From: Bacteroidota bacterium
Lineage (GTDB): Bacteria > Bacteroidota > Bacteroidia > Bacteroidales > F082
Length of the DNA: 64,000 nt
NCBI GenBank assembly: GCA_009773165.1
Contig: WOUZ01000005.1
Span: 1 to 64,000 of the forward strand
Direction: 5' to 3'
The notes under the pieces are model-generated. The model was not told the origin of the DNA. It did no database searches and worked only from the letters and a program-made list of their open reading frames with translations. A program made the position numbers and the translations under genes. Below, piece by piece: positions 1 to 64,000 of the stretch; the first letter of the stretch is position 1; each line of letters begins with the position of its first letter.

Positions 1-95
1 AAGATGATCCTGCCCTTTTTATTGGGGGGTCAATATCCCGGAATGGGGGGTCAGTATGATCCGGAACAGGGGGGTCAATATGATCCGGAATTTGC
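1..95. mobile_element. IS21-like insertion sequence terminus (remnant)
   Basis: Three near-identical direct repeats of about 22 bp start at 24, 45 and 69. Each has the form GGGGGGTCA(A/G)TAT followed by a CCGGAA tail. Multiple terminal repeats of this kind are typical of IS21-family ends, where the transposase binds. No transposase gene lies inside the window, so the element must continue to the left or be a remnant. It runs directly into a decapitated histidine kinase, so this end probably marks the break point. The family assignment rests on resemblance only. Confidence 0.5.
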
Positions 96-746
96 AGCTT
101 TCTGGACATGTTACTAAGCGACCTTCACACAAATGATATTGATGAAACTGAAAGGCAATTAAAAATTGTTAACAATTCCGCAATTTCTGCATATAAATTA
201 TTGGAAGACATTCTCGCTTGGGCACTTTCACAATCAGGAAAATTGCCATTTGAACCAAAAGAACTCAACTTAAGATTTTGTTGTGATAAAGTGGTAGAAA
301 TGTTAAAACCAAACGCCTGTAACAAAAATATATCAATAGATATTGCTATTCCGGAAAAAATTATGGTTTTTGCTGATGCTAATATGTTAAACTGCATTCT
401 GCGCAATTTGATTTCGAATGCAATAAAATTCACAAGTTTAGGCGGTTATATCAAAATATATTCAGAACAAAATAATTCAGAGACTTCAATATCAGTTTTC
501 GACAATGGGATAGGGATATCACCTGAAATATTACCCAGGCTATTTGAAAATACACAAATACATTCATTAAAAGGAACTGCTAACGAAAAAGGAACAGGTT
601 TAGGTTTATTACTTTGCAAAAAATTTGTAGAGAAACACGGTGGGAAAATTTGGGCAGAAAGCATGTTTGGGCAGGAGAGTGTATTTAAATTTACGTTACC
701 ATTCAATACAGAATTATCAGGTGGCATAAAAAAGGAATGCTGCTAA
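96..746 (+). pseudogene. Sensor histidine kinase, 5'-truncated by an insertion element
   Basis: The readable part is the second half of a transmembrane or PAS-type sensor histidine kinase. It has the end of the dimerisation helices (LLEDILAWALSQSG) and a full HATPase_c domain with N box (NLISNAIKFT), G1 box (DNGIGIS) and G2 box (GTGLGL). The phosphoacceptor His of the H box should lie about 15 residues before the first readable residues and is missing. The frame runs back to about base 84, inside the IS-like repeats, where a TGA stops it. An ATG at 108 could start a 212-residue fragment, but that product could not autophosphorylate. No partner regulator is visible. I treat it as a broken gene. 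Confidence 0.75.
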
Positions 747-779
747 AATTAATCGCTTAGCTCAAAAAAACAGCAAGCA

Positions 780-1065
780 AAGTGATGATTTTCAATTTGA
801 TCATAACCGGAAACTATTGATTCGTTTTCGATATTATGAAGAAAAAAAACATTTACCAGAGCACTCGAACTGAAAGTTGAATGACTTTGGACTACCATCA
901 CTTTTTGAATCAATAGCAGAACTTACACTGATTTTTGATTGAATTTTTTCAAGAGTTTTTCGTTTTGAAAATAATACAATCATGGTTTTATACGTAGCTT
1001 TGAACCGGAAAGCTACCCATTTGTAAAACAGTGGGTTTTGTATGAACAAATAAATTATCCATTAA
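780..1065 (+). repeat. Diverged ~290-bp interspersed repeat, copy A
   Basis: This stretch aligns by eye, in the same orientation, with 6570-6860. Shared blocks include ATCATAACCGGAA with TTGATTCGTTTT soon after, GTTGAATGA, and a long block around CTTACAC with TTTTTGATTGAATTTT. The copies are clearly related but only about two thirds identical, so they are old. No intact reading frame explains the similarity. The rest of the gap from 747 to 1251 holds nothing else I recognise. Confidence 0.6.
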
Positions 1066-1251
1066 GGGTTTGAATGGCAATTCAAATATTCTGCCACGAT
1101 AAACTTTGATTGAGGTTCTCTAATCCCTTAAAGTATTTAGCCTCAACTGTTACAGGAAACCAATAGAAGAAAGTCAACTCTTTAAAAAAGAAAAATTTAT
1201 TTTTAACTAACTATAAATAACAACAAATTGACATTTTAAAATTTGAAAACA

Positions 1252-1710
1252 ATGAGAAAAATATCTTTCTTTATAATTGCTCTTTCCTTTATTTGCTTTG
1301 TTAAGGGACAAGACACGACTTCATTCAATTTGATTTTTAATCATTTAGCTTTATCTGTAGTAGATATTGACCGTTCTGTTGATTTTTATAAAAATGTGCT
1401 AAACCTATCAGAAATTACAAACCGAACAAAAACGGAAGGAGTTAGGTGGTTCTCACTTGGAGAAGATAAAGAGCTACACTTGATATCAATTGTCAAAGAA
1501 AAGGTAACCATTAATAAAGCAGTCCATGTGGCATTGACAACCTCTGATTTCGACAATTTTGTTATGAAACTTGAAAGGGAAAATATTATTTATTCAGATT
1601 GGCCAGGCACACCTAATAAAATAAACATCCGACCAGATGGAATAAAGCAGATTTTTTTTCAAGACCCTAATGGTTATTGGATTGAAGTTAATAGTGTTGG
1701 ACAGAAATGA
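1252..1710 (+). CDS. Secreted VOC (glyoxalase/bleomycin resistance) family protein
   Basis: The protein has an N-terminal signal peptide (MRKISFFIIALSFICF, ending KGQ) followed by one vicinal-oxygen-chelate fold. Recognisable parts are FNHLALSVVDIDRSVDFY at the start, HVALTTSDFDNF in the middle, and the closing QIFFQDPNGYWIEV, which supplies the usual C-terminal metal-ligand Glu. Such proteins are metal-dependent lyases, isomerases or binding proteins; the substrate cannot be read from sequence. A TTG nine bases upstream is in frame, but ATG at 1252 gives the better signal peptide. It stands alone, 88 bp before the methyltransferase. Confidence 0.8.
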   Translation: MRKISFFIIALSFICFVKGQDTTSFNLIFNHLALSVVDIDRSVDFYKNVLNLSEITNRTKTEGVRWFSLGEDKELHLISIVKEKVTINKAVHVALTTSDFDNFVMKLERENIIYSDWPGTPNKINIRPDGIKQIFFQDPNGYWIEVNSVGQK

Positions 1711-1798
1711 AAATAATTTAAAACCTTTTTGAAAGAATTGTAGATTGTTTTAAATGAAGTGATTAGAAAATTACGAAGAAATAATCAATAGATATTGG

Positions 1799-2560
1799 AT
1801 GACAAAAATGAATAGGAATTATAAAGTTGGTGATTTAATTTATGATGCGGTTATTTATGACGGAATGAATACCAGTATGGATGATCTGCAATTTTACAAG
1901 CGATGGTTGCCCAAAAATAAGGCTGTACGTATACTTGAACTTTGTTGTGGAACAGGCAGACTTACGCTTCCAATTGCAAAAGATGGATATGATATCAGTG
2001 GTGTAGATTACACTTCTTCTATGCTTGAACAAGCAAAACTAAAAGCCTGTGAAGGCGGATTAAAAGTTGAGTTTATTGAAGCAGATATCAGAACATTAGA
2101 TTTGACGGAAAAATACGATCTTATTTTTATTCCATTTAATTCAATCCATCATTTATATACAAATGAAGATTTGTTTAAGGCATTTAATGTTGTTAAAAAC
2201 CATCTCAAAGAAGGGGGTTTATTTTTGTTAGATTGCTTCAATCCGAATATTCGATTTATTGTTGAAAGTGAAAAAGAATTTAAAGAAATCGCTGAATATG
2301 CAACCAGCGATGGAAGAAAAGTGTTGATAAAGCAGGCAATGCGTTATGAAAATAATTCTCAGATTAACCGAATTGAATGGCATTATTATATTAATGGCGA
2401 GTTTTATTCTATCGAAAATCTGGACATGAGAATGTTTTTTCCTCAAGAATTAGATTCATATCTGGAAAGAGCCGGTTTTACTGTTATTCATAAGTTTGGT
2501 GACTTTGAGGAAGAAGCATTTTGTGACAATTCGGAAAAACAGATATTTGTTTGTCAATAA
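1799..2560 (+). CDS. Class I SAM-dependent methyltransferase
   Basis: A soluble 253-residue enzyme with a Rossmann-type methyltransferase domain. Motif I is ILELCCGTGRL (residues 45-55). The acidic residue that binds the SAM ribose follows in SGVDYTSSM, motif II/III is FIEADIRTLDL, and motif IV is YDLIFIPFNSIHH. The C-terminal half (YYINGEFYSIENLDMRMFFPQEL) resembles small-molecule O- or C-methyltransferases. The substrate is unknown. A second ATG at 1808 is also possible. It sits in the repeat-flanked accessory block upstream of redox enzymes, so it might tailor the same product, but it is separated from that operon. Confidence 0.85.
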   Translation: MTKMNRNYKVGDLIYDAVIYDGMNTSMDDLQFYKRWLPKNKAVRILELCCGTGRLTLPIAKDGYDISGVDYTSSMLEQAKLKACEGGLKVEFIEADIRTLDLTEKYDLIFIPFNSIHHLYTNEDLFKAFNVVKNHLKEGGLFLLDCFNPNIRFIVESEKEFKEIAEYATSDGRKVLIKQAMRYENNSQINRIEWHYYINGEFYSIENLDMRMFFPQELDSYLERAGFTVIHKFGDFEEEAFCDNSEKQIFVCQ

Positions 2561-2820
2561 GTTTATGACAAATATTTAGAACAATTTTTACTTTTGGAAA
2601 TTAAAAATGTAATGCAATAATAAATACAGCATCGAAGGTATTGTTAATTAAGGAGTTAAAACGCTTGTTTTTAAGTATTTATGCTATTGAAAGCATATGG
2701 ATTCTTTAGAACGTTCGTGATATAAATCTCCCGCCTTGGGCAATACCTAAAACGCAGGCTGCTTTTATTAACGACAAAACCTAAGTTGAAAACACTTAAA
2801 AATAAAAACAAATTAGTCAA

Positions 2821-3069
2821 ATGAACCCAAAAGAATTATCTGAATTAACAGACCAGGAATTAATCGAAGAAGCAAAAAAAATCAAACCATCTCCCATAAT
2901 AGATGCATTTTTTATTGGGTTTTTGGTTGGGATAATAATTTATAGTGTATTAGCAAACAGTTGGGGTTTTCTAACCTTAATTCCTTTACTGATGGTTTAT
3001 GGATTATTAAAAAAATCAAAACGTTATGAAGCGCTGAAAAACGAATTGAAAGACCGTGGTTTGAAATAA
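2821..3069 (+). CDS. Small two-helix membrane protein
   Basis: This 82-residue protein begins with an acidic, helix-prone segment (ELSELTDQELIEEAKK). Two closely spaced hydrophobic segments follow (AFFIGFLVGIIIYSVLA and FLTLIPLLMVYGLL), then a basic tail. I cannot name a function. The layout is typical of small inner-membrane proteins common in Bacteroidota accessory regions. The preceding 260 bp hold no other gene that I can support. Confidence 0.65.
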   Translation: MNPKELSELTDQELIEEAKKIKPSPIIDAFFIGFLVGIIIYSVLANSWGFLTLIPLLMVYGLLKKSKRYEALKNELKDRGLK

Positions 3070-3119
3070 AACGATGTCATATTTATAAAAACTGCAAAGC
3101 ATATTAATGTACAAATACA

Positions 3120-3332
3120 ATGAATGGGATAAGACAGGGCAGGAATTCATTTAATTATTTTCTTGTTGAGAAGGAAAATCAGAATTTGGTGGTAAATCAG
3201 ATTGGAATACCCAAATCAGGCTTTGGCTTTGCAGATAATGCCACAGGAATAGTTGGTTATACTTCTTTTGAAAGAACATTCTATACTTTTAATGTCGATA
3301 CCTCTCAAAAAATCAATGTTTGGTGCTCATAA
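3120..3332 (+). pseudogene. DUF2141-family fragment
   Basis: The middle of this 70-residue frame matches the C-terminal part of DUF2141 proteins: VNQIGIPKSGFGFADNATGI, then YTSFERTFYTF. Full DUF2141 proteins are secreted, about 140 residues long, and start with a signal peptide. Here there is no signal peptide, and the first 25 residues do not look like the family. I read it as a 3' remnant, possibly still expressed. It ends 18 bp before the NTF2-like gene. Confidence 0.5.
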
Positions 3333-3350
3333 ATTCTAAACGTAAAAATT

Positions 3351-3824
3351 ATGGAGAAAAATTATTCATCAGAGCAAACAGATTTCGAAACAAAAACAAT
3401 CACGGTAGAGCTTGTCAAAGAATTGTGGTCGAAAACCTACAATACTGAAGGCAGACCCGATTGGTCGCATATTCTTCCATATTATGCTGATGACATTTAT
3501 TTTAGAGACTCGATTCAGGAAATACGCGGAATAGTTCCATTTACTGAAATGACCGAACGCCTAACTGCGCGATCAAAAGATCTGAAAATGAATATTGTAA
3601 ATGTGATCATGCAAGAGAATATTGTTTTGATGGAATGGGAAATGACGCTCAGTTTCAAAAAATATCCAAGTTCCATAATGTATGGATCAAGCCGGCTAAC
3701 TATCAATACGGAAGGCAAAATTGCTGAGCAACGGGATTATTATGATTTATGGGGCGATATTTTCGACAATATTCCAAGGTTTGGTAAAATGTATAGAAAG
3801 TTTATGAAGAAAAAATTTGGTTGA
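3351..3824 (+). CDS. NTF2/SnoaL-like protein
   Basis: A 157-residue cone-shaped (cystatin-like) fold protein of the SnoaL/NTF2 superfamily. The signs are the helix with VKELWSKTYNTE, the YYADDIYFRDSI strand pair typical of SnoaL, and a closing strand with SSRLTINTEGKIAEQRDYYD. Members act as small cyclases, isomerases or hydratases, or bind a hydrophobic ligand. It is the first intact gene of a tight operon with an SDR (9 bp gap) and a CrtI-like oxidoreductase, so it probably acts on the same lipid-like or polyketide-like substrate. That pathway is inferred from context only. Confidence 0.75.
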   Translation: MEKNYSSEQTDFETKTITVELVKELWSKTYNTEGRPDWSHILPYYADDIYFRDSIQEIRGIVPFTEMTERLTARSKDLKMNIVNVIMQENIVLMEWEMTLSFKKYPSSIMYGSSRLTINTEGKIAEQRDYYDLWGDIFDNIPRFGKMYRKFMKKKFG

Positions 3825-3833
3825 GATTGACAT

Positions 3834-4793
3834 ATGCAAAACAGTAAAAAATTCTTTAAATATTTCAGAGAATACGAGTGGTCGAATATATTTGCCATGG
3901 TTAGAAATAATCTAAAGGACCCGAAAATTTGTACTGAAAATTTTAATAACAAACTTGTTGTAATAACTGGTGCAACATCAGGTATTGGTTACCATACAGC
4001 CCGAAAATTTGCTGCAAGCGGGGCAAATCTTTTGTGTATTAACCGAAGTATTCAAAAATCGGAAGCTTTATGTAAAGAAATAATGCATGAGTTTGGCGTT
4101 CAGTGCAATTACAAAATTTCTGATTTAAGTAGCTTAACAGACATAAAGCGCGTTGCAGAAGAACTTGCAGCAATGGATACGCCAATCGATGTGTTGATTC
4201 ATAATGCCGGCATATATCTCACCAAAAAGGAATTAACTGCTGATGGACTTGAAAAGCTATTGGTTGTGCATTATCTGTCTACCTTTCTGATCAATTATAG
4301 CTTAGTTGAAAAGCTTAAGTCTCAACAAAAAGCACGGATTATAATGGTGGGTTCCGAAGGGCATCGTTTTGCTGCCTGGGGTCTGCGCCTTGATGATTTG
4401 AATTGGGAAAAACGGAGGTACTCAGGCTTAAAAAGTTATGGTTCTGCAAAAACTGCCCAACTACTGTCAATGCTTATTTTTGAAAAACATTTCGAAAATA
4501 CCGGGGTAACAATTAACACCATGCACCCAGGCGCAGTTAAAACTGAAACAGGACAGGAAAACGGTCCTCTTTACCGTTGGTTTAAACGTAATGTATTTGA
4601 TAAAACTTTAAAATCGCCACAGATGTCAGCCGAGGCTTTGTATTATCATGGGGTCTCACATGAAATGGAAAATATAAGCGGAAAGTTCTTTAATTTGACT
4701 ACAATGGAAGTTCCCGCCCCACCTGCTTTAGATATTGAAGTTGCTTATGAACTTTGGGATAAAAGTTTAGAATTGACAGGGATTCGGGTTTGA
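3834..4793 (+). CDS. Short-chain dehydrogenase/reductase (SDR), retinol-dehydrogenase-like
   Basis: A 319-residue classical SDR. The cofactor motif is TGATSGIG (residues 45-52), the structural motif is HNAG, and the catalytic YxxxK is Y202-K206 (YGSAK), with the upstream Ser in MVGSEG. About 40 extra N-terminal residues precede the Rossmann fold. The closest general type is the retinol dehydrogenase/WW-oxidoreductase-like group, which reduces or oxidises hydrophobic alcohols and ketones with NAD(P). It lies between the NTF2-like gene and the CrtI-like gene in one operon. Confidence 0.88.
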   Translation: MQNSKKFFKYFREYEWSNIFAMVRNNLKDPKICTENFNNKLVVITGATSGIGYHTARKFAASGANLLCINRSIQKSEALCKEIMHEFGVQCNYKISDLSSLTDIKRVAEELAAMDTPIDVLIHNAGIYLTKKELTADGLEKLLVVHYLSTFLINYSLVEKLKSQQKARIIMVGSEGHRFAAWGLRLDDLNWEKRRYSGLKSYGSAKTAQLLSMLIFEKHFENTGVTINTMHPGAVKTETGQENGPLYRWFKRNVFDKTLKSPQMSAEALYYHGVSHEMENISGKFFNLTTMEVPAPPALDIEVAYELWDKSLELTGIRV

Positions 4794-4828
4794 ATAAGTT
4801 AGTATTGCAGTAAGAATCAGAAAGAAAA

Positions 4829-6448
4829 ATGAAAGAAAAAATCTTAGACGAAAATACGTACAATTCACTTGTTGTGGGTGGCGGAATTGCAGGTTTAACA
4901 TCAGCTGCATATCTGGCAAGGGCAGGACAAAAAGTGTTGCTAATTGAGAAAAACAAAGAGTTAGGAGGGCTGGTAAACTCATTTGTGCGCAATGGTTATC
5001 ATTTCGATACAGGTGTAAGGGCACTTGAAGATGCCGGAATTATTTGGCCAATGCTGAAAGACCTTAATATTCAACTCGAAGTAGTAAAAAGTCCGGTTTC
5101 TTTAGGTATCGAAAACGAAATTATTGCTATTGAAACTATTGCCGATTTGCAAAAATACAAGCAACTTCTCGAAAAGTTATTTCCTGAAAGTGTAAACGAA
5201 ATCGATGAGGTTTTAAAAGTAATACGAAAAATAATGATGCATATGGAAGTGCTTTATGGCATTGAGAATCCTGTGTTCAAAGATATTATGCACGACAAGC
5301 ACTATCTTTTCAAAAAACTTTTACCCTGGCTGCCAAAATTTATTTTCACAGTTGGCAAGATAAACCGCATGAACATGCCTGTTGAAGATTATTTGAAAAC
5401 CATTGTAAAAAATCCTTCACTTCGCGACATTATTTCACAGCATTTCTTTAAAAACACACCGACATTTTTTGCCTTAAGCTATTTTTCGCTCTACCTCGAT
5501 TATTTCTATCCCAAAGGTGGAGTTGGAAAGCTCTCCGAATCGCTGAAAAATAAAATTCTGGAATATGGAGGTGAAATAAAGACGGAAACTCAAATAACTG
5601 AAGTGCAGGCCGATAAGTGTATTGCAATTGACCAAAACAACAACAGCTATAATTATGATAATCTTATTTGGGCAGCAGATTTAAAAACACTTTACAGGTT
5701 GATTCAAACCGATGGTATTCAGCCAAAAACCACAATAAAATTTGAAGAAACAAAAAGAAAGATGTTAAAAAGCAGAGGTACCGATTCTGTTTTTTCATTG
5801 TTTCTAGAAGTTGACGAACCCCTCGAAAGTTTTAGAAAAATTGCCCATGGGCATTTCTTTTATACTCCTTCAAAATTGGGTTTGGGCGATACCCACCGTG
5901 AGGAACTAGATAGCATGCTCAGAAATTTTGAAAAAGTAACCAAAGAGCAAGTTTTAAGTTGGCTCGACCGATTTACCAAACTAAACACTTTTGAAATATC
6001 TATTCCCGGACTTAAAGACGCTTCGCTGGTTCCAGAGGGGAAAACAGGTATTATTATCAGTTTACTTACAGAATACAATTTGTTTAAAGAGGTACAGAAA
6101 GCAGACTGGCTCACAGAATTTATTCACGAACTGGAAAATTGCATGATAAATGTAGTCACCGATTCGGTTTACCCGATGCTGAAACAGAAAATCACCGGAC
6201 GGTTTTCATTTTCACCTCTAAATATCGAAAACAGGGTTGGAAGTTCCGAGGGAGCAATAGTTGGCTGGGCATTTGAAAAAGACATGCCGGTTGTAAGTAA
6301 AATACAATATTCCGACCGTTCGGTAATAACCCCAATTTCAACAATTTATCAGGCAGGGCAATGGGCTTACAGTCCGGGAGGAGTGCCCATGTCAATACTT
6401 ACGGGAAAATTAGCAGCAAATAAAATTATCAAAAAGAGTAAGAATTAG
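4829..6448 (+). CDS. CrtI-like FAD-dependent oxidoreductase (phytoene desaturase superfamily)
   Basis: The 539-residue protein opens with a dinucleotide-binding fold (VVGGGIAGLTSAAYLARAG, residues 15-33), then IEKN and the GG motif (ELGG) of the amine-oxidase/CrtI group. The C-terminus carries the matching FAD motif region (IYQAGQWAYSPGGVP). The length and the central YFYPKGGVGKLSESL element fit phytoene desaturase/retinol saturase-like enzymes, which desaturate or saturate polyene or lipid chains. No phytoene synthase or cyclase is nearby, so a carotenoid role is not supported. It is the last gene of the NTF2-SDR-CrtI operon and is followed by a hairpin terminator at 6503. Confidence 0.85.
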   Translation: MKEKILDENTYNSLVVGGGIAGLTSAAYLARAGQKVLLIEKNKELGGLVNSFVRNGYHFDTGVRALEDAGIIWPMLKDLNIQLEVVKSPVSLGIENEIIAIETIADLQKYKQLLEKLFPESVNEIDEVLKVIRKIMMHMEVLYGIENPVFKDIMHDKHYLFKKLLPWLPKFIFTVGKINRMNMPVEDYLKTIVKNPSLRDIISQHFFKNTPTFFALSYFSLYLDYFYPKGGVGKLSESLKNKILEYGGEIKTETQITEVQADKCIAIDQNNNSYNYDNLIWAADLKTLYRLIQTDGIQPKTTIKFEETKRKMLKSRGTDSVFSLFLEVDEPLESFRKIAHGHFFYTPSKLGLGDTHREELDSMLRNFEKVTKEQVLSWLDRFTKLNTFEISIPGLKDASLVPEGKTGIIISLLTEYNLFKEVQKADWLTEFIHELENCMINVVTDSVYPMLKQKITGRFSFSPLNIENRVGSSEGAIVGWAFEKDMPVVSKIQYSDRSVITPISTIYQAGQWAYSPGGVPMSILTGKLAANKIIKKSKN

Positions 6449-6502
6449 CGATAAGATACAAACCTTCAGACACTACGTTGAAAAGCAGCGAAGATATACA
6501 AA

Positions 6503-6538
6503 AGAACCATTATCCTGATGAGGGGTAATGGCTTTTTT
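6503..6538 (+). terminator. Rho-independent terminator, stem-loop repeat family
   Basis: ACCATTATCC pairs with GGGTAATGGCT around a short TGATGA loop and is followed by a T run. It lies 55 bp after the CrtI-like gene. Related hairpins, with similar flanks, occur at 14195 and 16065. Confidence 0.7.
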
Positions 6539-6569
6539 GTCTGATTTGCCAATTAAGGCAATTATTGAT

Positions 6570-6860
6570 TCTGAGGTTTTCAATTCTATCATAACCGGAA
6601 GTTTTTGATTCGTTTTTGCGATTTTAACGAAAAAAAATAACATTCATCTAGGCTTTAACATTGCATGTTGAATGAAAAGGGCCACCATCATTTTTTGAAG
6701 TATCAGCAATACTTACACAGGTTTTTGATTGAATTTTCTCATTGTTGTTTTGTTTTAAAGATGAGTCAATCATTGTTCTATGCAAAGATTTGGTCCTAAA
6801 AGATCCAATAAGCTAAACAAAGGTTTTCTCTTGAACAGCGGTTTTAAATAACGGTGGTTG
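6570..6860 (+). repeat. Diverged ~290-bp interspersed repeat, copy B
   Basis: This is the partner of 780-1065 in direct orientation. The two copies bracket the 1.25-6.45 kb gene block. The left ~90 bp of the wider repeat (about 6503-6590) also resembles 14190-14290. The remaining gap to 7077 has no recognisable gene, only a promoter near its right end. Confidence 0.6.
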
Positions 6861-7036
6861 CCGTTCTTAGCAGAAGCCTTTTTGTTAGCATTAATTATTC
6901 GGATACAGATGCATTTTCTATTTAGCAATAATGGTACAGCAAACAACAAAAAGAAGTTTCAAAGGCAAAAAACCCATATCAGGTGACACATTCATCCTTT
7001 TGATTGATTTCATTTTCTGATAAATTATTGACAGTA

Positions 7037-7044
7037 TAATTTTG
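7037..7044 (+). promoter_or_regulatory. Candidate Bacteroidetes -7 promoter element
   Basis: TAATTTTG matches TAnnTTTG and lies 33 bp before the ATG at 7078. The upstream -33 element is weak. Confidence 0.35.
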
Positions 7045-7077
7045 CCATCAAATCTTAATTAATTTAATATCAAGGTT

Positions 7078-7452
7078 ATGAAAACATTAACTTTTTTAAT
7101 TGGTATCGCTGTTTTGATTACAGGAGGTGCATGTTTTTCGCAACCCGAAAATGACGGCATGAAACCTCCCGGTACAGAAGAAAGGTTAAAAATGGTAGAT
7201 AAAGAAATCTGCAAGCTTCTCAAACTTGACAAAACACAGAAAGAAATAGTGTTGGCAGCATTCAACGTTTTTTTTGTTGAGCTGGACAAACTCGCCACAC
7301 CACCTGCAAGACCTGAAAAATCAAAAATTGACGCCCTTACAAAAACCAGGGATGAAAAAGTGAAAATGGCTATACCTGCCAGTTTATACCCGAAATACCT
7401 TGAACTGGAAAAAGCAGCTCGTCCTAAAGGGCCGAAAGAAGGCAGGCCATAA
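7078..7452 (+). CDS. Small secreted helical protein, Spy/CpxP-like in layout
   Basis: A 124-residue protein with a signal peptide (MKTLTFLIGIAVLITGGACF) followed by a charged, mostly helical mature part rich in Lys and Glu. The segment LLKLDKTQKEIVLAAF recalls the LTxxQ repeat region of periplasmic Spy/CpxP-type proteins, but the match is loose. The Pro/Lys-rich ends (PPARPEKSK, ARPKGPKEGRP) look disordered. It has its own candidate promoter and a hairpin behind it, so it is probably monocistronic. Confidence 0.6.
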   Translation: MKTLTFLIGIAVLITGGACFSQPENDGMKPPGTEERLKMVDKEICKLLKLDKTQKEIVLAAFNVFFVELDKLATPPARPEKSKIDALTKTRDEKVKMAIPASLYPKYLELEKAARPKGPKEGRP

Positions 7453-7486
7453 TAAGTGATAGAAGAAGGAATACTATCCGATTCGG

Positions 7487-7530
7487 ACGTCTTCATCGAA
7501 ACGAGGCATTTGCCGAAGACGTTATTTTAT
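7487..7530 (+). terminator. Inverted repeat with weak T-rich tail
   Basis: ACGTCTTC (7487-7494) pairs perfectly with GAAGACGT (7515-7522) and is followed by TATTTTAT. It sits 35 bp after the small secreted protein gene and could end its transcript. The loop is long (20 nt). Confidence 0.45.
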
Positions 7531-7617
7531 AATGCATACTGCGTGAACTAAATACAGTTTCTGGTTATACAATCGTGCCATTGAGTGATTGTGTTTATTG
7601 ATTGGTATAGCATCTTA

Positions 7618-7625
7618 TACTTTTG
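7618..7625 (+). promoter_or_regulatory. Candidate Bacteroidetes -7 promoter element
   Basis: TACTTTTG matches TAnnTTTG, with a TTG at 7598 (spacer 17). Transcription would start near 7630. This fits the ATG at 7653 rather than an in-frame TTG at 7623. Confidence 0.45.
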
Positions 7626-7652
7626 CTTCATATTACCCTAGAATCCGAATCA

Positions 7653-8921
7653 ATGAAAACAGAAATCAATATTTTGAGCAAAATGAAATCAAAAGCAAAT
7701 CAAATGAACCATATATCATTTTCGATAGCCGTTTTAATCCTTCTGATTATGAATCTGGCAGGATGCAAAAAAGATGATACTTCGACAACTTCCGGAGATT
7801 TACAAGTCGTTCCTCGTGAAGCCGCTTACGCAGGTTGTTACACAGTTGTAGGCACAAGTCAAACCAAATCCTGGGACAGTGTCGGCAACATTATCACTCC
7901 TGTTTTGGGAGAAGCCTTTTTCGGTCAGGATGCTCAGTTTACCCATACAACTCCTGCTTACACCAAAAGCAGCGATGGTCTAGCGGTAAAAGACGAAGTT
8001 ACTGGCTTAACCTGGCAGAAAAGCTATGATAGTGGCACTTATTATTGGGCTTCAATCCAAACCGTAGTTGACAATTTAAACAATCAAAACTATGGTGGCT
8101 ATAGCGACTGGCGCGTGCCTACCATCAAGGAGCTATACTCCTTATGGAATGTAAGTGTAGGATGGCCTTATATTGATACAGATTATTTTGATATTACCTA
8201 TACAGATGATCAAGAGCTGAGCCACGCAATTTTTTGGAGTAGCGACAAATATACAGGAGTATTGGGCAATGTGAGCTCAAGTATGGAAACACCTGGCTCA
8301 GAACTTGCCTTTGGTGTGAATTTTGGCACCGGACATATTAAATCGTATAGTATCAGCGTAGGTCCAAAGCATCAGGTTCGTTGTGTACGTAGTAATCTTT
8401 CCTATGGTGTTAACTTATTTCAAAACAATAATGATGGTACTATTTCCGATTTAGCTACCGGCTTAATGTGGCAACAAACCGACAACGGTTCTGGAATGGA
8501 TTGGGAACACGCACTCGCCTATGCCCAAACGCAGAATACAGCAAATTATCTGGGGCACAACGATTGGCGTGTCCCTAATGCAAAGGAACTTCAAAGTTTG
8601 GTGGATTACACACGTTCGCCTTATGCAACCAAAACAGCGAATGTAGGCCCAGCTATAAATGCTTTGTTTTGTTGTACCGGTATTCTAAACGATGGAGGAA
8701 AGGCCGACTATCCTTATTATTGGACCAGTACTTCGGCTATGTCAATGGCAAATGGTTCATATCCTTCTGCATGGTATGTAGCTTTTGGACAGGCAGAAGA
8801 TGGAAACGGAGAAAACCTTCATGGTGCTGGTGCTGTGCGTTTCGACAGGAAGACTGTTGGAACAGGTGAAGGAGAAGAAAGAGTATTGAATTATGTAAGA
8901 TTGGTGAGAAATATTCAATAA
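7653..8921 (+). CDS. DUF1566 (Lcl C-terminal-like) lipoprotein
   Basis: A lipoprotein signal is present (LILLIMNLAGC, with the Cys followed by KKDD). Two tandem DUF1566 units follow. Each has the hallmark DWRVPxxKEL and a TGLxWQ segment, and each ends in a VRCVRS or YVRLVRN strand. DUF1566 proteins are surface or adhesin-like, with a C-type-lectin-like fold; the ligand is unknown. Later ATGs at 7683 and 7704 are alternative starts that also keep the signal. The deacetylase begins 10 bp downstream, so the protein probably belongs to the deacetylase/TonB receptor/LytSR operon. Confidence 0.8.
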   Translation: MKTEINILSKMKSKANQMNHISFSIAVLILLIMNLAGCKKDDTSTTSGDLQVVPREAAYAGCYTVVGTSQTKSWDSVGNIITPVLGEAFFGQDAQFTHTTPAYTKSSDGLAVKDEVTGLTWQKSYDSGTYYWASIQTVVDNLNNQNYGGYSDWRVPTIKELYSLWNVSVGWPYIDTDYFDITYTDDQELSHAIFWSSDKYTGVLGNVSSSMETPGSELAFGVNFGTGHIKSYSISVGPKHQVRCVRSNLSYGVNLFQNNNDGTISDLATGLMWQQTDNGSGMDWEHALAYAQTQNTANYLGHNDWRVPNAKELQSLVDYTRSPYATKTANVGPAINALFCCTGILNDGGKADYPYYWTSTSAMSMANGSYPSAWYVAFGQAEDGNGENLHGAGAVRFDRKTVGTGEGEERVLNYVRLVRNIQ

Positions 8922-8931
8922 AAAGGAAATA

Positions 8932-9861
8932 TTGAAAATAATAATTGTACTTGTTGCTTTGCTTAATCTTATCTATTCAGCAAATGCACAAACCAATACT
9001 GCTCCCGCAAAGAGCAGTATTCCAATCGAAATGCTTTTCCCACAAGGCAAATCCAAAGCTTTGATTCTGAGTTTTGATGACGGAAATGTAGCCGACAGGT
9101 ATTTGGTGAAATTGATGAATGAGTATGGCCTTGTAGGGACTTTTCATCTCAATTCCAATAAACTCGGAACAAAAGATTATCTCACCAAAGAGGAAATTAA
9201 AAGCCTGTATAAAGGGCACGAAGTATCCGGTCATACAGCAAATCATCCAAGCCTGACTTCTTTGTCGAAGATTGATGTGATTTATGAAGTACTGGAAGAC
9301 AGGAAAGAATTGGAACGGCTCACCGCTTATCCCATTCGTGGAATGTCGTATCCATTTGGCAACACCAATGATTTTGTAGTTGAGGCAATAAGTGGTTTAG
9401 GTATAGAATATGCCAGAACAGTAGGCGATACATACAATTTTGGTATGCCGGTTGATTTTCTCAAATGGCATCCAACCATTCATTTCTTCGGAAAAACAAA
9501 TTATATACCCAACGATCCGGCGGAGGACAGCAGCGAATTAGCTCAATTTTACCAGCTTACAACTGATTTTTTAAAAGCGAATTCACTGGCGCTGTTTTAT
9601 GTTTGGGGACATAGCTGGGAATATGAAGGACCTGGTAATAAATGGGCAGAAGTGAAGAAGTTCTTCCAAATGATTTCCGAAAATCCGGATATATGCTACA
9701 CATCACAAATAGAATTAGTTGATTACATCAATGCCTTTAACAATCTTAAATTCTCGGTGGATAAAACCATGGTTACCAATTTGAGTTCGATAGATGTTTT
9801 TATAAAAATTAATAGTAAGGTGTACACTATTGAAGCTGGCAACACAAAACAGTTGAAATAA
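8932..9861 (+). CDS. Secreted polysaccharide deacetylase family protein (CE4)
   Basis: A 309-residue secreted protein of the NodB/CE4 fold. SFDDG supplies the catalytic base and metal Asp, HTANHPSL supplies the two His metal ligands, and YPFGN is the third motif. Near the C-terminus, FYVWGHSWEY gives the late His. CE4 enzymes remove acetyl groups from chitin, peptidoglycan or other N-acetylated glycans. The start is a TTG preceded by AAAAGGAAA. No ATG exists before the catalytic domain, and only the TTG start gives the signal peptide (VALLNLIYSANAQ). It lies between the DUF1566 lipoprotein and the TonB receptor (15 bp gap). Confidence 0.85.
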   Translation: MKIIIVLVALLNLIYSANAQTNTAPAKSSIPIEMLFPQGKSKALILSFDDGNVADRYLVKLMNEYGLVGTFHLNSNKLGTKDYLTKEEIKSLYKGHEVSGHTANHPSLTSLSKIDVIYEVLEDRKELERLTAYPIRGMSYPFGNTNDFVVEAISGLGIEYARTVGDTYNFGMPVDFLKWHPTIHFFGKTNYIPNDPAEDSSELAQFYQLTTDFLKANSLALFYVWGHSWEYEGPGNKWAEVKKFFQMISENPDICYTSQIELVDYINAFNNLKFSVDKTMVTNLSSIDVFIKINSKVYTIEAGNTKQLK

Positions 9862-9876
9862 ATAAAAGAAAAAAAT

Positions 9877-12234
9877 ATGAAAAAATACCTCTTTGTAATT
9901 TCACTTTTCATCACCCAAATCACTTTTGCTCAAAACAATAAGCAAAATATACGTGGTGTTGTTACTGACAAACTTTCCCAAACTACACTTCCCGGCGCTA
10001 CAGTTCAAATAATGAATAAAGCTGCAACTACAGGATCAATTTCGGATGCTGATGGAAATTATATTCTTCCGGATTTATCTCCCGACAGATACGAGATTAA
10101 GGTTACGTACATAGGCTATAAAGACGTGATTGCGAGTAATGTTGTGGTAACTTCAGGCAAAGAAGTTGTGCTGGATATTGCAATGGAAGAAAACTTTAAA
10201 CTGCTGAATGAGGTGGTTATCACTGCCAACCACAAAGCTGGCACAATAAACAACTTAGCCTCTGTAAGTGCCCGTACATTCTCAACCGAAGAAGTAAACC
10301 GGTATGCAGGAGGTCGAAGCGACCCGGCACGCCTGGCTGCCAATTTTGCAGGTGTAAGTGCTCCCGATGATTCCAGAAATGATATCGTAATACGTGGTAA
10401 TTCGCCCGTTGGTGTATTGTGGCGTATTGATGGTATGAATGTTACCAATCCAAACCATTTTGCCACAGTCGGCACTACAGGAGGGGCAGTGAGCGCTTTA
10501 AATACCAATCTGTTGAAAAGCTCCGATTTCCTTACTTCAGCTTTTCCTGCCGAATATGGCAACGCCACAGCGGGAGTTTTCGACCTTGGTTTCAGAAATG
10601 GGAATACTCAAAAACGGGAAACCACCTTGCAGGCAGGGTTGATTACAGGCCTGGAAGCTACCACTGAAGGACCTATCAGTAAAGAAAAAGGCTCATCTTA
10701 TCTGGTGGGATACCGTTATGCGCTGGCTGGTGTTGCTCAGGCAGCAGGTATTGATATTGGCACCACAGCTTTGCCTTCGTACCAGGATTTGTCATTTAAT
10801 GTGAGTAGTGGAAACAGTAAAATGGGCAAATTTACCTTATTTGGAATTTTAGCAACAAGCAGCATCAATATCGAAGGAGGAAACTCAGGTTCCTTGTATG
10901 CAGGAGAAGGAGGCGGGCATGATTTGAGCAGTCAGATTGGCATTGTAGGAGTAAAGCATTTCAAACAACTGAACAGTAAGTCCTACTTTAGCTCCAATAT
11001 TGGATTAAACTATTCAAAGTCGGGGCAAATAGATTATTCTTTCGACCAGATGACCGATTCCGCGTTTACAAAATCAGACAATAAGGTTACGAAAACAGGC
11101 TATAATTTTTCGAGTAGTTTTAATTCCAAGATAAATTCAAGGTTATTCTTAAAAATTGGCCTTCAGGATGAACTGATTGGGCTGAATCTTTATTACCGGA
11201 CAAAAGAAAGAATATCAGATAATTGGAAACAGATCTGGGATTATGACAGTTACACCAATCTGGCGCAGGCTTATGTTCATGCGAAATATAGTCTTAATGA
11301 TAAACTTACACTCGATGCAGGCGTGCATTCCCAATTGTTTTTCTTAAATAATTCGCTATCTGTTGAACCACGTTTAGGAATAAAATACGAAATTGATAGC
11401 AAAAGCAGCCTTACCTTAGGCTATGGACTTCATTCGCAGACGCAACCCATTAATGTTTACTTTTTACAGACTCAGGTCGCAGATGGTTCATACGTTTATA
11501 ACAATGAAAACCTTGATTTTACCAAAAGTCATCATTTTGTGCTAGGTTATGATTTACAGCCCTTCAAAGACTGGCGGATGAAAACTGAAGTCTATTATCA
11601 GTCACTCTACAATGTGCCGGTAAATACTTTTTCGAGCAGCTACTCCATGCTGAATACCGGTGCAGGTTTTAAAACCGATCTAGAGGACAGCCTGGCAAAT
11701 AACGGAACAGGAAAAAATTACGGTATAGAGTTGACTATAGAGAAATTTTTCAGCCACGGATATTATGGATTATTTACGTCATCGATATACAGTTCCAAAT
11801 ACAAAGGAAGCGATGGTGTTGAAAGAAACACCGCATTCAACGGGAAATATGTTTTTAATGTTTTGGGGGGTAAAGAATGGAAAGTAGGAAGTGAAAAACG
11901 GAATAAAATCTCAGCCGACATTAAATTTACTAACGCCGGAGGACGGGCTTACACACCAATTGATATTGATGCATCCAATGTAACTGGTCGCGAACAATTA
12001 TCTTCGGACGCGTATTCGGATTTTTATGCCGATTATTTCCGTTTAGATTTTAAGCTTGGTTATACGCATAACAGCCGATCAAAAAAACTGTCACAGTCAT
12101 TTTCCATTGACCTTCAAAATATAACGGACAATGATAACGTTTTCTCACAAAGCTATGATAATAGAAGCCAATCGATAAACACAACCTATCAGCTTGGGTT
12201 TTTCCCGAATGTGATTTATAAAATACAATTTTAG
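9877..12234 (+). CDS. TonB-dependent receptor with CarboxypepD_reg-like domain
   Basis: A 785-residue outer-membrane receptor. A signal peptide is followed by a carboxypeptidase-regulatory-like domain (residues about 25-105: IRGVVTDKLSQTTLPGATV, SDADGNY). The plug comes next (RIDGMNVTNPNHF), then a 22-strand-type barrel ending in an aromatic residue (VIYKIQF). It lacks an STN domain and is shorter than SusC proteins, and no SusD follows, so it is a TonB receptor of the general Oar/Cir kind. Substrate unknown. Linkage to the deacetylase and to a LytS/LytTR pair suggests uptake or signalling linked to envelope glycan. Confidence 0.88.
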   Translation: MKKYLFVISLFITQITFAQNNKQNIRGVVTDKLSQTTLPGATVQIMNKAATTGSISDADGNYILPDLSPDRYEIKVTYIGYKDVIASNVVVTSGKEVVLDIAMEENFKLLNEVVITANHKAGTINNLASVSARTFSTEEVNRYAGGRSDPARLAANFAGVSAPDDSRNDIVIRGNSPVGVLWRIDGMNVTNPNHFATVGTTGGAVSALNTNLLKSSDFLTSAFPAEYGNATAGVFDLGFRNGNTQKRETTLQAGLITGLEATTEGPISKEKGSSYLVGYRYALAGVAQAAGIDIGTTALPSYQDLSFNVSSGNSKMGKFTLFGILATSSINIEGGNSGSLYAGEGGGHDLSSQIGIVGVKHFKQLNSKSYFSSNIGLNYSKSGQIDYSFDQMTDSAFTKSDNKVTKTGYNFSSSFNSKINSRLFLKIGLQDELIGLNLYYRTKERISDNWKQIWDYDSYTNLAQAYVHAKYSLNDKLTLDAGVHSQLFFLNNSLSVEPRLGIKYEIDSKSSLTLGYGLHSQTQPINVYFLQTQVADGSYVYNNENLDFTKSHHFVLGYDLQPFKDWRMKTEVYYQSLYNVPVNTFSSSYSMLNTGAGFKTDLEDSLANNGTGKNYGIELTIEKFFSHGYYGLFTSSIYSSKYKGSDGVERNTAFNGKYVFNVLGGKEWKVGSEKRNKISADIKFTNAGGRAYTPIDIDASNVTGREQLSSDAYSDFYADYFRLDFKLGYTHNSRSKKLSQSFSIDLQNITDNDNVFSQSYDNRSQSINTTYQLGFFPNVIYKIQF

Positions 12235-12244
12235 GGAAGTTACT

Positions 12245-12252
12245 TACATTTG
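12245..12252 (+). promoter_or_regulatory. Candidate -7 element just before lytS-like gene
   Basis: TACATTTG matches TAnnTTTG and lies 4 bp before the ATG at 12257. Use of it would give an almost leaderless transcript. No good -33 element is visible, so this may be chance. Confidence 0.25.
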
Positions 12253-12256
12253 TAAA

Positions 12257-13333
12257 ATGAAAGGAATCTCATTAGACAGCCGGAAAATAGAATTTTTAAT
12301 ATACTTCCTGATATGGGCTTTCGTTTTTTCTGTGCCCTATTTCAGCGAACGCGGTTCAGGGCATATAAACTGGAATGAGGTAATAAAAAACTGGTTGCGT
12401 GTGGTCTCATATCTCGTAATTTTTCTGGTCAATGTGTACATACTTGTACCCCGTTTACTTTTAAAAAAGAAATACCGGTATTACTTTGTTTTAGTTTCGG
12501 TTTTAATAGCAATGGTTATAATAGTTAACATCCCCGCCCCTATTCCATATCCTCAGCAGAACGGTCCATTAACTGAAGCCAATAACGATAGTTTAGAACA
12601 GCCTGTGGAGATTGTACGTAAGCAAAAACCTCCTATTATGGCTTTTGCGGATAATCTTATTATTAGTATTTTATTGGTCGGTGCTGGCACTACAGTTAAG
12701 CTGATGTCGAAATGGCTGAGTGAAGAGAAACTGCGTAAAGACGCCGAAAAAGAACAGCTCAAAACAAACCTTGCCTTGTTGAAGCACCAGGTAAGCCCAC
12801 ATTTTTTTATGAATACCTTGAATAATATCCATACACTCATTGAAATGGATACTGAAAAGGCACAGGATGCAGTCGAACGGCTTTCAACACTTATGCGCTA
12901 TTTGCTTTACGATTCGGCGCAAAACACCATTGAACTGAAAAAGGAAATTGAATTTATTTATAGTTTTATTTCTCTGATGCAACTAAGGCATTCAGATGAG
13001 GTAGAAGTAACGGTATTAATTCCTAATCAGATACCAGATATTAAAATACCACCTATGTTGTTTATTTCATTGCTCGAAAATGCATTTAAACATGGAGTTA
13101 GTTACCCTAAGAAATCCTATATTTATTTTGAAATACAGATTCATGAAAAGACCCTTGGCTGTATCATTAAGAACAGTAAACATAAAACCGTTTTAAACCA
13201 ATACGACGAATATTCGGGCATCGGACTGGCGAATATTAAAAAAAGTCTGAATCTGTTATACGAACAGGATTACAAGTTGGATATCTCCAACAAAGAAAAT
13301 GAGTTTGAAGTTAACCTCACAATCCCAGTATGA
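12257..13333 (+). CDS. LytS/YehU-type sensor histidine kinase
   Basis: A 358-residue inner-membrane kinase with four hydrophobic segments in the first ~150 residues, a short coiled linker and a His_kinase (PF06580) core. LKHQVSPHFFMNTLNNI carries the phosphoacceptor His. The ATPase domain has LLENAFKHG and a late SGIGLANIKKSL. It has no separate sensor domain, so the membrane part probably senses the signal. The stop overlaps the start of the regulator (ATGA at 13330), showing translational coupling. Confidence 0.9.
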   Translation: MKGISLDSRKIEFLIYFLIWAFVFSVPYFSERGSGHINWNEVIKNWLRVVSYLVIFLVNVYILVPRLLLKKKYRYYFVLVSVLIAMVIIVNIPAPIPYPQQNGPLTEANNDSLEQPVEIVRKQKPPIMAFADNLIISILLVGAGTTVKLMSKWLSEEKLRKDAEKEQLKTNLALLKHQVSPHFFMNTLNNIHTLIEMDTEKAQDAVERLSTLMRYLLYDSAQNTIELKKEIEFIYSFISLMQLRHSDEVEVTVLIPNQIPDIKIPPMLFISLLENAFKHGVSYPKKSYIYFEIQIHEKTLGCIIKNSKHKTVLNQYDEYSGIGLANIKKSLNLLYEQDYKLDISNKENEFEVNLTIPV

Positions 13334-14049
13334 ACATACGTTGTATAGCCATTGACGATGAACCGTTGGCAGTAAAGAAAATAGCGGGATATATTCAGAA
13401 AGTTCCTTTTCTGGAATTGGTGGCTGAATGCAGAAATGCCGCTGAGGCTATGTCCATCCTGGACAATAGCATTGTTCAGCTGATGTTTATCGATATAAAT
13501 ATGCCTGATATCAGTGGAATGGACTTTGTAAAATCACTGACTAACAAACCTTACATTGTATTCACTACAGCTTATAGCGAATATGCCGTGGAAGGTTTCC
13601 AGGTAGAAGCAGTCGATTATTTATTAAAGCCAATCACTTTCACCAACTTTCTGAAAGCAGCAAATAAGGTTAAAAATCTGATTGAACTCACTGCCAACAA
13701 TCAGAAAGAAATCTTAAATACAAACGTAACCCATTTGTTTGTAAAATCCGATTATAAACTTATCCGTATTGAGCTTGCCGACATAAAATATGTTGAAAGC
13801 CAGCACGAATACATTAAAATTCATTTAGTGAACAGCAACCCGGTAATGACCCAAATGAGCTTAAAAAGTATAGAAGAACAACTGCCTTCCAATCAATTTA
13901 TGAGAGTTCACCGTTCATTCATCGTTAATCTCGCGAAAATTTTGGTAATAGAGCGGAACAGGATCGTTTTCGATGGTAAGGTATATATCCCAGTCAGCGA
14001 ACAATACAAAGTAAAATTCCAGGAATATATTGATGGAAATGTTATGTAA
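13330..14049 (+). CDS. LytTR-family response regulator
   Basis: Receiver domain with the DD pair (AIDDEP), phosphoacceptor D55 (LMFIDINMPD), the T of TTAYSEYA, and K in YLLKPI. A LytTR DNA-binding domain follows (LFVKSDYKLIRIELADIKYVE, then RVHRSFIVNLAKI). Such regulators bind phased direct repeats. It is the last gene of the DUF1566-deacetylase-receptor-kinase-regulator run and is followed by a hairpin at 14195. The likely target is this operon or the following secreted pair, but no clear repeats were seen here. Confidence 0.92.
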   Translation: MNIRCIAIDDEPLAVKKIAGYIQKVPFLELVAECRNAAEAMSILDNSIVQLMFIDINMPDISGMDFVKSLTNKPYIVFTTAYSEYAVEGFQVEAVDYLLKPITFTNFLKAANKVKNLIELTANNQKEILNTNVTHLFVKSDYKLIRIELADIKYVESQHEYIKIHLVNSNPVMTQMSLKSIEEQLPSNQFMRVHRSFIVNLAKILVIERNRIVFDGKVYIPVSEQYKVKFQEYIDGNVM

Positions 14050-14194
14050 TGGCAACCTCTATCCATTAGTTCGCAATCATACATTTTGGCAAATTGCTTA
14101 AAAAGCCCAGAAACCTAAACTTGCTAAAGCATAAGACTGCACATCCGAAAGGCAGTCAGAAACACTATAGCAAATTTAAAAAATGAGAAAATAA

Positions 14195-14231
14195 AGAGCC
14201 ATCATCCTGCTGAGGTGTAATGGCTTTTTGA
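14195..14231 (+). terminator. Hairpin terminator, stem-loop repeat family
   Basis: AAAGAGCCAT pairs with ATGGCTTTTT around CATCCTGCTGAGGTGTA. About 90 bp here resemble 6503-6590, including the flank after the hairpin. The gap 14050-14411 otherwise holds nothing I recognise. Confidence 0.6.
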
Positions 14232-14411
14232 CTTGGTTTGGCTGCAAAAGCAATTACAGATTCTGAAAGGCTTTTTTTACCGGACATCAATGTTAGTTTA
14301 GGATAATATTAGTCAAAATAAGAAGCAACCTTCAAGCCATATAATTCATCCTGATTGTAAAATTAAATAATGAAGAGAGTCTTGAAAGGGACCCTGGATA
14401 ACGTAAAGAAA

Positions 14412-15038
14412 ATGAAAGAAGTAAATCTTATTCCGAAAGTGCTGCTGTTATTAGCTTTAGGCTTTGGGATTAAACTATTTTTTAGCTGTACGCCCTCTAA
14501 TCCAGACCCATTTGAAATAGACTATAACAACTTGAATGTGACAGGCATTGACAATAGCGAAAGGTATTTGGCATATCATCAGTCAATAGATACACTATAT
14601 TCCGATGCTGTAGCCTTGAAACTAACTTTGACTGACACATCAGAATTTTATTCAGCTTCATTTTCCAAAAATCTAATGCAAACATTGTCATTCCCCACTT
14701 TAAGAGCTGACTGGTCCTCAAGCTACATTCCCCGAAACAAAGTAGTTGATATTAAAGTAATAACACTGTTCGATGTCAATGAATCCATAAAAGCAGGTGA
14801 TGATATAACGGAACATCTTTTATATGCTGCCAGAGATAGTTTTGATTTGTACCACAATTTAAGTCAGGGAATATCAAAACTAAATGGTATACAATCAAAC
14901 GATCGGGGTAGTGTCATAGTACTTGTGCTTAAAGTATCAGTAGAAAACACTCAATCACAGTTTGAAGTTAAAGTAACTTTAGAGAATGGTGACGAACTAT
15001 CGAGTACAACCGAACTGTTTACAATAATTGAGTCTTAG
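14412..15038 (+). CDS. Hypothetical lipoprotein, possibly DUF5034-like
   Basis: I do not recognise the family with certainty. A basic N-terminus and hydrophobic core (PKVLLLLALGFGIKLFFSC) run to a Cys, as in a Bacteroidota lipoprotein signal; the FFSC box is not ideal. The mature part is beta-rich (VALKLTLTDTSEFYS, VVDIKVITLFDV). The gene could also start at ATG 14370, but that gives an unusually long n-region, so I prefer 14412. It ends 3 bp before the next gene, which encodes a secreted beta-barrel-like protein, so the two are a pair. Confidence 0.6.
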   Translation: MKEVNLIPKVLLLLALGFGIKLFFSCTPSNPDPFEIDYNNLNVTGIDNSERYLAYHQSIDTLYSDAVALKLTLTDTSEFYSASFSKNLMQTLSFPTLRADWSSSYIPRNKVVDIKVITLFDVNESIKAGDDITEHLLYAARDSFDLYHNLSQGISKLNGIQSNDRGSVIVLVLKVSVENTQSQFEVKVTLENGDELSSTTELFTIIES

Positions 15039-15041
15039 ATC

Positions 15042-15890
15042 ATGAGATTAGCTATTTTTATTCTGTTTTCCTTAATAAGTCAAGGCATATTTGGTCAAAG
15101 TCGGATATTTAAAAACCAGGAGTTCTTCTTTACTGTAGGTGCAAGAGAACTTGGTGTTGAAAAATTCTCTCCAAATGAACATCTTGATTTTCTTAACTAC
15201 GTTGATACTTACCCTGAATATGCTGATTTTATCGTTCTGAAGCTGGGATATAAATTCGACTTCCTCACAAAAATGACAGCTGATATTAAATTGGTTATGA
15301 TGGATGATATCATACCAGATAATTATGATGTTTCAGTACATTATTTTATTCGGCCATGGCTGGGAGTTGGAGTTGGTTCGATGCTTAATAAAAATTGGAT
15401 TACCTATTTTGAAGAATACCACATTCAAACCTTCCCTGAATATTATATGTCAGATAACAATGTGAGACAATTTACAACCTACGATTTAGGCTTTTATCTT
15501 GCTCCAGCAATAAAACTATTTGATAATGAAATTATTAAACTCCAGATAACATGTGATTTGGGCATTTCGTCATTTATGAAAGAAGAGGCATCCTTTTATT
15601 ATAAAAAGAAATTATCCAACGAAAGACTGTACGATCATTATGAGACAAAGATTGATTTTCAACCCTATATTCAGCCCAAAATTGATGTAAGACTAAAGGC
15701 ATTTAAAATAAAGGAAGCTACTATAGGGCTTTTGCTAAATTCAAATTACTACTATTCCAAAAGAAGTATGAATTATTTCCGAACCATTCAAACATGGACT
15801 GCAGAAAATGGGATTACCAAACAGGTAAAACCATCGAAGCATAAATATTCCAGAGTTGAGTTTAATATGGGGATGTTTTTAAGATGGTAA
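15042..15890 (+). CDS. Hypothetical outer-membrane beta-barrel-like protein
   Basis: A 282-residue protein with a signal peptide ending FGQ. Alternating polar/aromatic strands run through the length (FIVLKLGYKFDF, DVSVHYFIRPWLGVGVG, YDLGFYLAPAIKLF), and it ends FNMGMFLRW, with a terminal aromatic as in outer-membrane barrels. I cannot name a family. It is translationally adjacent to the lipoprotein upstream. Confidence 0.6.
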   Translation: MRLAIFILFSLISQGIFGQSRIFKNQEFFFTVGARELGVEKFSPNEHLDFLNYVDTYPEYADFIVLKLGYKFDFLTKMTADIKLVMMDDIIPDNYDVSVHYFIRPWLGVGVGSMLNKNWITYFEEYHIQTFPEYYMSDNNVRQFTTYDLGFYLAPAIKLFDNEIIKLQITCDLGISSFMKEEASFYYKKKLSNERLYDHYETKIDFQPYIQPKIDVRLKAFKIKEATIGLLLNSNYYYSKRSMNYFRTIQTWTAENGITKQVKPSKHKYSRVEFNMGMFLRW

Positions 15891-16064
15891 AGATGGCCCC
15901 AAACAATAACGTTTATAAAAAAAAGACCTATTAGTAGTAATTTCTGTGATCGGAGGTCGATCAAGATTTTGCTTTGATGTTGAATGAAATCAGACTGTTA
16001 AACTTGCTTGAAATAGAGAAAATCAGGTTATAAAACTAAATCGAATAGCCCAATATCACAGTAA

Positions 16065-16098
16065 AAAGCCATTTTCTTGCTGAGTGGGTATGGCTCTT
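16065..16098 (+). terminator. Hairpin of the stem-loop repeat family
   Basis: AAAAGCCAT pairs with ATGGCTCTT around TTTCTTGCTGAGTGGGT. It lies 175 bp after the barrel gene. The loop text (TGCTGAG) recalls the copies at 6503 and 14195. The gap 15891-16316 holds no gene. Confidence 0.45.
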
Positions 16099-16316
16099 AA
16101 TGATTGCCTGAGTATTTCAATCCGGGGTTTGAATGGAATAGCTACCAAACTCTGATTCCATTTGTGTCTTCTGTAAAATCAATTGTTGTCTTTTAGCATA
16201 AGTCATTTTTTATTGCCGGGAAACTGAAAATTAATGTATAATTTCACAATTCCTTTTAAAGCTAACAGACGACCGCTAGTATGCATTTAAAGAATCAGTT
16301 ATCCTTTTCTTTAACG

Positions 16317-17192
16317 ATGAAAAATACCCGGCAAGGCTATTTTTATGCTTTTCTGGCTACCATCTGCGGGTCATTGGTTTACCTTTTCAGCAAAGCAGCC
16401 CTGAACGAGGTTAGTCTGCCGCAATTTGGCTTTTGGTGGTTTTTTACTGCGATCTTTTGGAATGCATTGATGGCAGCACATCCCAAAGGTGGTTTTACTG
16501 TAAAAAAGTTTACCCGAAAAGATTACAGGACATTGATTTTTATAGGCTTCATCGAGCTCGTCGCCACTTCCACTTTTTATGCAGCCATAGCTGTTTCAGC
16601 CAATCCTGCAATTCCTTCTTTTTTAAGAAATCTGGAGTATCTTTTTGTTTCCATACTAGGTTTCGTTCTTTTAAGTGAAAGACTTGGGAAATGGAAGTTG
16701 GCAGGTGCATTTCTGACACTTTCGGGGGCATTCATAATCAGTTTAAGAACCTCTCCTACCGACAGTTTTTTCACTGCTGCTTCAGGTCTGATGCTGATCT
16801 CGACTACTTTTTATGCCGCACGCACCATCATTGCCAAGAAGCATATCCGAGCATTAAGTCCTGTCGTTCTGGCGATTAACAGAGCCATGTTTCTTCTGAT
16901 GCTGTCACTTTTTTTTATGGTTTACCAAAACCTCTCCTTCGTCATCCCTTCCGCGGCTTTTATCAACATCATGGCCGGCTCTTTCGTTGGTCCTTTCCTT
17001 ACCTCCATTTTTCAATATTCTGCCCTCAAATACATTGAAGCCTCCAAAGCAGCCATCGTTCAAAGTACTACAGGCATGTTCGTCTTATTGGGGGCCTTCA
17101 TTCTATTTGGTACCCTACCCACTCCCGTTCAGGTCATCGGTGGCCTGATTGCTATCACCGGTGTTGTGTTTATGATGTTCAAGAAAGGTTAA
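16317..17192 (+). CDS. EamA/DMT-family transporter
   Basis: An inner-membrane protein of about 290 residues with ten hydrophobic helices in two EamA halves. The first half ends with LGKWKLAGAFLTLSGAFIIS and the second with QVIGGLIAITGVVFMMF. Both carry the conserved pattern in which the last helix follows a short basic loop. The family exports or exchanges small metabolites; the substrate cannot be predicted. An in-frame ATG at 16281 would add 12 residues, but 16317 gives the usual short cytoplasmic start before helix 1. It is monocistronic. Confidence 0.88.
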   Translation: MKNTRQGYFYAFLATICGSLVYLFSKAALNEVSLPQFGFWWFFTAIFWNALMAAHPKGGFTVKKFTRKDYRTLIFIGFIELVATSTFYAAIAVSANPAIPSFLRNLEYLFVSILGFVLLSERLGKWKLAGAFLTLSGAFIISLRTSPTDSFFTAASGLMLISTTFYAARTIIAKKHIRALSPVVLAINRAMFLLMLSLFFMVYQNLSFVIPSAAFINIMAGSFVGPFLTSIFQYSALKYIEASKAAIVQSTTGMFVLLGAFILFGTLPTPVQVIGGLIAITGVVFMMFKKG

Positions 17193-17243
17193 ATAGTTGA
17201 TTAATAATTAAATAGAAGTAATTAACATCGCCCCTAAGTCTTT

Positions 17244-17315
17244 TCAAAAACCATTAATGATAATTCCTGGCACCAAAAGGAGTGTAAAAAGTAATGTTTT
17301 CATATGTTTTCTCAT
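17244..17315 (-). pseudogene. Possible signal-peptide-only remnant
   Basis: On the minus strand a 23-residue frame reads as a signal peptide (MKTLLFTLLLVPGI core) and then stops. No mature protein follows in any frame I can read. It may be the stump of a lost secreted-protein gene, or chance. The rest of the gap 17193-17641 holds only the terminator at 17579. Confidence 0.25.
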
Positions 17316-17578
17316 TTGATTTTGAGGATATGTTTATGCCTCTATTTTACCACAAATGAAAATCGATGTCAAGCAGTTTATTGGTAATTCATGATTTTTT
17401 CAGTATTTCATAATGTGTAACTTGATCAGATGTTTTATGTTGGGGAAAAAAAATATTCTTGTTAACCATTAAATTATAATACTATCTGAAAAACCGAATG
17501 AAAACTCATTCAACTATGTAAAATAATGTTGCATTACTAATCTTGACCAAATAAGAAAATAACCGGAAAATAAAGCAC

Positions 17579-17619
17579 AAAAAAAAAGCCTCGTCAGGCT
17601 AAAAAGTCCTGACAAGGCT
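17579..17619 (-). terminator. Rho-independent terminator of the SusCD operon
   Basis: AGCCT and GTCAGG pair with CCTGAC and AGGCT (11 bp, one mismatch). On the minus strand the stem is followed by eight T. It lies 23 bp after the PKD lipoprotein stop and is the clear end of the minus-strand operon. Confidence 0.85.
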
Positions 17620-17641
17620 CAAAATGTAAATTTTATCAGGG

Positions 17642-18835
17642 CTATTTTCTTTGCCAGAAATTTACCAAATCAACTGGCTCATCGAAAGTTTGTTTAAAAA
17701 CTGTCTTGCCCGCTTCATTGGTAACAATAATATCATCTACAAACATCGAGAATGCATCGGAAGAAAGGCACCCAATTTTCAGGGACAAGGTTTTTCCTTC
17801 ATAGGCTGATAAATCATAGGTATAATTATTCCACACTGTCGGAGGAACTACATAACTGTCAACCGGCGTGAGCCAATGGATGGTTTCACCTTCAATAAGC
17901 TGAATTGCAAAACGATCGTCGCCATATTCATCTGAAAGTGATTTTATCCATAAGGAAAGAGTATAATTCTCTCCTAAAGTGAATTCAGGACTGAGCATCC
18001 AATCGTCGTTGTGTGTTACGTCACCAACAAACTTTGCTGAGAAGCAAGCAGCATACTTATTACCACTGCGCGGCAGAAAGCGTTCTTCATCGTTAACTGG
18101 TGGAACAGTTAAAGATGGATTGAAAACAATAAAAGAGCCGGTATAACCATAATTTGGAAAATCAATACCGCTTACGCCCCAGGATGGAGCGCCATCATTG
18201 TCGATTAAAGTCCATTCTCCAAAATCGGTAATTGAGAAATCAGGATAGTTTTCAAAACTATCTGAAAATAGTATTCCGGCAGTTTCAACAGTAATTAAAA
18301 CAGATTCTTCAGCGCTTCCATGTGTATTGGTAACTATTAGCTTTACAGAAAAAACTCCGGCATCACTGAAAATATGTGTAGGATTTTCGAGATTGGAAGT
18401 AGCCCCATCACCAAAATCCCATGCATAAATGTCAACTTTTTGCGAACAATTAGCGAATGCTATTTCTTCTCCAACTTTGATTGTTCTATTACTTGGTGCA
18501 AAACATGCAACAGGACGCGGATCTTCGTTAATGACAACAGTTTGAGTGGTTACAGCAGTTGATTCTCCCTGCCAGACAGTAAGTTTAACTTCATATGAAC
18601 CCGGAACAGCATAGGCACGTTCAACAACTGCTTCAGATGACACTTGTCCGTCGCCAAACTCCCAGTAATAGGCTATTGCATTTTTTGAGCAGTTTGAAAA
18701 TTCAATGACTTCTTTTTCAATTGCAACGGATGAACTAACTGCAAAACATGCCACAGGAGCCTCTTCTTCTTTTTTACATCCTGAATAAACAATAAGGATG
18801 CCTAGAAATAAAATCAATATTAATTTTTTCATCAT
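17642..18835 (-). CDS. PKD-domain lipoprotein with choice-of-anchor J-like C-terminus
   Basis: Starts MMKKLILILFLGILI with lipobox YSGC, followed by KKEEE. Two PKD domains come next (each with YYWEFGDG or YAWDFGDG, about residues 30-105 and 110-185). A jelly-roll domain of the choice-of-anchor J kind follows (DSFENYPDF, then WTLIDNDG and DDWMLSP). These are carbohydrate-binding-like or surface-attachment modules. A GTG at 18853 is in frame, but ATG at 18835 gives a clean signal. It is the last gene of the SusCD operon, 24 bp after the hydrolase, and probably helps bind the substrate at the surface. Confidence 0.85.
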   Translation of the reverse strand: MMKKLILILFLGILIVYSGCKKEEEAPVACFAVSSSVAIEKEVIEFSNCSKNAIAYYWEFGDGQVSSEAVVERAYAVPGSYEVKLTVWQGESTAVTTQTVVINEDPRPVACFAPSNRTIKVGEEIAFANCSQKVDIYAWDFGDGATSNLENPTHIFSDAGVFSVKLIVTNTHGSAEESVLITVETAGILFSDSFENYPDFSITDFGEWTLIDNDGAPSWGVSGIDFPNYGYTGSFIVFNPSLTVPPVNDEERFLPRSGNKYAACFSAKFVGDVTHNDDWMLSPEFTLGENYTLSLWIKSLSDEYGDDRFAIQLIEGETIHWLTPVDSYVVPPTVWNNYTYDLSAYEGKTLSLKIGCLSSDAFSMFVDDIIVTNEAGKTVFKQTFDEPVDLVNFWQRK

Positions 18836-18859
18836 TTTAGTTTTAAGTATCACAAAATG

Positions 18860-20077
18860 CTAAATACCAAATAGTTCCTTATAAGATGCTGAAACTTTTT
18901 TGTCAATCCAGTCATTGAACAGAGATAGGTTTTTCGGCTCATCTGGCTTAGATTGCCATTGTTGGATGACTTCCACAGTTTTGCTTAGAATGGCTTTATC
19001 TACAGGCTCAAGCAATTGCCGAATGCCGTTATTCTCGGAATTTGCTACTTGTGTCAGGTTAATATAATATTTTCCTGAACCTCTTCTGATTGGTACCATC
19101 TTCTTCTTCAGTAACAAAGCTTTGTCACAAACAGCTGAATTTTCGTTTGCGGGCGCTGAAACTACTTTGGGCAGTGCGCCATTTGCATCAAGGAATACAG
19201 GAATCACAACTGAAGAAAGAGGAAATCCTACCCTTGACCACATAACTGTGTAATCAGGAGATTCATTAGGTTTCACTCCTTGAATCACTATTGACGACAC
19301 ACTGCTGTATCGGTTAATGCAATCCTGATAGTACATAAAATCAGATTGAATACTGCTTTTATTTATAGCATCTTCCAAACTTTCGCCAGTAAGGGAATTT
19401 TCCAGTGATGTCATCATATCATTGATAATGAAATCTATACTGAGATTCTTTTCTGATGCTGCCTGCTGGAATAATCTTTCGGCAGTATTAAAACGAATGT
19501 ATCCTGCACCTTTATCAGTCTCACCTGTGAAACTGAAATTTGTGTGAATCAGATAGCCATGTGGAGCAATTCGCGGGTCGTTTACATCAAGCTTGGTATA
19601 TTTATAATTATCAGTTTCAAAATATGCTGCACCACCTAAAGCATCGATTACGCCAAAATTTGCTTCAACACCCATCGGACGAGGATAGTTCTGAATAAAA
19701 AGTTCAAATTCATCTATCGTGCCACAGGCCATCAATGCTTTTTTCATAAAAACACCTTCCTGGTCAGAAAACTGTGTAGTATCATCACCTTTAAGGTTAT
19801 AGGAAGCTGAATTCATGATTGCAAAACCAGCATTATTGAAGCCAATCCAGATGTTATCGGGTTCAGTATCATCTGAATCTATAAGCGCGACAGCATAAAA
19901 CCTGTCATTTTTAAGGTGAACAATTTTGTTGTTGAAAGCATCACTGTCTCTGTGTTTCCAAAGCAAAGGCTTTCCATCAATGGTATGCTTGCCTGAGATA
20001 ATGGCAATAGTGCAAGAAAATGCAGCGTTTGCAGCAAAAAGCGAGATAATTACGAAAATGAAAATATGTTTGATCAT
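18860..20077 (-). CDS. Secreted Ntn-type amide hydrolase (C45/choloylglycine hydrolase-like)
   Basis: The signal peptide ends exactly before a Cys (AANAAFS, then C22 TIAIISGKHT). The following DGKPLLWKHRDSD matches the start of Cys Ntn-hydrolases of the linear-amide family, including the Arg-Asp pair. Later, WIGFNNAGFAIMNS and ANFGVIDALGGAAYFE fit the same fold. Such enzymes cleave linear amide bonds, as in bile salts, N-acyl amino acids or short peptides, using the free N-terminal Cys. Here signal-peptide removal would expose that Cys. The gene lies between susD (18 bp) and a PKD lipoprotein, which points to an amide substrate for the whole locus. Confidence 0.75.
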   Translation of the reverse strand: MIKHIFIFVIISLFAANAAFSCTIAIISGKHTIDGKPLLWKHRDSDAFNNKIVHLKNDRFYAVALIDSDDTEPDNIWIGFNNAGFAIMNSASYNLKGDDTTQFSDQEGVFMKKALMACGTIDEFELFIQNYPRPMGVEANFGVIDALGGAAYFETDNYKYTKLDVNDPRIAPHGYLIHTNFSFTGETDKGAGYIRFNTAERLFQQAASEKNLSIDFIINDMMTSLENSLTGESLEDAINKSSIQSDFMYYQDCINRYSSVSSIVIQGVKPNESPDYTVMWSRVGFPLSSVVIPVFLDANGALPKVVSAPANENSAVCDKALLLKKKMVPIRRGSGKYYINLTQVANSENNGIRQLLEPVDKAILSKTVEVIQQWQSKPDEPKNLSLFNDWIDKKVSASYKELFGI

Positions 20078-20095
20078 GATAAATAGTGTAATTGT

Positions 20096-21526
20096 TTATT
20101 GATAGAAAGAATTCTGTTCCAGTAACGGATTAATTTCCATTTCCTGCTGGGGTACAGGCAGAATAAGATTACCTGCGTTAAACTGTAGTCCACCAACATT
20201 CATCTGCCAGCGTTTGAGGTCGTGGAGGCGATGACCCTCCCAGCAAAGTTCGCGATAACGTTCATCCATAATCTGTTCCATTGTCAATGCACCTGAAATT
20301 GGAGAGACCTGAGCCCTTGTTCTGAGAAGATTGATGTCTTGCAGAGGTGTATTGGGACCTGTAGTTGCACTTCCGGAAGCAATTAATCTGCTATTTGCCT
20401 CTGCCCTGATGAGGTACATTTCTGCGAGGCGGATAACAGGAATAGCTGCATAATAATTGGAGTATTTGGCTGTATTGATTCCACCGTTTCTAATCGATCC
20501 AACGCCAATGTAATACATGCTGTCAATATTTTCCCATGTAAATGAAGCCTGTGTATTCTCTTGAATCTGTCCACGAAGGTCGGTGGATTCAAAAATGTCG
20601 AAAAACGATGTTCCCATCTGATAATCCCCTCTTCCCATTCCATTCAAACTGGCATAGCGCTCAGTCAGCCAAATGGAATTGCTCGTCAGGTTGTTTTGGA
20701 GCGCAAAAACATCTTCAACAGAATTAGAAGTATTGTTGAAAGCCTTTTTTGGCGCCGACATCAATTGGTATTTACCGGATTCTATCACACGATTTGCTTC
20801 GACAGCTGCTTCAGCAAATTTTCCCTGCTGAAGGTAAACTCTTGCCAACATAGCACTTGCAGCATATGTGTCAGCCCAAAAACCGTTATTCTCAGGCAAA
20901 AGATTTTTAGCAGAAGTGAGGTCTTCAATTATTTGGGTATAGCATTCATCCACGGTATTTCTTGCAACCGGCAGTGCCTCACTGGCACCCAAAGTAGGTT
21001 TTATGACCAATGGTACGCCAGCCTGTTTATTTTCCTGACCGCCAATATAGGGCAATCCCCAGAGTTTTGTCAGCTCAAAATAAGTCCATCCACGAAGAAA
21101 CAAAGATTCACCTTCAACTTTATTACGGTCTTGTTCGTTTACAACAGAAAGCACTCCCAGCACATTATTTACTGTGTTGATCAGATGATAAGAATCAATC
21201 CATGAGCTTGCAACATACGAATTGTTAACAGTTATTGATTTGTTTATAATCTCCAAAGGTTCTCTGTTTGAACCAACATGCTGCAAATCGCCTGTTGAAG
21301 CCAATAATTCGGAATATTCGTTGAACTGACTTCCCATTGTCCAGCGTGACCGTACACCCACATATGCACCGACGAGCGTGGCTTTTATGTTTTCAGGAGT
21401 TGAGAGTGCGATGTCAGCATCCATTGACTGCTGAGGCGCGATATCAAGTTTTTTATCGCAGGCATTGAAGAAAAAGAGCGACCAAAATGAGAGAATTATG
21501 AGGCTTGAAAATTTGAAATATTTCAT
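20096..21526 (-). CDS. SusD/RagB-family nutrient-binding lipoprotein
   Basis: A 476-residue surface lipoprotein with lipobox FFNAC. The SusD_N-like region covers about residues 25-230 (ATLVGAYVGVRSRW, FLRGWTYFELTKLWG), with TPR helices (ASAMLARVYLQQGKFAEAAVEANRVI). The C-terminal part has RLAEMYLIRAEANSRL and RYRELCWEGHRLHDLKRW. SusD proteins lid the SusC channel and capture substrate. It follows susC by 39 bp. The ligand is not evident from sequence. Confidence 0.93.
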   Translation of the reverse strand: MKYFKFSSLIILSFWSLFFFNACDKKLDIAPQQSMDADIALSTPENIKATLVGAYVGVRSRWTMGSQFNEYSELLASTGDLQHVGSNREPLEIINKSITVNNSYVASSWIDSYHLINTVNNVLGVLSVVNEQDRNKVEGESLFLRGWTYFELTKLWGLPYIGGQENKQAGVPLVIKPTLGASEALPVARNTVDECYTQIIEDLTSAKNLLPENNGFWADTYAASAMLARVYLQQGKFAEAAVEANRVIESGKYQLMSAPKKAFNNTSNSVEDVFALQNNLTSNSIWLTERYASLNGMGRGDYQMGTSFFDIFESTDLRGQIQENTQASFTWENIDSMYYIGVGSIRNGGINTAKYSNYYAAIPVIRLAEMYLIRAEANSRLIASGSATTGPNTPLQDINLLRTRAQVSPISGALTMEQIMDERYRELCWEGHRLHDLKRWQMNVGGLQFNAGNLILPVPQQEMEINPLLEQNSFYQ

Positions 21527-21565
21527 AATGCTAGTTTTTAAATGATTTTTGATTGAAATGAATCG

Positions 21566-24500
21566 TTAAAATTTCACTTCTATTCCGCAAATAAATGTAC
21601 GCATCTGAGGTGCAGTAAAGAAATCCACACCCATTGCCACGTTGTATGCCTGCGTGCTGGCCCCTGCGCTCATGCTGTTCACTTCCGGATCAAAGCCCGG
21701 ATAACCGGTGAAGGTTAAAAGGTTATGACCTGAAATATACATGCGTACATTGTTGAGTTGCATTCTCTGTGCCATTAGTTTTGGGATATTATATCCAAGA
21801 GTGACATTTCTTAACCTCAGATATGAACCGTCTTTTAAATAGCGCGTCGAATGCTGCGAACCGTTTCTGCTATCAAATCTTGCTTGAGGAACGTCGGTAA
21901 TATCACCTGGTTTTTGCCAGCGGTTTAGTTGGTCATGCGATTGGTTGTCCCAGGATTCGCCATTGGACGAAAGATAACGGTCGCCACTCATATAAATCAT
22001 ATTTCCGTATACGAAACTCATCAAAACATTCAGGTCGAACTGTTTATAAATGAAATTATTTGATAGCCCACCAACAAAGTCAGGATTGGGAGAACCAACG
22101 ACAATTGGTTTTGCTTCATTATAGTTTTTCGTTGTCAGTCCGCTTCCGTCATTTCGATAAAAAAGCGCATCACCTGTCATTGGATGTACACCAGCATATT
22201 CAACCATTTGGAAAACTCCGATTTCTTCACCCTCAATCACATAATTTACACCATATGAAATCGCAGGACCATCGATATTCAAAACTTTGTTTTTATTGAA
22301 AGCGATATTAAATTCAGTGGTCCATTTAAGCGTTTTTATTGTATTATGAGATTTTAGCGAAAATTCTATGCCTTTGTTTTCGAGGCTACCCACATTCATT
22401 ATAACCTCAGTATATCCGCTTGTTGCAGGTAATGAACGATATAGCAACATATCTGTAGTCTCTTTGTAATACAAATCAATCTGTCCACTTATGCGGTCTT
22501 TGAACAAGCCAAAATCAATTCCTAAATCTGACTGTGTTGTTTCTTCCCAGCTCAGGCCGGGGTTTTGCAATTGTGATGGAGATAATCCGGTTATTCCAAC
22601 GTAATTGACACCATTAAATAAACCCAATGCAGCATAGTTACCAATTTCTGAATTACCTGTTTTACCTAAACTGAACCTGGCTTTCAAAAAACTGATTGTT
22701 TTGGATTCTTTCAGAAATGATTCTTCAGATAAAATCCAACCGATGGAAGCAGCAGGAAAGAATCCATAGCGGTTATCGTTTCCAAACCGGGAAGCCCCGT
22801 CAATTCTCCCACTCAGCGACACCAAATATTTTTCGTTAAAGATGTAGTTGGCTCTGGCAAAGTAACTTAGATAACTGTTTCCATATCCCCATCCGGCATA
22901 ACTCGTGATTTCGGCAGCACTCGACAAATTCTTGAAATCGTCAGAAATAAAGCCTCGTCCTTCCATTGAAGTGCCGGTAGAAGTGGAATTCTGAAAAGAC
23001 ATTCCGGCAACAGCATTGAGTACATGGGAGGTTTTCCATTTTTTATCCAGAGAGAAATAATTGTTTGTATTGTAATTGTAAACATTTACTTCACGGCTGA
23101 TACTCAGACCTCCTGGTTTTCCCCAGTTTGTTTCACGGCCAAAGTAATTTTTTTCATGCTGTAATAAAAAGTCTGTTCCAAATTCCGATCTGAAAGATAG
23201 CCCTTTGGCCAGATTTAACTGACCGTAAACATTTGCAAAAGACCGCAGCACTTGTGTATTATTTTGTGCATCTCTGTAATCAATAAGACTGTTGTAGTAT
23301 ACGGTATTGGTGTTATATCGCCCTGTTTCGGGATCAATCACGGGTTGCACCGATGGAATTGCCACCATCTGAATTGGATTGGCAAAGGCATTGTCTTCCA
23401 CAATTCTATTGAGTGTGGTTTGTATGAGGTTCATATTGAGGCCAAAAGAAACAAAATCTGAAGCCTCATGATCGAGATTGAGTCTTCCGCTGACTTTTTT
23501 GATATTGTTGCCAATAAGAATTCCATCCTGATCATCGTATGTAATACCGGTGTAAAAGCGTGTTTTATCCGTCCCACCGCTGGCGGAAAAATTCACTTTC
23601 TGCAAAATACCCTGTTGAAAGGCTTCATTTTGCCAGTCAGTGTCAGTACCGGTTCTCCAGCCTGGAATGTATACATCTTTCAATTCGTCCGGTGTTTTCC
23701 AACCCCAGATAAGTCCATTGTTATCTACAGAATTACCAAGTGATTCGTCTATAAGTTCAAGATATTCTTCTCTGTTAAGCCATTGACGAAGCCTGCTCGG
23801 CTGGTTGATACCAATGTTATAATTGAGCATATAGTTTGTTTTGCCTGCTTTTCCTTTTTTTGTTGTGATCAGCACAACGCCATTCGATGCCCTTGAACCA
23901 TAGATTGCAGCGGCAGAAGCATCTTTCAACACCTGAATTGATTCAATGTCGTTGAAATTTATGTCGTTAAGTGGATTCGTTGGCTGATTGTTCAGGTCGC
24001 CCTGATTTTCTGTCGTTATCGGAACTCCGTCTACAACATAGAGAGGTTGGTTGCTGGCCGAAACTGAAGATGCCCCCCGGATACGCATCATAATTGATTC
24101 GCCCAGCTTTCCACTACCTTGTTGCACCTGAACGCCGGCAGTCTGACCTTGCAAAACTGTTTCAAATGAAGGAGCTGTAAAACTGTTAAGTTCGCCGACA
24201 TCGATTTTTCCGATGCTGCCTGTGAGATTCCGCTTGATTTGTGTTCCGTAGCCTACAACCACCAATTCGTCCAGACTTATCTGTTGTTCAGAAAGAGAAA
24301 CATTGATTTCGGTTCGTTTCCCGATTATAATCTCTTCCACTTTCATCCCAACGAGTGAAAAAACAAGAATCTGAGCATCATCCGGAACAAATAATTCGTA
24401 CTTGCCATCAATATCTGTTGCTGTACCTATTGTAGTACCTCTCACATAAACGTTAACGCCGGGCAGCGCCTGTCGATCTGATGAACTTGTTACCACCCCT

Positions 24501-24922
24501 TTAATAATCCTTGGTTCAGGCTGATTTATAGCCTGGCCTTTACTGCTCCTTTTTGTTTGAGAAGGCGAAAGAACAATATAGTTTTCAATGATTTTATAAT
24601 CAAGGTTTGTATTTGCAAGCACTTTAATCATTGCCTGATCGATAGTATAGTTCTCAAACTGCAGACTGATCCTGTGATCAACACCCACCTCATCGTTGCT
24701 GAAAAGAAACAAAAGGTCGCTTTGAGCAGAAATATCTTTCAAAGCCTGCGTTATTGTTGCGTTTTGCAGCTTGAGACTAATCAGCTGATTTTGGGGATAA
24801 ACCATCCCTGCGGCCTTTAGCACACAGAATAAGGTGAGAAAAACAAAGATCTTCATAAATTTAAGATAAAACTTAATCTCCTGCCATTTGCCCGTTATGG
24901 GCCATTTTTGCATTTTATTCAT
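21566..24922 (-). CDS. SusC/RagA TonB-linked outer-membrane protein with STN signalling domain
   Basis: About 1118 residues. After the signal comes an STN domain (ISLKLQNATITQALKDIS, DYKIIENYIVLS) as in FecA-type transducers. A carboxypeptidase-regulatory domain follows (IIKGVVTSSSDRQALPGVNV), then the plug with LDELVVVGYGTQIKRNLTGS and PLYVVDGVPI, and a long barrel. The STN domain contacts a FecR protein in the inner membrane; such a protein is encoded just upstream. I start at ATG 24922 (MNKMQKW), though 24946 and 24913 are also possible. Together with SusD it imports a bulky nutrient across the outer membrane. Confidence 0.92.
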   Translation of the reverse strand: MNKMQKWPITGKWQEIKFYLKFMKIFVFLTLFCVLKAAGMVYPQNQLISLKLQNATITQALKDISAQSDLLFLFSNDEVGVDHRISLQFENYTIDQAMIKVLANTNLDYKIIENYIVLSPSQTKRSSKGQAINQPEPRIIKGVVTSSSDRQALPGVNVYVRGTTIGTATDIDGKYELFVPDDAQILVFSLVGMKVEEIIIGKRTEINVSLSEQQISLDELVVVGYGTQIKRNLTGSIGKIDVGELNSFTAPSFETVLQGQTAGVQVQQGSGKLGESIMMRIRGASSVSASNQPLYVVDGVPITTENQGDLNNQPTNPLNDINFNDIESIQVLKDASAAAIYGSRASNGVVLITTKKGKAGKTNYMLNYNIGINQPSRLRQWLNREEYLELIDESLGNSVDNNGLIWGWKTPDELKDVYIPGWRTGTDTDWQNEAFQQGILQKVNFSASGGTDKTRFYTGITYDDQDGILIGNNIKKVSGRLNLDHEASDFVSFGLNMNLIQTTLNRIVEDNAFANPIQMVAIPSVQPVIDPETGRYNTNTVYYNSLIDYRDAQNNTQVLRSFANVYGQLNLAKGLSFRSEFGTDFLLQHEKNYFGRETNWGKPGGLSISREVNVYNYNTNNYFSLDKKWKTSHVLNAVAGMSFQNSTSTGTSMEGRGFISDDFKNLSSAAEITSYAGWGYGNSYLSYFARANYIFNEKYLVSLSGRIDGASRFGNDNRYGFFPAASIGWILSEESFLKESKTISFLKARFSLGKTGNSEIGNYAALGLFNGVNYVGITGLSPSQLQNPGLSWEETTQSDLGIDFGLFKDRISGQIDLYYKETTDMLLYRSLPATSGYTEVIMNVGSLENKGIEFSLKSHNTIKTLKWTTEFNIAFNKNKVLNIDGPAISYGVNYVIEGEEIGVFQMVEYAGVHPMTGDALFYRNDGSGLTTKNYNEAKPIVVGSPNPDFVGGLSNNFIYKQFDLNVLMSFVYGNMIYMSGDRYLSSNGESWDNQSHDQLNRWQKPGDITDVPQARFDSRNGSQHSTRYLKDGSYLRLRNVTLGYNIPKLMAQRMQLNNVRMYISGHNLLTFTGYPGFDPEVNSMSAGASTQAYNVAMGVDFFTAPQMRTFICGIEVKF

Positions 24923-24993
24923 ACTTTTGTATTTGAGGTTAAACAATATGTGTTCTTCTTTCCCAAAAAAATGAGGACGAATGTTTACTTCCG

Positions 24994-25028
24994 GCCGGAA
25001 AATGTTGCAGCATTTTCCGGCTTTTTTT
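24994..25028 (+). terminator. Perfect 11-bp hairpin between fecR and susC
   Basis: GCCGGAAAATG pairs perfectly with CATTTTCCGGC around TTGCAG. The T run is on the plus strand, and the fecR stop codon lies within it. On the minus strand the hairpin comes straight after the fecR stop, without a T run. It could stop antisense transcription, or set the 3' end and ratio of regulator to susC mRNA. Confidence 0.6.
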
Positions 25029-26211
25029 ATTCAACAAAAATCTTCTTTCCGTTAATTTCAAATTTTATATAGGTAGTCTGTGAAATCAGATTTAAAATAA
25101 ATTCAATGTCGCGGCTATTTTCCATTGCACCACTAAAATGCTTTCTTTGTGTGTTCTCGTTCTTAAATACTATTTCGACATCGTACCAACGTTCGAGGCG
25201 GATTGCCAACTCCTTCAATGATAGATTATCGAAATACAGGATTTCATCTTTCCACGAAGTATAAAAGCGCGTATTTACTGTTTCAATTTCATTGGAATTT
25301 GTAAGGGTATTAATGCGCAAAAGCTGTGAAGGCAAAAGTCTGATACTTTCTTTGCCCGGACAATTTACCTCTACTGATCCCTCAACCAATGTTGTTTCTA
25401 TCCTTTGATCAGATTCGTAGGCAGAAACATTAAAAGAGGTTCCCAAAACCTTAATTTCGTTTCCATTGGCAACAACGATAAAGGGTCTTTCGGCGTCCTT
25501 CTCTACCTCAAAAAAAGCTTCTCCGGTAAGCGTTACTTTTCTTTCCGACTTGCTGAAAACAACAGGAAATTCAAGACTGGAAAGAGCGTTTAACCATACT
25601 TTGGTTCCGTCCGACAACTGAAGCTGATACCTTGTTCCTGCTGGCACCAATAGTTTATTGAAGTTTTTTTCATCGGATGATTCCTGTTGCTGATCATAGG
25701 AAAGCATTTGTCCAGGTTTGTTTCTGATATTTACCCCGTTGGACTCATTCAGCAAAGTATCTCCCGGATTATCAAGTGTAAACATATTTCCATCCGAAAG
25801 TATCAAAACTACTTTGTTGTTGTTAGTCTCCGGATTTACAGATTCAGCAACGACCTCATTTTTAGCAGGTTCTAAAATGTAAAATTTCAAATACCATACA
25901 AATCCAATCAACACCAAGATTAAGGCTGCAATTTTTGAATATTTCAACAGATACAGACGAAGCGAACTTTTTGCATGAATTTTTTGCTGAATCGTATTCC
26001 AGCCTTGTTTCTTATCAACTTTTTTTTGCAGGTTGACATAGTGTTGCTTCTGAAAAAGATTGAGTAGTTCCATAGCTGCCTGAAGATGTTCAGGATTGGC
26101 AGAAAGCCATTGACTTAGACGATCTTCCTGAACTTTTGACAGCAAACCACCTGCCTTGGTTGCCAGCAATTCAATCACAAAATCAGGAATAGCATTGTAT
26201 TTTCTTTCCAT
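25027..26211 (-). CDS. FecR-family anti-sigma factor
   Basis: A cytoplasmic N-terminal region of about 80 residues (DUF4880-like: RLSQWLSANPEHLQAAMEL) is followed by one membrane helix (IAALILVLIGFVWYL) and the periplasmic FecR domain (LLVPAGTRYQLQLSDGTKVWLNALSSLEFP, then VTLTGEAFFEV). A closing STN-like/DUF4974 segment is ILYFDNLSLKELAIRLERWYDV. An in-frame TTG lies further up, but ATG 26211 (MERKYN) is the natural start. It sits between the sigma gene (51 bp) and susC and relays substrate binding to the sigma factor. Confidence 0.92.
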   Translation of the reverse strand: MERKYNAIPDFVIELLATKAGGLLSKVQEDRLSQWLSANPEHLQAAMELLNLFQKQHYVNLQKKVDKKQGWNTIQQKIHAKSSLRLYLLKYSKIAALILVLIGFVWYLKFYILEPAKNEVVAESVNPETNNNKVVLILSDGNMFTLDNPGDTLLNESNGVNIRNKPGQMLSYDQQQESSDEKNFNKLLVPAGTRYQLQLSDGTKVWLNALSSLEFPVVFSKSERKVTLTGEAFFEVEKDAERPFIVVANGNEIKVLGTSFNVSAYESDQRIETTLVEGSVEVNCPGKESIRLLPSQLLRINTLTNSNEIETVNTRFYTSWKDEILYFDNLSLKELAIRLERWYDVEIVFKNENTQRKHFSGAMENSRDIEFILNLISQTTYIKFEINGKKIFVE

Positions 26212-26262
26212 AATGCACTTAAGACAGATTATGGTTGAAAATGGGTGAACTGCCAATGAAAA

Positions 26263-26814
26263 TTATTTTACCTGGTAGTAAAATTTTAGTTTGGAATTGG
26301 TTTTTAGTAGGCGTAAAGCATTTTTGAGATGCGTTTTAATTGTATTGACTGAAAGATCCATATTTTTTGCAGCATCTTTATATTTAAGTTCTTCAAAATA
26401 AACCAATTCAAAAGCTTTTCTGCATTGTACAGGCAATTCATTTATGGCCTTTTCCAGGATCAATTGCTCCTCCTTTGCAAGCAAAAAGTTGAAAACTTCG
26501 TCAGCTTCAGTCGAAATAAGGAGATTTGCCTGACTTTTTTTTATCAATTTTTCTTTTCTTAAAAAGTTGATGCAGGCATTCCTGACTGAGCTTTGGAGGT
26601 AACCCTGAAGTGAGCTATCGACGCGGTGATGACATTTTTTCTCCCAAAATCCAATGAAAACCTGCTGAACTATATCTTCTGCGATTGCTTCATTGCCTGT
26701 ATAAACCCCTGCCATTACACAAAGCGCTGAGTAATAGCGTTCAAACATTTGATTGAATGCCTTCTCTTCATCAAATGCAAAAAGGGTCAAAATACCGGAA
26801 TCGTTTTGTTCCAT
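26263..26814 (-). CDS. RNA polymerase ECF sigma-70 factor
   Basis: About 183 residues. Region 2 covers FNQMFERYYSALCVMAG to AEDIVQQVFIGFWEK. Region 4 has LEKAINELPVQCRKAFELVYFEELKYKDAAKNMDLS then VNTIKTHLKNALRLL. This is the usual Bacteroidetes SusC-linked ECF type. A TTG precedes the ATG in frame; ATG at 26814 is preferred. It is the first gene of the sigma-FecR-SusC-SusD-hydrolase-lipoprotein run and is held inactive by FecR until SusC signals. Confidence 0.93.
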   Translation of the reverse strand: MEQNDSGILTLFAFDEEKAFNQMFERYYSALCVMAGVYTGNEAIAEDIVQQVFIGFWEKKCHHRVDSSLQGYLQSSVRNACINFLRKEKLIKKSQANLLISTEADEVFNFLLAKEEQLILEKAINELPVQCRKAFELVYFEELKYKDAAKNMDLSVNTIKTHLKNALRLLKTNSKLKFYYQVK

Positions 26815-27134
26815 CAATAAAGAGAGAAAAAATGTTTATTTGCGAAAAAGCTCCAAATCCTTTAGACCGCATTTTTTTTCTTCAGACAAGATTACAAAAA
26901 AATATCCTTTTGACAGTTATAATTATCGTAAAAACGAAAAACAGGGTTTAAGAAGGCTTTTTTCGCAAATTCATAGCACCAGATTTGATGTTGATTGATA
27001 AACTAATGATACCTTACTATTTGCTTATAATTGATTTTCAGCCTTTCTGTTAATGGTTTATTATGTTAAACACCCTCAAACCTAATAAACACCCCCACAG
27101 ATTCGCAAGAAATTGAGTCGTCTGAATAAAAAAA
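26815..27134. other. Intergenic gap upstream of the sigma gene
   Basis: This AT-rich stretch separates the sigma factor start from the stop of the solute-binding lipoprotein gene. It must hold the sigma promoter, but I see no element matching TAnnTTTG with good spacing. No gene or repeat was found. Confidence 0.4.
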
Positions 27135-28613
27135 TCAGGGCATTGGGACTCCTTCGAACCATTTATTCCAGATGGTTTCGAATGTGCCGTCAGCTTTCAT
27201 ATTGTTGAGATGATTTTGCCATTGCTGAACAGTGGTTGCGGGTGTGCTAAGCGAAAATGCTATGTAACCCTTAAAATCCAATGCTTCCATTTGTTGGGTA
27301 ATATCGCTCATGGGAATCCCATTTATATCAGCCAACCATTTCACACCCACATCGGTTAAAAGCAGCGCCTGAACTTCACCTGTAATCAGTTGATTAAAAG
27401 CATCCTGAGATGTTATTGCCGTTGCTACAATGTTAGAGAAGTTATTGTTTATAAGAAAATTGTGGGTAAACCAGCCATTTGGTGTGGCAATTGATTGAAG
27501 TGCTTTTGCTTGTTCAAGTGTTTCAATGTTAAGTCCCGAAGATGCCAAGGTGTAAAAATGGGATCTGCTTGAAGAAACCGGACCTACCCATTGAAATAAA
27601 TTTTCACGCTCGGGTGTGCGAGCGGTTGTAAAAACCGCACTGTTTGGCAGGTATTGTGCAATGGCATAGGCATCATTCCATAAACTCAGGTTAATCTTGT
27701 TTACATATCCGGTTCGTGTCTGTATTTCGTTTACGATATCAACAGCAGAGCCTTCTACTTTACGCTCAGCACCTTGTCCGGTACCAAAGTTGTTTGGGGG
27801 ACTTACTTCTGTAAAAAGCTGCATCGTTCCGGCCATATAATCGGAAGGCATTGCAGGTATATAATTATTCACGATTGCAACTGTGCTTTTATCCTTGATC
27901 ATTGTTTCGATCGCATTTTGAACATTGCTGACAACTGCATCCTCAACGTCTTTTGAAAAAGCAATATAATAATAAACAGTACGGTATCGTGTTATTGACC
28001 GAAGGTATGTCATATAATATCCAGGCGGAAGCACCGATGTCAAATGGTAAAAGTCGCTTGCTAAAAATCTTATTTCATCATTCATTAAGGCAGCCAAGGC
28101 TTCGTCATACGTATCAAAATAAACCAAATTGGTGAAACCAAGCTCTTCCAGCGTTATTGTCTCCATCCAGTTTCTCACTACTGCAATGGAGGGAAGCAGT
28201 TTGCATTCCTCAATAGGTAGAGGGAACACATATCCCGAGTTTCCCTTTTCAACTATTCCATACATTCCCTGACTTGTAGGACCTGCCCATTTGAAAAGGT
28301 CTTTACGTTCGGCAGTGAATGCTGTTGTCAAAAGTGCTTTGTTCGGTCCGGTAACAGTAGCATCATAGGCTTCCTGCCAGGAATCAGACATGCTCATCGT
28401 GTATTCAATACCTGTATTTTGAAGGGCTTGAGCAGCAATATCTGCGTCAATCCCAACAACTACGCCATCATTGGTAAAGAAGTTTGGCTTGAACTCAACA
28501 CCTGAAATTTGAATTGTTTTGTCATTTGGCTCGTCTTTTTTACAGCTGTTAATAGTAAAAAATGCTGCTAACATTAACAATGAAGCAGTAATCAGAATTA
28601 GTTTGGTTTTCAT
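27135..28613 (-). CDS. Lipoprotein with two tandem solute-binding (SBP_bac_3) domains
   Basis: Lipobox INSC is followed by KKDEPND. Two copies of the family-3 periplasmic binding fold follow, at about residues 35-255 and 265-490. Paired landmarks are DIAAQALQNTGIEYTMSMSDSWQEAYD with TTAFTAERKDLFKWAGP in the first, and DIVNEIQTRTGY with TTARTPERENLFQWVGP in the second. Single-domain versions feed amino-acid ABC transporters or sensor kinases. No permease or ATPase is encoded nearby, so this may be a stand-alone binding or sensory protein. The duplication inside one polypeptide is unusual. Confidence 0.82.
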   Translation of the reverse strand: MKTKLILITASLLMLAAFFTINSCKKDEPNDKTIQISGVEFKPNFFTNDGVVVGIDADIAAQALQNTGIEYTMSMSDSWQEAYDATVTGPNKALLTTAFTAERKDLFKWAGPTSQGMYGIVEKGNSGYVFPLPIEECKLLPSIAVVRNWMETITLEELGFTNLVYFDTYDEALAALMNDEIRFLASDFYHLTSVLPPGYYMTYLRSITRYRTVYYYIAFSKDVEDAVVSNVQNAIETMIKDKSTVAIVNNYIPAMPSDYMAGTMQLFTEVSPPNNFGTGQGAERKVEGSAVDIVNEIQTRTGYVNKINLSLWNDAYAIAQYLPNSAVFTTARTPERENLFQWVGPVSSSRSHFYTLASSGLNIETLEQAKALQSIATPNGWFTHNFLINNNFSNIVATAITSQDAFNQLITGEVQALLLTDVGVKWLADINGIPMSDITQQMEALDFKGYIAFSLSTPATTVQQWQNHLNNMKADGTFETIWNKWFEGVPMP

Positions 28614-28669
28614 AATTTATGTATTTATGGTGTTTTAAACCCGGATTTTCAACCTGTCAGATAATCACT

Positions 28670-28700
28670 CAAAAATACGATATTATTTACCCAAAAACAA
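28670..28700 (-). promoter_or_regulatory. Bacteroidetes promoter for the tandem SBP gene
   Basis: On the minus strand TTG (28700-28698), a 20-nt spacer and TATTTTTG (28677-28670) match the TTTG/TAnnTTTG pattern. The start codon is 57 nt downstream. Confidence 0.5.
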
Positions 28701-28736
28701 TTTACATAAAGAAGTAATTTTTTATTCTATGATACG

Positions 28737-28772
28737 AAAAAAAATCAGGACACCCTTGAAAGAGTAGCCTGA
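28737..28772 (-). terminator. Terminator after the T9SS Ig-like protein gene
   Basis: TCAGG pairs with CCTGA around an A/C-rich loop, and on the minus strand eight T follow. It lies about 105 bp after the stop at 28877. Confidence 0.55.
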
Positions 28773-28876
28773 AATTCTTTTATTCCAAGTTTAGATCCAT
28801 TTAGAGCAACAATCCTGGATTGTTGTTGCATTATAGTATCCCGGAAGATGCTAATACATAGTTAATTCTTTTTAAA

Positions 28877-30676
28877 TCAGTGTCTTATCACAATTTTCCG
28901 GGTGCTCTTGCTATCTTTTGAAACTACATTAAGCATATATATACCTTCAACCATTTCAGAAGTACTGAATGAATGAACTTGTCCAGCATTCACTTCTGCA
29001 TAATCCCGGGAATAAATAGCCCTTCCGGCAAGATCAGTGATGGTGAGGTTGACAGACCCATCAGCAGTATCAGCAAACTGAATGTTGATTAGGTCGTTGG
29101 CCGGAACAGGATAAACACTGAAATTAACAGTTTTGTTGTCAGAAATCGAAACCGGGTTTAGTGATGCTTCATTGGACCACACTTCTGTATAACCTGAAGT
29201 ACGGAGGCCAGTATTACAAGGACCTGAACGTTCGATGGCCACTATATAGGCTACGTCTCCCGATGGAGCATCGAAATCGGTGTACGAGTTGAAACTGGAT
29301 GAAATAGTGGAAATCTGCTGATAGCTTCCTGATCCTGATTTACGCAGAATTTTATAGGATGCAAAATCAAATCCGGTGTAAGGTGTCCAGATAAGGTTCC
29401 AGTTACCACCTACGCCCTGGCTTATTGTCAGGTGAATGGTCTGATGATAATCACCGGCAGGAAAAACCCTGTTTTCACTGTCAACAAATCCAATTTTATA
29501 TCTGTAAGGCCGCACGGATGGGTTAGAATCAAAGTCGGTGATAACAGGCTCATCGTTATAGGCAACCGTTCCAATCACCTCATAAACATTGGCCTGAGAT
29601 GACTCTCTGTAAACCAAAAAATCAGTGATAAGACCTGAAACAGGTTTCTCCCAGATGATAACATTCTGATTTGTAAGGCTGTCCACCGTCACCATACAGA
29701 TCGGAGTTTCGGGGAAAGGCATTATAGTAAAGGCCGCAGAGGTATTAATGGATGTATAAGCATATGAATCCCGGATACGAATGATACATTCATCTGAGTT
29801 CACATTGGGGGTATTCCACACATAACTCCCTGAATTTCCATTATTTATACCATTATTGATAAACGTCCATGTTAAACCGTTATTGGTTGAATATTCAAGC
29901 TCGCAATATTCTGAATATGGATTTTCAACCTCCCAGCTAATGGTTAGAGGGCTGAAGACATTCACTATTTCTCCGCCGGAGGGTGAGGTAAGAGAATAGA
30001 CAGGTATATTGCTGATCGTAAAAACTGTACTCAGAGTAAACTCTGAAGGATCCAATGCATTGTATAATTTCAGAATACATTGTTCAGCTGGTGTAGCAGA
30101 TAAAACAAGGTAGGTATAACCCAATTGAGCATTAATGTTTTGCGCTAAAGGGGTAAAGGTCTGTCCGTTGTCGGTTGATATTTCTGCATTGAGCAAAGTT
30201 ATCCCTGATTCATAGAGGTACCAGTTCACATAAGTGGGCGTATTAACAAAAACAACAGATCCTGTTGCCGGCTGATAAATAGTGATTGGAATTACAGTAA
30301 TTGTAAATGGAGCATCGCTTACATCACTAAAAGATGGGTTAAGAAAGTCAGAGATTTTCAACAGGGCATTCGTGGTGACAAAATTGGGAGCCCAAACCGG
30401 AAAAATGCCGCCATCTGGCGAGGAAGGAACATCGGCAAGGTAATACCAGTTATCTCCCCCATCAGGTGAAAAATGAAGCCGTAAATTACTACTTAAGTCA
30501 CTCCCTGACCAACTGACCTCTCTATAGGTCCCGGCAACCCAGTTTTCTCCACCATTAGGAGAAAGGAGTGTGATGGTCTGCGCCTGCCCGTTGAAAGACA
30601 CGAGTCCTGTCAGAAGCAATAACCCTATTGCAAATGACTTTAGTTTTTCTGAGAAGTTGTGGTAGATCTTTTTCAT
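28877..30676 (-). CDS. Secreted Ig-like repeat protein with T9SS sorting domain
   Basis: A signal peptide ending GQAQ is followed by three related beta-sandwich repeats of the kind LLSPNGGENWVAGTYREVSWSG, IYQPATGSVVF and SLTSPSGGEIVNVFSPLTIS. These carry STDNGQTF or STNNGLTW segments. Fibronectin-like domains follow (about residues 330-495). The C-terminus is a T9SS type A sorting domain (FSVYPVPANDLINIQF, then GRAIYSRDY and GIYMLNVV). It would be exported by the type IX system and attached to the surface. No catalytic domain is visible. Confidence 0.85.
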   Translation of the reverse strand: MKKIYHNFSEKLKSFAIGLLLLTGLVSFNGQAQTITLLSPNGGENWVAGTYREVSWSGSDLSSNLRLHFSPDGGDNWYYLADVPSSPDGGIFPVWAPNFVTTNALLKISDFLNPSFSDVSDAPFTITVIPITIYQPATGSVVFVNTPTYVNWYLYESGITLLNAEISTDNGQTFTPLAQNINAQLGYTYLVLSATPAEQCILKLYNALDPSEFTLSTVFTISNIPVYSLTSPSGGEIVNVFSPLTISWEVENPYSEYCELEYSTNNGLTWTFINNGINNGNSGSYVWNTPNVNSDECIIRIRDSYAYTSINTSAAFTIMPFPETPICMVTVDSLTNQNVIIWEKPVSGLITDFLVYRESSQANVYEVIGTVAYNDEPVITDFDSNPSVRPYRYKIGFVDSENRVFPAGDYHQTIHLTISQGVGGNWNLIWTPYTGFDFASYKILRKSGSGSYQQISTISSSFNSYTDFDAPSGDVAYIVAIERSGPCNTGLRTSGYTEVWSNEASLNPVSISDNKTVNFSVYPVPANDLINIQFADTADGSVNLTITDLAGRAIYSRDYAEVNAGQVHSFSTSEMVEGIYMLNVVSKDSKSTRKIVIRH

Positions 30677-30869
30677 TGTTTGTTTAATGTTTAAGTGTAA
30701 ACTTTAAACATAATTGTATGAAAAAGGTTCACTTGTAAATTATAATAGTTTTTAAAAAGTTTAATCGGTAAGGTTTAACTAGCGAACTTTGAAGATTAAG
30801 GTTAAAAGGTTGAGAAGTTGAATTGTTCGGCGACTCTTAGAGCATCACTCCCAAAAAAACACTGTCTTG

Positions 30870-30910
30870 TCCTGAAATAGGTTTACATAAAAAGTAAACT
30901 AAAAACAGGA
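30870..30910 (-). terminator. Nested inverted repeat after dsbD
   Basis: TCCTG...CAGGA encloses GTTTAC...GTAAAC. On the minus strand a T run follows about 9 nt later. It lies 40 bp after the DsbD stop. Confidence 0.45.
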
Positions 30911-30949
30911 TTATGAAACCTCAACCTTAACCTCTATTCGCTAAATAAC

Positions 30950-33415
30950 TTACTTAATGCTGTAAGCTGATTTTCCTTCTTTAAAATTCTTCACTCCCTG
31001 TTCGAGGAAGGCCACAAATTCATCAACGTTGAGGTTATAGGCGCGTGGCTGAACAAGCACTTCGTTGTTATGTCCCATCAACACATAGAAAGGCTGGGCA
31101 TTCACATTGAATTTGGTGATTTGGAAATCGGCATATTTGCGGCCGATGGTTTTCTTCACCTTGTTGTCATAGGTTGATATAACCCACTCATTTTGTGGCA
31201 ACTCTGTTTTATCATCCACGTAAAGGGCAATGATGAGGTATTCCTGTTGTAAGATACGCAACACACGCGGATCGCTCCATACATTGGCTTCCATCTCACG
31301 GCAATTCACACATCCGTGACCTGTGAAGTCGATGAAAATAGGTTTGTTGGTGGCTTTGGCGCAGGCAAGTCCCTGTTCGTAGTCGAAATAGCCCTGAAGA
31401 CCGTGAGGAAGGTGTAGCTTTTCGTGAAATTTGGGAGTCTCGCAAAGTTCATTTTGTTTGTTATCCTGACTAAAGTTACCGGTGGCCAGACTGCTGTTGT
31501 CGCGGATCATCTTATTCAGGTCGAAATCGTGGGTATGCATCGGGGGCATATAACCCGAAAGGGCCTTCAGAGGCGCACCAAACATACCTGGGATAAGATA
31601 TACCACAAACGAAAAGGTTATGATCGACAAAGTCAAACGAGGTACACTCAGATAAGGCACATCGTCGTCGTGGGCAAACTTCAGTTTTCCAAGCAGATAC
31701 AAGCCCATGAGGAAGAAAATAACAATCCACATGGCGAGATATACTTCGCGGTCGAGGATGCCCCAATGATAGGTTTGGTCGGCAACGCTAAGGAATTTGA
31801 GACCAAGGGCGAGTTCAAGGAAACCCAGAACAACCTTCACCGAGTTGAGCCATCCGCCCGACTTTGGAAGACTACTGAGCCAGCCTGGGAAGAAGGCGAA
31901 AAGTGTAAATGGCAGGGCAAAAGCCAATGAAAAACCAAACATACCGATGATTGGCTTCAAAACCTGTCCTCCAGCCGACTCCACCAGAATCGTTCCAACG
32001 ATGGGACCTGTGCAGCTGAATGACACCAAAACGAGGGTCATCGCCATAAAGATCGAACCCATGAAACCACCCTCATCGGCTTTGGCATCGGATTTATTGA
32101 CGATCCAGTGAGGCATGGTGATTTCAAACATCCCAAAGAAGGAAGCTGCAAATACCACAAAGATGATGAAGAAAAGAATGTTTGGAATCCAATGGGTGCT
32201 GAGCCAGTTGGCGATATCAGGACCTGCAACAACAGCAAGAATCGACCCGATAAGGGTATAAATAGCAATGATGCTAATACCGTAAACAATCGCCTGAAGT
32301 CGTCCTTTGAGCTTGTTTTCCTTGTCTTTCATAAAGAAAGAAACAGTCATTGGGATCATCGGGAAGACGCATGGAGTAAGGATAGCCGCCAATCCGCCAA
32401 GGAAGGCAAGGATGAAAAATCCCCACAAGGAGGCATTGGCACCGGTGATATCCGTAGTGTCAAGAGCTGAGGCAAGCTCTTCATTTGATGCAGATTCCGA
32501 AACAATGCTGCTGCCTTTAACCGGAATTGAAAAATCATGATAGAGCGCCACACAACCGGCATCATTGCATACCATATAGGCGATTTCACCACTTATAGTG
32601 TATAGCTCATCTTTTGCAACAATTTTTTGACGGAATTCCGCTTTCTCTTCAAAATAGGTTATTTCCATTTTAAAGATTTCGTCCATAGCTGTGATCCCGT
32701 TTTTTCCTTCGCTCATCGAACCTTCAATCGTAAAGGCTTGTGATGGGGCGAAACTGAACTCAGTTGGGAGCGGGCCATCTTCTGGAATTGTTAATGAATA
32801 AAGGTGGAAACCTTTGTCAATAGCAGCTTTGAAAACCAGGTCGAAAGTTCCGTTGGAATAATTTTCGATGGCATAAGTCCATTTTACAGGATCGAGTGGC
32901 CCTTGCTGAGCACCAGGACCTGTAGCTAGATTTGCTGCTGCAGTTGAGCCTGATGTTTCCGACTGAAGACGGAATGAGAAGGATTCCTCTGCAGGTGGAA
33001 GGCATCGGGTATCATCGCAACTCATGAACTCAACAAAACCTTTGATATCCAATGATTTACCAGGTTCAATTTTGACTTTTTGTTTAAAAATTGCTTCCTT
33101 TGAAAAGAATCTCAAGGTCATTTCAAAGTTAGGATCGTATTGTTCTACCGAGGGTGATTCACTAACCTTGCCTATTAATTCATAACCCGTTGATTTCTCG
33201 AAAGTGAAGGTGGTCGCAGGAGGCGACATGGGAATATCCTGGGAATACAAATGCCATTTTGGTTCGATATCGGCAATGAAAACAAGATTATACTCATCAT
33301 TTCCAAGATTTTCGGTCGAGAATCGCCATTTTACAGGCTCTAAAATCTGAGCTGTTGCGGCAAAAGAATAAAAAAACAGGACCAAAAGGCCAAAACGTTG
33401 AAATAGGTGTTTCAT
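30950..33415 (-). CDS. dsbD: Thiol:disulfide interchange protein DsbD with two alpha domains
   Basis: A signal peptide (ATAQ) is followed by two tandem DsbD-alpha-like domains (residues about 24-155 and 172-310), each with a Cys pair (C133/C138 in MSCDDTRC, C283/C288 in MVCNDAGC). The eight-helix CcdA-like core follows, with LTPCVFPMIPMTV and VSFSCTGPIVG. A C-terminal thioredoxin domain has GHGCVNCREMEANVW. The protein moves electrons from cytoplasmic thioredoxin to periplasmic thiols. Proteobacterial DsbD has one alpha domain, so the duplication is notable. ATG 33415 is chosen over an upstream TTG because it starts the signal peptide. Confidence 0.9.
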   Translation of the reverse strand: MKHLFQRFGLLVLFFYSFAATAQILEPVKWRFSTENLGNDEYNLVFIADIEPKWHLYSQDIPMSPPATTFTFEKSTGYELIGKVSESPSVEQYDPNFEMTLRFFSKEAIFKQKVKIEPGKSLDIKGFVEFMSCDDTRCLPPAEESFSFRLQSETSGSTAAANLATGPGAQQGPLDPVKWTYAIENYSNGTFDLVFKAAIDKGFHLYSLTIPEDGPLPTEFSFAPSQAFTIEGSMSEGKNGITAMDEIFKMEITYFEEKAEFRQKIVAKDELYTISGEIAYMVCNDAGCVALYHDFSIPVKGSSIVSESASNEELASALDTTDITGANASLWGFFILAFLGGLAAILTPCVFPMIPMTVSFFMKDKENKLKGRLQAIVYGISIIAIYTLIGSILAVVAGPDIANWLSTHWIPNILFFIIFVVFAASFFGMFEITMPHWIVNKSDAKADEGGFMGSIFMAMTLVLVSFSCTGPIVGTILVESAGGQVLKPIIGMFGFSLAFALPFTLFAFFPGWLSSLPKSGGWLNSVKVVLGFLELALGLKFLSVADQTYHWGILDREVYLAMWIVIFFLMGLYLLGKLKFAHDDDVPYLSVPRLTLSIITFSFVVYLIPGMFGAPLKALSGYMPPMHTHDFDLNKMIRDNSSLATGNFSQDNKQNELCETPKFHEKLHLPHGLQGYFDYEQGLACAKATNKPIFIDFTGHGCVNCREMEANVWSDPRVLRILQQEYLIIALYVDDKTELPQNEWVISTYDNKVKKTIGRKYADFQITKFNVNAQPFYVLMGHNNEVLVQPRAYNLNVDEFVAFLEQGVKNFKEGKSAYSIK

Positions 33416-33436
33416 GATGATGTGTGTCAGTACGCG

Positions 33437-33476
33437 CAAAATTAATCTTTAATGCTTATACGTCCGTAATTGGACG
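33437..33476 (-). promoter_or_regulatory. Promoter and possible operator upstream of dsbD
   Basis: TAATTTTG (33444-33437, minus) matches TAnnTTTG. The inverted repeat CGTCC-gtaatt-GGACG (33461-33476) covers the expected -33 position and could be a regulator site. Confidence 0.4.
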
Positions 33477-33571
33477 CACCGATTATGAATTATTAAGTTA
33501 AAGCAAGACAACGGACATTGCTTTGTGGTTGCTTCGCGGACACTATTTAGAACTATTTCTAAATTAAGGTT

Positions 33572-34909
33572 TCACTTTTGGGTAGCCTTCACTATTGCAC
33601 TCCAAACCCGGGTCGTGGATTCACTAACAGAAAACCGGCCATCAATGCGGTAGCCTATGAGCCATACAATAGATTTTTGGGCATCCTCCAATACAAAAAC
33701 AGCAGATTTTTTTGCCCGGGAAAGATGTATATCGGTGAGAAAATCACTTATCAGGCGACTTCCTTTCATTCCAAAAGGCTGAAAACGATCCCCATTCTGT
33801 ACAGGGCGCAAACGCAGTGGAAAATGCAACAGATCGAAATCGAGCAGGGCAACAGCCGATGGCTGTCGTAATGAAACCAATTCATTTTTGCTTATCAGCG
33901 ACATCTCAATCCCAAGCGGAGAGCTAACTTCCTGCGTTTCGCTGTAAATCATCACCTCCTGCGCATTTCCGTTTGGCTCAGCCTTAACCTGAATGAGCAA
34001 CCCTTCCCTACTCACCGTTAGTTGATGTGTTGCCGAGAAAAACTGAGCTCCTGGCTGTCGCTGCAACGAGTTTAAAATGGCTGCAATGTCAGTACCTTTA
34101 AAGCCAAAATCACCAATCAACGAAAAAAGCAAGGCTTCGTCTTTTTGTTGAAGATGTTCCCTGTTGATAAAGATATAACCTTCCTTTTGCTCTACTAAAA
34201 GGGCTTTGCTTTGGTTGGTCAGCTCCTCAAACAGCTGAAAATCTTTTTGAATGAGGTCGATACTCCTTAACAGACCTGCTTCAGCACCCGTTTGTAAGTC
34301 TTTGATGAGCGGCAAAAGCACGTGTCTGATTTTATTTCGCAGATATTTCGTTTCACTGTTGGATGCATCTTCCCTGTATTTCAATCCATTGGACAAACAG
34401 TATGCTTCAATTTCTGAGCGTTGGGCAAAAAGCAAAGGACGGATAATCTTATTATTCATTTCCCTCATTCCTTTCATGCCACGAATTCCCGATCCCCTTA
34501 TCAAGTTGATAAAAAAGGTTTCTACCTGATCGTCAAGATGATGGGCCACAGCTATCGCCTTGCAATCCTGCTCCTGACGCAGACGCTCGAACCATTCGTA
34601 GCGTAATTCCCTTGCAGCCATTTGAATTGAAACGCCAGATTCATTAACAACCTCAAGTGTATCAAACCTTTTGACAAAGAGAGGTATGTTCATTGATGAT
34701 GTAAGTTGTTTCACAAAAAACTCATCTCCATCTGAAGCATCGCCTCTGAGCTGAAAATTACAATGAGCGGCAACAACCTGATAACCAATTTTTTGCAACA
34801 TATGAAGCATCACAACTGAATCCATTCCACCACTTAAGCCAACAAGAATTCTTGCATCGTCGGCGATGAGTTGATGTCTGTGAATAAATTCTTTGAGGCG
34901 CTCTATCAT
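33572..34909 (-). CDS. tilS: tRNA(Ile)-lysidine synthase
   Basis: About 445 residues. The PP-loop ATPase motif SGGMDS is at residues 26-31. The TilS core follows, with HHLDDQVETFFINLIRGSGIRGMKGM and KYREDASNSETKYLRNKIRH. The C-terminal TilS domains end with RPVQNGDRFQPFGMKGSRLISDFL. The enzyme makes lysidine at the wobble base of the AUA-reading tRNA-Ile and is essential. ATG 34909 is supported by a promoter 5 bp upstream; an earlier ATG (34924) and a TTG lie inside that promoter. Confidence 0.93.
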   Translation of the reverse strand: MIERLKEFIHRHQLIADDARILVGLSGGMDSVVMLHMLQKIGYQVVAAHCNFQLRGDASDGDEFFVKQLTSSMNIPLFVKRFDTLEVVNESGVSIQMAARELRYEWFERLRQEQDCKAIAVAHHLDDQVETFFINLIRGSGIRGMKGMREMNNKIIRPLLFAQRSEIEAYCLSNGLKYREDASNSETKYLRNKIRHVLLPLIKDLQTGAEAGLLRSIDLIQKDFQLFEELTNQSKALLVEQKEGYIFINREHLQQKDEALLFSLIGDFGFKGTDIAAILNSLQRQPGAQFFSATHQLTVSREGLLIQVKAEPNGNAQEVMIYSETQEVSSPLGIEMSLISKNELVSLRQPSAVALLDFDLLHFPLRLRPVQNGDRFQPFGMKGSRLISDFLTDIHLSRAKKSAVFVLEDAQKSIVWLIGYRIDGRFSVSESTTRVWSAIVKATQK

Positions 34910-34913
34910 ACAA

Positions 34914-34945
34914 CAAAAATACATGGATTTGAGCCTGAGCAAAAA
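34914..34945 (-). promoter_or_regulatory. tilS promoter
   Basis: On the minus strand TTTTTG (34945-34940), 18 nt, then TATTTTTG (34921-34914). The ATG at 34909 follows 4 nt later, so the transcript may be nearly leaderless. Confidence 0.5.
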
Positions 34946-35054
34946 CAATCCCAAAGTTTTAGGAAAAACTTTAACAATTAATCGTTAAAGTCAGAAAATG
35001 AATGCTACAATTTTTGATTTTTAACTAGTGGAATGGATTGAAATTTCTGCAGCA

Positions 35055-35549
35055 TTAATGAATAATTTCCCATTTCGGACAACTGTAATAATCAATTTGA
35101 TTTTGGGATTCAGGAAAACGGCCACAGTTGAAGTAGCGCCAGTAAAGTGAGCCATAGAATAAACACTGGTGCTTCTCATCTATGAATGGACAATCACGCA
35201 TACTGCAGCATCGCGAACATCCATTGCATGACCCGTCTAAAATTGGCCAGTCGTTTCTGATTCTTACCTTGCTAAGATCGGGGGCTGACATGGGTGCAGA
35301 TGCAAATTGAACAGGGAATGCCTGCCGATAGGTTTTGTTTGTGATTACATCATAAACAAAACTGTAAGTGAACGTGATCATAGATAAAAGTAATTTTTTG
35401 TTCGTTCCGACACGTAAATCACGGGCAAAAAACCAGGCATAAAGAGGATATAAAATAATAAGACTTAACCCTCCGGTCAGCAGAAGAAGCAGAAATAAAA
35501 TGTAAAACGAAATCCGAACCGAAACCCAATAAATCTTACGCATAATCAT
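35055..35549 (-). CDS. Membrane protein with C-terminal Cys cluster (YkgJ-like)
   Basis: A 164-residue protein with one long or two short N-terminal hydrophobic segments (ISFYILFLLLLLTGGLSLIILYPLY). The soluble tail carries a dense Cys motif: CNGCSRCCSMRDCPF, then HQCLFYG, FNCGRFP and YSCPKW. This resembles YkgJ/UPF0153 proteins, which are thought to bind an Fe-S cluster or zinc. An in-frame ATG two codons later is also possible. It follows the CPBP protein gene by 6 bp, so the two are co-transcribed. Function unknown. Confidence 0.65.
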   Translation of the reverse strand: MIMRKIYWVSVRISFYILFLLLLLTGGLSLIILYPLYAWFFARDLRVGTNKKLLLSMITFTYSFVYDVITNKTYRQAFPVQFASAPMSAPDLSKVRIRNDWPILDGSCNGCSRCCSMRDCPFIDEKHQCLFYGSLYWRYFNCGRFPESQNQIDYYSCPKWEIIH

Positions 35550-35555
35550 TGTGTG

Positions 35556-36476
35556 TTAAAAAAATGTCCAATATCCCATCAAGCCGGCTGCGTTACCTAC
35601 CAAAAAATGAGATAGGCTCACGCCAACAAGCGTCTTGTGCCGTTCATACATCCATCCCCACAACAAACTTGTTAGCAAAGCTGAAAAGCTTAGCGCAATG
35701 GAATGACTCATATGGAGGGCCCCAAAAAGAAAAGAGGTAACCAAAACAGCCAGCAAACCACTGTGTTTACCGGGTAAAAGCAAACTTAAACTCCCCTGCA
35801 TAGTGCCACGGGCAATAAATTCCTGCATAGGAGCAACAAGCAAATAGGTAATATAAGTGATGCCAAAATATCCAAAATTAAAGATAGTAGTCTCAGAAAA
35901 CAGCGATGATCCCGATTGAATCATATAGTATTTAAATGCTGCCAGCATCCCGATCACCACAGCAGAAACGACCACCGACTCGATAACTGATCGCTTCCAG
36001 CCCGTGAACGTAACGCCAAATTCTTTCAAAGGCAGGCGCATCAAACGGATGAAAAGTATCACGATACCCAGCGTGATTACTTCAACAACCCGTGAAGAGT
36101 ATTCCCTTATCTGATTGATATTGGGTAGATTACATATAGCTTGTGATTCGAGAAAACCCAGTACAAAAATGTAGAATGTGGTTAACAGAACGGTACTTAT
36201 GAAAATGATACTCAGCTGTGAGCGCAGCTTAACAAGCAATTCCACTTTTGACTTTTCTTCTTTCAGTTTCTCGATCGTTTGTTCCAAGGCAAATTCCCGT
36301 GCTTCCACTTTCACTACCATCATTCCAAATGTCTCAGCAAGATCGGCTACCTCTGGTGAATGTGATGTTGAATCGGTTAATGAAAAAATCTGTTTAACAT
36401 TTTCGTAGGACCCGGCAATGACTTCCTTGGCGTGACCTGTTAATGCTACAATGGCAGAACGAATGTCTTCATTCAT
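35556..36476 (-). CDS. CPBP-family intramembrane protein with coiled-coil N-terminus
   Basis: About 306 residues. A cytoplasmic helical region comes first (about 1-85, with heptad-like EQTIEKLKEEKSKVELLVKL). It is followed by roughly seven membrane helices of the CPBP/Rce1 fold. Motif 1 is QEFIAR, so the first Glu of the usual EExxxR is Gln. Motif 2 is FGALH and motif 3 is HFLVGN. The altered first motif may reduce or change protease activity. The frame stays open upstream with a possible TTG at 36524; ATG 36476 is preferred. The Cys-cluster protein follows at 6 bp. Confidence 0.8.
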   Translation of the reverse strand: MNEDIRSAIVALTGHAKEVIAGSYENVKQIFSLTDSTSHSPEVADLAETFGMMVVKVEAREFALEQTIEKLKEEKSKVELLVKLRSQLSIIFISTVLLTTFYIFVLGFLESQAICNLPNINQIREYSSRVVEVITLGIVILFIRLMRLPLKEFGVTFTGWKRSVIESVVVSAVVIGMLAAFKYYMIQSGSSLFSETTIFNFGYFGITYITYLLVAPMQEFIARGTMQGSLSLLLPGKHSGLLAVLVTSFLFGALHMSHSIALSFSALLTSLLWGWMYERHKTLVGVSLSHFLVGNAAGLMGYWTFF

Positions 36477-36663
36477 ATTCCCTGGATTATCCAACAAATA
36501 TAAAAAGTCTTTTCCGTTACTCAAACATTCAACTTCAAAAAAGCACCACCATTTTGAGGATATTTTTTACATAAAAATTCTCCCGAAGATGAAACAAAAG
36601 ATTTTAAGGCAAGAGATGCAAATAAATACAACAACTCCATTCAATAGCTTATTTTCGCAGTCC

Positions 36664-36671
36664 TAGTTTTG
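36664..36671 (+). promoter_or_regulatory. Candidate -7 element just before mobA
   Basis: TAGTTTTG matches TAnnTTTG and lies 4 nt before the mobA ATG, as with tilS. No convincing -33 element was seen. Confidence 0.3.
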
Positions 36672-36675
36672 ACTT

Positions 36676-37233
36676 ATGAACGACATCACCGGCATCATAC
36701 TGGCAGGAGGAAAAAGCAGGCGTTTTGGCACAGATAAAGCCTTCGCCCTTTTTCGGGGAAGGAAGATGATTGAATACAGCATCGCTGCTCTGCAAAATCT
36801 TTGCAACACACTCGTTATCAGTGCTGGAAACGAGAACTACATGCAGTTTGGATTTCCGGTTGTTGCTGATAATTTTCCTGAAGGAGGCCCGCTCTCGGGT
36901 ATGGAAGCATGTATGAAAGCTTTTCCGGCAAAGGCATACCTTGTTTCAGGCTGCGACACCCCATTGGCTGACAGCGCACTTTTCAAAACACTGCTTCAGG
37001 CTTTAGGGTATTATGATGCTGTCGTTCTCACTGATACTTCGGGAAAACCTGAGCCTTTGCTTGGCTGTTACAGTGCCTCCTCCTACCCTGTCATCCTCGA
37101 TGCCCTCAAAAACAAACAACATAAAGTGCAGGATGTACTGAGTCAGCTTAATTGCCTCTATCTGAAAGCTACCGACCCCACAGCTTTGGCTAATATAAAT
37201 ACCATTCAGCTTTTCGACAGCCTTCAACTTTGA
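36676..37233 (+). CDS. mobA: Molybdenum cofactor guanylyltransferase
   Basis: A 185-residue nucleotidyltransferase. The GTP-binding signature is ILAGGKSRRFGTDKA (residues 8-22), the middle motif is EGGPLSGMEACM, and the metal Asp is in VSGCDTPL. MobA joins GMP to molybdopterin to make the bis-MGD type cofactor. The length is normal. No other moco genes or molybdoenzymes are in the window. The neighbouring minus-strand gene is divergent. Confidence 0.9.
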   Translation: MNDITGIILAGGKSRRFGTDKAFALFRGRKMIEYSIAALQNLCNTLVISAGNENYMQFGFPVVADNFPEGGPLSGMEACMKAFPAKAYLVSGCDTPLADSALFKTLLQALGYYDAVVLTDTSGKPEPLLGCYSASSYPVILDALKNKQHKVQDVLSQLNCLYLKATDPTALANINTIQLFDSLQL

Positions 37234-37255
37234 AGCTTTAACTGTTATCTTCAAA

Positions 37256-37460
37256 ACCCGTAAGTTTTCAGGTCAAATCCTCTATTTACAGAAATGTTGA
37301 TTTGTTGATTTGTTGATTTGTTGATTCGTTGATTTGTTGATGGCTGGTTTAGATGGTTGAGAGGTTTAGGGTTGGCACGTAAAATCCAAACTTTTGAATT
37401 TGCTAACGCCTAACTCCTAACACCCATAAAGTTGATTTGTTGATTCGTTGATTTGTTGAG
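37256..37460. repeat. Interspersed repeat with TTGATTTG tracts
   Basis: Five 8-bp TTGATTTG-type units (37297-37336) and three more (37432-37455) flank a block with GAGGTTTAGGGTTGGCACGT. The same arrangement, including the leading TTTTCAGGTCAAATCCTC, recurs at 46812-47110. It is part of a 1.2-kb gene-free repeat island (37234-38408). Confidence 0.75.
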
Positions 37461-37528
37461 GGCTTACGCCAGCCAATGGCTAAAGCTTTCATTGTGAACG
37501 GAAGAATTAAATCTCTTGAATTAATCCC

Positions 37529-37603
37529 CAATCAAAGCTGAACCACAACCCTAATCCCGGGCTGGGTGCGTGAGCCAGCGCGATTAGCGGGCCGGCGGCA
37601 GGC
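37529..37603. repeat. GTGCGTGAGCC-type repeat
   Basis: The block AAGCTGAACCACAA, then GGGTGCGTGAGCC and GCGCGATTAGC, recurs in diverged form at 38281-38351 and partly near 52107. Short frames read through it in both directions, but they are repeat text rather than genes. Confidence 0.6.
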
Positions 37604-37783
37604 AGAATGAAAAAACGACAGGAAATCTTGCAAGGCAGCGCCGCCCTCAAAGCGGTGCTGTTTGTAAAGTATAATGCTTCAAAAGTCCCAGCCGAAGAAA
37701 AAATGCTCTGCCAAACCCAACCAAAGGAAGCAGGTAATGCATTGTGCTTAACAGGAACTTGCATAGATTTCCGTCGGTTTTTC

Positions 37784-37845
37784 ATTGTGGGCAGGTAGCG
37801 TTAATCGCGATTGATCTTTGGTCCTTTCCATCAAGGGAAAGGACA
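37784..37845. repeat. Short repeat, copy 1 (TTAATCGCGA block)
   Basis: CATTGTGGGC, TTAATCGCGA and TGGTCCTTTCCATCA recur in the same order at 52242-52290. Confidence 0.55.
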
Positions 37846-37878
37846 AGAAAAGGATCAAGTTTTACTTCTTTATGAGAG

Positions 37879-38190
37879 TTGATCTGTTGATTTGTTGATT
37901 TGTTGATTTGTTGAGGGCTTGCGCAAGCTAATGGCCACAGCCAATGGTCAAAGCTTTCATTGGGAACGGAAGTCAACAGGAATTAATTGACATCCGGTCT
38001 GGAGACCGAAATGTTGCGAGAGCGTAATTGCAAACTACAGTGAACGAGGCAACTGCGATAAGTGTTTGCTAAAGTTAAGGATATTTCGCTCCTATGGAGC
38101 TTAGGATTTTTTATATGGCTTTTTTATAAATATTTCGCTGCGCTGCAGCTGTGATATGATTTCGCAGTTAACAGGATTTGTTGCACTGTG
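37879..38190. repeat. Structured interspersed repeat (GGTCT-GG-AGACC family), copy 1
   Basis: This starts with TTGATTTG units (37879-37910) and contains the palindrome CGGTCTggAGACCG (37995-38008). A GTAATT/AACTAC hairpin, CTGAACGAGGCAA-like text, and two TATTTCGCT blocks with small palindromes (GCTCCtatGGAGC) follow. Copies recur at 47111-47350 and 50005-50255. Confidence 0.7.
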
Positions 38191-38280
38191 CAACAGATTC
38201 TGGCCTTAGGCAAAAGTACCAGCCAAAAGCTAAAAGCCAATAGCCCCAGCTACACTTCAAACACCAAACATAGATCACCC

Positions 38281-38351
38281 ACCCCATTCCAAGCTAATCC
38301 ACAACTCAATCCTGGAATGGGTGCGTGAGCCCGCGCGATTAGCAGGCCTTG
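38281..38351. repeat. GTGCGTGAGCC-type repeat, copy 2
   Basis: This is a diverged copy of 37529-37603 with AAGCTAATCCACAA and GGGTGCGTGAGCC then GCGCGATTAGC. It ends 57 bp before the LytTR regulator stop. Confidence 0.6.
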
Positions 38352-38408
38352 AAACTTGGCCATTGAACAACTTTGAACAAACCTGTTACTCATCACTTAT
38401 AAAAGCAC

Positions 38409-39167
38409 TCAAACCCAACACAGATCAAAAGCATGAGCTTTTTCCCTGGCAATGCTTACTTCTTTTGTGAAGCTGTTGTTTTCGAGTAAGGCGATATGTT
38501 TTTTACGGTCGTAGCGGCGGACAAAACTAAGGTTGATCAGGCAGGAACGGGATGCACGAAAGAACTTGCCTTCAGGCAAAAGTCCTTCTGTATGTCCGAT
38601 GTTTTGGGTGATAAGTTCTTCGCGGCCTTCAGTTAGAATGACCCTGGCATAATTACCTTCAGCCATCACCGCCATCACCTCCCTGGGTTCGATAAGGATG
38701 AATCCTGTTCGAGTGTTTAGTCGCAACCGGTGGTCATGTAACAGTTGTTTTGCCAGCAATTCCAACTGTTGATCAAGCGCAGGAGGCGATTGTTGTTGCG
38801 ACCTTATACGCTCAAATACCTGCCTGAGCAGCTCCGGATCAACAGGTTTCAGCAAGTAGTCAAAAGCTGCAAGTCTCAATGCCTCTATAGCAAATGCATC
38901 GTAAGCGGTGACAAAGACGACGCTGCCTGTAAAAAGGCGGCGCTGCAGCTCTCTGGCAACTTCAATGCCACTCATAACCGGCATGTGTATGTCGAGAAGC
39001 ACCACATCGGGCTGAGTGGTACTAATTAGCTGCAGTCCGGCAAGTGCACTTGCAGCTGACCCAACCAATTTGACATCAGGTATCTCACGCAGTAACTGCT
39101 CTAGGACGAAGCGCGCTTCGGCTTCGTCATCAATTATAACGCAGGTAATTTGGGTTGTTTTTGTCAT
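38409..39167 (-). CDS. LytTR-family response regulator
   Basis: Receiver domain with IIDDEAEAR, phosphoacceptor D59 (VVLLDIHMP), VTAYDAFA and YLLKPV. The LytTR DNA-binding domain follows (RLNTRTGFILIEPREVMAVMAEGNY, then FFRASRSCLINLSFV). It follows the propeller-type kinase by 3 bp and is its partner. Its probable operator is the set of 21-bp phased repeats at 42537-42590, in the divergent region beyond the kinase gene. Confidence 0.92.
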   Translation of the reverse strand: MTKTTQITCVIIDDEAEARFVLEQLLREIPDVKLVGSAASALAGLQLISTTQPDVVLLDIHMPVMSGIEVARELQRRLFTGSVVFVTAYDAFAIEALRLAAFDYLLKPVDPELLRQVFERIRSQQQSPPALDQQLELLAKQLLHDHRLRLNTRTGFILIEPREVMAVMAEGNYARVILTEGREELITQNIGHTEGLLPEGKFFRASRSCLINLSFVRRYDRKKHIALLENNSFTKEVSIAREKAHAFDLCWV

Positions 39168-39170
39168 GGT

Positions 39171-42100
39171 TTATGATTGCTTTAAATGATGCCTGTAACT
39201 GAACCCATCTGGAATTATCAGATCCACATGTGTCCCGGTTGCATGGCCCTTATCGTCGATCAGGTCGGTTATTTGCCAGCTTATCTTCTTTTGGTTTTGT
39301 TCGTTGAAATGGTCGGTATAGCGCTGAAGGATGTTGAGCCCCATTCCCGTACCTGCTGTTTTAAGTTCCAATGCACGGGCACGACCTATTCCATCATCTT
39401 CGATGCATATTTTAAGACACTTTTGCTCCTTCAATAGGGTGATTTGAAGAAAACCAGGACTTGTTTTATGCATCAAACCATGCTTGAGGGCATTTTCTGC
39501 AAATGTCTGAATACACATACGGGGTACTTCCATTTGCATGTCAATAGTTGAGGGAATCTCAATGGAATAACTGAAGTGTTCTCTGAAACGAAAATGCTGA
39601 ATATCGAGGTAGTCGCGCACAAAACTGATTTCACTTTCGAGGCTGCGGGTAAGTTTATCGTTGTTTTGAAGAATGGAGCGCATCAGTTGCGAGAGCTTTA
39701 CAAAGTAAGTGTAGGCCACGTTCTTCTCCTCCTTCAACACGGCAGCAGCAATGGAGTTAATAGCATTATAGGTGAAATGCGGGTCGATCTGATTTTTGAT
39801 GCTGAGCAACTGAAACTCTGCAATTTTCCTTTCATTCTCCTGGAAAGCCAACTGTTTCTTCCTGCGTTCGTTTGTCAAACCAACGCCACCAAAAAATAAG
39901 ATGGCAGCAGCCAATAAAATTCCTGAAACCTTGAACCAAATGGTTTGGTAAAAGATTGGTTTGATGGTGAATTTATACACATGCTCCTTCGACCAAACAC
40001 CGTCGGTATTGGCTGCTTTATAAAAAAGCGAGTATTCACCCGGTTGAAGATTGGTATATACGGCATCACTTTCATGATCGGGAGATGACCATCCTTTATC
40101 ATAGCCCTCCAGAAAATGGCTGTAGGTAACCCCATCCGGATCGCGCAGACTTACGGCAGTAATGTCAAACCGGATGTTTTTCTCGTCTTTCGCATAATAA
40201 AAAACAGGATGGTACATTTGATCTCTTTCGAGTGGATTCCAATTCATTTTTTCATCCATCAGCGAAACAGTACCGATATAAACTTCTGGCGGAATGGTAT
40301 TTAAGTGAAGTTGGGCTGGATCGATGCGCACCACACGGTCGGAGTTGGTCAACCAGTAATAACCCTTAGTATCCCTGTAAAAACCGTTTTGTCCGGGCTC
40401 GATGGCATGATACCCTTTGTCGGGGCCTATTGACATAATACTTACTTCTCCCGTTTGATAAAAAGTTTTAACATTGAACATCAGTAAATCGCTGATGGTG
40501 CCAATGAGCATGGCGGAGTCGCCTACCATTGCCAACGAAAGCACAAGCTTGTCAAGTTTTGGATGTTCAATCTTAAGAAAAGATTCATAGTTATAAAAGA
40601 ACAATCCCTGCGGATTGCCAATCCAGATATTATCCAGACTATCGCGCAATAAGGCGTTGCCACCATGTGGAAAGGACATCTCAGCATAAGGCAGATGTCG
40701 AATTTCGTTGTTTTGAAGCAGGCTGATACCGTTAAAACCAGCAATCCAGATGCGACCTGAGCGATCTTTCACCACTGATGTGATGGACTTGCTTTTTCCA
40801 TTGCCCGGCTGCACATCCCAATGTTCCTGGACACCATTGAGTAGTCTGAACAAGCCTAAACTCGTTCCAACGTAGATAGAGGCGTCATTCGGGTCTTCAT
40901 ATACATAAAAAGCCGTATTAAACTTTTCAGATTTTATTGCCTGAAAAAACTTAGTTCCATCGTAACGTAAAAGGGTTCTGAATGTCACCGGAAGGTAAAC
41001 GTCTCCGGATTTTGCCCGCAGACTTCCCATATAAAATTGGTGCGGAATATTTAGATTGGTTTGGGATCTGTATCTTTCCATTGATTTGAATTGACCATCG
41101 TGATACATTTGCAATCCTTTATCGTAAGCACCAAAAAGCATATTGCCATGCTTATCTTCCGAAACTGACCAGATGTAGTCACTGATTCCTCCAGGCCGGG
41201 GGATAAAATTTAATATGGCCCTCGAAGTGTTTCGAAAAAGACCTTTTTCGGATCCTAACCAGAGGTTTCCCTCACGATCGACCAACATTTCTATGATGAT
41301 CCCATGATCAAACGTTTCTTTAAATACCCTTTCTTTTTCCAAAATCACTAATTTCTGATTTTTATTCTCGCGGTAAATAATGCGTCCATCCCGATCCACT
41401 GCAAAACTTTTATTCTCCAATAACGCTTGAGGGATACCTTCGGAAGGTATAAGATGAATTTCATCACCCGTGATTCTGCCAAATTGCGCATCGAAACACA
41501 CATATAGCTCACCGTCCACTCCCCTGGCGAAAGATTCAACTGCTTCAAATGCATCGGCTATCTTTTTCATTTTTCCAGCCCTGATTGCATGAATGCCCCA
41601 TTTGCCTGAGCCAGCATAAAGGGTGTTGGAAGGAAAGTCGTAAATTATAGTGATCAATTCGTTCGCAAATTTATCATTCGATAATGGATTTGGATCAAAA
41701 TAAGTCTCCATTAACAGGTAGGTCTTTCCGTCGAAATAATACCCCTCCAATTGATTATATTGATTGGTGAGATAAATGAAGATGCTGTCGCCCTGTTTCA
41801 CTACCGGGGGAAACAATGACATTCTGGACTTGAAGATTTCCGATGGAAAACCAGAAATTGCCGAACCATCATAAATAGCAAGGCCACCCCTTGTTAACAA
41901 CAAAATCCTTCCGGCAGAATCCTCACTAATATTATCAACAAATGACTCCGGCAAACCATCCTGAATCGTAAAATTTGTAAAATGTTTCCCATCAAAACGG
42001 CTTGCACCTAATTTGGTACCTACCCACAGATGTCCTTTGCTGTCCTGAAAAAGCGCAGTCACCTGCATCTGCAGCAAGCCTTCGCGGGTGGTAAAGTGGT

Positions 42101-42179
42101 CGTAATGCAGTTCTTGTGCTGTTCCTTTGAGCTGGAACAGAAGGATGATCAAAACTGCTATCAATCCGCTTTTATTCAT
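39171..42179 (-). CDS. Propeller-type LytS sensor histidine kinase
   Basis: About 1002 residues. A signal peptide (GTAQ) is followed by a periplasmic two-domain beta-propeller of Reg_prop repeats (LFQDSKGHLWVGTKLGASRFDG, DREGNLWLGSEKGLFR and others, residues about 25-630). A Y_Y_Y domain, one membrane helix (VSGILLAAAILFFGGVGL) and a PF06580 kinase core follow, with H801 in IDPHFTYNAIN (the usual PHFLFN is altered to PHFTYN). The HATPase has FAENALKHG and DDGIGRARA. Unlike the hybrid kinases of Sus loci, the regulator is a separate LytTR protein. It probably senses an extracellular ligand. Confidence 0.9.
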   Translation of the reverse strand: MNKSGLIAVLIILLFQLKGTAQELHYDHFTTREGLLQMQVTALFQDSKGHLWVGTKLGASRFDGKHFTNFTIQDGLPESFVDNISEDSAGRILLLTRGGLAIYDGSAISGFPSEIFKSRMSLFPPVVKQGDSIFIYLTNQYNQLEGYYFDGKTYLLMETYFDPNPLSNDKFANELITIIYDFPSNTLYAGSGKWGIHAIRAGKMKKIADAFEAVESFARGVDGELYVCFDAQFGRITGDEIHLIPSEGIPQALLENKSFAVDRDGRIIYRENKNQKLVILEKERVFKETFDHGIIIEMLVDREGNLWLGSEKGLFRNTSRAILNFIPRPGGISDYIWSVSEDKHGNMLFGAYDKGLQMYHDGQFKSMERYRSQTNLNIPHQFYMGSLRAKSGDVYLPVTFRTLLRYDGTKFFQAIKSEKFNTAFYVYEDPNDASIYVGTSLGLFRLLNGVQEHWDVQPGNGKSKSITSVVKDRSGRIWIAGFNGISLLQNNEIRHLPYAEMSFPHGGNALLRDSLDNIWIGNPQGLFFYNYESFLKIEHPKLDKLVLSLAMVGDSAMLIGTISDLLMFNVKTFYQTGEVSIMSIGPDKGYHAIEPGQNGFYRDTKGYYWLTNSDRVVRIDPAQLHLNTIPPEVYIGTVSLMDEKMNWNPLERDQMYHPVFYYAKDEKNIRFDITAVSLRDPDGVTYSHFLEGYDKGWSSPDHESDAVYTNLQPGEYSLFYKAANTDGVWSKEHVYKFTIKPIFYQTIWFKVSGILLAAAILFFGGVGLTNERRKKQLAFQENERKIAEFQLLSIKNQIDPHFTYNAINSIAAAVLKEEKNVAYTYFVKLSQLMRSILQNNDKLTRSLESEISFVRDYLDIQHFRFREHFSYSIEIPSTIDMQMEVPRMCIQTFAENALKHGLMHKTSPGFLQITLLKEQKCLKICIEDDGIGRARALELKTAGTGMGLNILQRYTDHFNEQNQKKISWQITDLIDDKGHATGTHVDLIIPDGFSYRHHLKQS

Positions 42180-42199
42180 GATTATGGCCTGGTTATGAG

Positions 42200-42207
42200 C
42201 AAAGTTA
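42200..42207 (-). promoter_or_regulatory. Candidate promoter for the LytS/LytTR pair
   Basis: TAACTTTG on the minus strand matches TAnnTTTG, 20 bp before the kinase ATG. A TTG lies upstream with a short (15-nt) spacer. Confidence 0.4.
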
Positions 42208-42536
42208 ACAAATGTTTCTTAACAAGCGTCCTTTCTAAAAAAAGGAGATTATTTAGCAAAACACATTCATCCCTTGGCTATCTGCAGCAACGATAATTCT
42301 TCTCTCATTAATCACACGAATATCAGCCTTTCGCAGAATGCCAGATTTATAATTTACATCTACCTAACACACATCAAATCAGATTTTTAAAACCCAAAAA
42401 AAACACCCATATCAAACAATAAAATGACATTTCAAACTTTAACTTCACTTTTCATTTAATTATTTAGGCGATCAAGGAGTTTCGCTGATCCATGAATATC
42501 GGTATGGGTGGTTTTAAAAACAATTCAACAAAAAAA

Positions 42537-42590
42537 ACCATTCGTCATGAAAAACAGACCATTCGTCCGTAAAAATAGCCTTTTCGTACA
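42537..42590. promoter_or_regulatory. Three 21-bp-phased direct repeats, candidate LytTR operator
   Basis: TTCGT occurs at 42541, 42562 and 42583, exactly 21 bp apart. The first two copies share ACCATTCGTC and an AAAAA stretch (17 of 21 bases). The third is weaker (CCTTTTCGTAC). LytTR proteins are known to bind pairs of short direct repeats spaced two helical turns apart. The site lies about 150 bp before the giant C10 protease gene, upstream of a near-consensus TATTTTTA (42640), and in the gap shared with the LytS/LytTR genes. Confidence 0.55.
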
Positions 42591-42736
42591 ATAAGTCTAA
42601 TTCCTAGTAGATTAGCTGAAATAATTCAAAAAACCTCTCTATTTTTAACAGAAATTAAGAAGGTATGATTGAATTCTTTTCAATTACCACCTGCCAACAA
42701 TCTATGTATGAATCAGATCACCCATAACCTCCCTGC

Positions 42737-45700
42737 ATGAAAAAATCAATCATCCTTACCAGCCTGTTTTTCATTTGCATGTTAGGATATTTATCAGCCG
42801 AAACGGTCAAAGAAGATAAAGCGCGGGTAGCAGCCGAAAACTGGTACCAGCATTATGCGCCTGAAAACAAGAAGTCAGCATTGGTGGGTAGTTTTTCAGA
42901 GTTCAAATACAATGGGCGAACAGCTTTCTATATCTACAATTTTGATCAGGGTGGTTTTGTGCTGGTGTCGGCCAATGATGCAGTGATGCCTGTATTGGGT
43001 TATGGTTTTGAGCATTCGGCACCTGAGGAAATTACGAATGAATCAGTAAAAGGATGGTTTGATAACTATGCTCGGCAGATTGATACGGTTTTTGTGCTGA
43101 AGCTAAAAAATGAGGAAATGACATCCAAGTGGATGGAGGTGCTTGAGAATAGGATCCCTGTAAAAAATGGCAACAGTGTGGGGCCGTTGCTGACAACTAC
43201 TTGGGATCAAGGATGGCCGTATAATGAAATGTGTCCTAGCGATGCAGGTGGACCTGGAGGTCATGTATGGATTGGCTGTGTAGCAACAGCTATGGCTCAG
43301 ATCTTGAAATATCATAACTATCCAAGCCAAGGTTTGGGAAGCTATGGTTACCAATGGGGATCTTATCCCTATACTGGTGCTGATTTTGGTGCGACGACTT
43401 ACAATTGGAGTAATATGCCCAATAGTATATCTACATCCAACCTGGATATAGCAACTATCATGTACCAAACAGCTGTATCTTGTAAATCTATGTGGGGAGC
43501 TGGAAGTACTGGCGTAGGATATTCTAGTGATAGTGATCCTATGACAAGGGCATTTGTGAATTATTTCAAAACTGCCTTTTCTACAATACACTATGTAGAG
43601 AGTCAATACTACACCACGACCGAGTGGAACAATCTTATCCAAGCAGAACTCACTAACAATCGCCCGGTTTATTATCGTGGTGATGGAGTAGGTAGTCATG
43701 CCTGGGTATGTGATGGAGTCGATGCTTCTAATATGTATCACTTCAACTGGGGTTGGGGAGGTATGTACAATGGTTACTTTGCTCTATCAAATATTAATCC
43801 AGGAGGCTTCAACTTTACAAGTAATCAACACGCCATCATAGGGATCAAACCCAACGATGGTAGTACATTGGTCACAAACACTACATGGTCAGGTAACGTA
43901 AGTAAATCAACGAATGTTGCTGTACCTGATGCTATCACTTTGACTACCAGTCCTGGAGCTGTAATAAACTTTGCACAAGATTGCAAATTACAGATATGGG
44001 GCAAACTTACTTCCATAGGCACATCTAGCAACTATGTCCGGTTTACAGCTGTAGATACGACTGATGGTTGGTTGGGTATCAAGTGGGATAATAGTCATAT
44101 GGATGGAACCGTAATGGCAGACAATGATACTTCCAAACTGATCTATACTCAGGTAGAGTATAGTGATGAGCATGGTATATTTTGCCAATACTATGGCAAA
44201 ATCCTGATAGATCACTGTAAGATCAACAATAATGATGCTTACAATGGTGCTGGAATTTCTGTATGGTATCAAGCTATCAATATTAACAATACAGAAATTT
44301 ACAACAATCATGCCACAAATAGAGGGGGGGGTATTTATTTATCTAGTGACGATAATCTGTCAGTTACTATCAGTCAAAATGACATCCATGACAATTTAGC
44401 AGATATTAGTGGAGGAGGTATTTATATGATTTGTTATGAAACTATTGTAATTAAAAATAATGATATTCATCATAACCAAGCAGTAAAAGGTGGTGGTGGT
44501 GTTGTTAGCGGTCTAACAGGACCAAAATTAATAAACAATAAATTCTGTAACAATTCTACTGTTGGTGATGGTAAGGGCGGTGGATTATATATTGAGAGCT
44601 GTTCACCCCATGTAGTAAACAATCTGTTTGCAAACAATACAAGAGGCGGACTCTATATCACTACCAACTCTAACCCTCTACTCCTAAACAATACCATATC
44701 CAACAATTCTCACCCCTATTATGGCGGAGGAATCAGGATAATGTATAATTCCAATCCTAGCTTAAAAAATACTATCTTGTATGGGAATACTGCTCCTGAT
44801 GGAAGTCAGATATCCTTGGAAACGACGGATTGTGACCCGCTCTTTGACCACTGTGATATACAAGGTGGTGTAGGTGGATTTGGTGGAGTGGGCGCAGGTA
44901 GCAATTATACTATCGCCAACTATACCAACAATTTAGAACTCAACCCTGTATATATCTCTCCATCTGGAGGTGCTGGTAATGGATATGATGGATTAAGTGC
45001 TAATTGGCAGTTACAATCCACTTCACCATGTATCAATGCCGGTGATACTACCGGAGTAGGCAATTTATTGCCTGTGCTGGATCTGGGAGATAATCCAAGG
45101 ATTAATGGTGAGATTGATATGGGGGTGTATGAGTATTGTGGACCTGGTCAGCCATCTGCTATAGCGGGTATCACTATTCTTTGTCAGGGAGCTGCCCAAG
45201 AATATTCAGTTACGAATGTTTCAGGAGTGACATACACATGGGCTGTTCCGCCCGGTGCTAGCATCACAAGTGGCCAAGGCAGCAATACCATCACGGTAGT
45301 TTTTGGCGCAGTAAGTGGGAATGTTTCAGTAGTTCCGAGCAATTTGTGTGGAGATGGCATGACTAGGGTACTTGGCGTAACTGTAAGTACACTACCTGCA
45401 CAGCCAAGCATTATCAGCGGGAATAGCAATCCTTGTGAGGGAGCTACTCAAAGCTATAGTATAACAGCAGTAACAGGTGAGAGTTACAACTGGACTGTTC
45501 CAAGCGATTGGAGTATTGTTAGCGGACAAGGTAGTAGTTTTATTGCTGTTGCAGTCGGTGCTAATCCCGGTAATATCACTGTAACACCCAGCAATAATTG
45601 CGGCGTTGGAAGTTCAAGAACACTGGCTGTGACGGTGAATCATGCGCCCAACCAAGCAAGTGAGATCAGCGGAAATATTGCTCCATGCCAAGGCGCAAAT

Positions 45701-46690
45701 GCAACATATTCGGTAACGAATGTTGTCGGTATAACCCATTCTTGGACCGTTCCAACAGGATGGACTATCGTTTCGGGACAAGGGAGCAGTTCAATTGCTG
45801 TTACAGTAGGATCAAACCCAGGTAATATCACTGTTACTCCTAACAATGCATGCGGAAGCGGAAGTTCCAGTACGCTCGCAGTGGTGGTGAACACAGTTCC
45901 CAATCAGCCAAGTGAGATTATTGGGAATGTCAATCCATGCGAAGGCTATACCGGAATTTATTCGGTAACGAATGTAGTGGGTGTAAGTTATAATTGGACA
46001 ATTCCTACTGGAGCAGTTTTCATTGATGGACAGGGTACCAATTCTGTGGTTGTAAATATGGGTGCAACAGGAGGTAATATACTAGTTACGCCATCCAATA
46101 CATGTGGAAACGGATTAGCGAGAAGTTTGGCTGTGGTAGTGAATAATCCGCCATCGGAAACCCCATCTCAAGCTCTTGGGCCAGAGACAGTGAATACTTA
46201 TACCACAATAAGTAGTCTTTATACAACAAACGCTGTTGCAGATGCAAATTACTATTTATGGGATTTGTTTCCAACATATGCAGGAGTTTTATCAACAGGA
46301 AATGATACATCTGTTACTATAACATGGAATACTAGTTTTATAGGAAATTGTGCTTTAATGGTGAAAGCCGTTAATAACTGTGGAGAAAGTCAGTATTCTA
46401 TTCCGAAAATTATTTATGTTGATTATATTACTTCATTAGATGAGGTAAAACACAATCCTATAACAATATTCCCAAATCCATCGGATGGTATCTTTACGGT
46501 GAAGTCTGAATACCCAATGGAAAGCATGGTGCTGAAGGATGTAACTGGAAAAGTGGTACTGCACCCAATTCCGGATAACGGTTATTCATTCAACATCAAC
46601 TTACAAGGTTTTGCTAAAGGGATCTATTTCCTTGACATAAAACATCGTTATGGAAAAGAACGGGTGAAGCTGATACTGATTGAGAACTAG
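42737..46690 (+). CDS. Giant secreted protease: Spi + C10 peptidase + beta-helix + PKD-like repeats + T9SS
   Basis: 1317 residues. A signal peptide comes first, then a Spi/propeptide region (about 22-135: ARVAAENWYQHY, GGFVLVSANDAVMPVLGY). A C10 streptopain-like peptidase follows with C181 (WIGCVATAMAQI) and H321 (GSHAWVCDG), then YHFNWGWGG. A right-handed beta-helix is at about 460-790 (repeated NNDAYNGAGI, NATNRGGGIYLSS-like turns). Four ~83-residue Ig/PKD-like repeats (about 812-1145) each start C(Q/E)G and contain SGQGS and GN(I/V). A T9SS type A sorting domain closes it (ITIFPNPSDGIFTV). It is a surface cysteine protease with adhesive modules. Confidence 0.9.
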   Translation: MKKSIILTSLFFICMLGYLSAETVKEDKARVAAENWYQHYAPENKKSALVGSFSEFKYNGRTAFYIYNFDQGGFVLVSANDAVMPVLGYGFEHSAPEEITNESVKGWFDNYARQIDTVFVLKLKNEEMTSKWMEVLENRIPVKNGNSVGPLLTTTWDQGWPYNEMCPSDAGGPGGHVWIGCVATAMAQILKYHNYPSQGLGSYGYQWGSYPYTGADFGATTYNWSNMPNSISTSNLDIATIMYQTAVSCKSMWGAGSTGVGYSSDSDPMTRAFVNYFKTAFSTIHYVESQYYTTTEWNNLIQAELTNNRPVYYRGDGVGSHAWVCDGVDASNMYHFNWGWGGMYNGYFALSNINPGGFNFTSNQHAIIGIKPNDGSTLVTNTTWSGNVSKSTNVAVPDAITLTTSPGAVINFAQDCKLQIWGKLTSIGTSSNYVRFTAVDTTDGWLGIKWDNSHMDGTVMADNDTSKLIYTQVEYSDEHGIFCQYYGKILIDHCKINNNDAYNGAGISVWYQAININNTEIYNNHATNRGGGIYLSSDDNLSVTISQNDIHDNLADISGGGIYMICYETIVIKNNDIHHNQAVKGGGGVVSGLTGPKLINNKFCNNSTVGDGKGGGLYIESCSPHVVNNLFANNTRGGLYITTNSNPLLLNNTISNNSHPYYGGGIRIMYNSNPSLKNTILYGNTAPDGSQISLETTDCDPLFDHCDIQGGVGGFGGVGAGSNYTIANYTNNLELNPVYISPSGGAGNGYDGLSANWQLQSTSPCINAGDTTGVGNLLPVLDLGDNPRINGEIDMGVYEYCGPGQPSAIAGITILCQGAAQEYSVTNVSGVTYTWAVPPGASITSGQGSNTITVVFGAVSGNVSVVPSNLCGDGMTRVLGVTVSTLPAQPSIISGNSNPCEGATQSYSITAVTGESYNWTVPSDWSIVSGQGSSFIAVAVGANPGNITVTPSNNCGVGSSRTLAVTVNHAPNQASEISGNIAPCQGANATYSVTNVVGITHSWTVPTGWTIVSGQGSSSIAVTVGSNPGNITVTPNNACGSGSSSTLAVVVNTVPNQPSEIIGNVNPCEGYTGIYSVTNVVGVSYNWTIPTGAVFIDGQGTNSVVVNMGATGGNILVTPSNTCGNGLARSLAVVVNNPPSETPSQALGPETVNTYTTISSLYTTNAVADANYYLWDLFPTYAGVLSTGNDTSVTITWNTSFIGNCALMVKAVNNCGESQYSIPKIIYVDYITSLDEVKHNPITIFPNPSDGIFTVKSEYPMESMVLKDVTGKVVLHPIPDNGYSFNINLQGFAKGIYFLDIKHRYGKERVKLILIEN

Positions 46691-46811
46691 TGAGATTATT
46701 CATCATTTGTTATATCTGGCAAATTAACCCAACACTCCATACAGTTATATAATCACAATACCCGTATCGAAAAATTATAGAAACACTCAATTGAAACGTT
46801 GAATCCTCAAT

Positions 46812-47110
46812 CCCGTATGTTTTCAGGTCAAATCCTCAAATCACAGAAATGTTGATTTGTTGATTCGTTGATTTGTTGAGGGCTGGTTTAGATGGTTGAG
46901 AGGTTTAGGGTTGGCACGTAAAATCCTAACTTTTAGATTTGATAACGCCTAACTCCTAACACCAACCACCCATAAAGTTGATTTGTTAAGGGCTGGTTTA
47001 GATGGTTAAGAGGTTGAGAGGTTTAGGGTTGGCACGTAAAATCCTAACTTTTGGATTTGCTAAAGCCTAACTCCTAACACCAACCATCCATAAAGTTGAT
47101 TTGTTGAGGG
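46812..47110. repeat. Interspersed repeat with TTGATTTG tracts, copy 2
   Basis: This matches 37256-37460 in the same orientation, starting with TTTTCAGGTCAAATCCTC. The inner block with GGTTTAGGGTTGGCACGT and CCTAACTCCTAACACC is present twice in tandem. The whole gap 46691-47482 is gene-free. Confidence 0.75.
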
Positions 47111-47350
47111 CTTGCGCAAGCCAATAGCCACAGCCAATGGCCAAAGCTTTCATTGTGAACGCAAGACAATAGGAATTAATTGACATCCGGTCTGGAGACC
47201 TAAAAGTGAGACAGTATAGTTGCAAACTACACTGAACGAGGCAACTGTAATAAGTGTTTGCCATAGTCAAGGATATTTCGCTCCTACGGAGCTTAGGATT
47301 TTATACTTGGCCGTTTTTATAACTATTTCGCTGCTCTGCAGCTCTGATGA
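47111..47350. repeat. Structured interspersed repeat (GGTCT-GG-AGACC family), copy 2
   Basis: Contains GGTCTggAGACC (47189-47200), TAGTTgcaAACTA, ACTGAACGAGGCAACTG, and the paired TATTTCGCT blocks with GCTCCtacGGAGC. It matches 37910-38190 closely. Confidence 0.7.
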
Positions 47351-47433
47351 AAAGTTTACTACATCCGCACCTAACAACAAACACCGACCTCCGACTCCTG
47401 ACCTCCCATCTCCGACCTAACCCCATTTTATCT

Positions 47434-47441
47434 TACTTTTG
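47434..47441 (+). promoter_or_regulatory. Candidate -7 promoter element
   Basis: TACTTTTG matches TAnnTTTG and lies 41 bp before the ATG at 47483, just past the repeat island. Confidence 0.4.
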
Positions 47442-47482
47442 TAAAAAATTGACACAATAATTTGCTGATTATATCTACTGCT

Positions 47483-48661
47483 ATGCTGAAAATAAAGCTC
47501 CATGCAGCCCTCTATCACTATTATCTGCTTTTTGTTCTGTTGGCCGCCATCGCCATCAGCGGAGGAAGGGATTTTCTGTTTACCAAAGATGCCGTTGAAG
47601 TAAAGGTAGGTTTGCCCGAAATTCAGGAGATTTACCCTGAAGCAACACGTTTCGCCCTGAACAGCTACGGCGTTTATGAAGCCTATGCTGCCAGCGGACA
47701 ACAAATAGGTACTGCATTGCTCTCTTCCAACTACTCACAGCAGTTTGGATATGCCGGCATTGTCCCCCTGCTGATAGGGGTGGATCAAAACCTAATCATC
47801 TCGAAGATTGTTATGTTGCCAAACAATGAAACAGGCGACTATGTGGAAGCCATCTACAGCGATAAGTTTATTGGCAGGTGGCAGGGAGTAAGCCTTGAAG
47901 AGGCCATGCAGATGCAGGTAGATGGCGTTTCGGGCGCGACGCACACAAGCAAAGCTGTCATCGCTGGCGTGAGGCAAACCGCTTCACATGTGATGAAAGC
48001 AGATGTTCCGGTTGTAGGTGAAACAAAGCTATGGTCTTCTATCAAGAACCTGCTGTTTTTGGCTATGGTTTTAGCATCAGTGGTGATGGCCTATAAGAAA
48101 GGCAGGGCAAGATTCCGGACGGTTTACCTTTTTTTTGTATTGCTGATCATGGGATTGATGCTCAACAACCTGCTTTCAGTCCGCCTGCTGAATGGGTGGT
48201 TGCTGGAGGGCTTTGTCTGGAGAGTTCATTGGCAAAGCATTGTTGTGTTTGGTCTGGCATTGGTACTCTCCCTGGCAGGAAAACGCAAATTTTATTGCAA
48301 CTACCTCTGTCCGATGGGTGCATTGCAGGAACTGACCAACAAAATCACTCCCTTCAGAAAAAGAAAACTGCCAGGCCGTTTTTGGGGGATCAGCACACGA
48401 GAGCTCTATCTTACGTTGATTGCCGGCTCGCTGCTCCTTGGCTTCAGGCCGGAGCTGGCCTATTTGGAACCATTCATGTTTTTCTCGTTCAATATCATCG
48501 GCATTGGAATGATCGTGTTTGGGGTGGCTGTCGTTGGGCTGTCACTGTTTTTCAACCAACCCTGGTGCTCTGTCTGCCCAACAGGCTGCCTGATGGATAC
48601 CATGCCTTTCAACAAAGCAAAATATACTGAATCAAAGCCCATTGACCATGCAGAAAAGTAA
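47483..48661 (+). CDS. FMN-binding and 4Fe-4S membrane protein (NosR/RnfG-like)
   Basis: About 392 residues. A membrane anchor comes first, then an extracytoplasmic FMN-binding domain with the covalent flavinylation motif SGAT (T153, within DGVSGATHTSKAV). Four to five membrane helices follow, with two Cys clusters of the polyferredoxin type: CNYLCPMGALQE and PWCSVCPTGC. The family passes electrons across or along the membrane to periplasmic acceptors. ATG 47483 is preferred to a TTG at 47462. The 3' end overlaps the next gene by 14 bp, indicating coupling. Confidence 0.88.
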   Translation: MLKIKLHAALYHYYLLFVLLAAIAISGGRDFLFTKDAVEVKVGLPEIQEIYPEATRFALNSYGVYEAYAASGQQIGTALLSSNYSQQFGYAGIVPLLIGVDQNLIISKIVMLPNNETGDYVEAIYSDKFIGRWQGVSLEEAMQMQVDGVSGATHTSKAVIAGVRQTASHVMKADVPVVGETKLWSSIKNLLFLAMVLASVVMAYKKGRARFRTVYLFFVLLIMGLMLNNLLSVRLLNGWLLEGFVWRVHWQSIVVFGLALVLSLAGKRKFYCNYLCPMGALQELTNKITPFRKRKLPGRFWGISTRELYLTLIAGSLLLGFRPELAYLEPFMFFSFNIIGIGMIVFGVAVVGLSLFFNQPWCSVCPTGCLMDTMPFNKAKYTESKPIDHAEK

Positions 48662-49919
48662 ATTTATAAACATAGTGCTGGCCACAGCAGTATTGGTGCT
48701 GACAGTACTTTTATCAACAAAAAATGATAAATCCATCATGAAAAGCAGTAAAAATGTAGCCGGAACTGTTGAAAACAGGCCTTCAGATTCCGCCATTATT
48801 CCATTCAAAAAGAGATCGTTGGGCGTAAGGGCCGAATTGCCTCCAAAACCTGCAGCGGTGATCGGTACCTACGATAAGGATGGAAAACCCAACATCATGA
48901 CAGCTGCCTGGATTGGCATCTGCAACTCCGATCCGCTCAGTATTGCCGTCTCCATGCGTCCTGCCACCTACTCCTATGCCAGTGTCACTGAATCGGGAGC
49001 TTTCACGGTCAATATTCCTTCAGCAGAACTGGCGAAATACGTGGACTATGCCGGAAGACTTTCGGGCAGGGATGTGGACAAATTCAAGGAAACAGGCCTT
49101 ACACCGTTAAAATCAGAATTTGTAAACGCGCCCTACATCAAAGAATTTCCGCTTGTGATCGAGTGCGAGCTCACGGAATATCACGACCTTGGTTCGCACC
49201 GCCAGTTTATCGGTAAGGTAATCGATGTGAAAGCAGATGAGGCCATACTTGACGCCGAAGGCAGAGTGGATGTTTCACTGCTGAATCCGCTGATTTATGC
49301 CGGAAGAAATTATTACGAAACCGGAGCTTTTGTTGCTGAAGTGGGCGAGTCGATGCATGAAATAGATGGGAAGCCTTTTATTCCAGATTACCGCAGAAAA
49401 CATATGAACGAAACCCTGAAAGTGATTCATAGCCGGAAGAGTGTGCGTCATTTTACCGATCAGGCCGTTTCCAAAGAACAGATGGAGCTTTTACTGCAGG
49501 CGGGCATGGCAGCCCCGACAGCTGTCAACAGGCAGCCCTGGGCCTTTTATGTAGTAACCCGACGCGAAACCCTGGATTCGCTCAGCGAACAGCTGCCTTA
49601 TGCAAAGATGCTTTCACAGGCACAGGCCGCCATTGTGGTTTGCGGCGATATGGAAAAAGCCGGAAATATGAAAGATAAAGGCTATTGGGTGCAGGATTGC
49701 TCAGCAGCCACGCAAAACATACTGCTCGCCGCAGAGAGCATGGGTTTGGGAGCTGTCTGGACGGCAGTATTTCCCTACGACGACAGATCTGCCATGGTCA
49801 TCAACACATTGAACCTTCCGGGACATCACATCCCGTTAAACGTCATCCCGATCGGTTATCCAACCGGCGAAGACACGCCAAAGGATAAATGGAATCCGGG
49901 AAACGTAATTTGGCAGTAG
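48648..49919 (+). CDS. Flavin reductase-like / nitroreductase fusion, membrane-anchored
   Basis: About 423 residues. An N-terminal hydrophobic anchor or signal (INIVLATAVLVLTVLLS) leads to a flavoredoxin/flavin-reductase-like FMN-binding domain (about 55-240: AAVIGTYDKDGKPNIMTAAWIGICNSDP, then GRNYYETG). A nitroreductase domain follows (about 255-423: IHSRKSVRHFTDQAV, MAAPTAVNRQPWAFYVV, ESMGLGAVWTAVF). Joining these two flavin folds in one exported chain is uncommon. Overlap with the FMN/4Fe-4S gene suggests that the membrane protein feeds it electrons. I chose ATG 48648 over an upstream TTG. The substrate is unknown. Confidence 0.85.
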   Translation: MQKSKFINIVLATAVLVLTVLLSTKNDKSIMKSSKNVAGTVENRPSDSAIIPFKKRSLGVRAELPPKPAAVIGTYDKDGKPNIMTAAWIGICNSDPLSIAVSMRPATYSYASVTESGAFTVNIPSAELAKYVDYAGRLSGRDVDKFKETGLTPLKSEFVNAPYIKEFPLVIECELTEYHDLGSHRQFIGKVIDVKADEAILDAEGRVDVSLLNPLIYAGRNYYETGAFVAEVGESMHEIDGKPFIPDYRRKHMNETLKVIHSRKSVRHFTDQAVSKEQMELLLQAGMAAPTAVNRQPWAFYVVTRRETLDSLSEQLPYAKMLSQAQAAIVVCGDMEKAGNMKDKGYWVQDCSAATQNILLAAESMGLGAVWTAVFPYDDRSAMVINTLNLPGHHIPLNVIPIGYPTGEDTPKDKWNPGNVIWQ

Positions 49920-50004
49920 CAGATGATTGGTAATCGGTGATGGGTGATTGATTTCGGCCATTCCGGTATCTCGCCCGACCATATTTTAAACCACAACTAG
50001 TGAT

Positions 50005-50255
50005 TTTCCTTCGGTCTGGAGACTCAAATATTGCGACAGTGTAGTTGCAAATTACACTAAACGAGGTAACACACCCGACCATACATTTAACCACAACAAT
50101 GGACTTACATCCGGTCTGGAGACCGAAATTTCGCGACAGCGTAGTTTTCAACTACGCTGAACGACGAGTATTGATTTGGTTGACTTTTTATAAATATTTC
50201 GCAGCGTTATAACTGTGATAAGTTTTCGCTGTTACTGGAATTTGTCGCTTTGATC
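50005..50255. repeat. Structured interspersed repeat, copies 3 and 4
   Basis: Two head units in tandem: TCGGTCTggaGACTC (50011) with GTGTAGTTgcAAATTACAC, and CGGTCTggAGACCG (50112-50125) with a perfect GCGTAGTT-ttc-AACTACGC hairpin (50139-50157). The TATTTCGCAGCG tail follows. The hairpin arms differ between copies in a paired way. The gap 49920-50336 has no gene. Confidence 0.65.
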
Positions 50256-50336
50256 AAGAGATTCCGGCTAGGCCAAACACCGGAATATTCCAATTTGTTA
50301 CCCATTCCAAAATCAACCATAAAATGAATATCCATT

Positions 50337-51794
50337 TCAACGAATGAATTTGCATACACTGCTCGACCCATTCTCCATTTTCAACTCAGCGATGAAAAGA
50401 CCTCGCGGCAGGTGGTTCATTGGCACTGCCGAAGTCTGGATTCCTGAAGATGTGTTTAGATGTAACTGCATCTCCATTTGGCCTGTGCTGTTGAAAACTG
50501 ACAAAATTCCTGACGCTGTATTTTCAGGAAACGTGAGATAAAGCATGGAGGTTTGACTTGTGTAATACATCTCCGGCTTTGACGAAAGCTCAGGTTTTTC
50601 GGCTGTTCCAATCGTCGAATTGCTCAGGTTGATATCCAGAACAATTCCTTCAATCACTGTGAGTTCATAGGGAATATTCTCGGGCGGCATCGAGTACCAG
50701 CCATTGGCCGAGCCACCCCATCCAAAGTTGAAGTGATACAATTCATCGGTGTTGTAACCATCCACCACCACGTTATGTCCTGCTGTCTGTGAAGGATTCA
50801 CGATTCCAAGCTGGGCAGGAAGGGCAATCTTAATATTCTCAGTCAGCATCGCATTCAGTTCCGGATTGGTGGGGTAAACCAGCTGTGCATCCGAATAACC
50901 GAATCTGATAAACGCATCATAAGCCTGGTCGATTCCAAAAGTACCTGAGACTGAAGAGCTGTACACCTGTTTTGCAGCTGCACCACATGCATAGGTAAGC
51001 GCTGCCTTGTCGCTGTTTTTGAGCGGAACACCCTGCTCGTAATGCGTTTCCAGGGTGTCAAGATACAAATTGAGCTGTTCCCACGAAGGAAATCCGCGGT
51101 TCTCCCAATCATTGTCAATCCAATAACTGTTACCTGAACCAAAATTATGGTAGTAGTCATCGGTATCCGAGAACCGGGTTTTGTTGGTCCTCTGATGAAA
51201 ATTCACAATCTGAGCCATGGCAGTGGCAGGACAACCAGCAACACTCCGTGTCTGAGTTTGTCCGTCTATCGGACAAAATGCATTGTAGGGAGCAGTCTGT
51301 GTCCAATTGGTTGACAACCAACCTCCTGTTGGAGACCATCCTTCGGGAGGCCATTGTTCAAATAAACGCTTTTCGGTTGTCGTATTCATCCAATAGTTCC
51401 AGGTACCATGGTTTCTGGCAGCTTCATCATCCTCCTGACTTACATACTGCTTTCGAAGTTTGAGATCCTTAATCAATAAAGGAAGGAAACTTGACCACGC
51501 CTCACCTTCACCAAAGTTGGATTCATCCGACCAGGCGACGAAGGGTGGTAGGTTTGTATTAGTTGAAACGATGACAAATCCACGGGGCTCACAATGGATC
51601 AGCCAGACCAGACTATCGTTGCCCACCGTCAAAGCCTCTGCAAACATGGAACGTTGATTTGGATGCCTGATTTGAAGGTAATTGTTTGCTACCCTAAGCG
51701 CATCGTCTCTGCTTATGGATTGGGCGGTGGATCTCTCAGCTGCTGCTAACAGGAAGAAAGACAGCAGGATCAGAATGCCTGATATCTGTTTCAT
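50337..51794 (-). CDS. Secreted C10 (streptopain-like) cysteine protease with Spi and T9SS domains
   Basis: 485 residues. A signal peptide ending STAQ is followed by a Spi/propeptide region (SRDDALRVANNYLQ, RGFVIVSTNTNLPPFVAW). The C10 peptidase has catalytic C188 (SVAGCPATAMAQ) and H340 (AGHNVVVDGYN), with YHFNFGWGG. The C-terminal sorting domain is short (GILSVFNSTGQMEMQLHL, LPRGLFIAELKMENG). It is exported by type IX secretion and activated by propeptide removal. It is a smaller paralogue of the giant protease at 42737, without the beta-helix and PKD repeats. Confidence 0.9.
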   Translation of the reverse strand: MKQISGILILLSFFLLAAAERSTAQSISRDDALRVANNYLQIRHPNQRSMFAEALTVGNDSLVWLIHCEPRGFVIVSTNTNLPPFVAWSDESNFGEGEAWSSFLPLLIKDLKLRKQYVSQEDDEAARNHGTWNYWMNTTTEKRLFEQWPPEGWSPTGGWLSTNWTQTAPYNAFCPIDGQTQTRSVAGCPATAMAQIVNFHQRTNKTRFSDTDDYYHNFGSGNSYWIDNDWENRGFPSWEQLNLYLDTLETHYEQGVPLKNSDKAALTYACGAAAKQVYSSSVSGTFGIDQAYDAFIRFGYSDAQLVYPTNPELNAMLTENIKIALPAQLGIVNPSQTAGHNVVVDGYNTDELYHFNFGWGGSANGWYSMPPENIPYELTVIEGIVLDINLSNSTIGTAEKPELSSKPEMYYTSQTSMLYLTFPENTASGILSVFNSTGQMEMQLHLNTSSGIQTSAVPMNHLPRGLFIAELKMENGSSSVCKFIR

Positions 51795-51816
51795 GAGAAT
51801 GAAAATTTAAGACAGT

Positions 51817-51848
51817 CAAAAGTATGAAATACATAATCAAAGTCAAAA
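51817..51848 (-). promoter_or_regulatory. Bacteroidetes promoter for the C10 protease
   Basis: On the minus strand TTTTG (51848-51844), exactly 19 nt, then TACTTTTG (51824-51817): a full match to TTTG-N19-TAnnTTTG. The ATG follows 22 bp later. Confidence 0.65.
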
Positions 51849-51949
51849 CAGAACACAAACTTTATTTGTGGTTGATGTAGCATGGACCGCTTTTTAATGC
51901 CTCTTTCTCTGACGAAATTTTTCGATAAGTGGCATGAAAAATCAATTCA

Positions 51950-52289
51950 CTACAGGATTTGTTGATTCATTTATCTGTTGATTTGTTGATCTTCGGCATT
52001 AATCCATTAACCTTTGACCATTAACCATTAAAAAAAAATTAGGGTTTAGGGCTGGCGCAAGAAAACATTATTCTGTCTGTTCTAACTTGTTGACAAAACT
52101 ATCCAAGGCTGGGTGTGTGAGCACGCGCGAATCGGACAGATTCGGCTACCTTGTGCGTCAGCCGACTTTTAGACTTATTGACTTTCAGACCTTCTGAACT
52201 TTAGACCTGTTGACTTTCAGACTTGCCTACCTCTGATTTTTCATTGTGGGCTGACAGCTTTAATCGCGAATAATTTTTGGTCCTTTCCA
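51950..52289. repeat. Repeat island with TTGATTTG, GTGTGAGC and TTAATCGCGA blocks
   Basis: Degenerate TTGATTTG units (51957-51990), a GGCTGGGTGTGTGAGCACGCG block (52104) and the CATTGTGGGC/TTAATCGCGA/TGGTCCTTTCCATCA block (52242-52290) match pieces of the 37.3-38.4 kb island. The last block touches the stop codon of the outer-membrane protein gene. A GACTTTCAGAC-type short tandem (52165-52230) is also present. No gene seen in 51849-52289. Confidence 0.6.
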
Positions 52290-53324
52290 TCACTCCTTTA
52301 TCGGTTTGAATTCGATACCGGGTATCGACGACAAAGCAGCTGATGACCTCGCTAAAAACCTATACGTTATGCCAAAAGTTAAATTCCATTGTGATGCAAT
52401 CTGTGTCTTGTTAACATATTGGTAAAGAGGAAATTCACCTTGTGCAAACAAAAAAAGCCCATTCACAGCTTTGAAGCTAAGCTGGGGGGCAATGAATAAT
52501 TTTCTGCTTCCGGTGGCCTCCGGGTCATAATTTGGAAACGACACCATCAAAATATCAGGATTGATGTGCATCTTTCCTATAAACTCTCCTTTTAGCTGTA
52601 TGGCAACATTCAACTTTTCAAAATAACTGCGGCCTGCAAAAACCCCAATACTGGTATAATTACCCAGTTTTTCGCCCAGAGGATTCCATCCTTTTAAAAT
52701 ATGAAGACCATTGAAGGTAAGTTTAAGTTTCGTCCCAGGCAATCCAAAGGAGTAGAATGCACTGAAAAGCAGGTCTTGTCCACCAGAAGTTGTCTGTACT
52801 GCAGGAGGTTTGGTGCTGTAAAGTATCTCACCTGAAAAAGGCTCCAAACGACCAATGGAATCGTTATGTGTCCCGATTGGAATTTTCACACCCATACCAA
52901 GTGTCAGTTCCGAAAACTTATTTGCTGCCTTGGGTTTTATCACATTGTATTTCGGGAAGAGAACGAGATCGCCTATACCTTTTGAGCTGTAGGAGTCAGC
53001 TTCGCGCAAGCCATCCTGTTTTTTACTGATCCAATATCCTGCTTCAACCGACATGGTGAGCCTTTCCGAAACACCATAGGCCAGACGTGTATAGATATAC
53101 TGACTGCTAAAGCGGTCAAGGAAATTGGTGTCGCTTTGGCTTCCTGTAAGAAATCGCGTTGTGTTAATGAGTTGGAAGGAAGAGCTTATTTCTGCCTGCT
53201 GTGCCATCAACACCCCTTGAGATGCGTCGCCTGCCAATGGACTACCACCTCCAACAGCACAACACTGGCTGTAGCCAACACTTCCAAAATGAAGTAGTAA
53301 GAGAATGATTATCAAATGCTTCAT
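52290..53324 (-). CDS. Outer-membrane beta-barrel (transporter-like) protein
   Basis: 344 residues with a signal peptide ending GYSQ, then a Cys pair at the mature start (QCCAVGGGSPLAGD). A barrel of amphipathic strands follows (YIYTRLAYGVSERLTMSVEAGYW, LTLGMGVKIPIGTH, WNLTFGITYRF), resembling the MetA-pathway-of-phenol-degradation/transporter barrel group. The tail after ITYRF is longer than usual and its end touches repeat DNA, so the C-terminus may have been altered. It is co-transcribed with the thioredoxin-like T9SS protein (26 bp gap). Confidence 0.7.
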   Translation of the reverse strand: MKHLIIILLLLHFGSVGYSQCCAVGGGSPLAGDASQGVLMAQQAEISSSFQLINTTRFLTGSQSDTNFLDRFSSQYIYTRLAYGVSERLTMSVEAGYWISKKQDGLREADSYSSKGIGDLVLFPKYNVIKPKAANKFSELTLGMGVKIPIGTHNDSIGRLEPFSGEILYSTKPPAVQTTSGGQDLLFSAFYSFGLPGTKLKLTFNGLHILKGWNPLGEKLGNYTSIGVFAGRSYFEKLNVAIQLKGEFIGKMHINPDILMVSFPNYDPEATGSRKLFIAPQLSFKAVNGLFLFAQGEFPLYQYVNKTQIASQWNLTFGITYRFLARSSAALSSIPGIEFKPIKE

Positions 53325-53350
53325 GATAAATACAAAGTGAATTTAGTAAC

Positions 53351-54127
53351 TTACTTTAAGATACTGATTTTTTGCGACGCCGTCCCCTGCTCCGAAACGA
53401 TTTGCAGTAAATAAACACCCGGCTTTAACTGTTCTGTAGGCAAATGTTTCGTGAAACGACCTGTTGAGACATAACTTTCAGTGAATTGCATCTGCACTTT
53501 GCCTGAGTTGTCGTAGATATAAAAATGATACTGCCCGGGAGTTTTAATGTTTAACTCAATGGTCGTTTGACCGTATGTGGGATTTGGGTACAATTGCACC
53601 AATAACTCATCCGATTTTTGCTCGCGGTTTGAAGTAATGATCGAAATGGCCTGATTGATTGCAGCCTGAAGGGCGACATGATCAACAGCATTGTTGGCAT
53701 TGTAATAAACCTGTTTATCAGGTCCACCAACAACCACGACTTTAGGCATCCCGGTTGATCCGTAATCCATCATTTTGATAGCATTGTTCGAGAACCTTCG
53801 TGTATTTGTCATGCCATTTGAGTTGGCCCACAGATCGATCGATGCGCACGGAGTGTTGGCGTAATCATCAACAAGGAGCATTTCAACCATACCCGGATGT
53901 GAACTCTGGTAACTCTGTACGACGTTGTAAGTAGTTTTCAAAGGCAAAACACACGATCCGCAAGGCATTGTCCAACCAATCACCACAACCTTACCTGCGT
54001 TTAGCTCAGCATAAAGATCGTAACTGACACCTGCACACGTTGGAACGGTAAAATTAACTGCTGTTTGTGCTTTACTTGTCAGTGATAAAAGCATGGCAGC
54101 ACCAAGTATTAGTAGTATTTTTTTCAT
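53351..54127 (-). CDS. Secreted thioredoxin-like protein with T9SS sorting domain
   Basis: 258 residues. A signal peptide (LTSKAQ) is followed by a thioredoxin/redoxin fold with C56-G-S-C59 (WTMPCGSC), the cis-Pro in STGMPKVVVVGG, and an additional Cys in NTPCASID. The C-terminal 75 residues are a T9SS type A sorting domain (VQLYPNPTYGQTTIEL, LKPGVYLLQIV). The protein should therefore act as a thiol or peroxide-active protein at the cell surface, outside the outer membrane. It heads a two-gene operon with the barrel protein. Confidence 0.85.
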   Translation of the reverse strand: MKKILLILGAAMLLSLTSKAQTAVNFTVPTCAGVSYDLYAELNAGKVVVIGWTMPCGSCVLPLKTTYNVVQSYQSSHPGMVEMLLVDDYANTPCASIDLWANSNGMTNTRRFSNNAIKMMDYGSTGMPKVVVVGGPDKQVYYNANNAVDHVALQAAINQAISIITSNREQKSDELLVQLYPNPTYGQTTIELNIKTPGQYHFYIYDNSGKVQMQFTESYVSTGRFTKHLPTEQLKPGVYLLQIVSEQGTASQKISILK

Positions 54128-54161
54128 TTGATAGCTTATTAGTTAACCCTTAGTAATCGGC

Positions 54162-54196
54162 CAAAGATATAAATGTTTGATTTGTTTTTTCAAAAA
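54162..54196 (-). promoter_or_regulatory. Bacteroidetes promoter for the thioredoxin-like/barrel operon
   Basis: On the minus strand TTTTTG (54196-54191), 21 nt, then TATCTTTG (54169-54162). The start codon is 35 bp downstream. Confidence 0.6.
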
Positions 54197-54314
54197 GCAG
54201 GTAAAAAATAAAAATATGCTTCTTTAATGTCAGGTAAAAAAGTACTTAACGAAAATCAATTTTAGGGCAAGGGCGAATCAATCTCTGCGCTAATTGCACG
54301 AAACCTCCCCTGCC

Positions 54315-55583
54315 CTATTCATGCAGCAAGCGTGCTTCTGTGCTTCCAAAAAGAATAGTTTCCGAAAACGGGATGGCCATTCCGGTATTTTCATTGCGCC
54401 CCTGAAGGATAAAACGAGGCGAAGGATTGTTCATCTCCTCAACAGCTTGCTTCGATATCTTGCCAATATCACCGCCTTTTACCCTGTTCCAGATGAGCGC
54501 CAGTTTCATGTCGGGGAAAGCTGTCAGCATCTCATAATCTCCGTCGCTATCACCTGCCGAAAATAAGGGGTCCCAGGTCCTGCTCAATCCTGTTTTGATT
54601 ACCTGATTGATTGCCTCAACTTTGCCCTGCCGTAACGTTTTAACCCAGCCATCTTTATACTGCGGCAGAATTACTCCTGCATTATCCGTTGCCAGTTCCA
54701 TGGCGATCACATTCTCTGCCGGCACATTATAACCAAAGGACTTAAGTCCTGAAAACACTTCCACTACTGGCTTGTAACTGGCCGATACAATGAAAACCTC
54801 AATGCCATTTTCCTTAAAGGTTGCAATCAGGTTCTGCATCTCGGGCAGTATACGCAGCCCGGTACGATAGGTAAAACTGAGTTCTCCTGCATTTGTAGCG
54901 AAACCTGAAGGAGATGCTAGGGTCACTTTACTGAGTTTATTTCCTAACTCAAGGGATATTGCTTCTTTTGCCAGAGCTTTGACTTCTTCGATGGTGTATC
55001 CTGAAAGTAAATAAAGCACCCACGGATATCCATATGCAGCACCAATACCAGGGGTGTCGCAGTAACCGGCATATAACAACGGAAGCTTCACAATAAAATC
55101 CTGATAGTGAGGAGTGGATTGAATCTCTTCGGGTGTCATCGTGCCGCTCAATCCCGAATAATTATCAAAAAGGAAGTTATAATCCGTTATAAGATCCTGA
55201 TTGATAGCAGAAAGTGATATACTCTCATCATCAAAAGAAACGGAAGTAATCCCGTTAATGCTGTTCAGCAGCAATCCGGCGAACTGATCTTTGGTCATTT
55301 TAAATTTAAGATGTGACAGTTGATAATACAGCAAAGCTTCCTCAACATCGAGAAAGGCGCAGGTTTGATCCCAGTCGAGGGCCACATAAGGTGGCTTTTG
55401 ACTATTGTATAATTTTCCATGAACCCCATTATCGATGATTAACTGTTCTAACACCTCATAGTTACTGTCGGACCAGTTAAGTTGGTCAGGTGCAGATGAA
55501 ATAACTATTTCATTTCTTTTACTACAGTTCGAAAGCAAAACGAGCATACTTAACATGAAACTAAATGAGTAAAGCGTTTTCAT
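54315..55583 (-). CDS. HAD-family phosphatase lipoprotein
   Basis: 422 residues with a lipoprotein signal (MLSMLVLLSNC, C20). The HAD motif I is D70-W-D72-Q-T (ALDWDQT), motif II is VFIVSASYKP, and motif IV is SAGDSDGDYEML. The long helical cap between motifs I and II resembles phosphoserine-phosphatase-like and phosphorylcholine-phosphatase-like enzymes. It would act outside the cytoplasm on a phosphomonoester. It is monocistronic, on the same strand as the thioredoxin-like operon but 187 bp before it. Confidence 0.85.
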   Translation of the reverse strand: MKTLYSFSFMLSMLVLLSNCSKRNEIVISSAPDQLNWSDSNYEVLEQLIIDNGVHGKLYNSQKPPYVALDWDQTCAFLDVEEALLYYQLSHLKFKMTKDQFAGLLLNSINGITSVSFDDESISLSAINQDLITDYNFLFDNYSGLSGTMTPEEIQSTPHYQDFIVKLPLLYAGYCDTPGIGAAYGYPWVLYLLSGYTIEEVKALAKEAISLELGNKLSKVTLASPSGFATNAGELSFTYRTGLRILPEMQNLIATFKENGIEVFIVSASYKPVVEVFSGLKSFGYNVPAENVIAMELATDNAGVILPQYKDGWVKTLRQGKVEAINQVIKTGLSRTWDPLFSAGDSDGDYEMLTAFPDMKLALIWNRVKGGDIGKISKQAVEEMNNPSPRFILQGRNENTGMAIPFSETILFGSTEARLLHE

Positions 55584-55892
55584 TTTATAAATCCGTTTTT
55601 CGTGGGTAAATCTCTAACATCTGTTCAATCAAAGAAGCGTAACCAAAATATTACTTGCCTTACTTTGGGCTTTTGAAGCAACATAAAAACAAAATTAAAC
55701 TTATTACGACCCAAATTCGCTATTATAAAAAGAATTCACAGCCCTAAATTCTCTAAACTGCCTAAAACACTCAACTCCTACACCACTGCTCAACAAATCA
55801 GCCCCTCTAAAAAAAGTTGATGTGTTCTTTGTTTATTTGTTGATGCTGACGCGTTCACAATGAAAAAGTTAACTGTTGGCTGTTGGCTTTTA
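55584..55892. other. Gene-free stretch upstream of the IS110 element
   Basis: The right part has degenerate TTGATG/TTGTTTATTTGTTGATG text and GTTGGCTGTTGGCTTTTAG, which fits the interspersed repeat text seen elsewhere. The left part holds the unidentified promoter of the phosphatase gene. Nothing else recognised. Confidence 0.4.
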
Positions 55893-56063
55893 GTATCCTA
55901 TGACCCCCAATGATTATATCATACATTTAAGATAACAAAAGCGAGCCCGCTGCAAGATGGTCATGTTGCTTGGTAGTCAAGACATTACCCCCACAACACT
56001 AAGAGGATATCTGGATATATGACTTGACGGAGTTGACCCACGCGTGTATTTTTGTAGTAAACA

Positions 56064-56203
56064 GGGAAGCTATCCCCACCTTTTTACTGATTGGTGCATT
56101 ATAGTCCTACCTTTAGTATAGGAATGCATGCTTTTAAATCATCCATTGGTGGCCTTGACCCCTTATAGTAGACTACATTATTACGCATGCTGAATAGCTT
56201 CCC
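56064..56203 (+). ncRNA. Candidate IS110 bridge RNA region
   Basis: GGGAAGCTAT (56064-56073) and ATAGCTTCCC (56194-56203) form a perfect 10-bp stem. Inside lie GCATT/AATGC with CCTA/TAGG, and two GCATGC copies (56126, 56185) that can pair. IS110-group recombinases are known to use a structured RNA made from the non-coding left end, upstream of the recombinase gene, and this segment is in that place, 15 bp before the ATG. The loops that would read target and donor were not identified. Confidence 0.45.
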
Positions 56204-56218
56204 ATAAAACAATATCCA

Positions 56219-57523
56219 ATGACAAATTTAATAAATTTAGATGCGGCAGGAATAGACGTTTCTGCAAAAGAGCATTATGTAGCAGTACCAGAAGGCAGGG
56301 ACACAGAAAGCATACGATGCTTTAAAAGCTTTACCCGTGACCTTCATTTAATGGCAGAATGGCTGTTAAAGTGTAAAATCAAAACGATAGCCATGGAATC
56401 AACAGGTGTGTATTGGTATCATTTATACACAGTACTGTTAGATTATGGCTTTGAGGTTTCTCTTGTGAATGCCTACCATGTGAAAAACGTACCAGGAAGA
56501 AAAAGCGATGTAAGTGATACAAGATGGTTACAACGTCTTCATTCATTTGGGCTTTTAAGTCCATGTTTTCAGCCTGATAATCTTACCAGAGAGCTACGCA
56601 ATAGTACACGTCAAAGAAAGTCCATCATTGAAGACATGAGTATTCAAACACAACGTATGCAAAAAGCACTTGAACTGATGAATATCAAATTGAACAATGT
56701 AATTCGTGATATCAATGGAAAAACAGGTCACAAGATTGTTTCAGCAATTCTTGCCGGAGAAACCAATACGGAGGTACTTGCATCCTATGCCGATTACAGG
56801 ATCAAAGCAACCAAAGAAGAGCTTATAAAATCACTTGAGGGCAATTGGCGAAAAGAACAGCTATTCAATCTAAAGCAGGCATATGATCACATCAACTTTT
56901 TACAACAACAGCTAAAAGAATGCGACAATCAAACTGAACAAATCCTTGATCAATTCAGCAGGCAAACGAAAGATGTTAAGCCCTTACCAAAAGGGGTCAA
57001 AAGCAAGAATAGCCCCGGGTTTAACGCTAAACAATACCTTTATGATATTATTGGTGTTGATGTGACTAAAATTTATGGACTTCAAGAAACCAATGCCCTC
57101 ACAATATTTTCAGAAACTGGCTGTAACCTAGCCGAAAAGTTTCCTACCGAGAAACAATTCCTATCGTGGCTAAATGTTGTCCCTGATAATAAGATCACAG
57201 GAGCAAAGGTAATTTCAAGCAAGGTTAGAAAGAAAAAAAATAAAGCAGGACAAGTATTCAGAGATTCAGCAAACACTTTATGGCGAGCAAATAATCCATG
57301 GGGAGACTATTTAAGAATTAAAAAAGCTAAATCTGGTAGCAGACAGGCTGTGGTAGCAACAGCAAAAAAAATAGCCTCCGTTTATTACAAAATGGTTGTT
57401 GAGAAAGTTGATTTTGATGATGCAAAAATTAAAAAAAACAGAAATGATTACTTTTCAAAAAAACTTAACTACTTACAAAAAATGATGGAAAAAACACAAT
57501 TGCAATTAGCTGAATATCAGTAA
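56219..57523 (+). CDS. IS110-family transposase (DEDD recombinase)
   Basis: 434 residues. The N-terminal DEDD_Tnp_IS110 RuvC-like domain shows D13 (AGIDVSAKEH), E60 (IAMESTGVYW), D97 and D100 (GRKSDVSDTRWL). A helical linker of about 150 residues follows. The C-terminal transposase_20 domain has SETGCNLAEKF, WLNVVPDN, and a basic KVRKKKNKAGQVFRDSA segment. All four acidic residues are present and the frame is intact, so the element may be active. The length is above that of the shortest family members because of the longer linker. Confidence 0.93.
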   Translation: MTNLINLDAAGIDVSAKEHYVAVPEGRDTESIRCFKSFTRDLHLMAEWLLKCKIKTIAMESTGVYWYHLYTVLLDYGFEVSLVNAYHVKNVPGRKSDVSDTRWLQRLHSFGLLSPCFQPDNLTRELRNSTRQRKSIIEDMSIQTQRMQKALELMNIKLNNVIRDINGKTGHKIVSAILAGETNTEVLASYADYRIKATKEELIKSLEGNWRKEQLFNLKQAYDHINFLQQQLKECDNQTEQILDQFSRQTKDVKPLPKGVKSKNSPGFNAKQYLYDIIGVDVTKIYGLQETNALTIFSETGCNLAEKFPTEKQFLSWLNVVPDNKITGAKVISSKVRKKKNKAGQVFRDSANTLWRANNPWGDYLRIKKAKSGSRQAVVATAKKIASVYYKMVVEKVDFDDAKIKKNRNDYFSKKLNYLQKMMEKTQLQLAEYQ

Positions 57524-57682
57524 TATTAAGAGCTGTTATATAGTATTCAAATGAGGTTGCCTTTTTCAACCCAAAACTTTTACAGACTATGAAGTATAGA
57601 TTTTCATTTTTATTCTAGATCTCTTTGCACCCTCCTTTGTGGTTAAAAAATATCCTTACCCGCAGAAAATCCGTAATTGCAC

Positions 57683-57720
57683 AAAAAAAAAGAAAGCCAC
57701 CGAAATGGCTTTCAAGTTTT
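57683..57720. terminator. Bidirectional terminator
   Basis: GAAAGCCA (57692-57699) pairs perfectly with TGGCTTTC (57706-57713). An A run precedes it and a T run follows. It serves the minus-strand BNR protein gene (stop at 57771) and could also stop transcripts from the IS110 gene. Confidence 0.8.
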
Positions 57721-57770
57721 TAATTTATTAATATCAGTCATTTTCGACTGATCACAAAACAAGAAAAATT

Positions 57771-60700
57771 TTACTTAACAAGAAGTTTTCGAATCACTTT
57801 TTGCTCATCCAAAACACTTACGGTATAAACCCCTTTCTTTAATCCTTGCAAGGAAACCTCAAAACGTTGCTCGCCGGCAACAACCCGCCTTACAATTTTG
57901 GCCTGAGCATCAGCAATGACAATGGTTTTTCCTACAAGCCCGGCTGCGACATGAAGTTGTACTTTGTAAGCAGCAGGATTAGGATAAAGCTCCAAGCCTT
58001 CTGAGCCAGTGAGATTCTGATTCACATCAGTGATCGTCGTCACAGCGAAATTATCGATGTAGAGGTTATTTCCATATTGGTTGTAAGTCTCGAAACGAAT
58101 TTTTATCCCGCTCATGCCAGCATAAGCCGAGAGGTTAATTTCAGGACATGAGGCTCCGTAACTTCCGGCTGAACACCAATCTTCAAAAGATTGAGGGACA
58201 AAAGAGGAAATAGTTGGAAGAGCTGTTTCAAAAACACCCTGTCCATTAGGCCCGTTTGCGTAAACGCGCTGCCATGTTTGACCACAGTCAGCAGAAACGC
58301 TGATGATCAGGGAGTCGGTTTGTGCATAGCGCTGCGCATAAGCATATTCGAAGCTGATTCCGGGTTGCTGAAAACCTGTGAAGTCAAGAGGCGGACTCAC
58401 GAGATAATCCCTTTGCTGGAAAGCAGTATAGTTGAAGAAGTTCATCCAAACAGCCTTACTATCGTCAGCTAAAGGTTGTACCGACCATGTTTTACCATTA
58501 TCCGGATTTTCTATCATCCATCCTTTTTCTGCTAACGTCTGATTTTCAAAATCTTCAACAAAAGGTAAGGCATAGCCACCGACTTCAATCATTCCGGGTT
58601 GTAAAAACGTATTTACGCCATTGGCATTGGAAGCAGTGAGTCTGACATCATAATGTACATTTTCATTGAACTGAACCACTGGGTTTTGAGATGCATTGGT
58701 GGTCCCTTCGAGATATGTTACAGATGAAGGAGTGAAATCCCATACCCAGAAGGTGGGGCAATGTTCGGTTTGGTCGGTAAATCGAACCACCAGCCCGGCA
58801 CATCCAACTGTTGTTGAAGCATCGAAAGTTATTACAGGAGTAGAGGATGGTCCCACGGTGATGCAGTCTGTATAGGTAAAGGTGTTGCTGCCCAAGGAGT
58901 TGGTGACGGTGAGAGTAACATCAAAAACGCCTTCTGTTTCATAAATGATACCCTGAGGATTTTTAATAGTGCTCGTGGAAGGAGTGCCACCTTCAAATGT
59001 CCATTCCCAGGTGAAAGGTGTCCCGATGGTTTGGTCGGTGAAGTTCACAAAACAACCTGCAGAGACAGCATTCGCAGAAGGTACAAAGCCTGCTGTTACT
59101 GTTCCGATGAAAGGCGAAGCTGTCCATAAACCTCTTCCGTATGTACCGGCTCTTACAGCATCGTTTATTGGATTAATTGGATCGTAATAAATCTCCACTT
59201 CGGTCACCTTCACACTTGCCGGCAAACCTTCGTTGAACAACATCCATTCATCCATGGAGGCCTCTCGGTAAAAAACGCCAATATCAGTTCCAAGATAAAG
59301 TCCTTCCTGACTGTTTTTGTAGAACGCAATGCTATTTATTTGAATACCAGAGAGGTTAGATGTCTTTTCTTCCCAGGTCAACCCTTTATCCGATGATTTA
59401 AAAATGCGTGACTGTTGCGCTATGTAAAGCACATTTTCATCAGAAGGATGTGTTTCAATAGCTGTAATTGTTGCAGTTGTAGGTAACGCAGGGGTTCGAA
59501 CCGACCAATCTACGGTGGTTGCCTTTGCATTCTCTGTCATAAAGAATTTGTTACCGGCCGACACATAGAGGATATTTGTATTTGCCTTTGATTGCGCCAT
59601 CTGACTCATATTTGAGTTGTTGATGGAGCTAATTTTCTGCCACTGGACGCTCCCGGTGCCGTTAGCTTTGATATTGGTGCTGCGCCAAACATTTTTATAG
59701 CCGATAAACATTGTGTTTCCGTCGTAATGATCAATCAGAAAAGGAGTTACCCAACCACCAGCTTCTGTGATTCCATTGGTACCTTCGCCTGCAATAGCGC
59801 CCTGATTGCTGTTGTTAAACTGCCTGTCGATAGCACCATAATAAATTGATGAATAGCTATAGCGTTCGTCTGTTGGATCGTAGGTACATTCCATGCCATC
59901 GCCCCCACCGACTGAAAGCCATGTGGTGTTGTTCAAAACTGAACTGCCATTATCCTGATAGCCGTTGATGACATAGTTTGGTTTGGTCTTGCTTTGTCCA
60001 ATTTTATACGACTGACTGATCACCAATCCATTGGAAATCTCAGTCCAGTTGACGCCACCATTTGCGGTCCAGTAAAATCCACCATCGTTACCCACATAAA
60101 GCCGGTTGTTAATGGGCGAATACTCAAGCACATGAAGGTCGGCATGAACCGACTGAACGCCACAGCCACCATACCAGTGAGAACGAATGGTCCAGGTGAG
60201 TCCGCCATCGAGGGATCGAAAACTATTTACCCCACCTGCGAGAACATTATCAGCATTGAGAGGGTCGACTGCGATATCGAGGTCGTACCAGGCCTGACCA
60301 CTATCTCCTCCGTTACAATCCCATGACATGATGTTGGGAGAATTTGACCTCATTTCAAAAGATAAACCAGTATCTGTTGATCGATAAATACCTTTGAAGG
60401 ATTCGGAGTTCGTAATTAGGCAATACACAACATCAGGTGAAGCAGGCGACACACCTATAACAGCCCTTGCTCCTGTCGTAAGGCCGTTAGTGACTGCGCT
60501 AAAGGTGAGACCATTATCTTCAGAACGGTAAAAATTTGCACCTGAAGCTGCATAAACGATCATATTGTTCGTAGGATGAAAAACTACTTCTTTGAAATTT
60601 CCTGTCCGCACCCTTTCCCAGGTTGCACCTCCGTTGTTGCTGCGATAAAGTCCGTTGCTTACAGCTGCAAGCAAAACCAGCGGATCAACGGCATCCTGAA

Positions 60701-61403
60701 TAATTCTTCCAACCGTGGCATTGCCTATACCAATACTCCAGACCTCCCAGTTTTGTCCGCCATCGGTACTGCGCCAAACCCCGAGACCAGGAGCGTCACC
60801 GGCATCGCGGTCACCCGTTCCAATATAGATGGTTGCGGGATTGGTCCTGTCGACAAGAATTGCAGAAACACCCAGTGTTGGCAAATGATCTGTTAACACC
60901 TGCCATGTACCTCCATGGTTGTATGAAACCCAAAGTCCGCCTGCAGGAGCACCTATATATAGAATATCAGGATTGACAGGATCAAATCCGATGGCATTCA
61001 CGCGTCCCAGACCTCTATAGCCATTGTAACCAGAAGGGACAGTAAAAGGACCGAGTGGCATCCAGTTTCCTGCCGGGTTTCTCAAAACCGAACCTTGTTC
61101 CAGAATGCGGTTATATGCATTCAGATCGCGGTCAGCAGCAGGTTTCACACCTTGAGCATCAACACGTTGCTCCATCATATATTCCCAGCGCTTGAAAGGT
61201 TTGTAACCACTGCCTTTGGTTACCTCTCTCCCGCTCCAGTAAGTCTCGAAAGCAGCCTGTGTCTGATAAAAATTGGCATTCTGATCCTGCATCATGTCAA
61301 TCCAATAAGGAGTAACAGCCGTATCATTAACTTGTCCTGAAACAGCAAGAGAAATGAGCGTAGCAATAAGAAATAAACATCGTTTTAAAAAAGTATTCAT
61401 CAT
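57771..61403 (-). CDS. Large secreted BNR/sortilin-type repeat protein with PKD and T9SS domains
   Basis: About 1210 residues. The signal peptide (LAVSGQ) comes first. A beta-propeller region of BNR/VPS10-like repeats spans about 130-780, each with an S-x-D-x-G-x-T-W style turn (RSTDGGQNW, RSNNGGATW, RSLDGGLTW, KSSDKGLTW). Two PKD domains (CFVNFTDQTIGTPFTWEW, VRFTDQTEHCPTFWVWDF) lead to a jelly-roll choice-of-anchor J domain (LPFVEDFENQTLAEKGW). A T9SS type A sorting domain ends the protein (LELYPNPAAYKVQLHV). No protease or glycosidase signature was seen. ATG 61403 is used; the TTG upstream is unlikely. Confidence 0.88.
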   Translation of the reverse strand: MMNTFLKRCLFLIATLISLAVSGQVNDTAVTPYWIDMMQDQNANFYQTQAAFETYWSGREVTKGSGYKPFKRWEYMMEQRVDAQGVKPAADRDLNAYNRILEQGSVLRNPAGNWMPLGPFTVPSGYNGYRGLGRVNAIGFDPVNPDILYIGAPAGGLWVSYNHGGTWQVLTDHLPTLGVSAILVDRTNPATIYIGTGDRDAGDAPGLGVWRSTDGGQNWEVWSIGIGNATVGRIIQDAVDPLVLLAAVSNGLYRSNNGGATWERVRTGNFKEVVFHPTNNMIVYAASGANFYRSEDNGLTFSAVTNGLTTGARAVIGVSPASPDVVYCLITNSESFKGIYRSTDTGLSFEMRSNSPNIMSWDCNGGDSGQAWYDLDIAVDPLNADNVLAGGVNSFRSLDGGLTWTIRSHWYGGCGVQSVHADLHVLEYSPINNRLYVGNDGGFYWTANGGVNWTEISNGLVISQSYKIGQSKTKPNYVINGYQDNGSSVLNNTTWLSVGGGDGMECTYDPTDERYSYSSIYYGAIDRQFNNSNQGAIAGEGTNGITEAGGWVTPFLIDHYDGNTMFIGYKNVWRSTNIKANGTGSVQWQKISSINNSNMSQMAQSKANTNILYVSAGNKFFMTENAKATTVDWSVRTPALPTTATITAIETHPSDENVLYIAQQSRIFKSSDKGLTWEEKTSNLSGIQINSIAFYKNSQEGLYLGTDIGVFYREASMDEWMLFNEGLPASVKVTEVEIYYDPINPINDAVRAGTYGRGLWTASPFIGTVTAGFVPSANAVSAGCFVNFTDQTIGTPFTWEWTFEGGTPSTSTIKNPQGIIYETEGVFDVTLTVTNSLGSNTFTYTDCITVGPSSTPVITFDASTTVGCAGLVVRFTDQTEHCPTFWVWDFTPSSVTYLEGTTNASQNPVVQFNENVHYDVRLTASNANGVNTFLQPGMIEVGGYALPFVEDFENQTLAEKGWMIENPDNGKTWSVQPLADDSKAVWMNFFNYTAFQQRDYLVSPPLDFTGFQQPGISFEYAYAQRYAQTDSLIISVSADCGQTWQRVYANGPNGQGVFETALPTISSFVPQSFEDWCSAGSYGASCPEINLSAYAGMSGIKIRFETYNQYGNNLYIDNFAVTTITDVNQNLTGSEGLELYPNPAAYKVQLHVAAGLVGKTIVIADAQAKIVRRVVAGEQRFEVSLQGLKKGVYTVSVLDEQKVIRKLLVK

Positions 61404-61487
61404 AAATTTGTTAAGGTGTAAAAGGATTTTCAAAGTTCGTTATACCTGATGAAGGAATGAGCAAAGACAAGTAAGGTGTCAGATTTT

Positions 61488-61495
61488 CAAAGTTA
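61488..61495 (-). promoter_or_regulatory. Candidate -7 element for the BNR protein gene
   Basis: TAACTTTG on the minus strand matches TAnnTTTG, 85 bp before the ATG. It lies in one of two copies of GATTTTCAAAGTT (61425 and 61482). The -33 element is unclear. Confidence 0.3.
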
Positions 61496-61558
61496 TCGGT
61501 AAAATAAAAAATTTCTTAAACAAAATTATCGGGGATAAAACACTACTTTCCAAAAAGC

Positions 61559-61592
61559 TTTGACTACATCTGAATAAAGATTTTTACCTTTG
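61559..61592 (+). promoter_or_regulatory. Promoter for the KAS III-like gene
   Basis: TTTG (61559-61562), 22 nt, then TACCTTTG (61585-61592), close to the Bacteroidetes consensus. The ATG is 79 bp downstream. Confidence 0.5.
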
Positions 61593-61670
61593 AGGCCTTG
61601 AAATGCAATTAAATCAGATACATTTAACTAGCTAAATGACTATTTAACAATTTATTAATACACTATAGAC

Positions 61671-62750
61671 ATGACGCAACACCTGAATACTGTTATAACC
61701 GGAACCGGCAGTTTTGTTCCAACCAGGGTAATTCGCAATGCAGATTTCACCAAACAAGTTTTTTTTGAGAAAGATCACAGTTTGGTTGACAGCCCTGGCG
61801 AAGAAGTTGCACGCAAGTTCAGGGATATCACGGGAATTTATGAACGTCGCTGGGCTGATGACGACACAAATAACTCAGACATGGCGGCAATAGCAGCAAA
61901 GAAAGCCATTGAGTCGGCCAATATCGACCCTGAAACTATTGACCAGATCATCGTCGCTCACAACTTCGGAAATGTAAAACCTGACTCCATTCAAACAGAT
62001 ATTCTTCCCAGTCTGGCTTCACGTGTCAAGAATGCTCTTAGAATCAAAAACCCGGCCTGCATCCCTTACGACATCATTTTTGGATGTCCGGGCTGGATTC
62101 AAGGCATGATACAGGCGCATTCATTCATACAATCAGGCATGGCTAAAAGGTGTTTGGTTATTGGAAGCGAAACGCTTTCAAGAGTAGTTGATAAATACGA
62201 CCGTGATATCATGATTTTCAGCGATGGCGCTGGAGCAGTAATTGTTGAAGGAATAGCTGAAGAAGAGAAAAGAGGGTTGTTATCATTTTCTTTCGCATCA
62301 CATACCGATGAAGAAGTCGGATATCTTTATTTTGGCAAATCCAATTCCCCTGATCATGACCCTAATGTGGGGTATATGAAAATGCTGGGCAGGAAAATAT
62401 ATGAATACTCACTTACACAGGTACCTTTGGCGATGAAACTGGCTTTGGATCGCAGCGGTATACCAATAGAACAACTGAAGAAAATCGTTATACATCAAGC
62501 CAACGAAAAAATGGATGAAGCTATCGTTCAGCGTTTTTTCCGTCAATACCATATAAAAATCAATACCGAAGAAATGATGCCTATGAGCATCCGGACGCTG
62601 GGCAACAGCTCGGTTGCAACGGTACCTACTCTGTATGATATGATTTTGAAGGGTGAGATCGAGAATCACCAAATCGATAGCGGTGATGTGATTATGTTTG
62701 CCTCTGTAGGAGCAGGAATGAACATCAATGCCTTTGTTTACCGCCAATGA
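61671..62750 (+). CDS. 3-oxoacyl-ACP synthase III-family protein (KAS III-like)
   Basis: 359 residues, somewhat longer than housekeeping FabH. The thiolase-fold catalytic triad is intact: C139 (IIFGCPGWIQG), H275 (VIHQANEKM) and N312 (LGNSSVATVP). Other landmarks are the start ITGTGSFVPTRVI and DGAGAVIVE. The enzyme condenses an acyl-CoA starter with malonyl-ACP or makes a related C-C bond. The longer insert near the start (FEKDHSLVDSPGEEV) fits the Bacteroidota paralogue group often given as beta-ketoacyl-ACP synthase III. No fab cluster surrounds it, so the exact role is open. Confidence 0.88.
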   Translation: MTQHLNTVITGTGSFVPTRVIRNADFTKQVFFEKDHSLVDSPGEEVARKFRDITGIYERRWADDDTNNSDMAAIAAKKAIESANIDPETIDQIIVAHNFGNVKPDSIQTDILPSLASRVKNALRIKNPACIPYDIIFGCPGWIQGMIQAHSFIQSGMAKRCLVIGSETLSRVVDKYDRDIMIFSDGAGAVIVEGIAEEEKRGLLSFSFASHTDEEVGYLYFGKSNSPDHDPNVGYMKMLGRKIYEYSLTQVPLAMKLALDRSGIPIEQLKKIVIHQANEKMDEAIVQRFFRQYHIKINTEEMMPMSIRTLGNSSVATVPTLYDMILKGEIENHQIDSGDVIMFASVGAGMNINAFVYRQ

Positions 62751-62860
62751 TGACATTTTAATTTTCATCAACTAACCGTTTTTAACAAAGAAATAAAACA
62801 TAAGTAGTTGAAAACGAATTAAAAAATGAAGCAATAGATCAACAACAGATTTAAAGACCA

Positions 62861-63223
62861 ATGAAAAAAACCGTTCTCGTTCTTGGAGCATCCACCAATC
62901 CGGCACGCTTTTCTAATATTGCCATTCACAAATTGTTAGCTCACCACCACACTGTTTTCGCAGTAGGAAATCGTGAAACCAATGATTTTGTTGTGCCTAT
63001 TCACACTAAAATTCCTGAGAACATTCATGTTGATACCGTTACGCTTTACCTCAATCCGGGTCGTCAAGCGGCTTATGAAGATCAAATTCTGGCGTTGAAG
63101 CCCGCTCGTATCATTTTCAATCCGGGTACCGAAAATCACGCTTTTGCTCAGCTTGCACAACAAAACGGCATTCATACCGTTGAAGACTGTACGCTCGTGA
63201 TGTTGAACAGTGGCGCTTTTTAA
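62861..63223 (+). CDS. CoA-binding protein (CoA_binding_2, YccU-like)
   Basis: A 120-residue single Rossmann domain. It starts VLVLGASTNPARFSNIAI, the usual CoA/NAD-binding turn of this family, and continues with VTLYLNPGRQ, RIIFNPGTEN and VEDCTLVML, whose Cys is conserved in the family. Members bind CoA or a related nucleotide; the physiological role is poorly defined. It follows the KAS III-like gene by 110 bp on the same strand, so a functional link through CoA thioesters is possible but not shown. Confidence 0.85.
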   Translation: MKKTVLVLGASTNPARFSNIAIHKLLAHHHTVFAVGNRETNDFVVPIHTKIPENIHVDTVTLYLNPGRQAAYEDQILALKPARIIFNPGTENHAFAQLAQQNGIHTVEDCTLVMLNSGAF

Positions 63224-63244
63224 ACATCAACAAGTTGATTTTAT

Positions 63245-63252
63245 TACTTTTG
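63245..63252 (+). promoter_or_regulatory. Candidate -7 promoter element
   Basis: TACTTTTG matches TAnnTTTG and lies 54 bp before the ATG at 63307. TTTT at 63217 stands at the -33 distance. Confidence 0.4.
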
Positions 63253-63306
63253 CGTTTCATTTTCATAAGAGGCTATTTCATGTCACACGACAAAAAACAC
63301 GATACA

Positions 63307-64000
63307 ATGCAAAAAAACAGGTTCAGAGGTCTTATTTTACTCTTTTTTCTAAGTTTCCTTGCACCTTCGCTCACTGCTCAACCCGATTGCACGATCACAA
63401 GCCAGCAGCTGTTTCCATTGTGCAAAGGCACAAGCGTGACTTTGACGGCGGTTCAACAGCCTAACTGTGTGTATGAATGGTCTTTCAATTCGCTTACCAC
63501 AACAATTATCACCTTCGATGCGGTGGAAACGATAAACGTCACCCTTCGTGTGCGGGATACGCTGACACTGGAAGAGTGTCTCAGCACCCCTTTTGAAGTA
63601 AGTGTCCACCCTGAGGTTAATATTGGTTTTGAACAAATGCAGCTGACATGCACAAATGGCGACAGCGACAACGGAAATACGGCCATGGTAAAAGCTGTTG
63701 CCACCGGTCAAAGCGGACCCTATACCTATAATTGGGATGTGCGCCCTATTCAGATTGCTCCAGGAAACCCATCACTCGCCATTGGGCTGAAAGCGCATCT
63801 GTGGTACTTTATAAATGTTGTGGATCAAAATGGCTGTACGACAAAGGATTCCATATATACAAAAGCATATCCAAATCCTGTTATTGAAATAAAAAGCACT
63901 CCCGATACCGCATTTATTCAAAATCCATATGTAACCTTTGAGTTTACAAACAAATCTATTGATACTGTACAAGTTACGAGTCATTATTGGGAAATGGGTG
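63307..64000 (+). CDS. Secreted PKD/Ig-like protein, 3' end outside the window
   Basis: An open frame runs from ATG 63307 to the last base without a stop (at least 231 residues). It opens with a signal peptide (LILLFFLSFLAPSLTAQ). Beta-sandwich modules follow: CTITSQQLFPLCKGTSVTL, a SprB-like segment (AVATGQSGPYTYNWDV), and the start of a PKD domain (VTFEFTNKS, SHYWEMG). An ATG at 63280 would add nine residues. The layout is that of gliding or adhesion-type T9SS cargo, whose C-terminal sorting domain would lie beyond the window. Confidence 0.8.
   Translation, partial: MQKNRFRGLILLFFLSFLAPSLTAQPDCTITSQQLFPLCKGTSVTLTAVQQPNCVYEWSFNSLTTTIITFDAVETINVTLRVRDTLTLEECLSTPFEVSVHPEVNIGFEQMQLTCTNGDSDNGNTAMVKAVATGQSGPYTYNWDVRPIQIAPGNPSLAIGLKAHLWYFINVVDQNGCTTKDSIYTKAYPNPVIEIKSTPDTAFIQNPYVTFEFTNKSIDTVQVTSHYWEMG

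Follow-up and report, generated by a model that had tools for sequence, protein, structure and literature searches.

Gene organisation and repeat units upstream of the protease gene

The window, namely the whole stretch of 64,000 nucleotides analysed from a Bacteroidota bacterium of the family F082, contains a gap that separates a LytS/LytTR gene pair from a divergently arranged giant C10 protease gene (Table 1). This layout, which was described in the initial annotation, agreed with the domain matches. The regulator was matched above the cut-off by PF00072 (81.5 bits) and PF04397 (45.4 bits), and the peptidase by Peptidase_C10 (173.1 bits) and the I69 propeptide (56.5 bits). A second peptidase-like gene, encoding 485 aa on the minus strand (50337-51794), is located 3.6 kb beyond the C10 protease and is 29% identical to it over query residues 5-353.

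Three repeat units with a period of exactly 21 bp, all on the plus strand, were found in the gap. They are oriented towards the protease gene, whose start codon follows 148 bp after the last unit. The TTCGT core was present at 42541, 42562 and 42583, and direct comparison of the first two full units (42537-42557 and 42558-42578) gave 17 shared bases out of 21, both as initially annotated; the first ten bases are identical (ACCATTCGTC). Unit 3 proper (42579-42588, CCTTTTCGTA) is degenerate and matches ACCATTCGTC at 6/10 positions. The LytTR half-site consensus was reportedly given in a 2002 paper as [TA][AC][CA]GTTN[AG][TG], and the half-site ACCATTCGT fits this consensus at 8/9 positions. A terminator-like match on the minus strand (42554-42570, 6 pairs; 1 found against 0.4 expected) overlaps unit 2 and was set aside.

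At a tolerance of 3 mismatches, the 20-base pattern of the pair occurred once in the window against 0.01 expected from shuffles. When the gap was scanned de novo for repeats spaced 14-35 bp apart, the ACCATTCGTC pair at 21 bp was the sole 10/10 repeat with at least 3 G/C. The related pattern CCATTCGTC-N12-CCATTCGTC (up to 3 mismatches) was found five times in the 4.38 Mb genome against two for the reversed control. Units 1-2 and units 2-3 supplied two of these five matches, the sole exact match was the present site, and no second exact pair was detected elsewhere in the 4.38 Mb source genome.

Table 1 Coordinates of genes, repeat units and promoter-like elements around the divergent gap
Feature	Position	Strand	Remarks
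LytTR response regulator, likely binder	38409..39167	-	Response_reg and LytTR domains; motif FFRASRS
LytS-type sensor kinase with Reg_prop propeller and Y_Y_Y domain	39171..42179	-	Domain matches
Separate lytS promoter-like -7, TAACTTTG	42200..42207	-	Conserved in G035
Putative operator unit 1, ACCATTCGTC	42537..42546	+	Identical in G167, same place; 1 mismatch and 1-bp shift in G041; degraded in G035 (5/10)
Putative operator unit 2, ACCATTCGTC	42558..42567	+	9/10 in G035; GCAATTCGTT in G167; unclear in G041
Putative operator unit 3 (CCTTTTCGTA) into TACAATAAGT	42579..42596	+	42583-42598 15/16 identical in G035; TCRTACAWTAA in 4/4 promoters compared
Promoter-like TGAA-19 bp-TATTTTTA (-33/-7)	42617..42647	+	TGAG-19-TAATTTTA in G035; TTTTAAC spacing kept in four promoters
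C10 peptidase, 1317 aa, probable target	42737..46690	+	I69 propeptide, beta-helix and PKD-like domains, type IX sorting tail

Conservation of the repeat units in related genomes

Among 173 family genomes, the exact pair was found in the source only, and a pair with up to 2 mismatches was found in 7 (source included); none of the latter quality was detected in other genomes of the genus (8 searched). In a phylum sample of 395 genomes, the pair with up to 1 mismatch was present in 4 genomes (source included), with 4 places outside the source genome against 2 for the reversed control; it was exact in G429 and G295.

Orthologs of LytS at E <=1e-100 were present in 9 of the 173 family genomes, including the source. 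The same divergent gene order was found in G035, with both gene sets together. The G035 gap showed 46% identity over 557 window bases, and its best 42-bp stretches were the lytS promoter (32/42), units 2-3 with TACAATAAGTCT (31/42) and the TTTTAAC region (30/42). The initial annotation had tied its reading to the presence of the phased repeats in close relatives that keep both gene sets. G035 was the one such relative seen, and the expectation held in part: units 2 and 3 are kept (5 mismatches over 20 bases in all), but unit 1 is lost, and the exact pair was not detected in the other genomes of the genus.

The lytS gene of G041 runs into a contig edge, and a search for its missing N-terminus gave weak matches only (best 36%), in line with the contig edge. 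The only close protease match in this genome was a remnant (L116, open frame to 5308; 138-aa open frame, 70% over residues 1-108), which sits on another contig than lytS-lytTR. The DNA upstream of the remnant still contains ACCATTCTTC, shifted by one base, and TTCATACAATAA. Because these upstream blocks are kept by a remnant that is off the lytS contig, the footprint stays with the protease promoter.

A further site was found in G167, which belongs to another genus and encodes an orthologous LytTR regulator (52% identical, same FFRASRS motif). The gap between lytTR and the next same-strand gene in G167 reads ACCATTCGTC-N11-GCAATTCGTT-N11-ACCCCTCATA, and this next gene encodes a 720-aa secreted-type protein that was matched by FG-GAP, CHU_C and a type IX tail; a cohesin match of the same protein was below the cut-off and was dropped. 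The G167 pair was the only one with up to 5 mismatches across six ortholog loci (66.6 kb), and resampling of this single gap 20000 times yielded a pair as good once, 12 gaps having been examined.

When the promoters of the source, G035, G041 and G167 were set ungapped on TACAWTAA, the units were located at -50, -29 and -8, with the exceptions of the degraded unit 1 in G035 and, in G041, a unit 1 shifted by one and an unclear unit 2. TTTTAAC stands at +56 or +57 from this anchor in all four promoters. No such site was detected in the scanned gaps of the further LytS orthologs G016, G166, G170, G039 and G040. G170 encodes a LytTR protein of 51% identity that also has the FFRASRS motif, yet the site was absent from the gaps scanned there; G016 and G166 showed no full LytTR frame adjacent to lytS, and the G039 contig ends just after lytTR. 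A wider regulon scan for unit 3 plus TTTTAAC (gap 49, up to 2 mismatches) matched 112 of the 173 family genomes. In the source genome, the scan matched 3 places and the reversed control 4; the present site (gap 48) was not among the 3. Among the matches listed, zero-mismatch rows at gap 49 came from G035 and G041 only. A wider regulon is not proposed.

LytTR paralogs and the likely binder

The source genome contains eight LytTR genes, and the units could constitute a LytTR operator that is bound by one of the other proteins, with the neighbouring regulator acting elsewhere. The motif FhRhHRS reads FFRASRS in the neighbouring regulator (H to S), as it does in G035, G167 and G170. In the available text of PMC4227749, the histidine of this motif is implicated in AgrA binding. 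In the present analysis, the HRS motif is found in 2/7 paralogs and in 9/11 site-linked LytTR domains, and is absent from the neighbour. Similarity among the domains is uninformative in this respect. The domain of the neighbour has 16-26% identity to the site-linked LytTR domains of other genomes and 15-25% to its paralogs in the source genome, so domain likeness cannot name the binder, whereas location and orthology do. In a search of solved structures with the whole regulator, the best 60 of 274 matched essentially by the receiver part, and the same search with the domain alignment gave 5 sequences, AgrA and ComE among them.

The distribution of the site argues against another binder. No ACCATTCGTC pair with up to 5 mismatches at 21 bp was found in the other seven LytTR loci (7-12 kb each), and 6-mismatch pairs at 21 bp were found in four of the seven. 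One of these loci has its own different repeat, located on the minus strand before the operon (L081:2786-2836, G000:C25), which reads GCCACTTAT-N12-GCCACTTAT and is followed by a degenerate third unit a further 21 bp away, the latter pair having 3 mismatches. The GCCACTTAT pair there and the ACCATTCGTC pair here thus indicate that different LytTR loci carry different half-sites on the same 21-bp frame. Moreover, the site is again beside the orthologous pair in G035 and G167. Binding by another LytTR protein of the genome is considered improbable.

Promoter-like elements and the target of the units

The near-consensus -7 reported at 42640 was found as TATTTTTA, with TGAA 19 bp upstream, but such -7 matches are not unusual when taken alone: 5/6 matches to TAnnTTTG occurred four times on the plus strand of the 610 bp scanned. 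A sigma-70 scan gave no match. The candidate promoter TGAA-19-TATTTTTA lies downstream of the units at a distance that is conserved in the relatives, which would place the units upstream of a promoter, as in LytTR operators. A putative start site near 42654 would put the unit centres near -70, -91 and -112. The distance from the lytS TAACTTTG to unit 1 is approximately 330 bp. Control of lytS from the units is unlikely because lytS has this -7 of its own, also in G035, at such a distance, and the initial suggestion that the sensor perhaps controls itself was not upheld. The likely target of the units is the protease gene.

The same operator could instead be a repressor site for the protease gene, comparable to the three repeats of CoxC, or serve both divergent genes. 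The position of the site in a divergent gap accords with such a role, as does the CoxC repressor site, which is described in the available part of PMC11347149 as three repeats at 18-21 bp. However, the CoxC repeats overlap the -35 box in that description, whereas 28 bp separate unit 3 from the putative -33 here. In addition, the conserved -7 of lytS is far from the units, and the G167 site is located downstream of lytTR and not at lytS. Repression or dual control is thought unlikely.

Linkage of the exact pair to LytTR genes across bacteria

The exact 20-base pair was sought in a genome contig collection, and 27 stretches were obtained. On visual inspection, eleven were classed as 21-bp arrays, microsatellites or dispersed repeats and excluded (L018, L020, L022, L025, L026, L027, L029, L032, L036, L040 and L042), and no LytTR gene was found in these within the stretch around the site. 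A LytTR gene was present within 9 kb of the exact pair in 11 of the 16 kept genomes against 0.67 expected (P ~8e-13, uniform placement). Within 3 kb, the count was 5/16 against 0.23 expected (P ~2e-6, uniform placement). When the Flavobacteriaceae operon common to 5 of the 16 genomes was counted once, the 9-kb result was 8/12 against 0.45 expected. LytTR genes were counted in all 16 genomes and sites were located in 14 of them. The sites of G574 and G577 are on contigs shorter than 6 kb and were scored as misses, nearness in L019 and L023 was judged within the stretch around the site only, and distances for the 11/16 count were worked by hand.

An internal control was based on the presence of a LytTR gene within 9 kb. 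This was the case for 11/14 exact pairs, 0/3 pairs with 1 mismatch, 1/10 with 2 mismatches and 2/45 with 3 mismatches, the last two classes together giving 3/55. The control used 72 of 79 rows, leaving out six rows of G507 (whose LytTR genes were uncounted) and one G579 row beside an exact site; distances were taken start to start and ranged from 112 to 8546 bp. Linkage in these other genomes means proximity only, up to 8.5 kb. The linked genomes belong to Bacteroidota and Firmicutes, including Lachnospiraceae, Clostridia and Selenomonadaceae records. This linkage, together with the published site format, makes the predicted reading of the repeats as a LytTR operator well supported.

It is very improbable that the units bind an unrelated factor and that the LytTR genes are nearby by coincidence: a literature co-occurrence of ATTCGTC and LytTR was unrelated by title, but the linkage holds in two phyla and the units have a two-turn spacing. 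A functionless 21-bp tandem duplication made by chance or slippage, as might be suspected from the set-aside stretches with the same decamer pair in unrelated genomes, the loss of unit 1 in G035 and the weak excess in the phylum sample, has a negligible probability in view of the shuffles and the near-fixed distances in four promoters.

Several of the linked sites have features of their own. In Flavobacteriaceae (L033, L034, L038, L041, L044 and L115), the pair, exact except for one mismatch in L115, is located upstream of a conserved operon; in L041 this contains, in addition to a receiver gene, genes for H-NOX (HNOB), PAS kinase and FIST proteins and for a second kinase. A LytTR gene follows at a distance of 6-8.5 kb downstream in four of these genomes (L034, L038, L041 and L044). 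When up to 3 mismatches were allowed, ACCATTCGT-type pairs numbered 8 in G571 (Lachnospiraceae; L098, L107, L108, L109, L110 and L111) against 5 for the reversed control, and several of them have the same inner bases. Ten downstream genes were scanned, and four of them encode WXG100 proteins, of which three are from G571 and one is from G573 (Clostridia, L100). This points to a regulon of type VII secretion genes under LytTR control; a literature search for LytTR with WXG100 returned no paper related by title. At L103:7391-7460 (Selenomonadaceae), two ACCATTCGT pairs are arranged back to back, one per strand; one of them is exact, the other has 2 mismatches, and together they are possibly a divergent LytTR operator.

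Relationship to known LytTR operators

The published format of LytTR sites, according to the available text of PMC6193735, consists of two direct repeats of 9 bp each, separated by 11-13 bp and located upstream of a promoter. Many of the half-sites given there begin with ACC, e.g. ACCACTTAC-12 bp-ACCACTTAC, and a Treponema row of the table reads ACCACTTAT-11 bp-GCCACTTAT. The present site has a pair of direct repeats whose units are 10/10 identical (LytTR operators have a pair of ~9-bp units), with 12 bp between the 9-bp units (10-13 bp in such operators) and a period of 21, and ACCATTCGT has ACCA in common with the ACCACTTAC-type sites of PMC6193735.

In the HdrR and BrsR LytTR regulatory systems (PMC6193735, available text), two-turn direct repeats are likewise located upstream of the promoter. 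The present candidate differs in its half-site ACCATTCGT and its third degenerate unit; its predicted regulator is the response regulator of a two-component system that has a propeller kinase, and its predicted target is a divergent secreted protease, whereas HdrR and BrsR act on their own operon. The AgrA sites of S. aureus P2/P3 are also direct repeats upstream of promoters with suboptimal elements. In the part of PMC4227749 that was available, the promoter-proximal AgrA repeats are near -60, i.e. approximately one helical turn nearer than the putative -70 here; AgrA belongs to another phylum and has the motif FFRCHNS instead of FFRASRS. The CoxC and RcoM operators resemble the present site in having three direct repeats (18-21 bp for CoxC) bound by LytTR domains. 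They differ in the repeat (TTNNNGCN or TTCNNGCA) and in that CoxC and RcoM are one-component gas sensors, of which CoxC represses (PMC11347149, available part).

A further known case is within the Bacteroidia. Bacteroides LRS-like repeats (PMC6193735, Table 3, as available) are two-turn direct repeats with a TATCTTTG promoter element and a 19-bp spacing. They differ from the present units in being 11-bp units (TCCGGTATTCA/ACCGGAAATCA) with an 11-bp spacer, associated with membrane LytTR proteins and presumed autoregulation. This pair, of another sequence, was the sole description of LytTR repeats in Bacteroidota that was found. A literature search for LytTR sites in Bacteroidetes/Bacteroidota, which covered mainly literature outside subscription, found no other paper, and the occurrences of the literal ACCATTCGTC decamer in the literature were all unrelated by title. 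It is well supported, as judged from sequence, that the site represents a LytTR operator of a known kind; this exact sequence of the site is found again beside the same regulator family in distant bacteria.

Proposed mechanism and implications

The three 21-bp-phased units are probably the operator of the neighbouring LytTR regulator, through which the C10 protease gene would be activated. In the proposed mechanism, the propeller-type LytS kinase would sense its signal and phosphorylate the LytTR regulator. The LytTR domains of the regulator would then bind the units on one helix face, approximately 70, 91 and 112 bp upstream of the putative start site, and the bound regulator may assist RNA polymerase at the promoter TGAA-19-TATTTTTA, whose -33 element is poor. 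As a result, the C10 protease gene (42737 onwards) would be switched on, and activation rather than repression is what we infer. The initial prediction that the LytTR regulator of the propeller sensor acts on the C10 protease gains support from the conservation in G035 and G041 and from the G167 ortholog.

A broader reading is evenly balanced between being right and wrong. ACCATTCGTC-N11-ACCATTCGTC may represent a widely used class of LytTR operator, common letter for letter to domains that are only 16-26% identical, in Bacteroidota and Firmicutes, and controlling surface or secreted effectors and sensing operons. Its targets would include the type IX protease and the FG-GAP protein here, the H-NOX operon in Flavobacteriaceae and the WXG100 type VII genes in Clostridia. 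If this is true, LytTR recognition would be determined by a few residues that are re-used across phyla.

For the present organism and its relatives, our analysis provides a concrete candidate site, seen in two genera, with a likely regulator, a putative promoter and a probable secreted target. The recurrence of this decamer pair near LytTR genes of other phyla may serve as a handle for predicting the targets of LytTR regulators.
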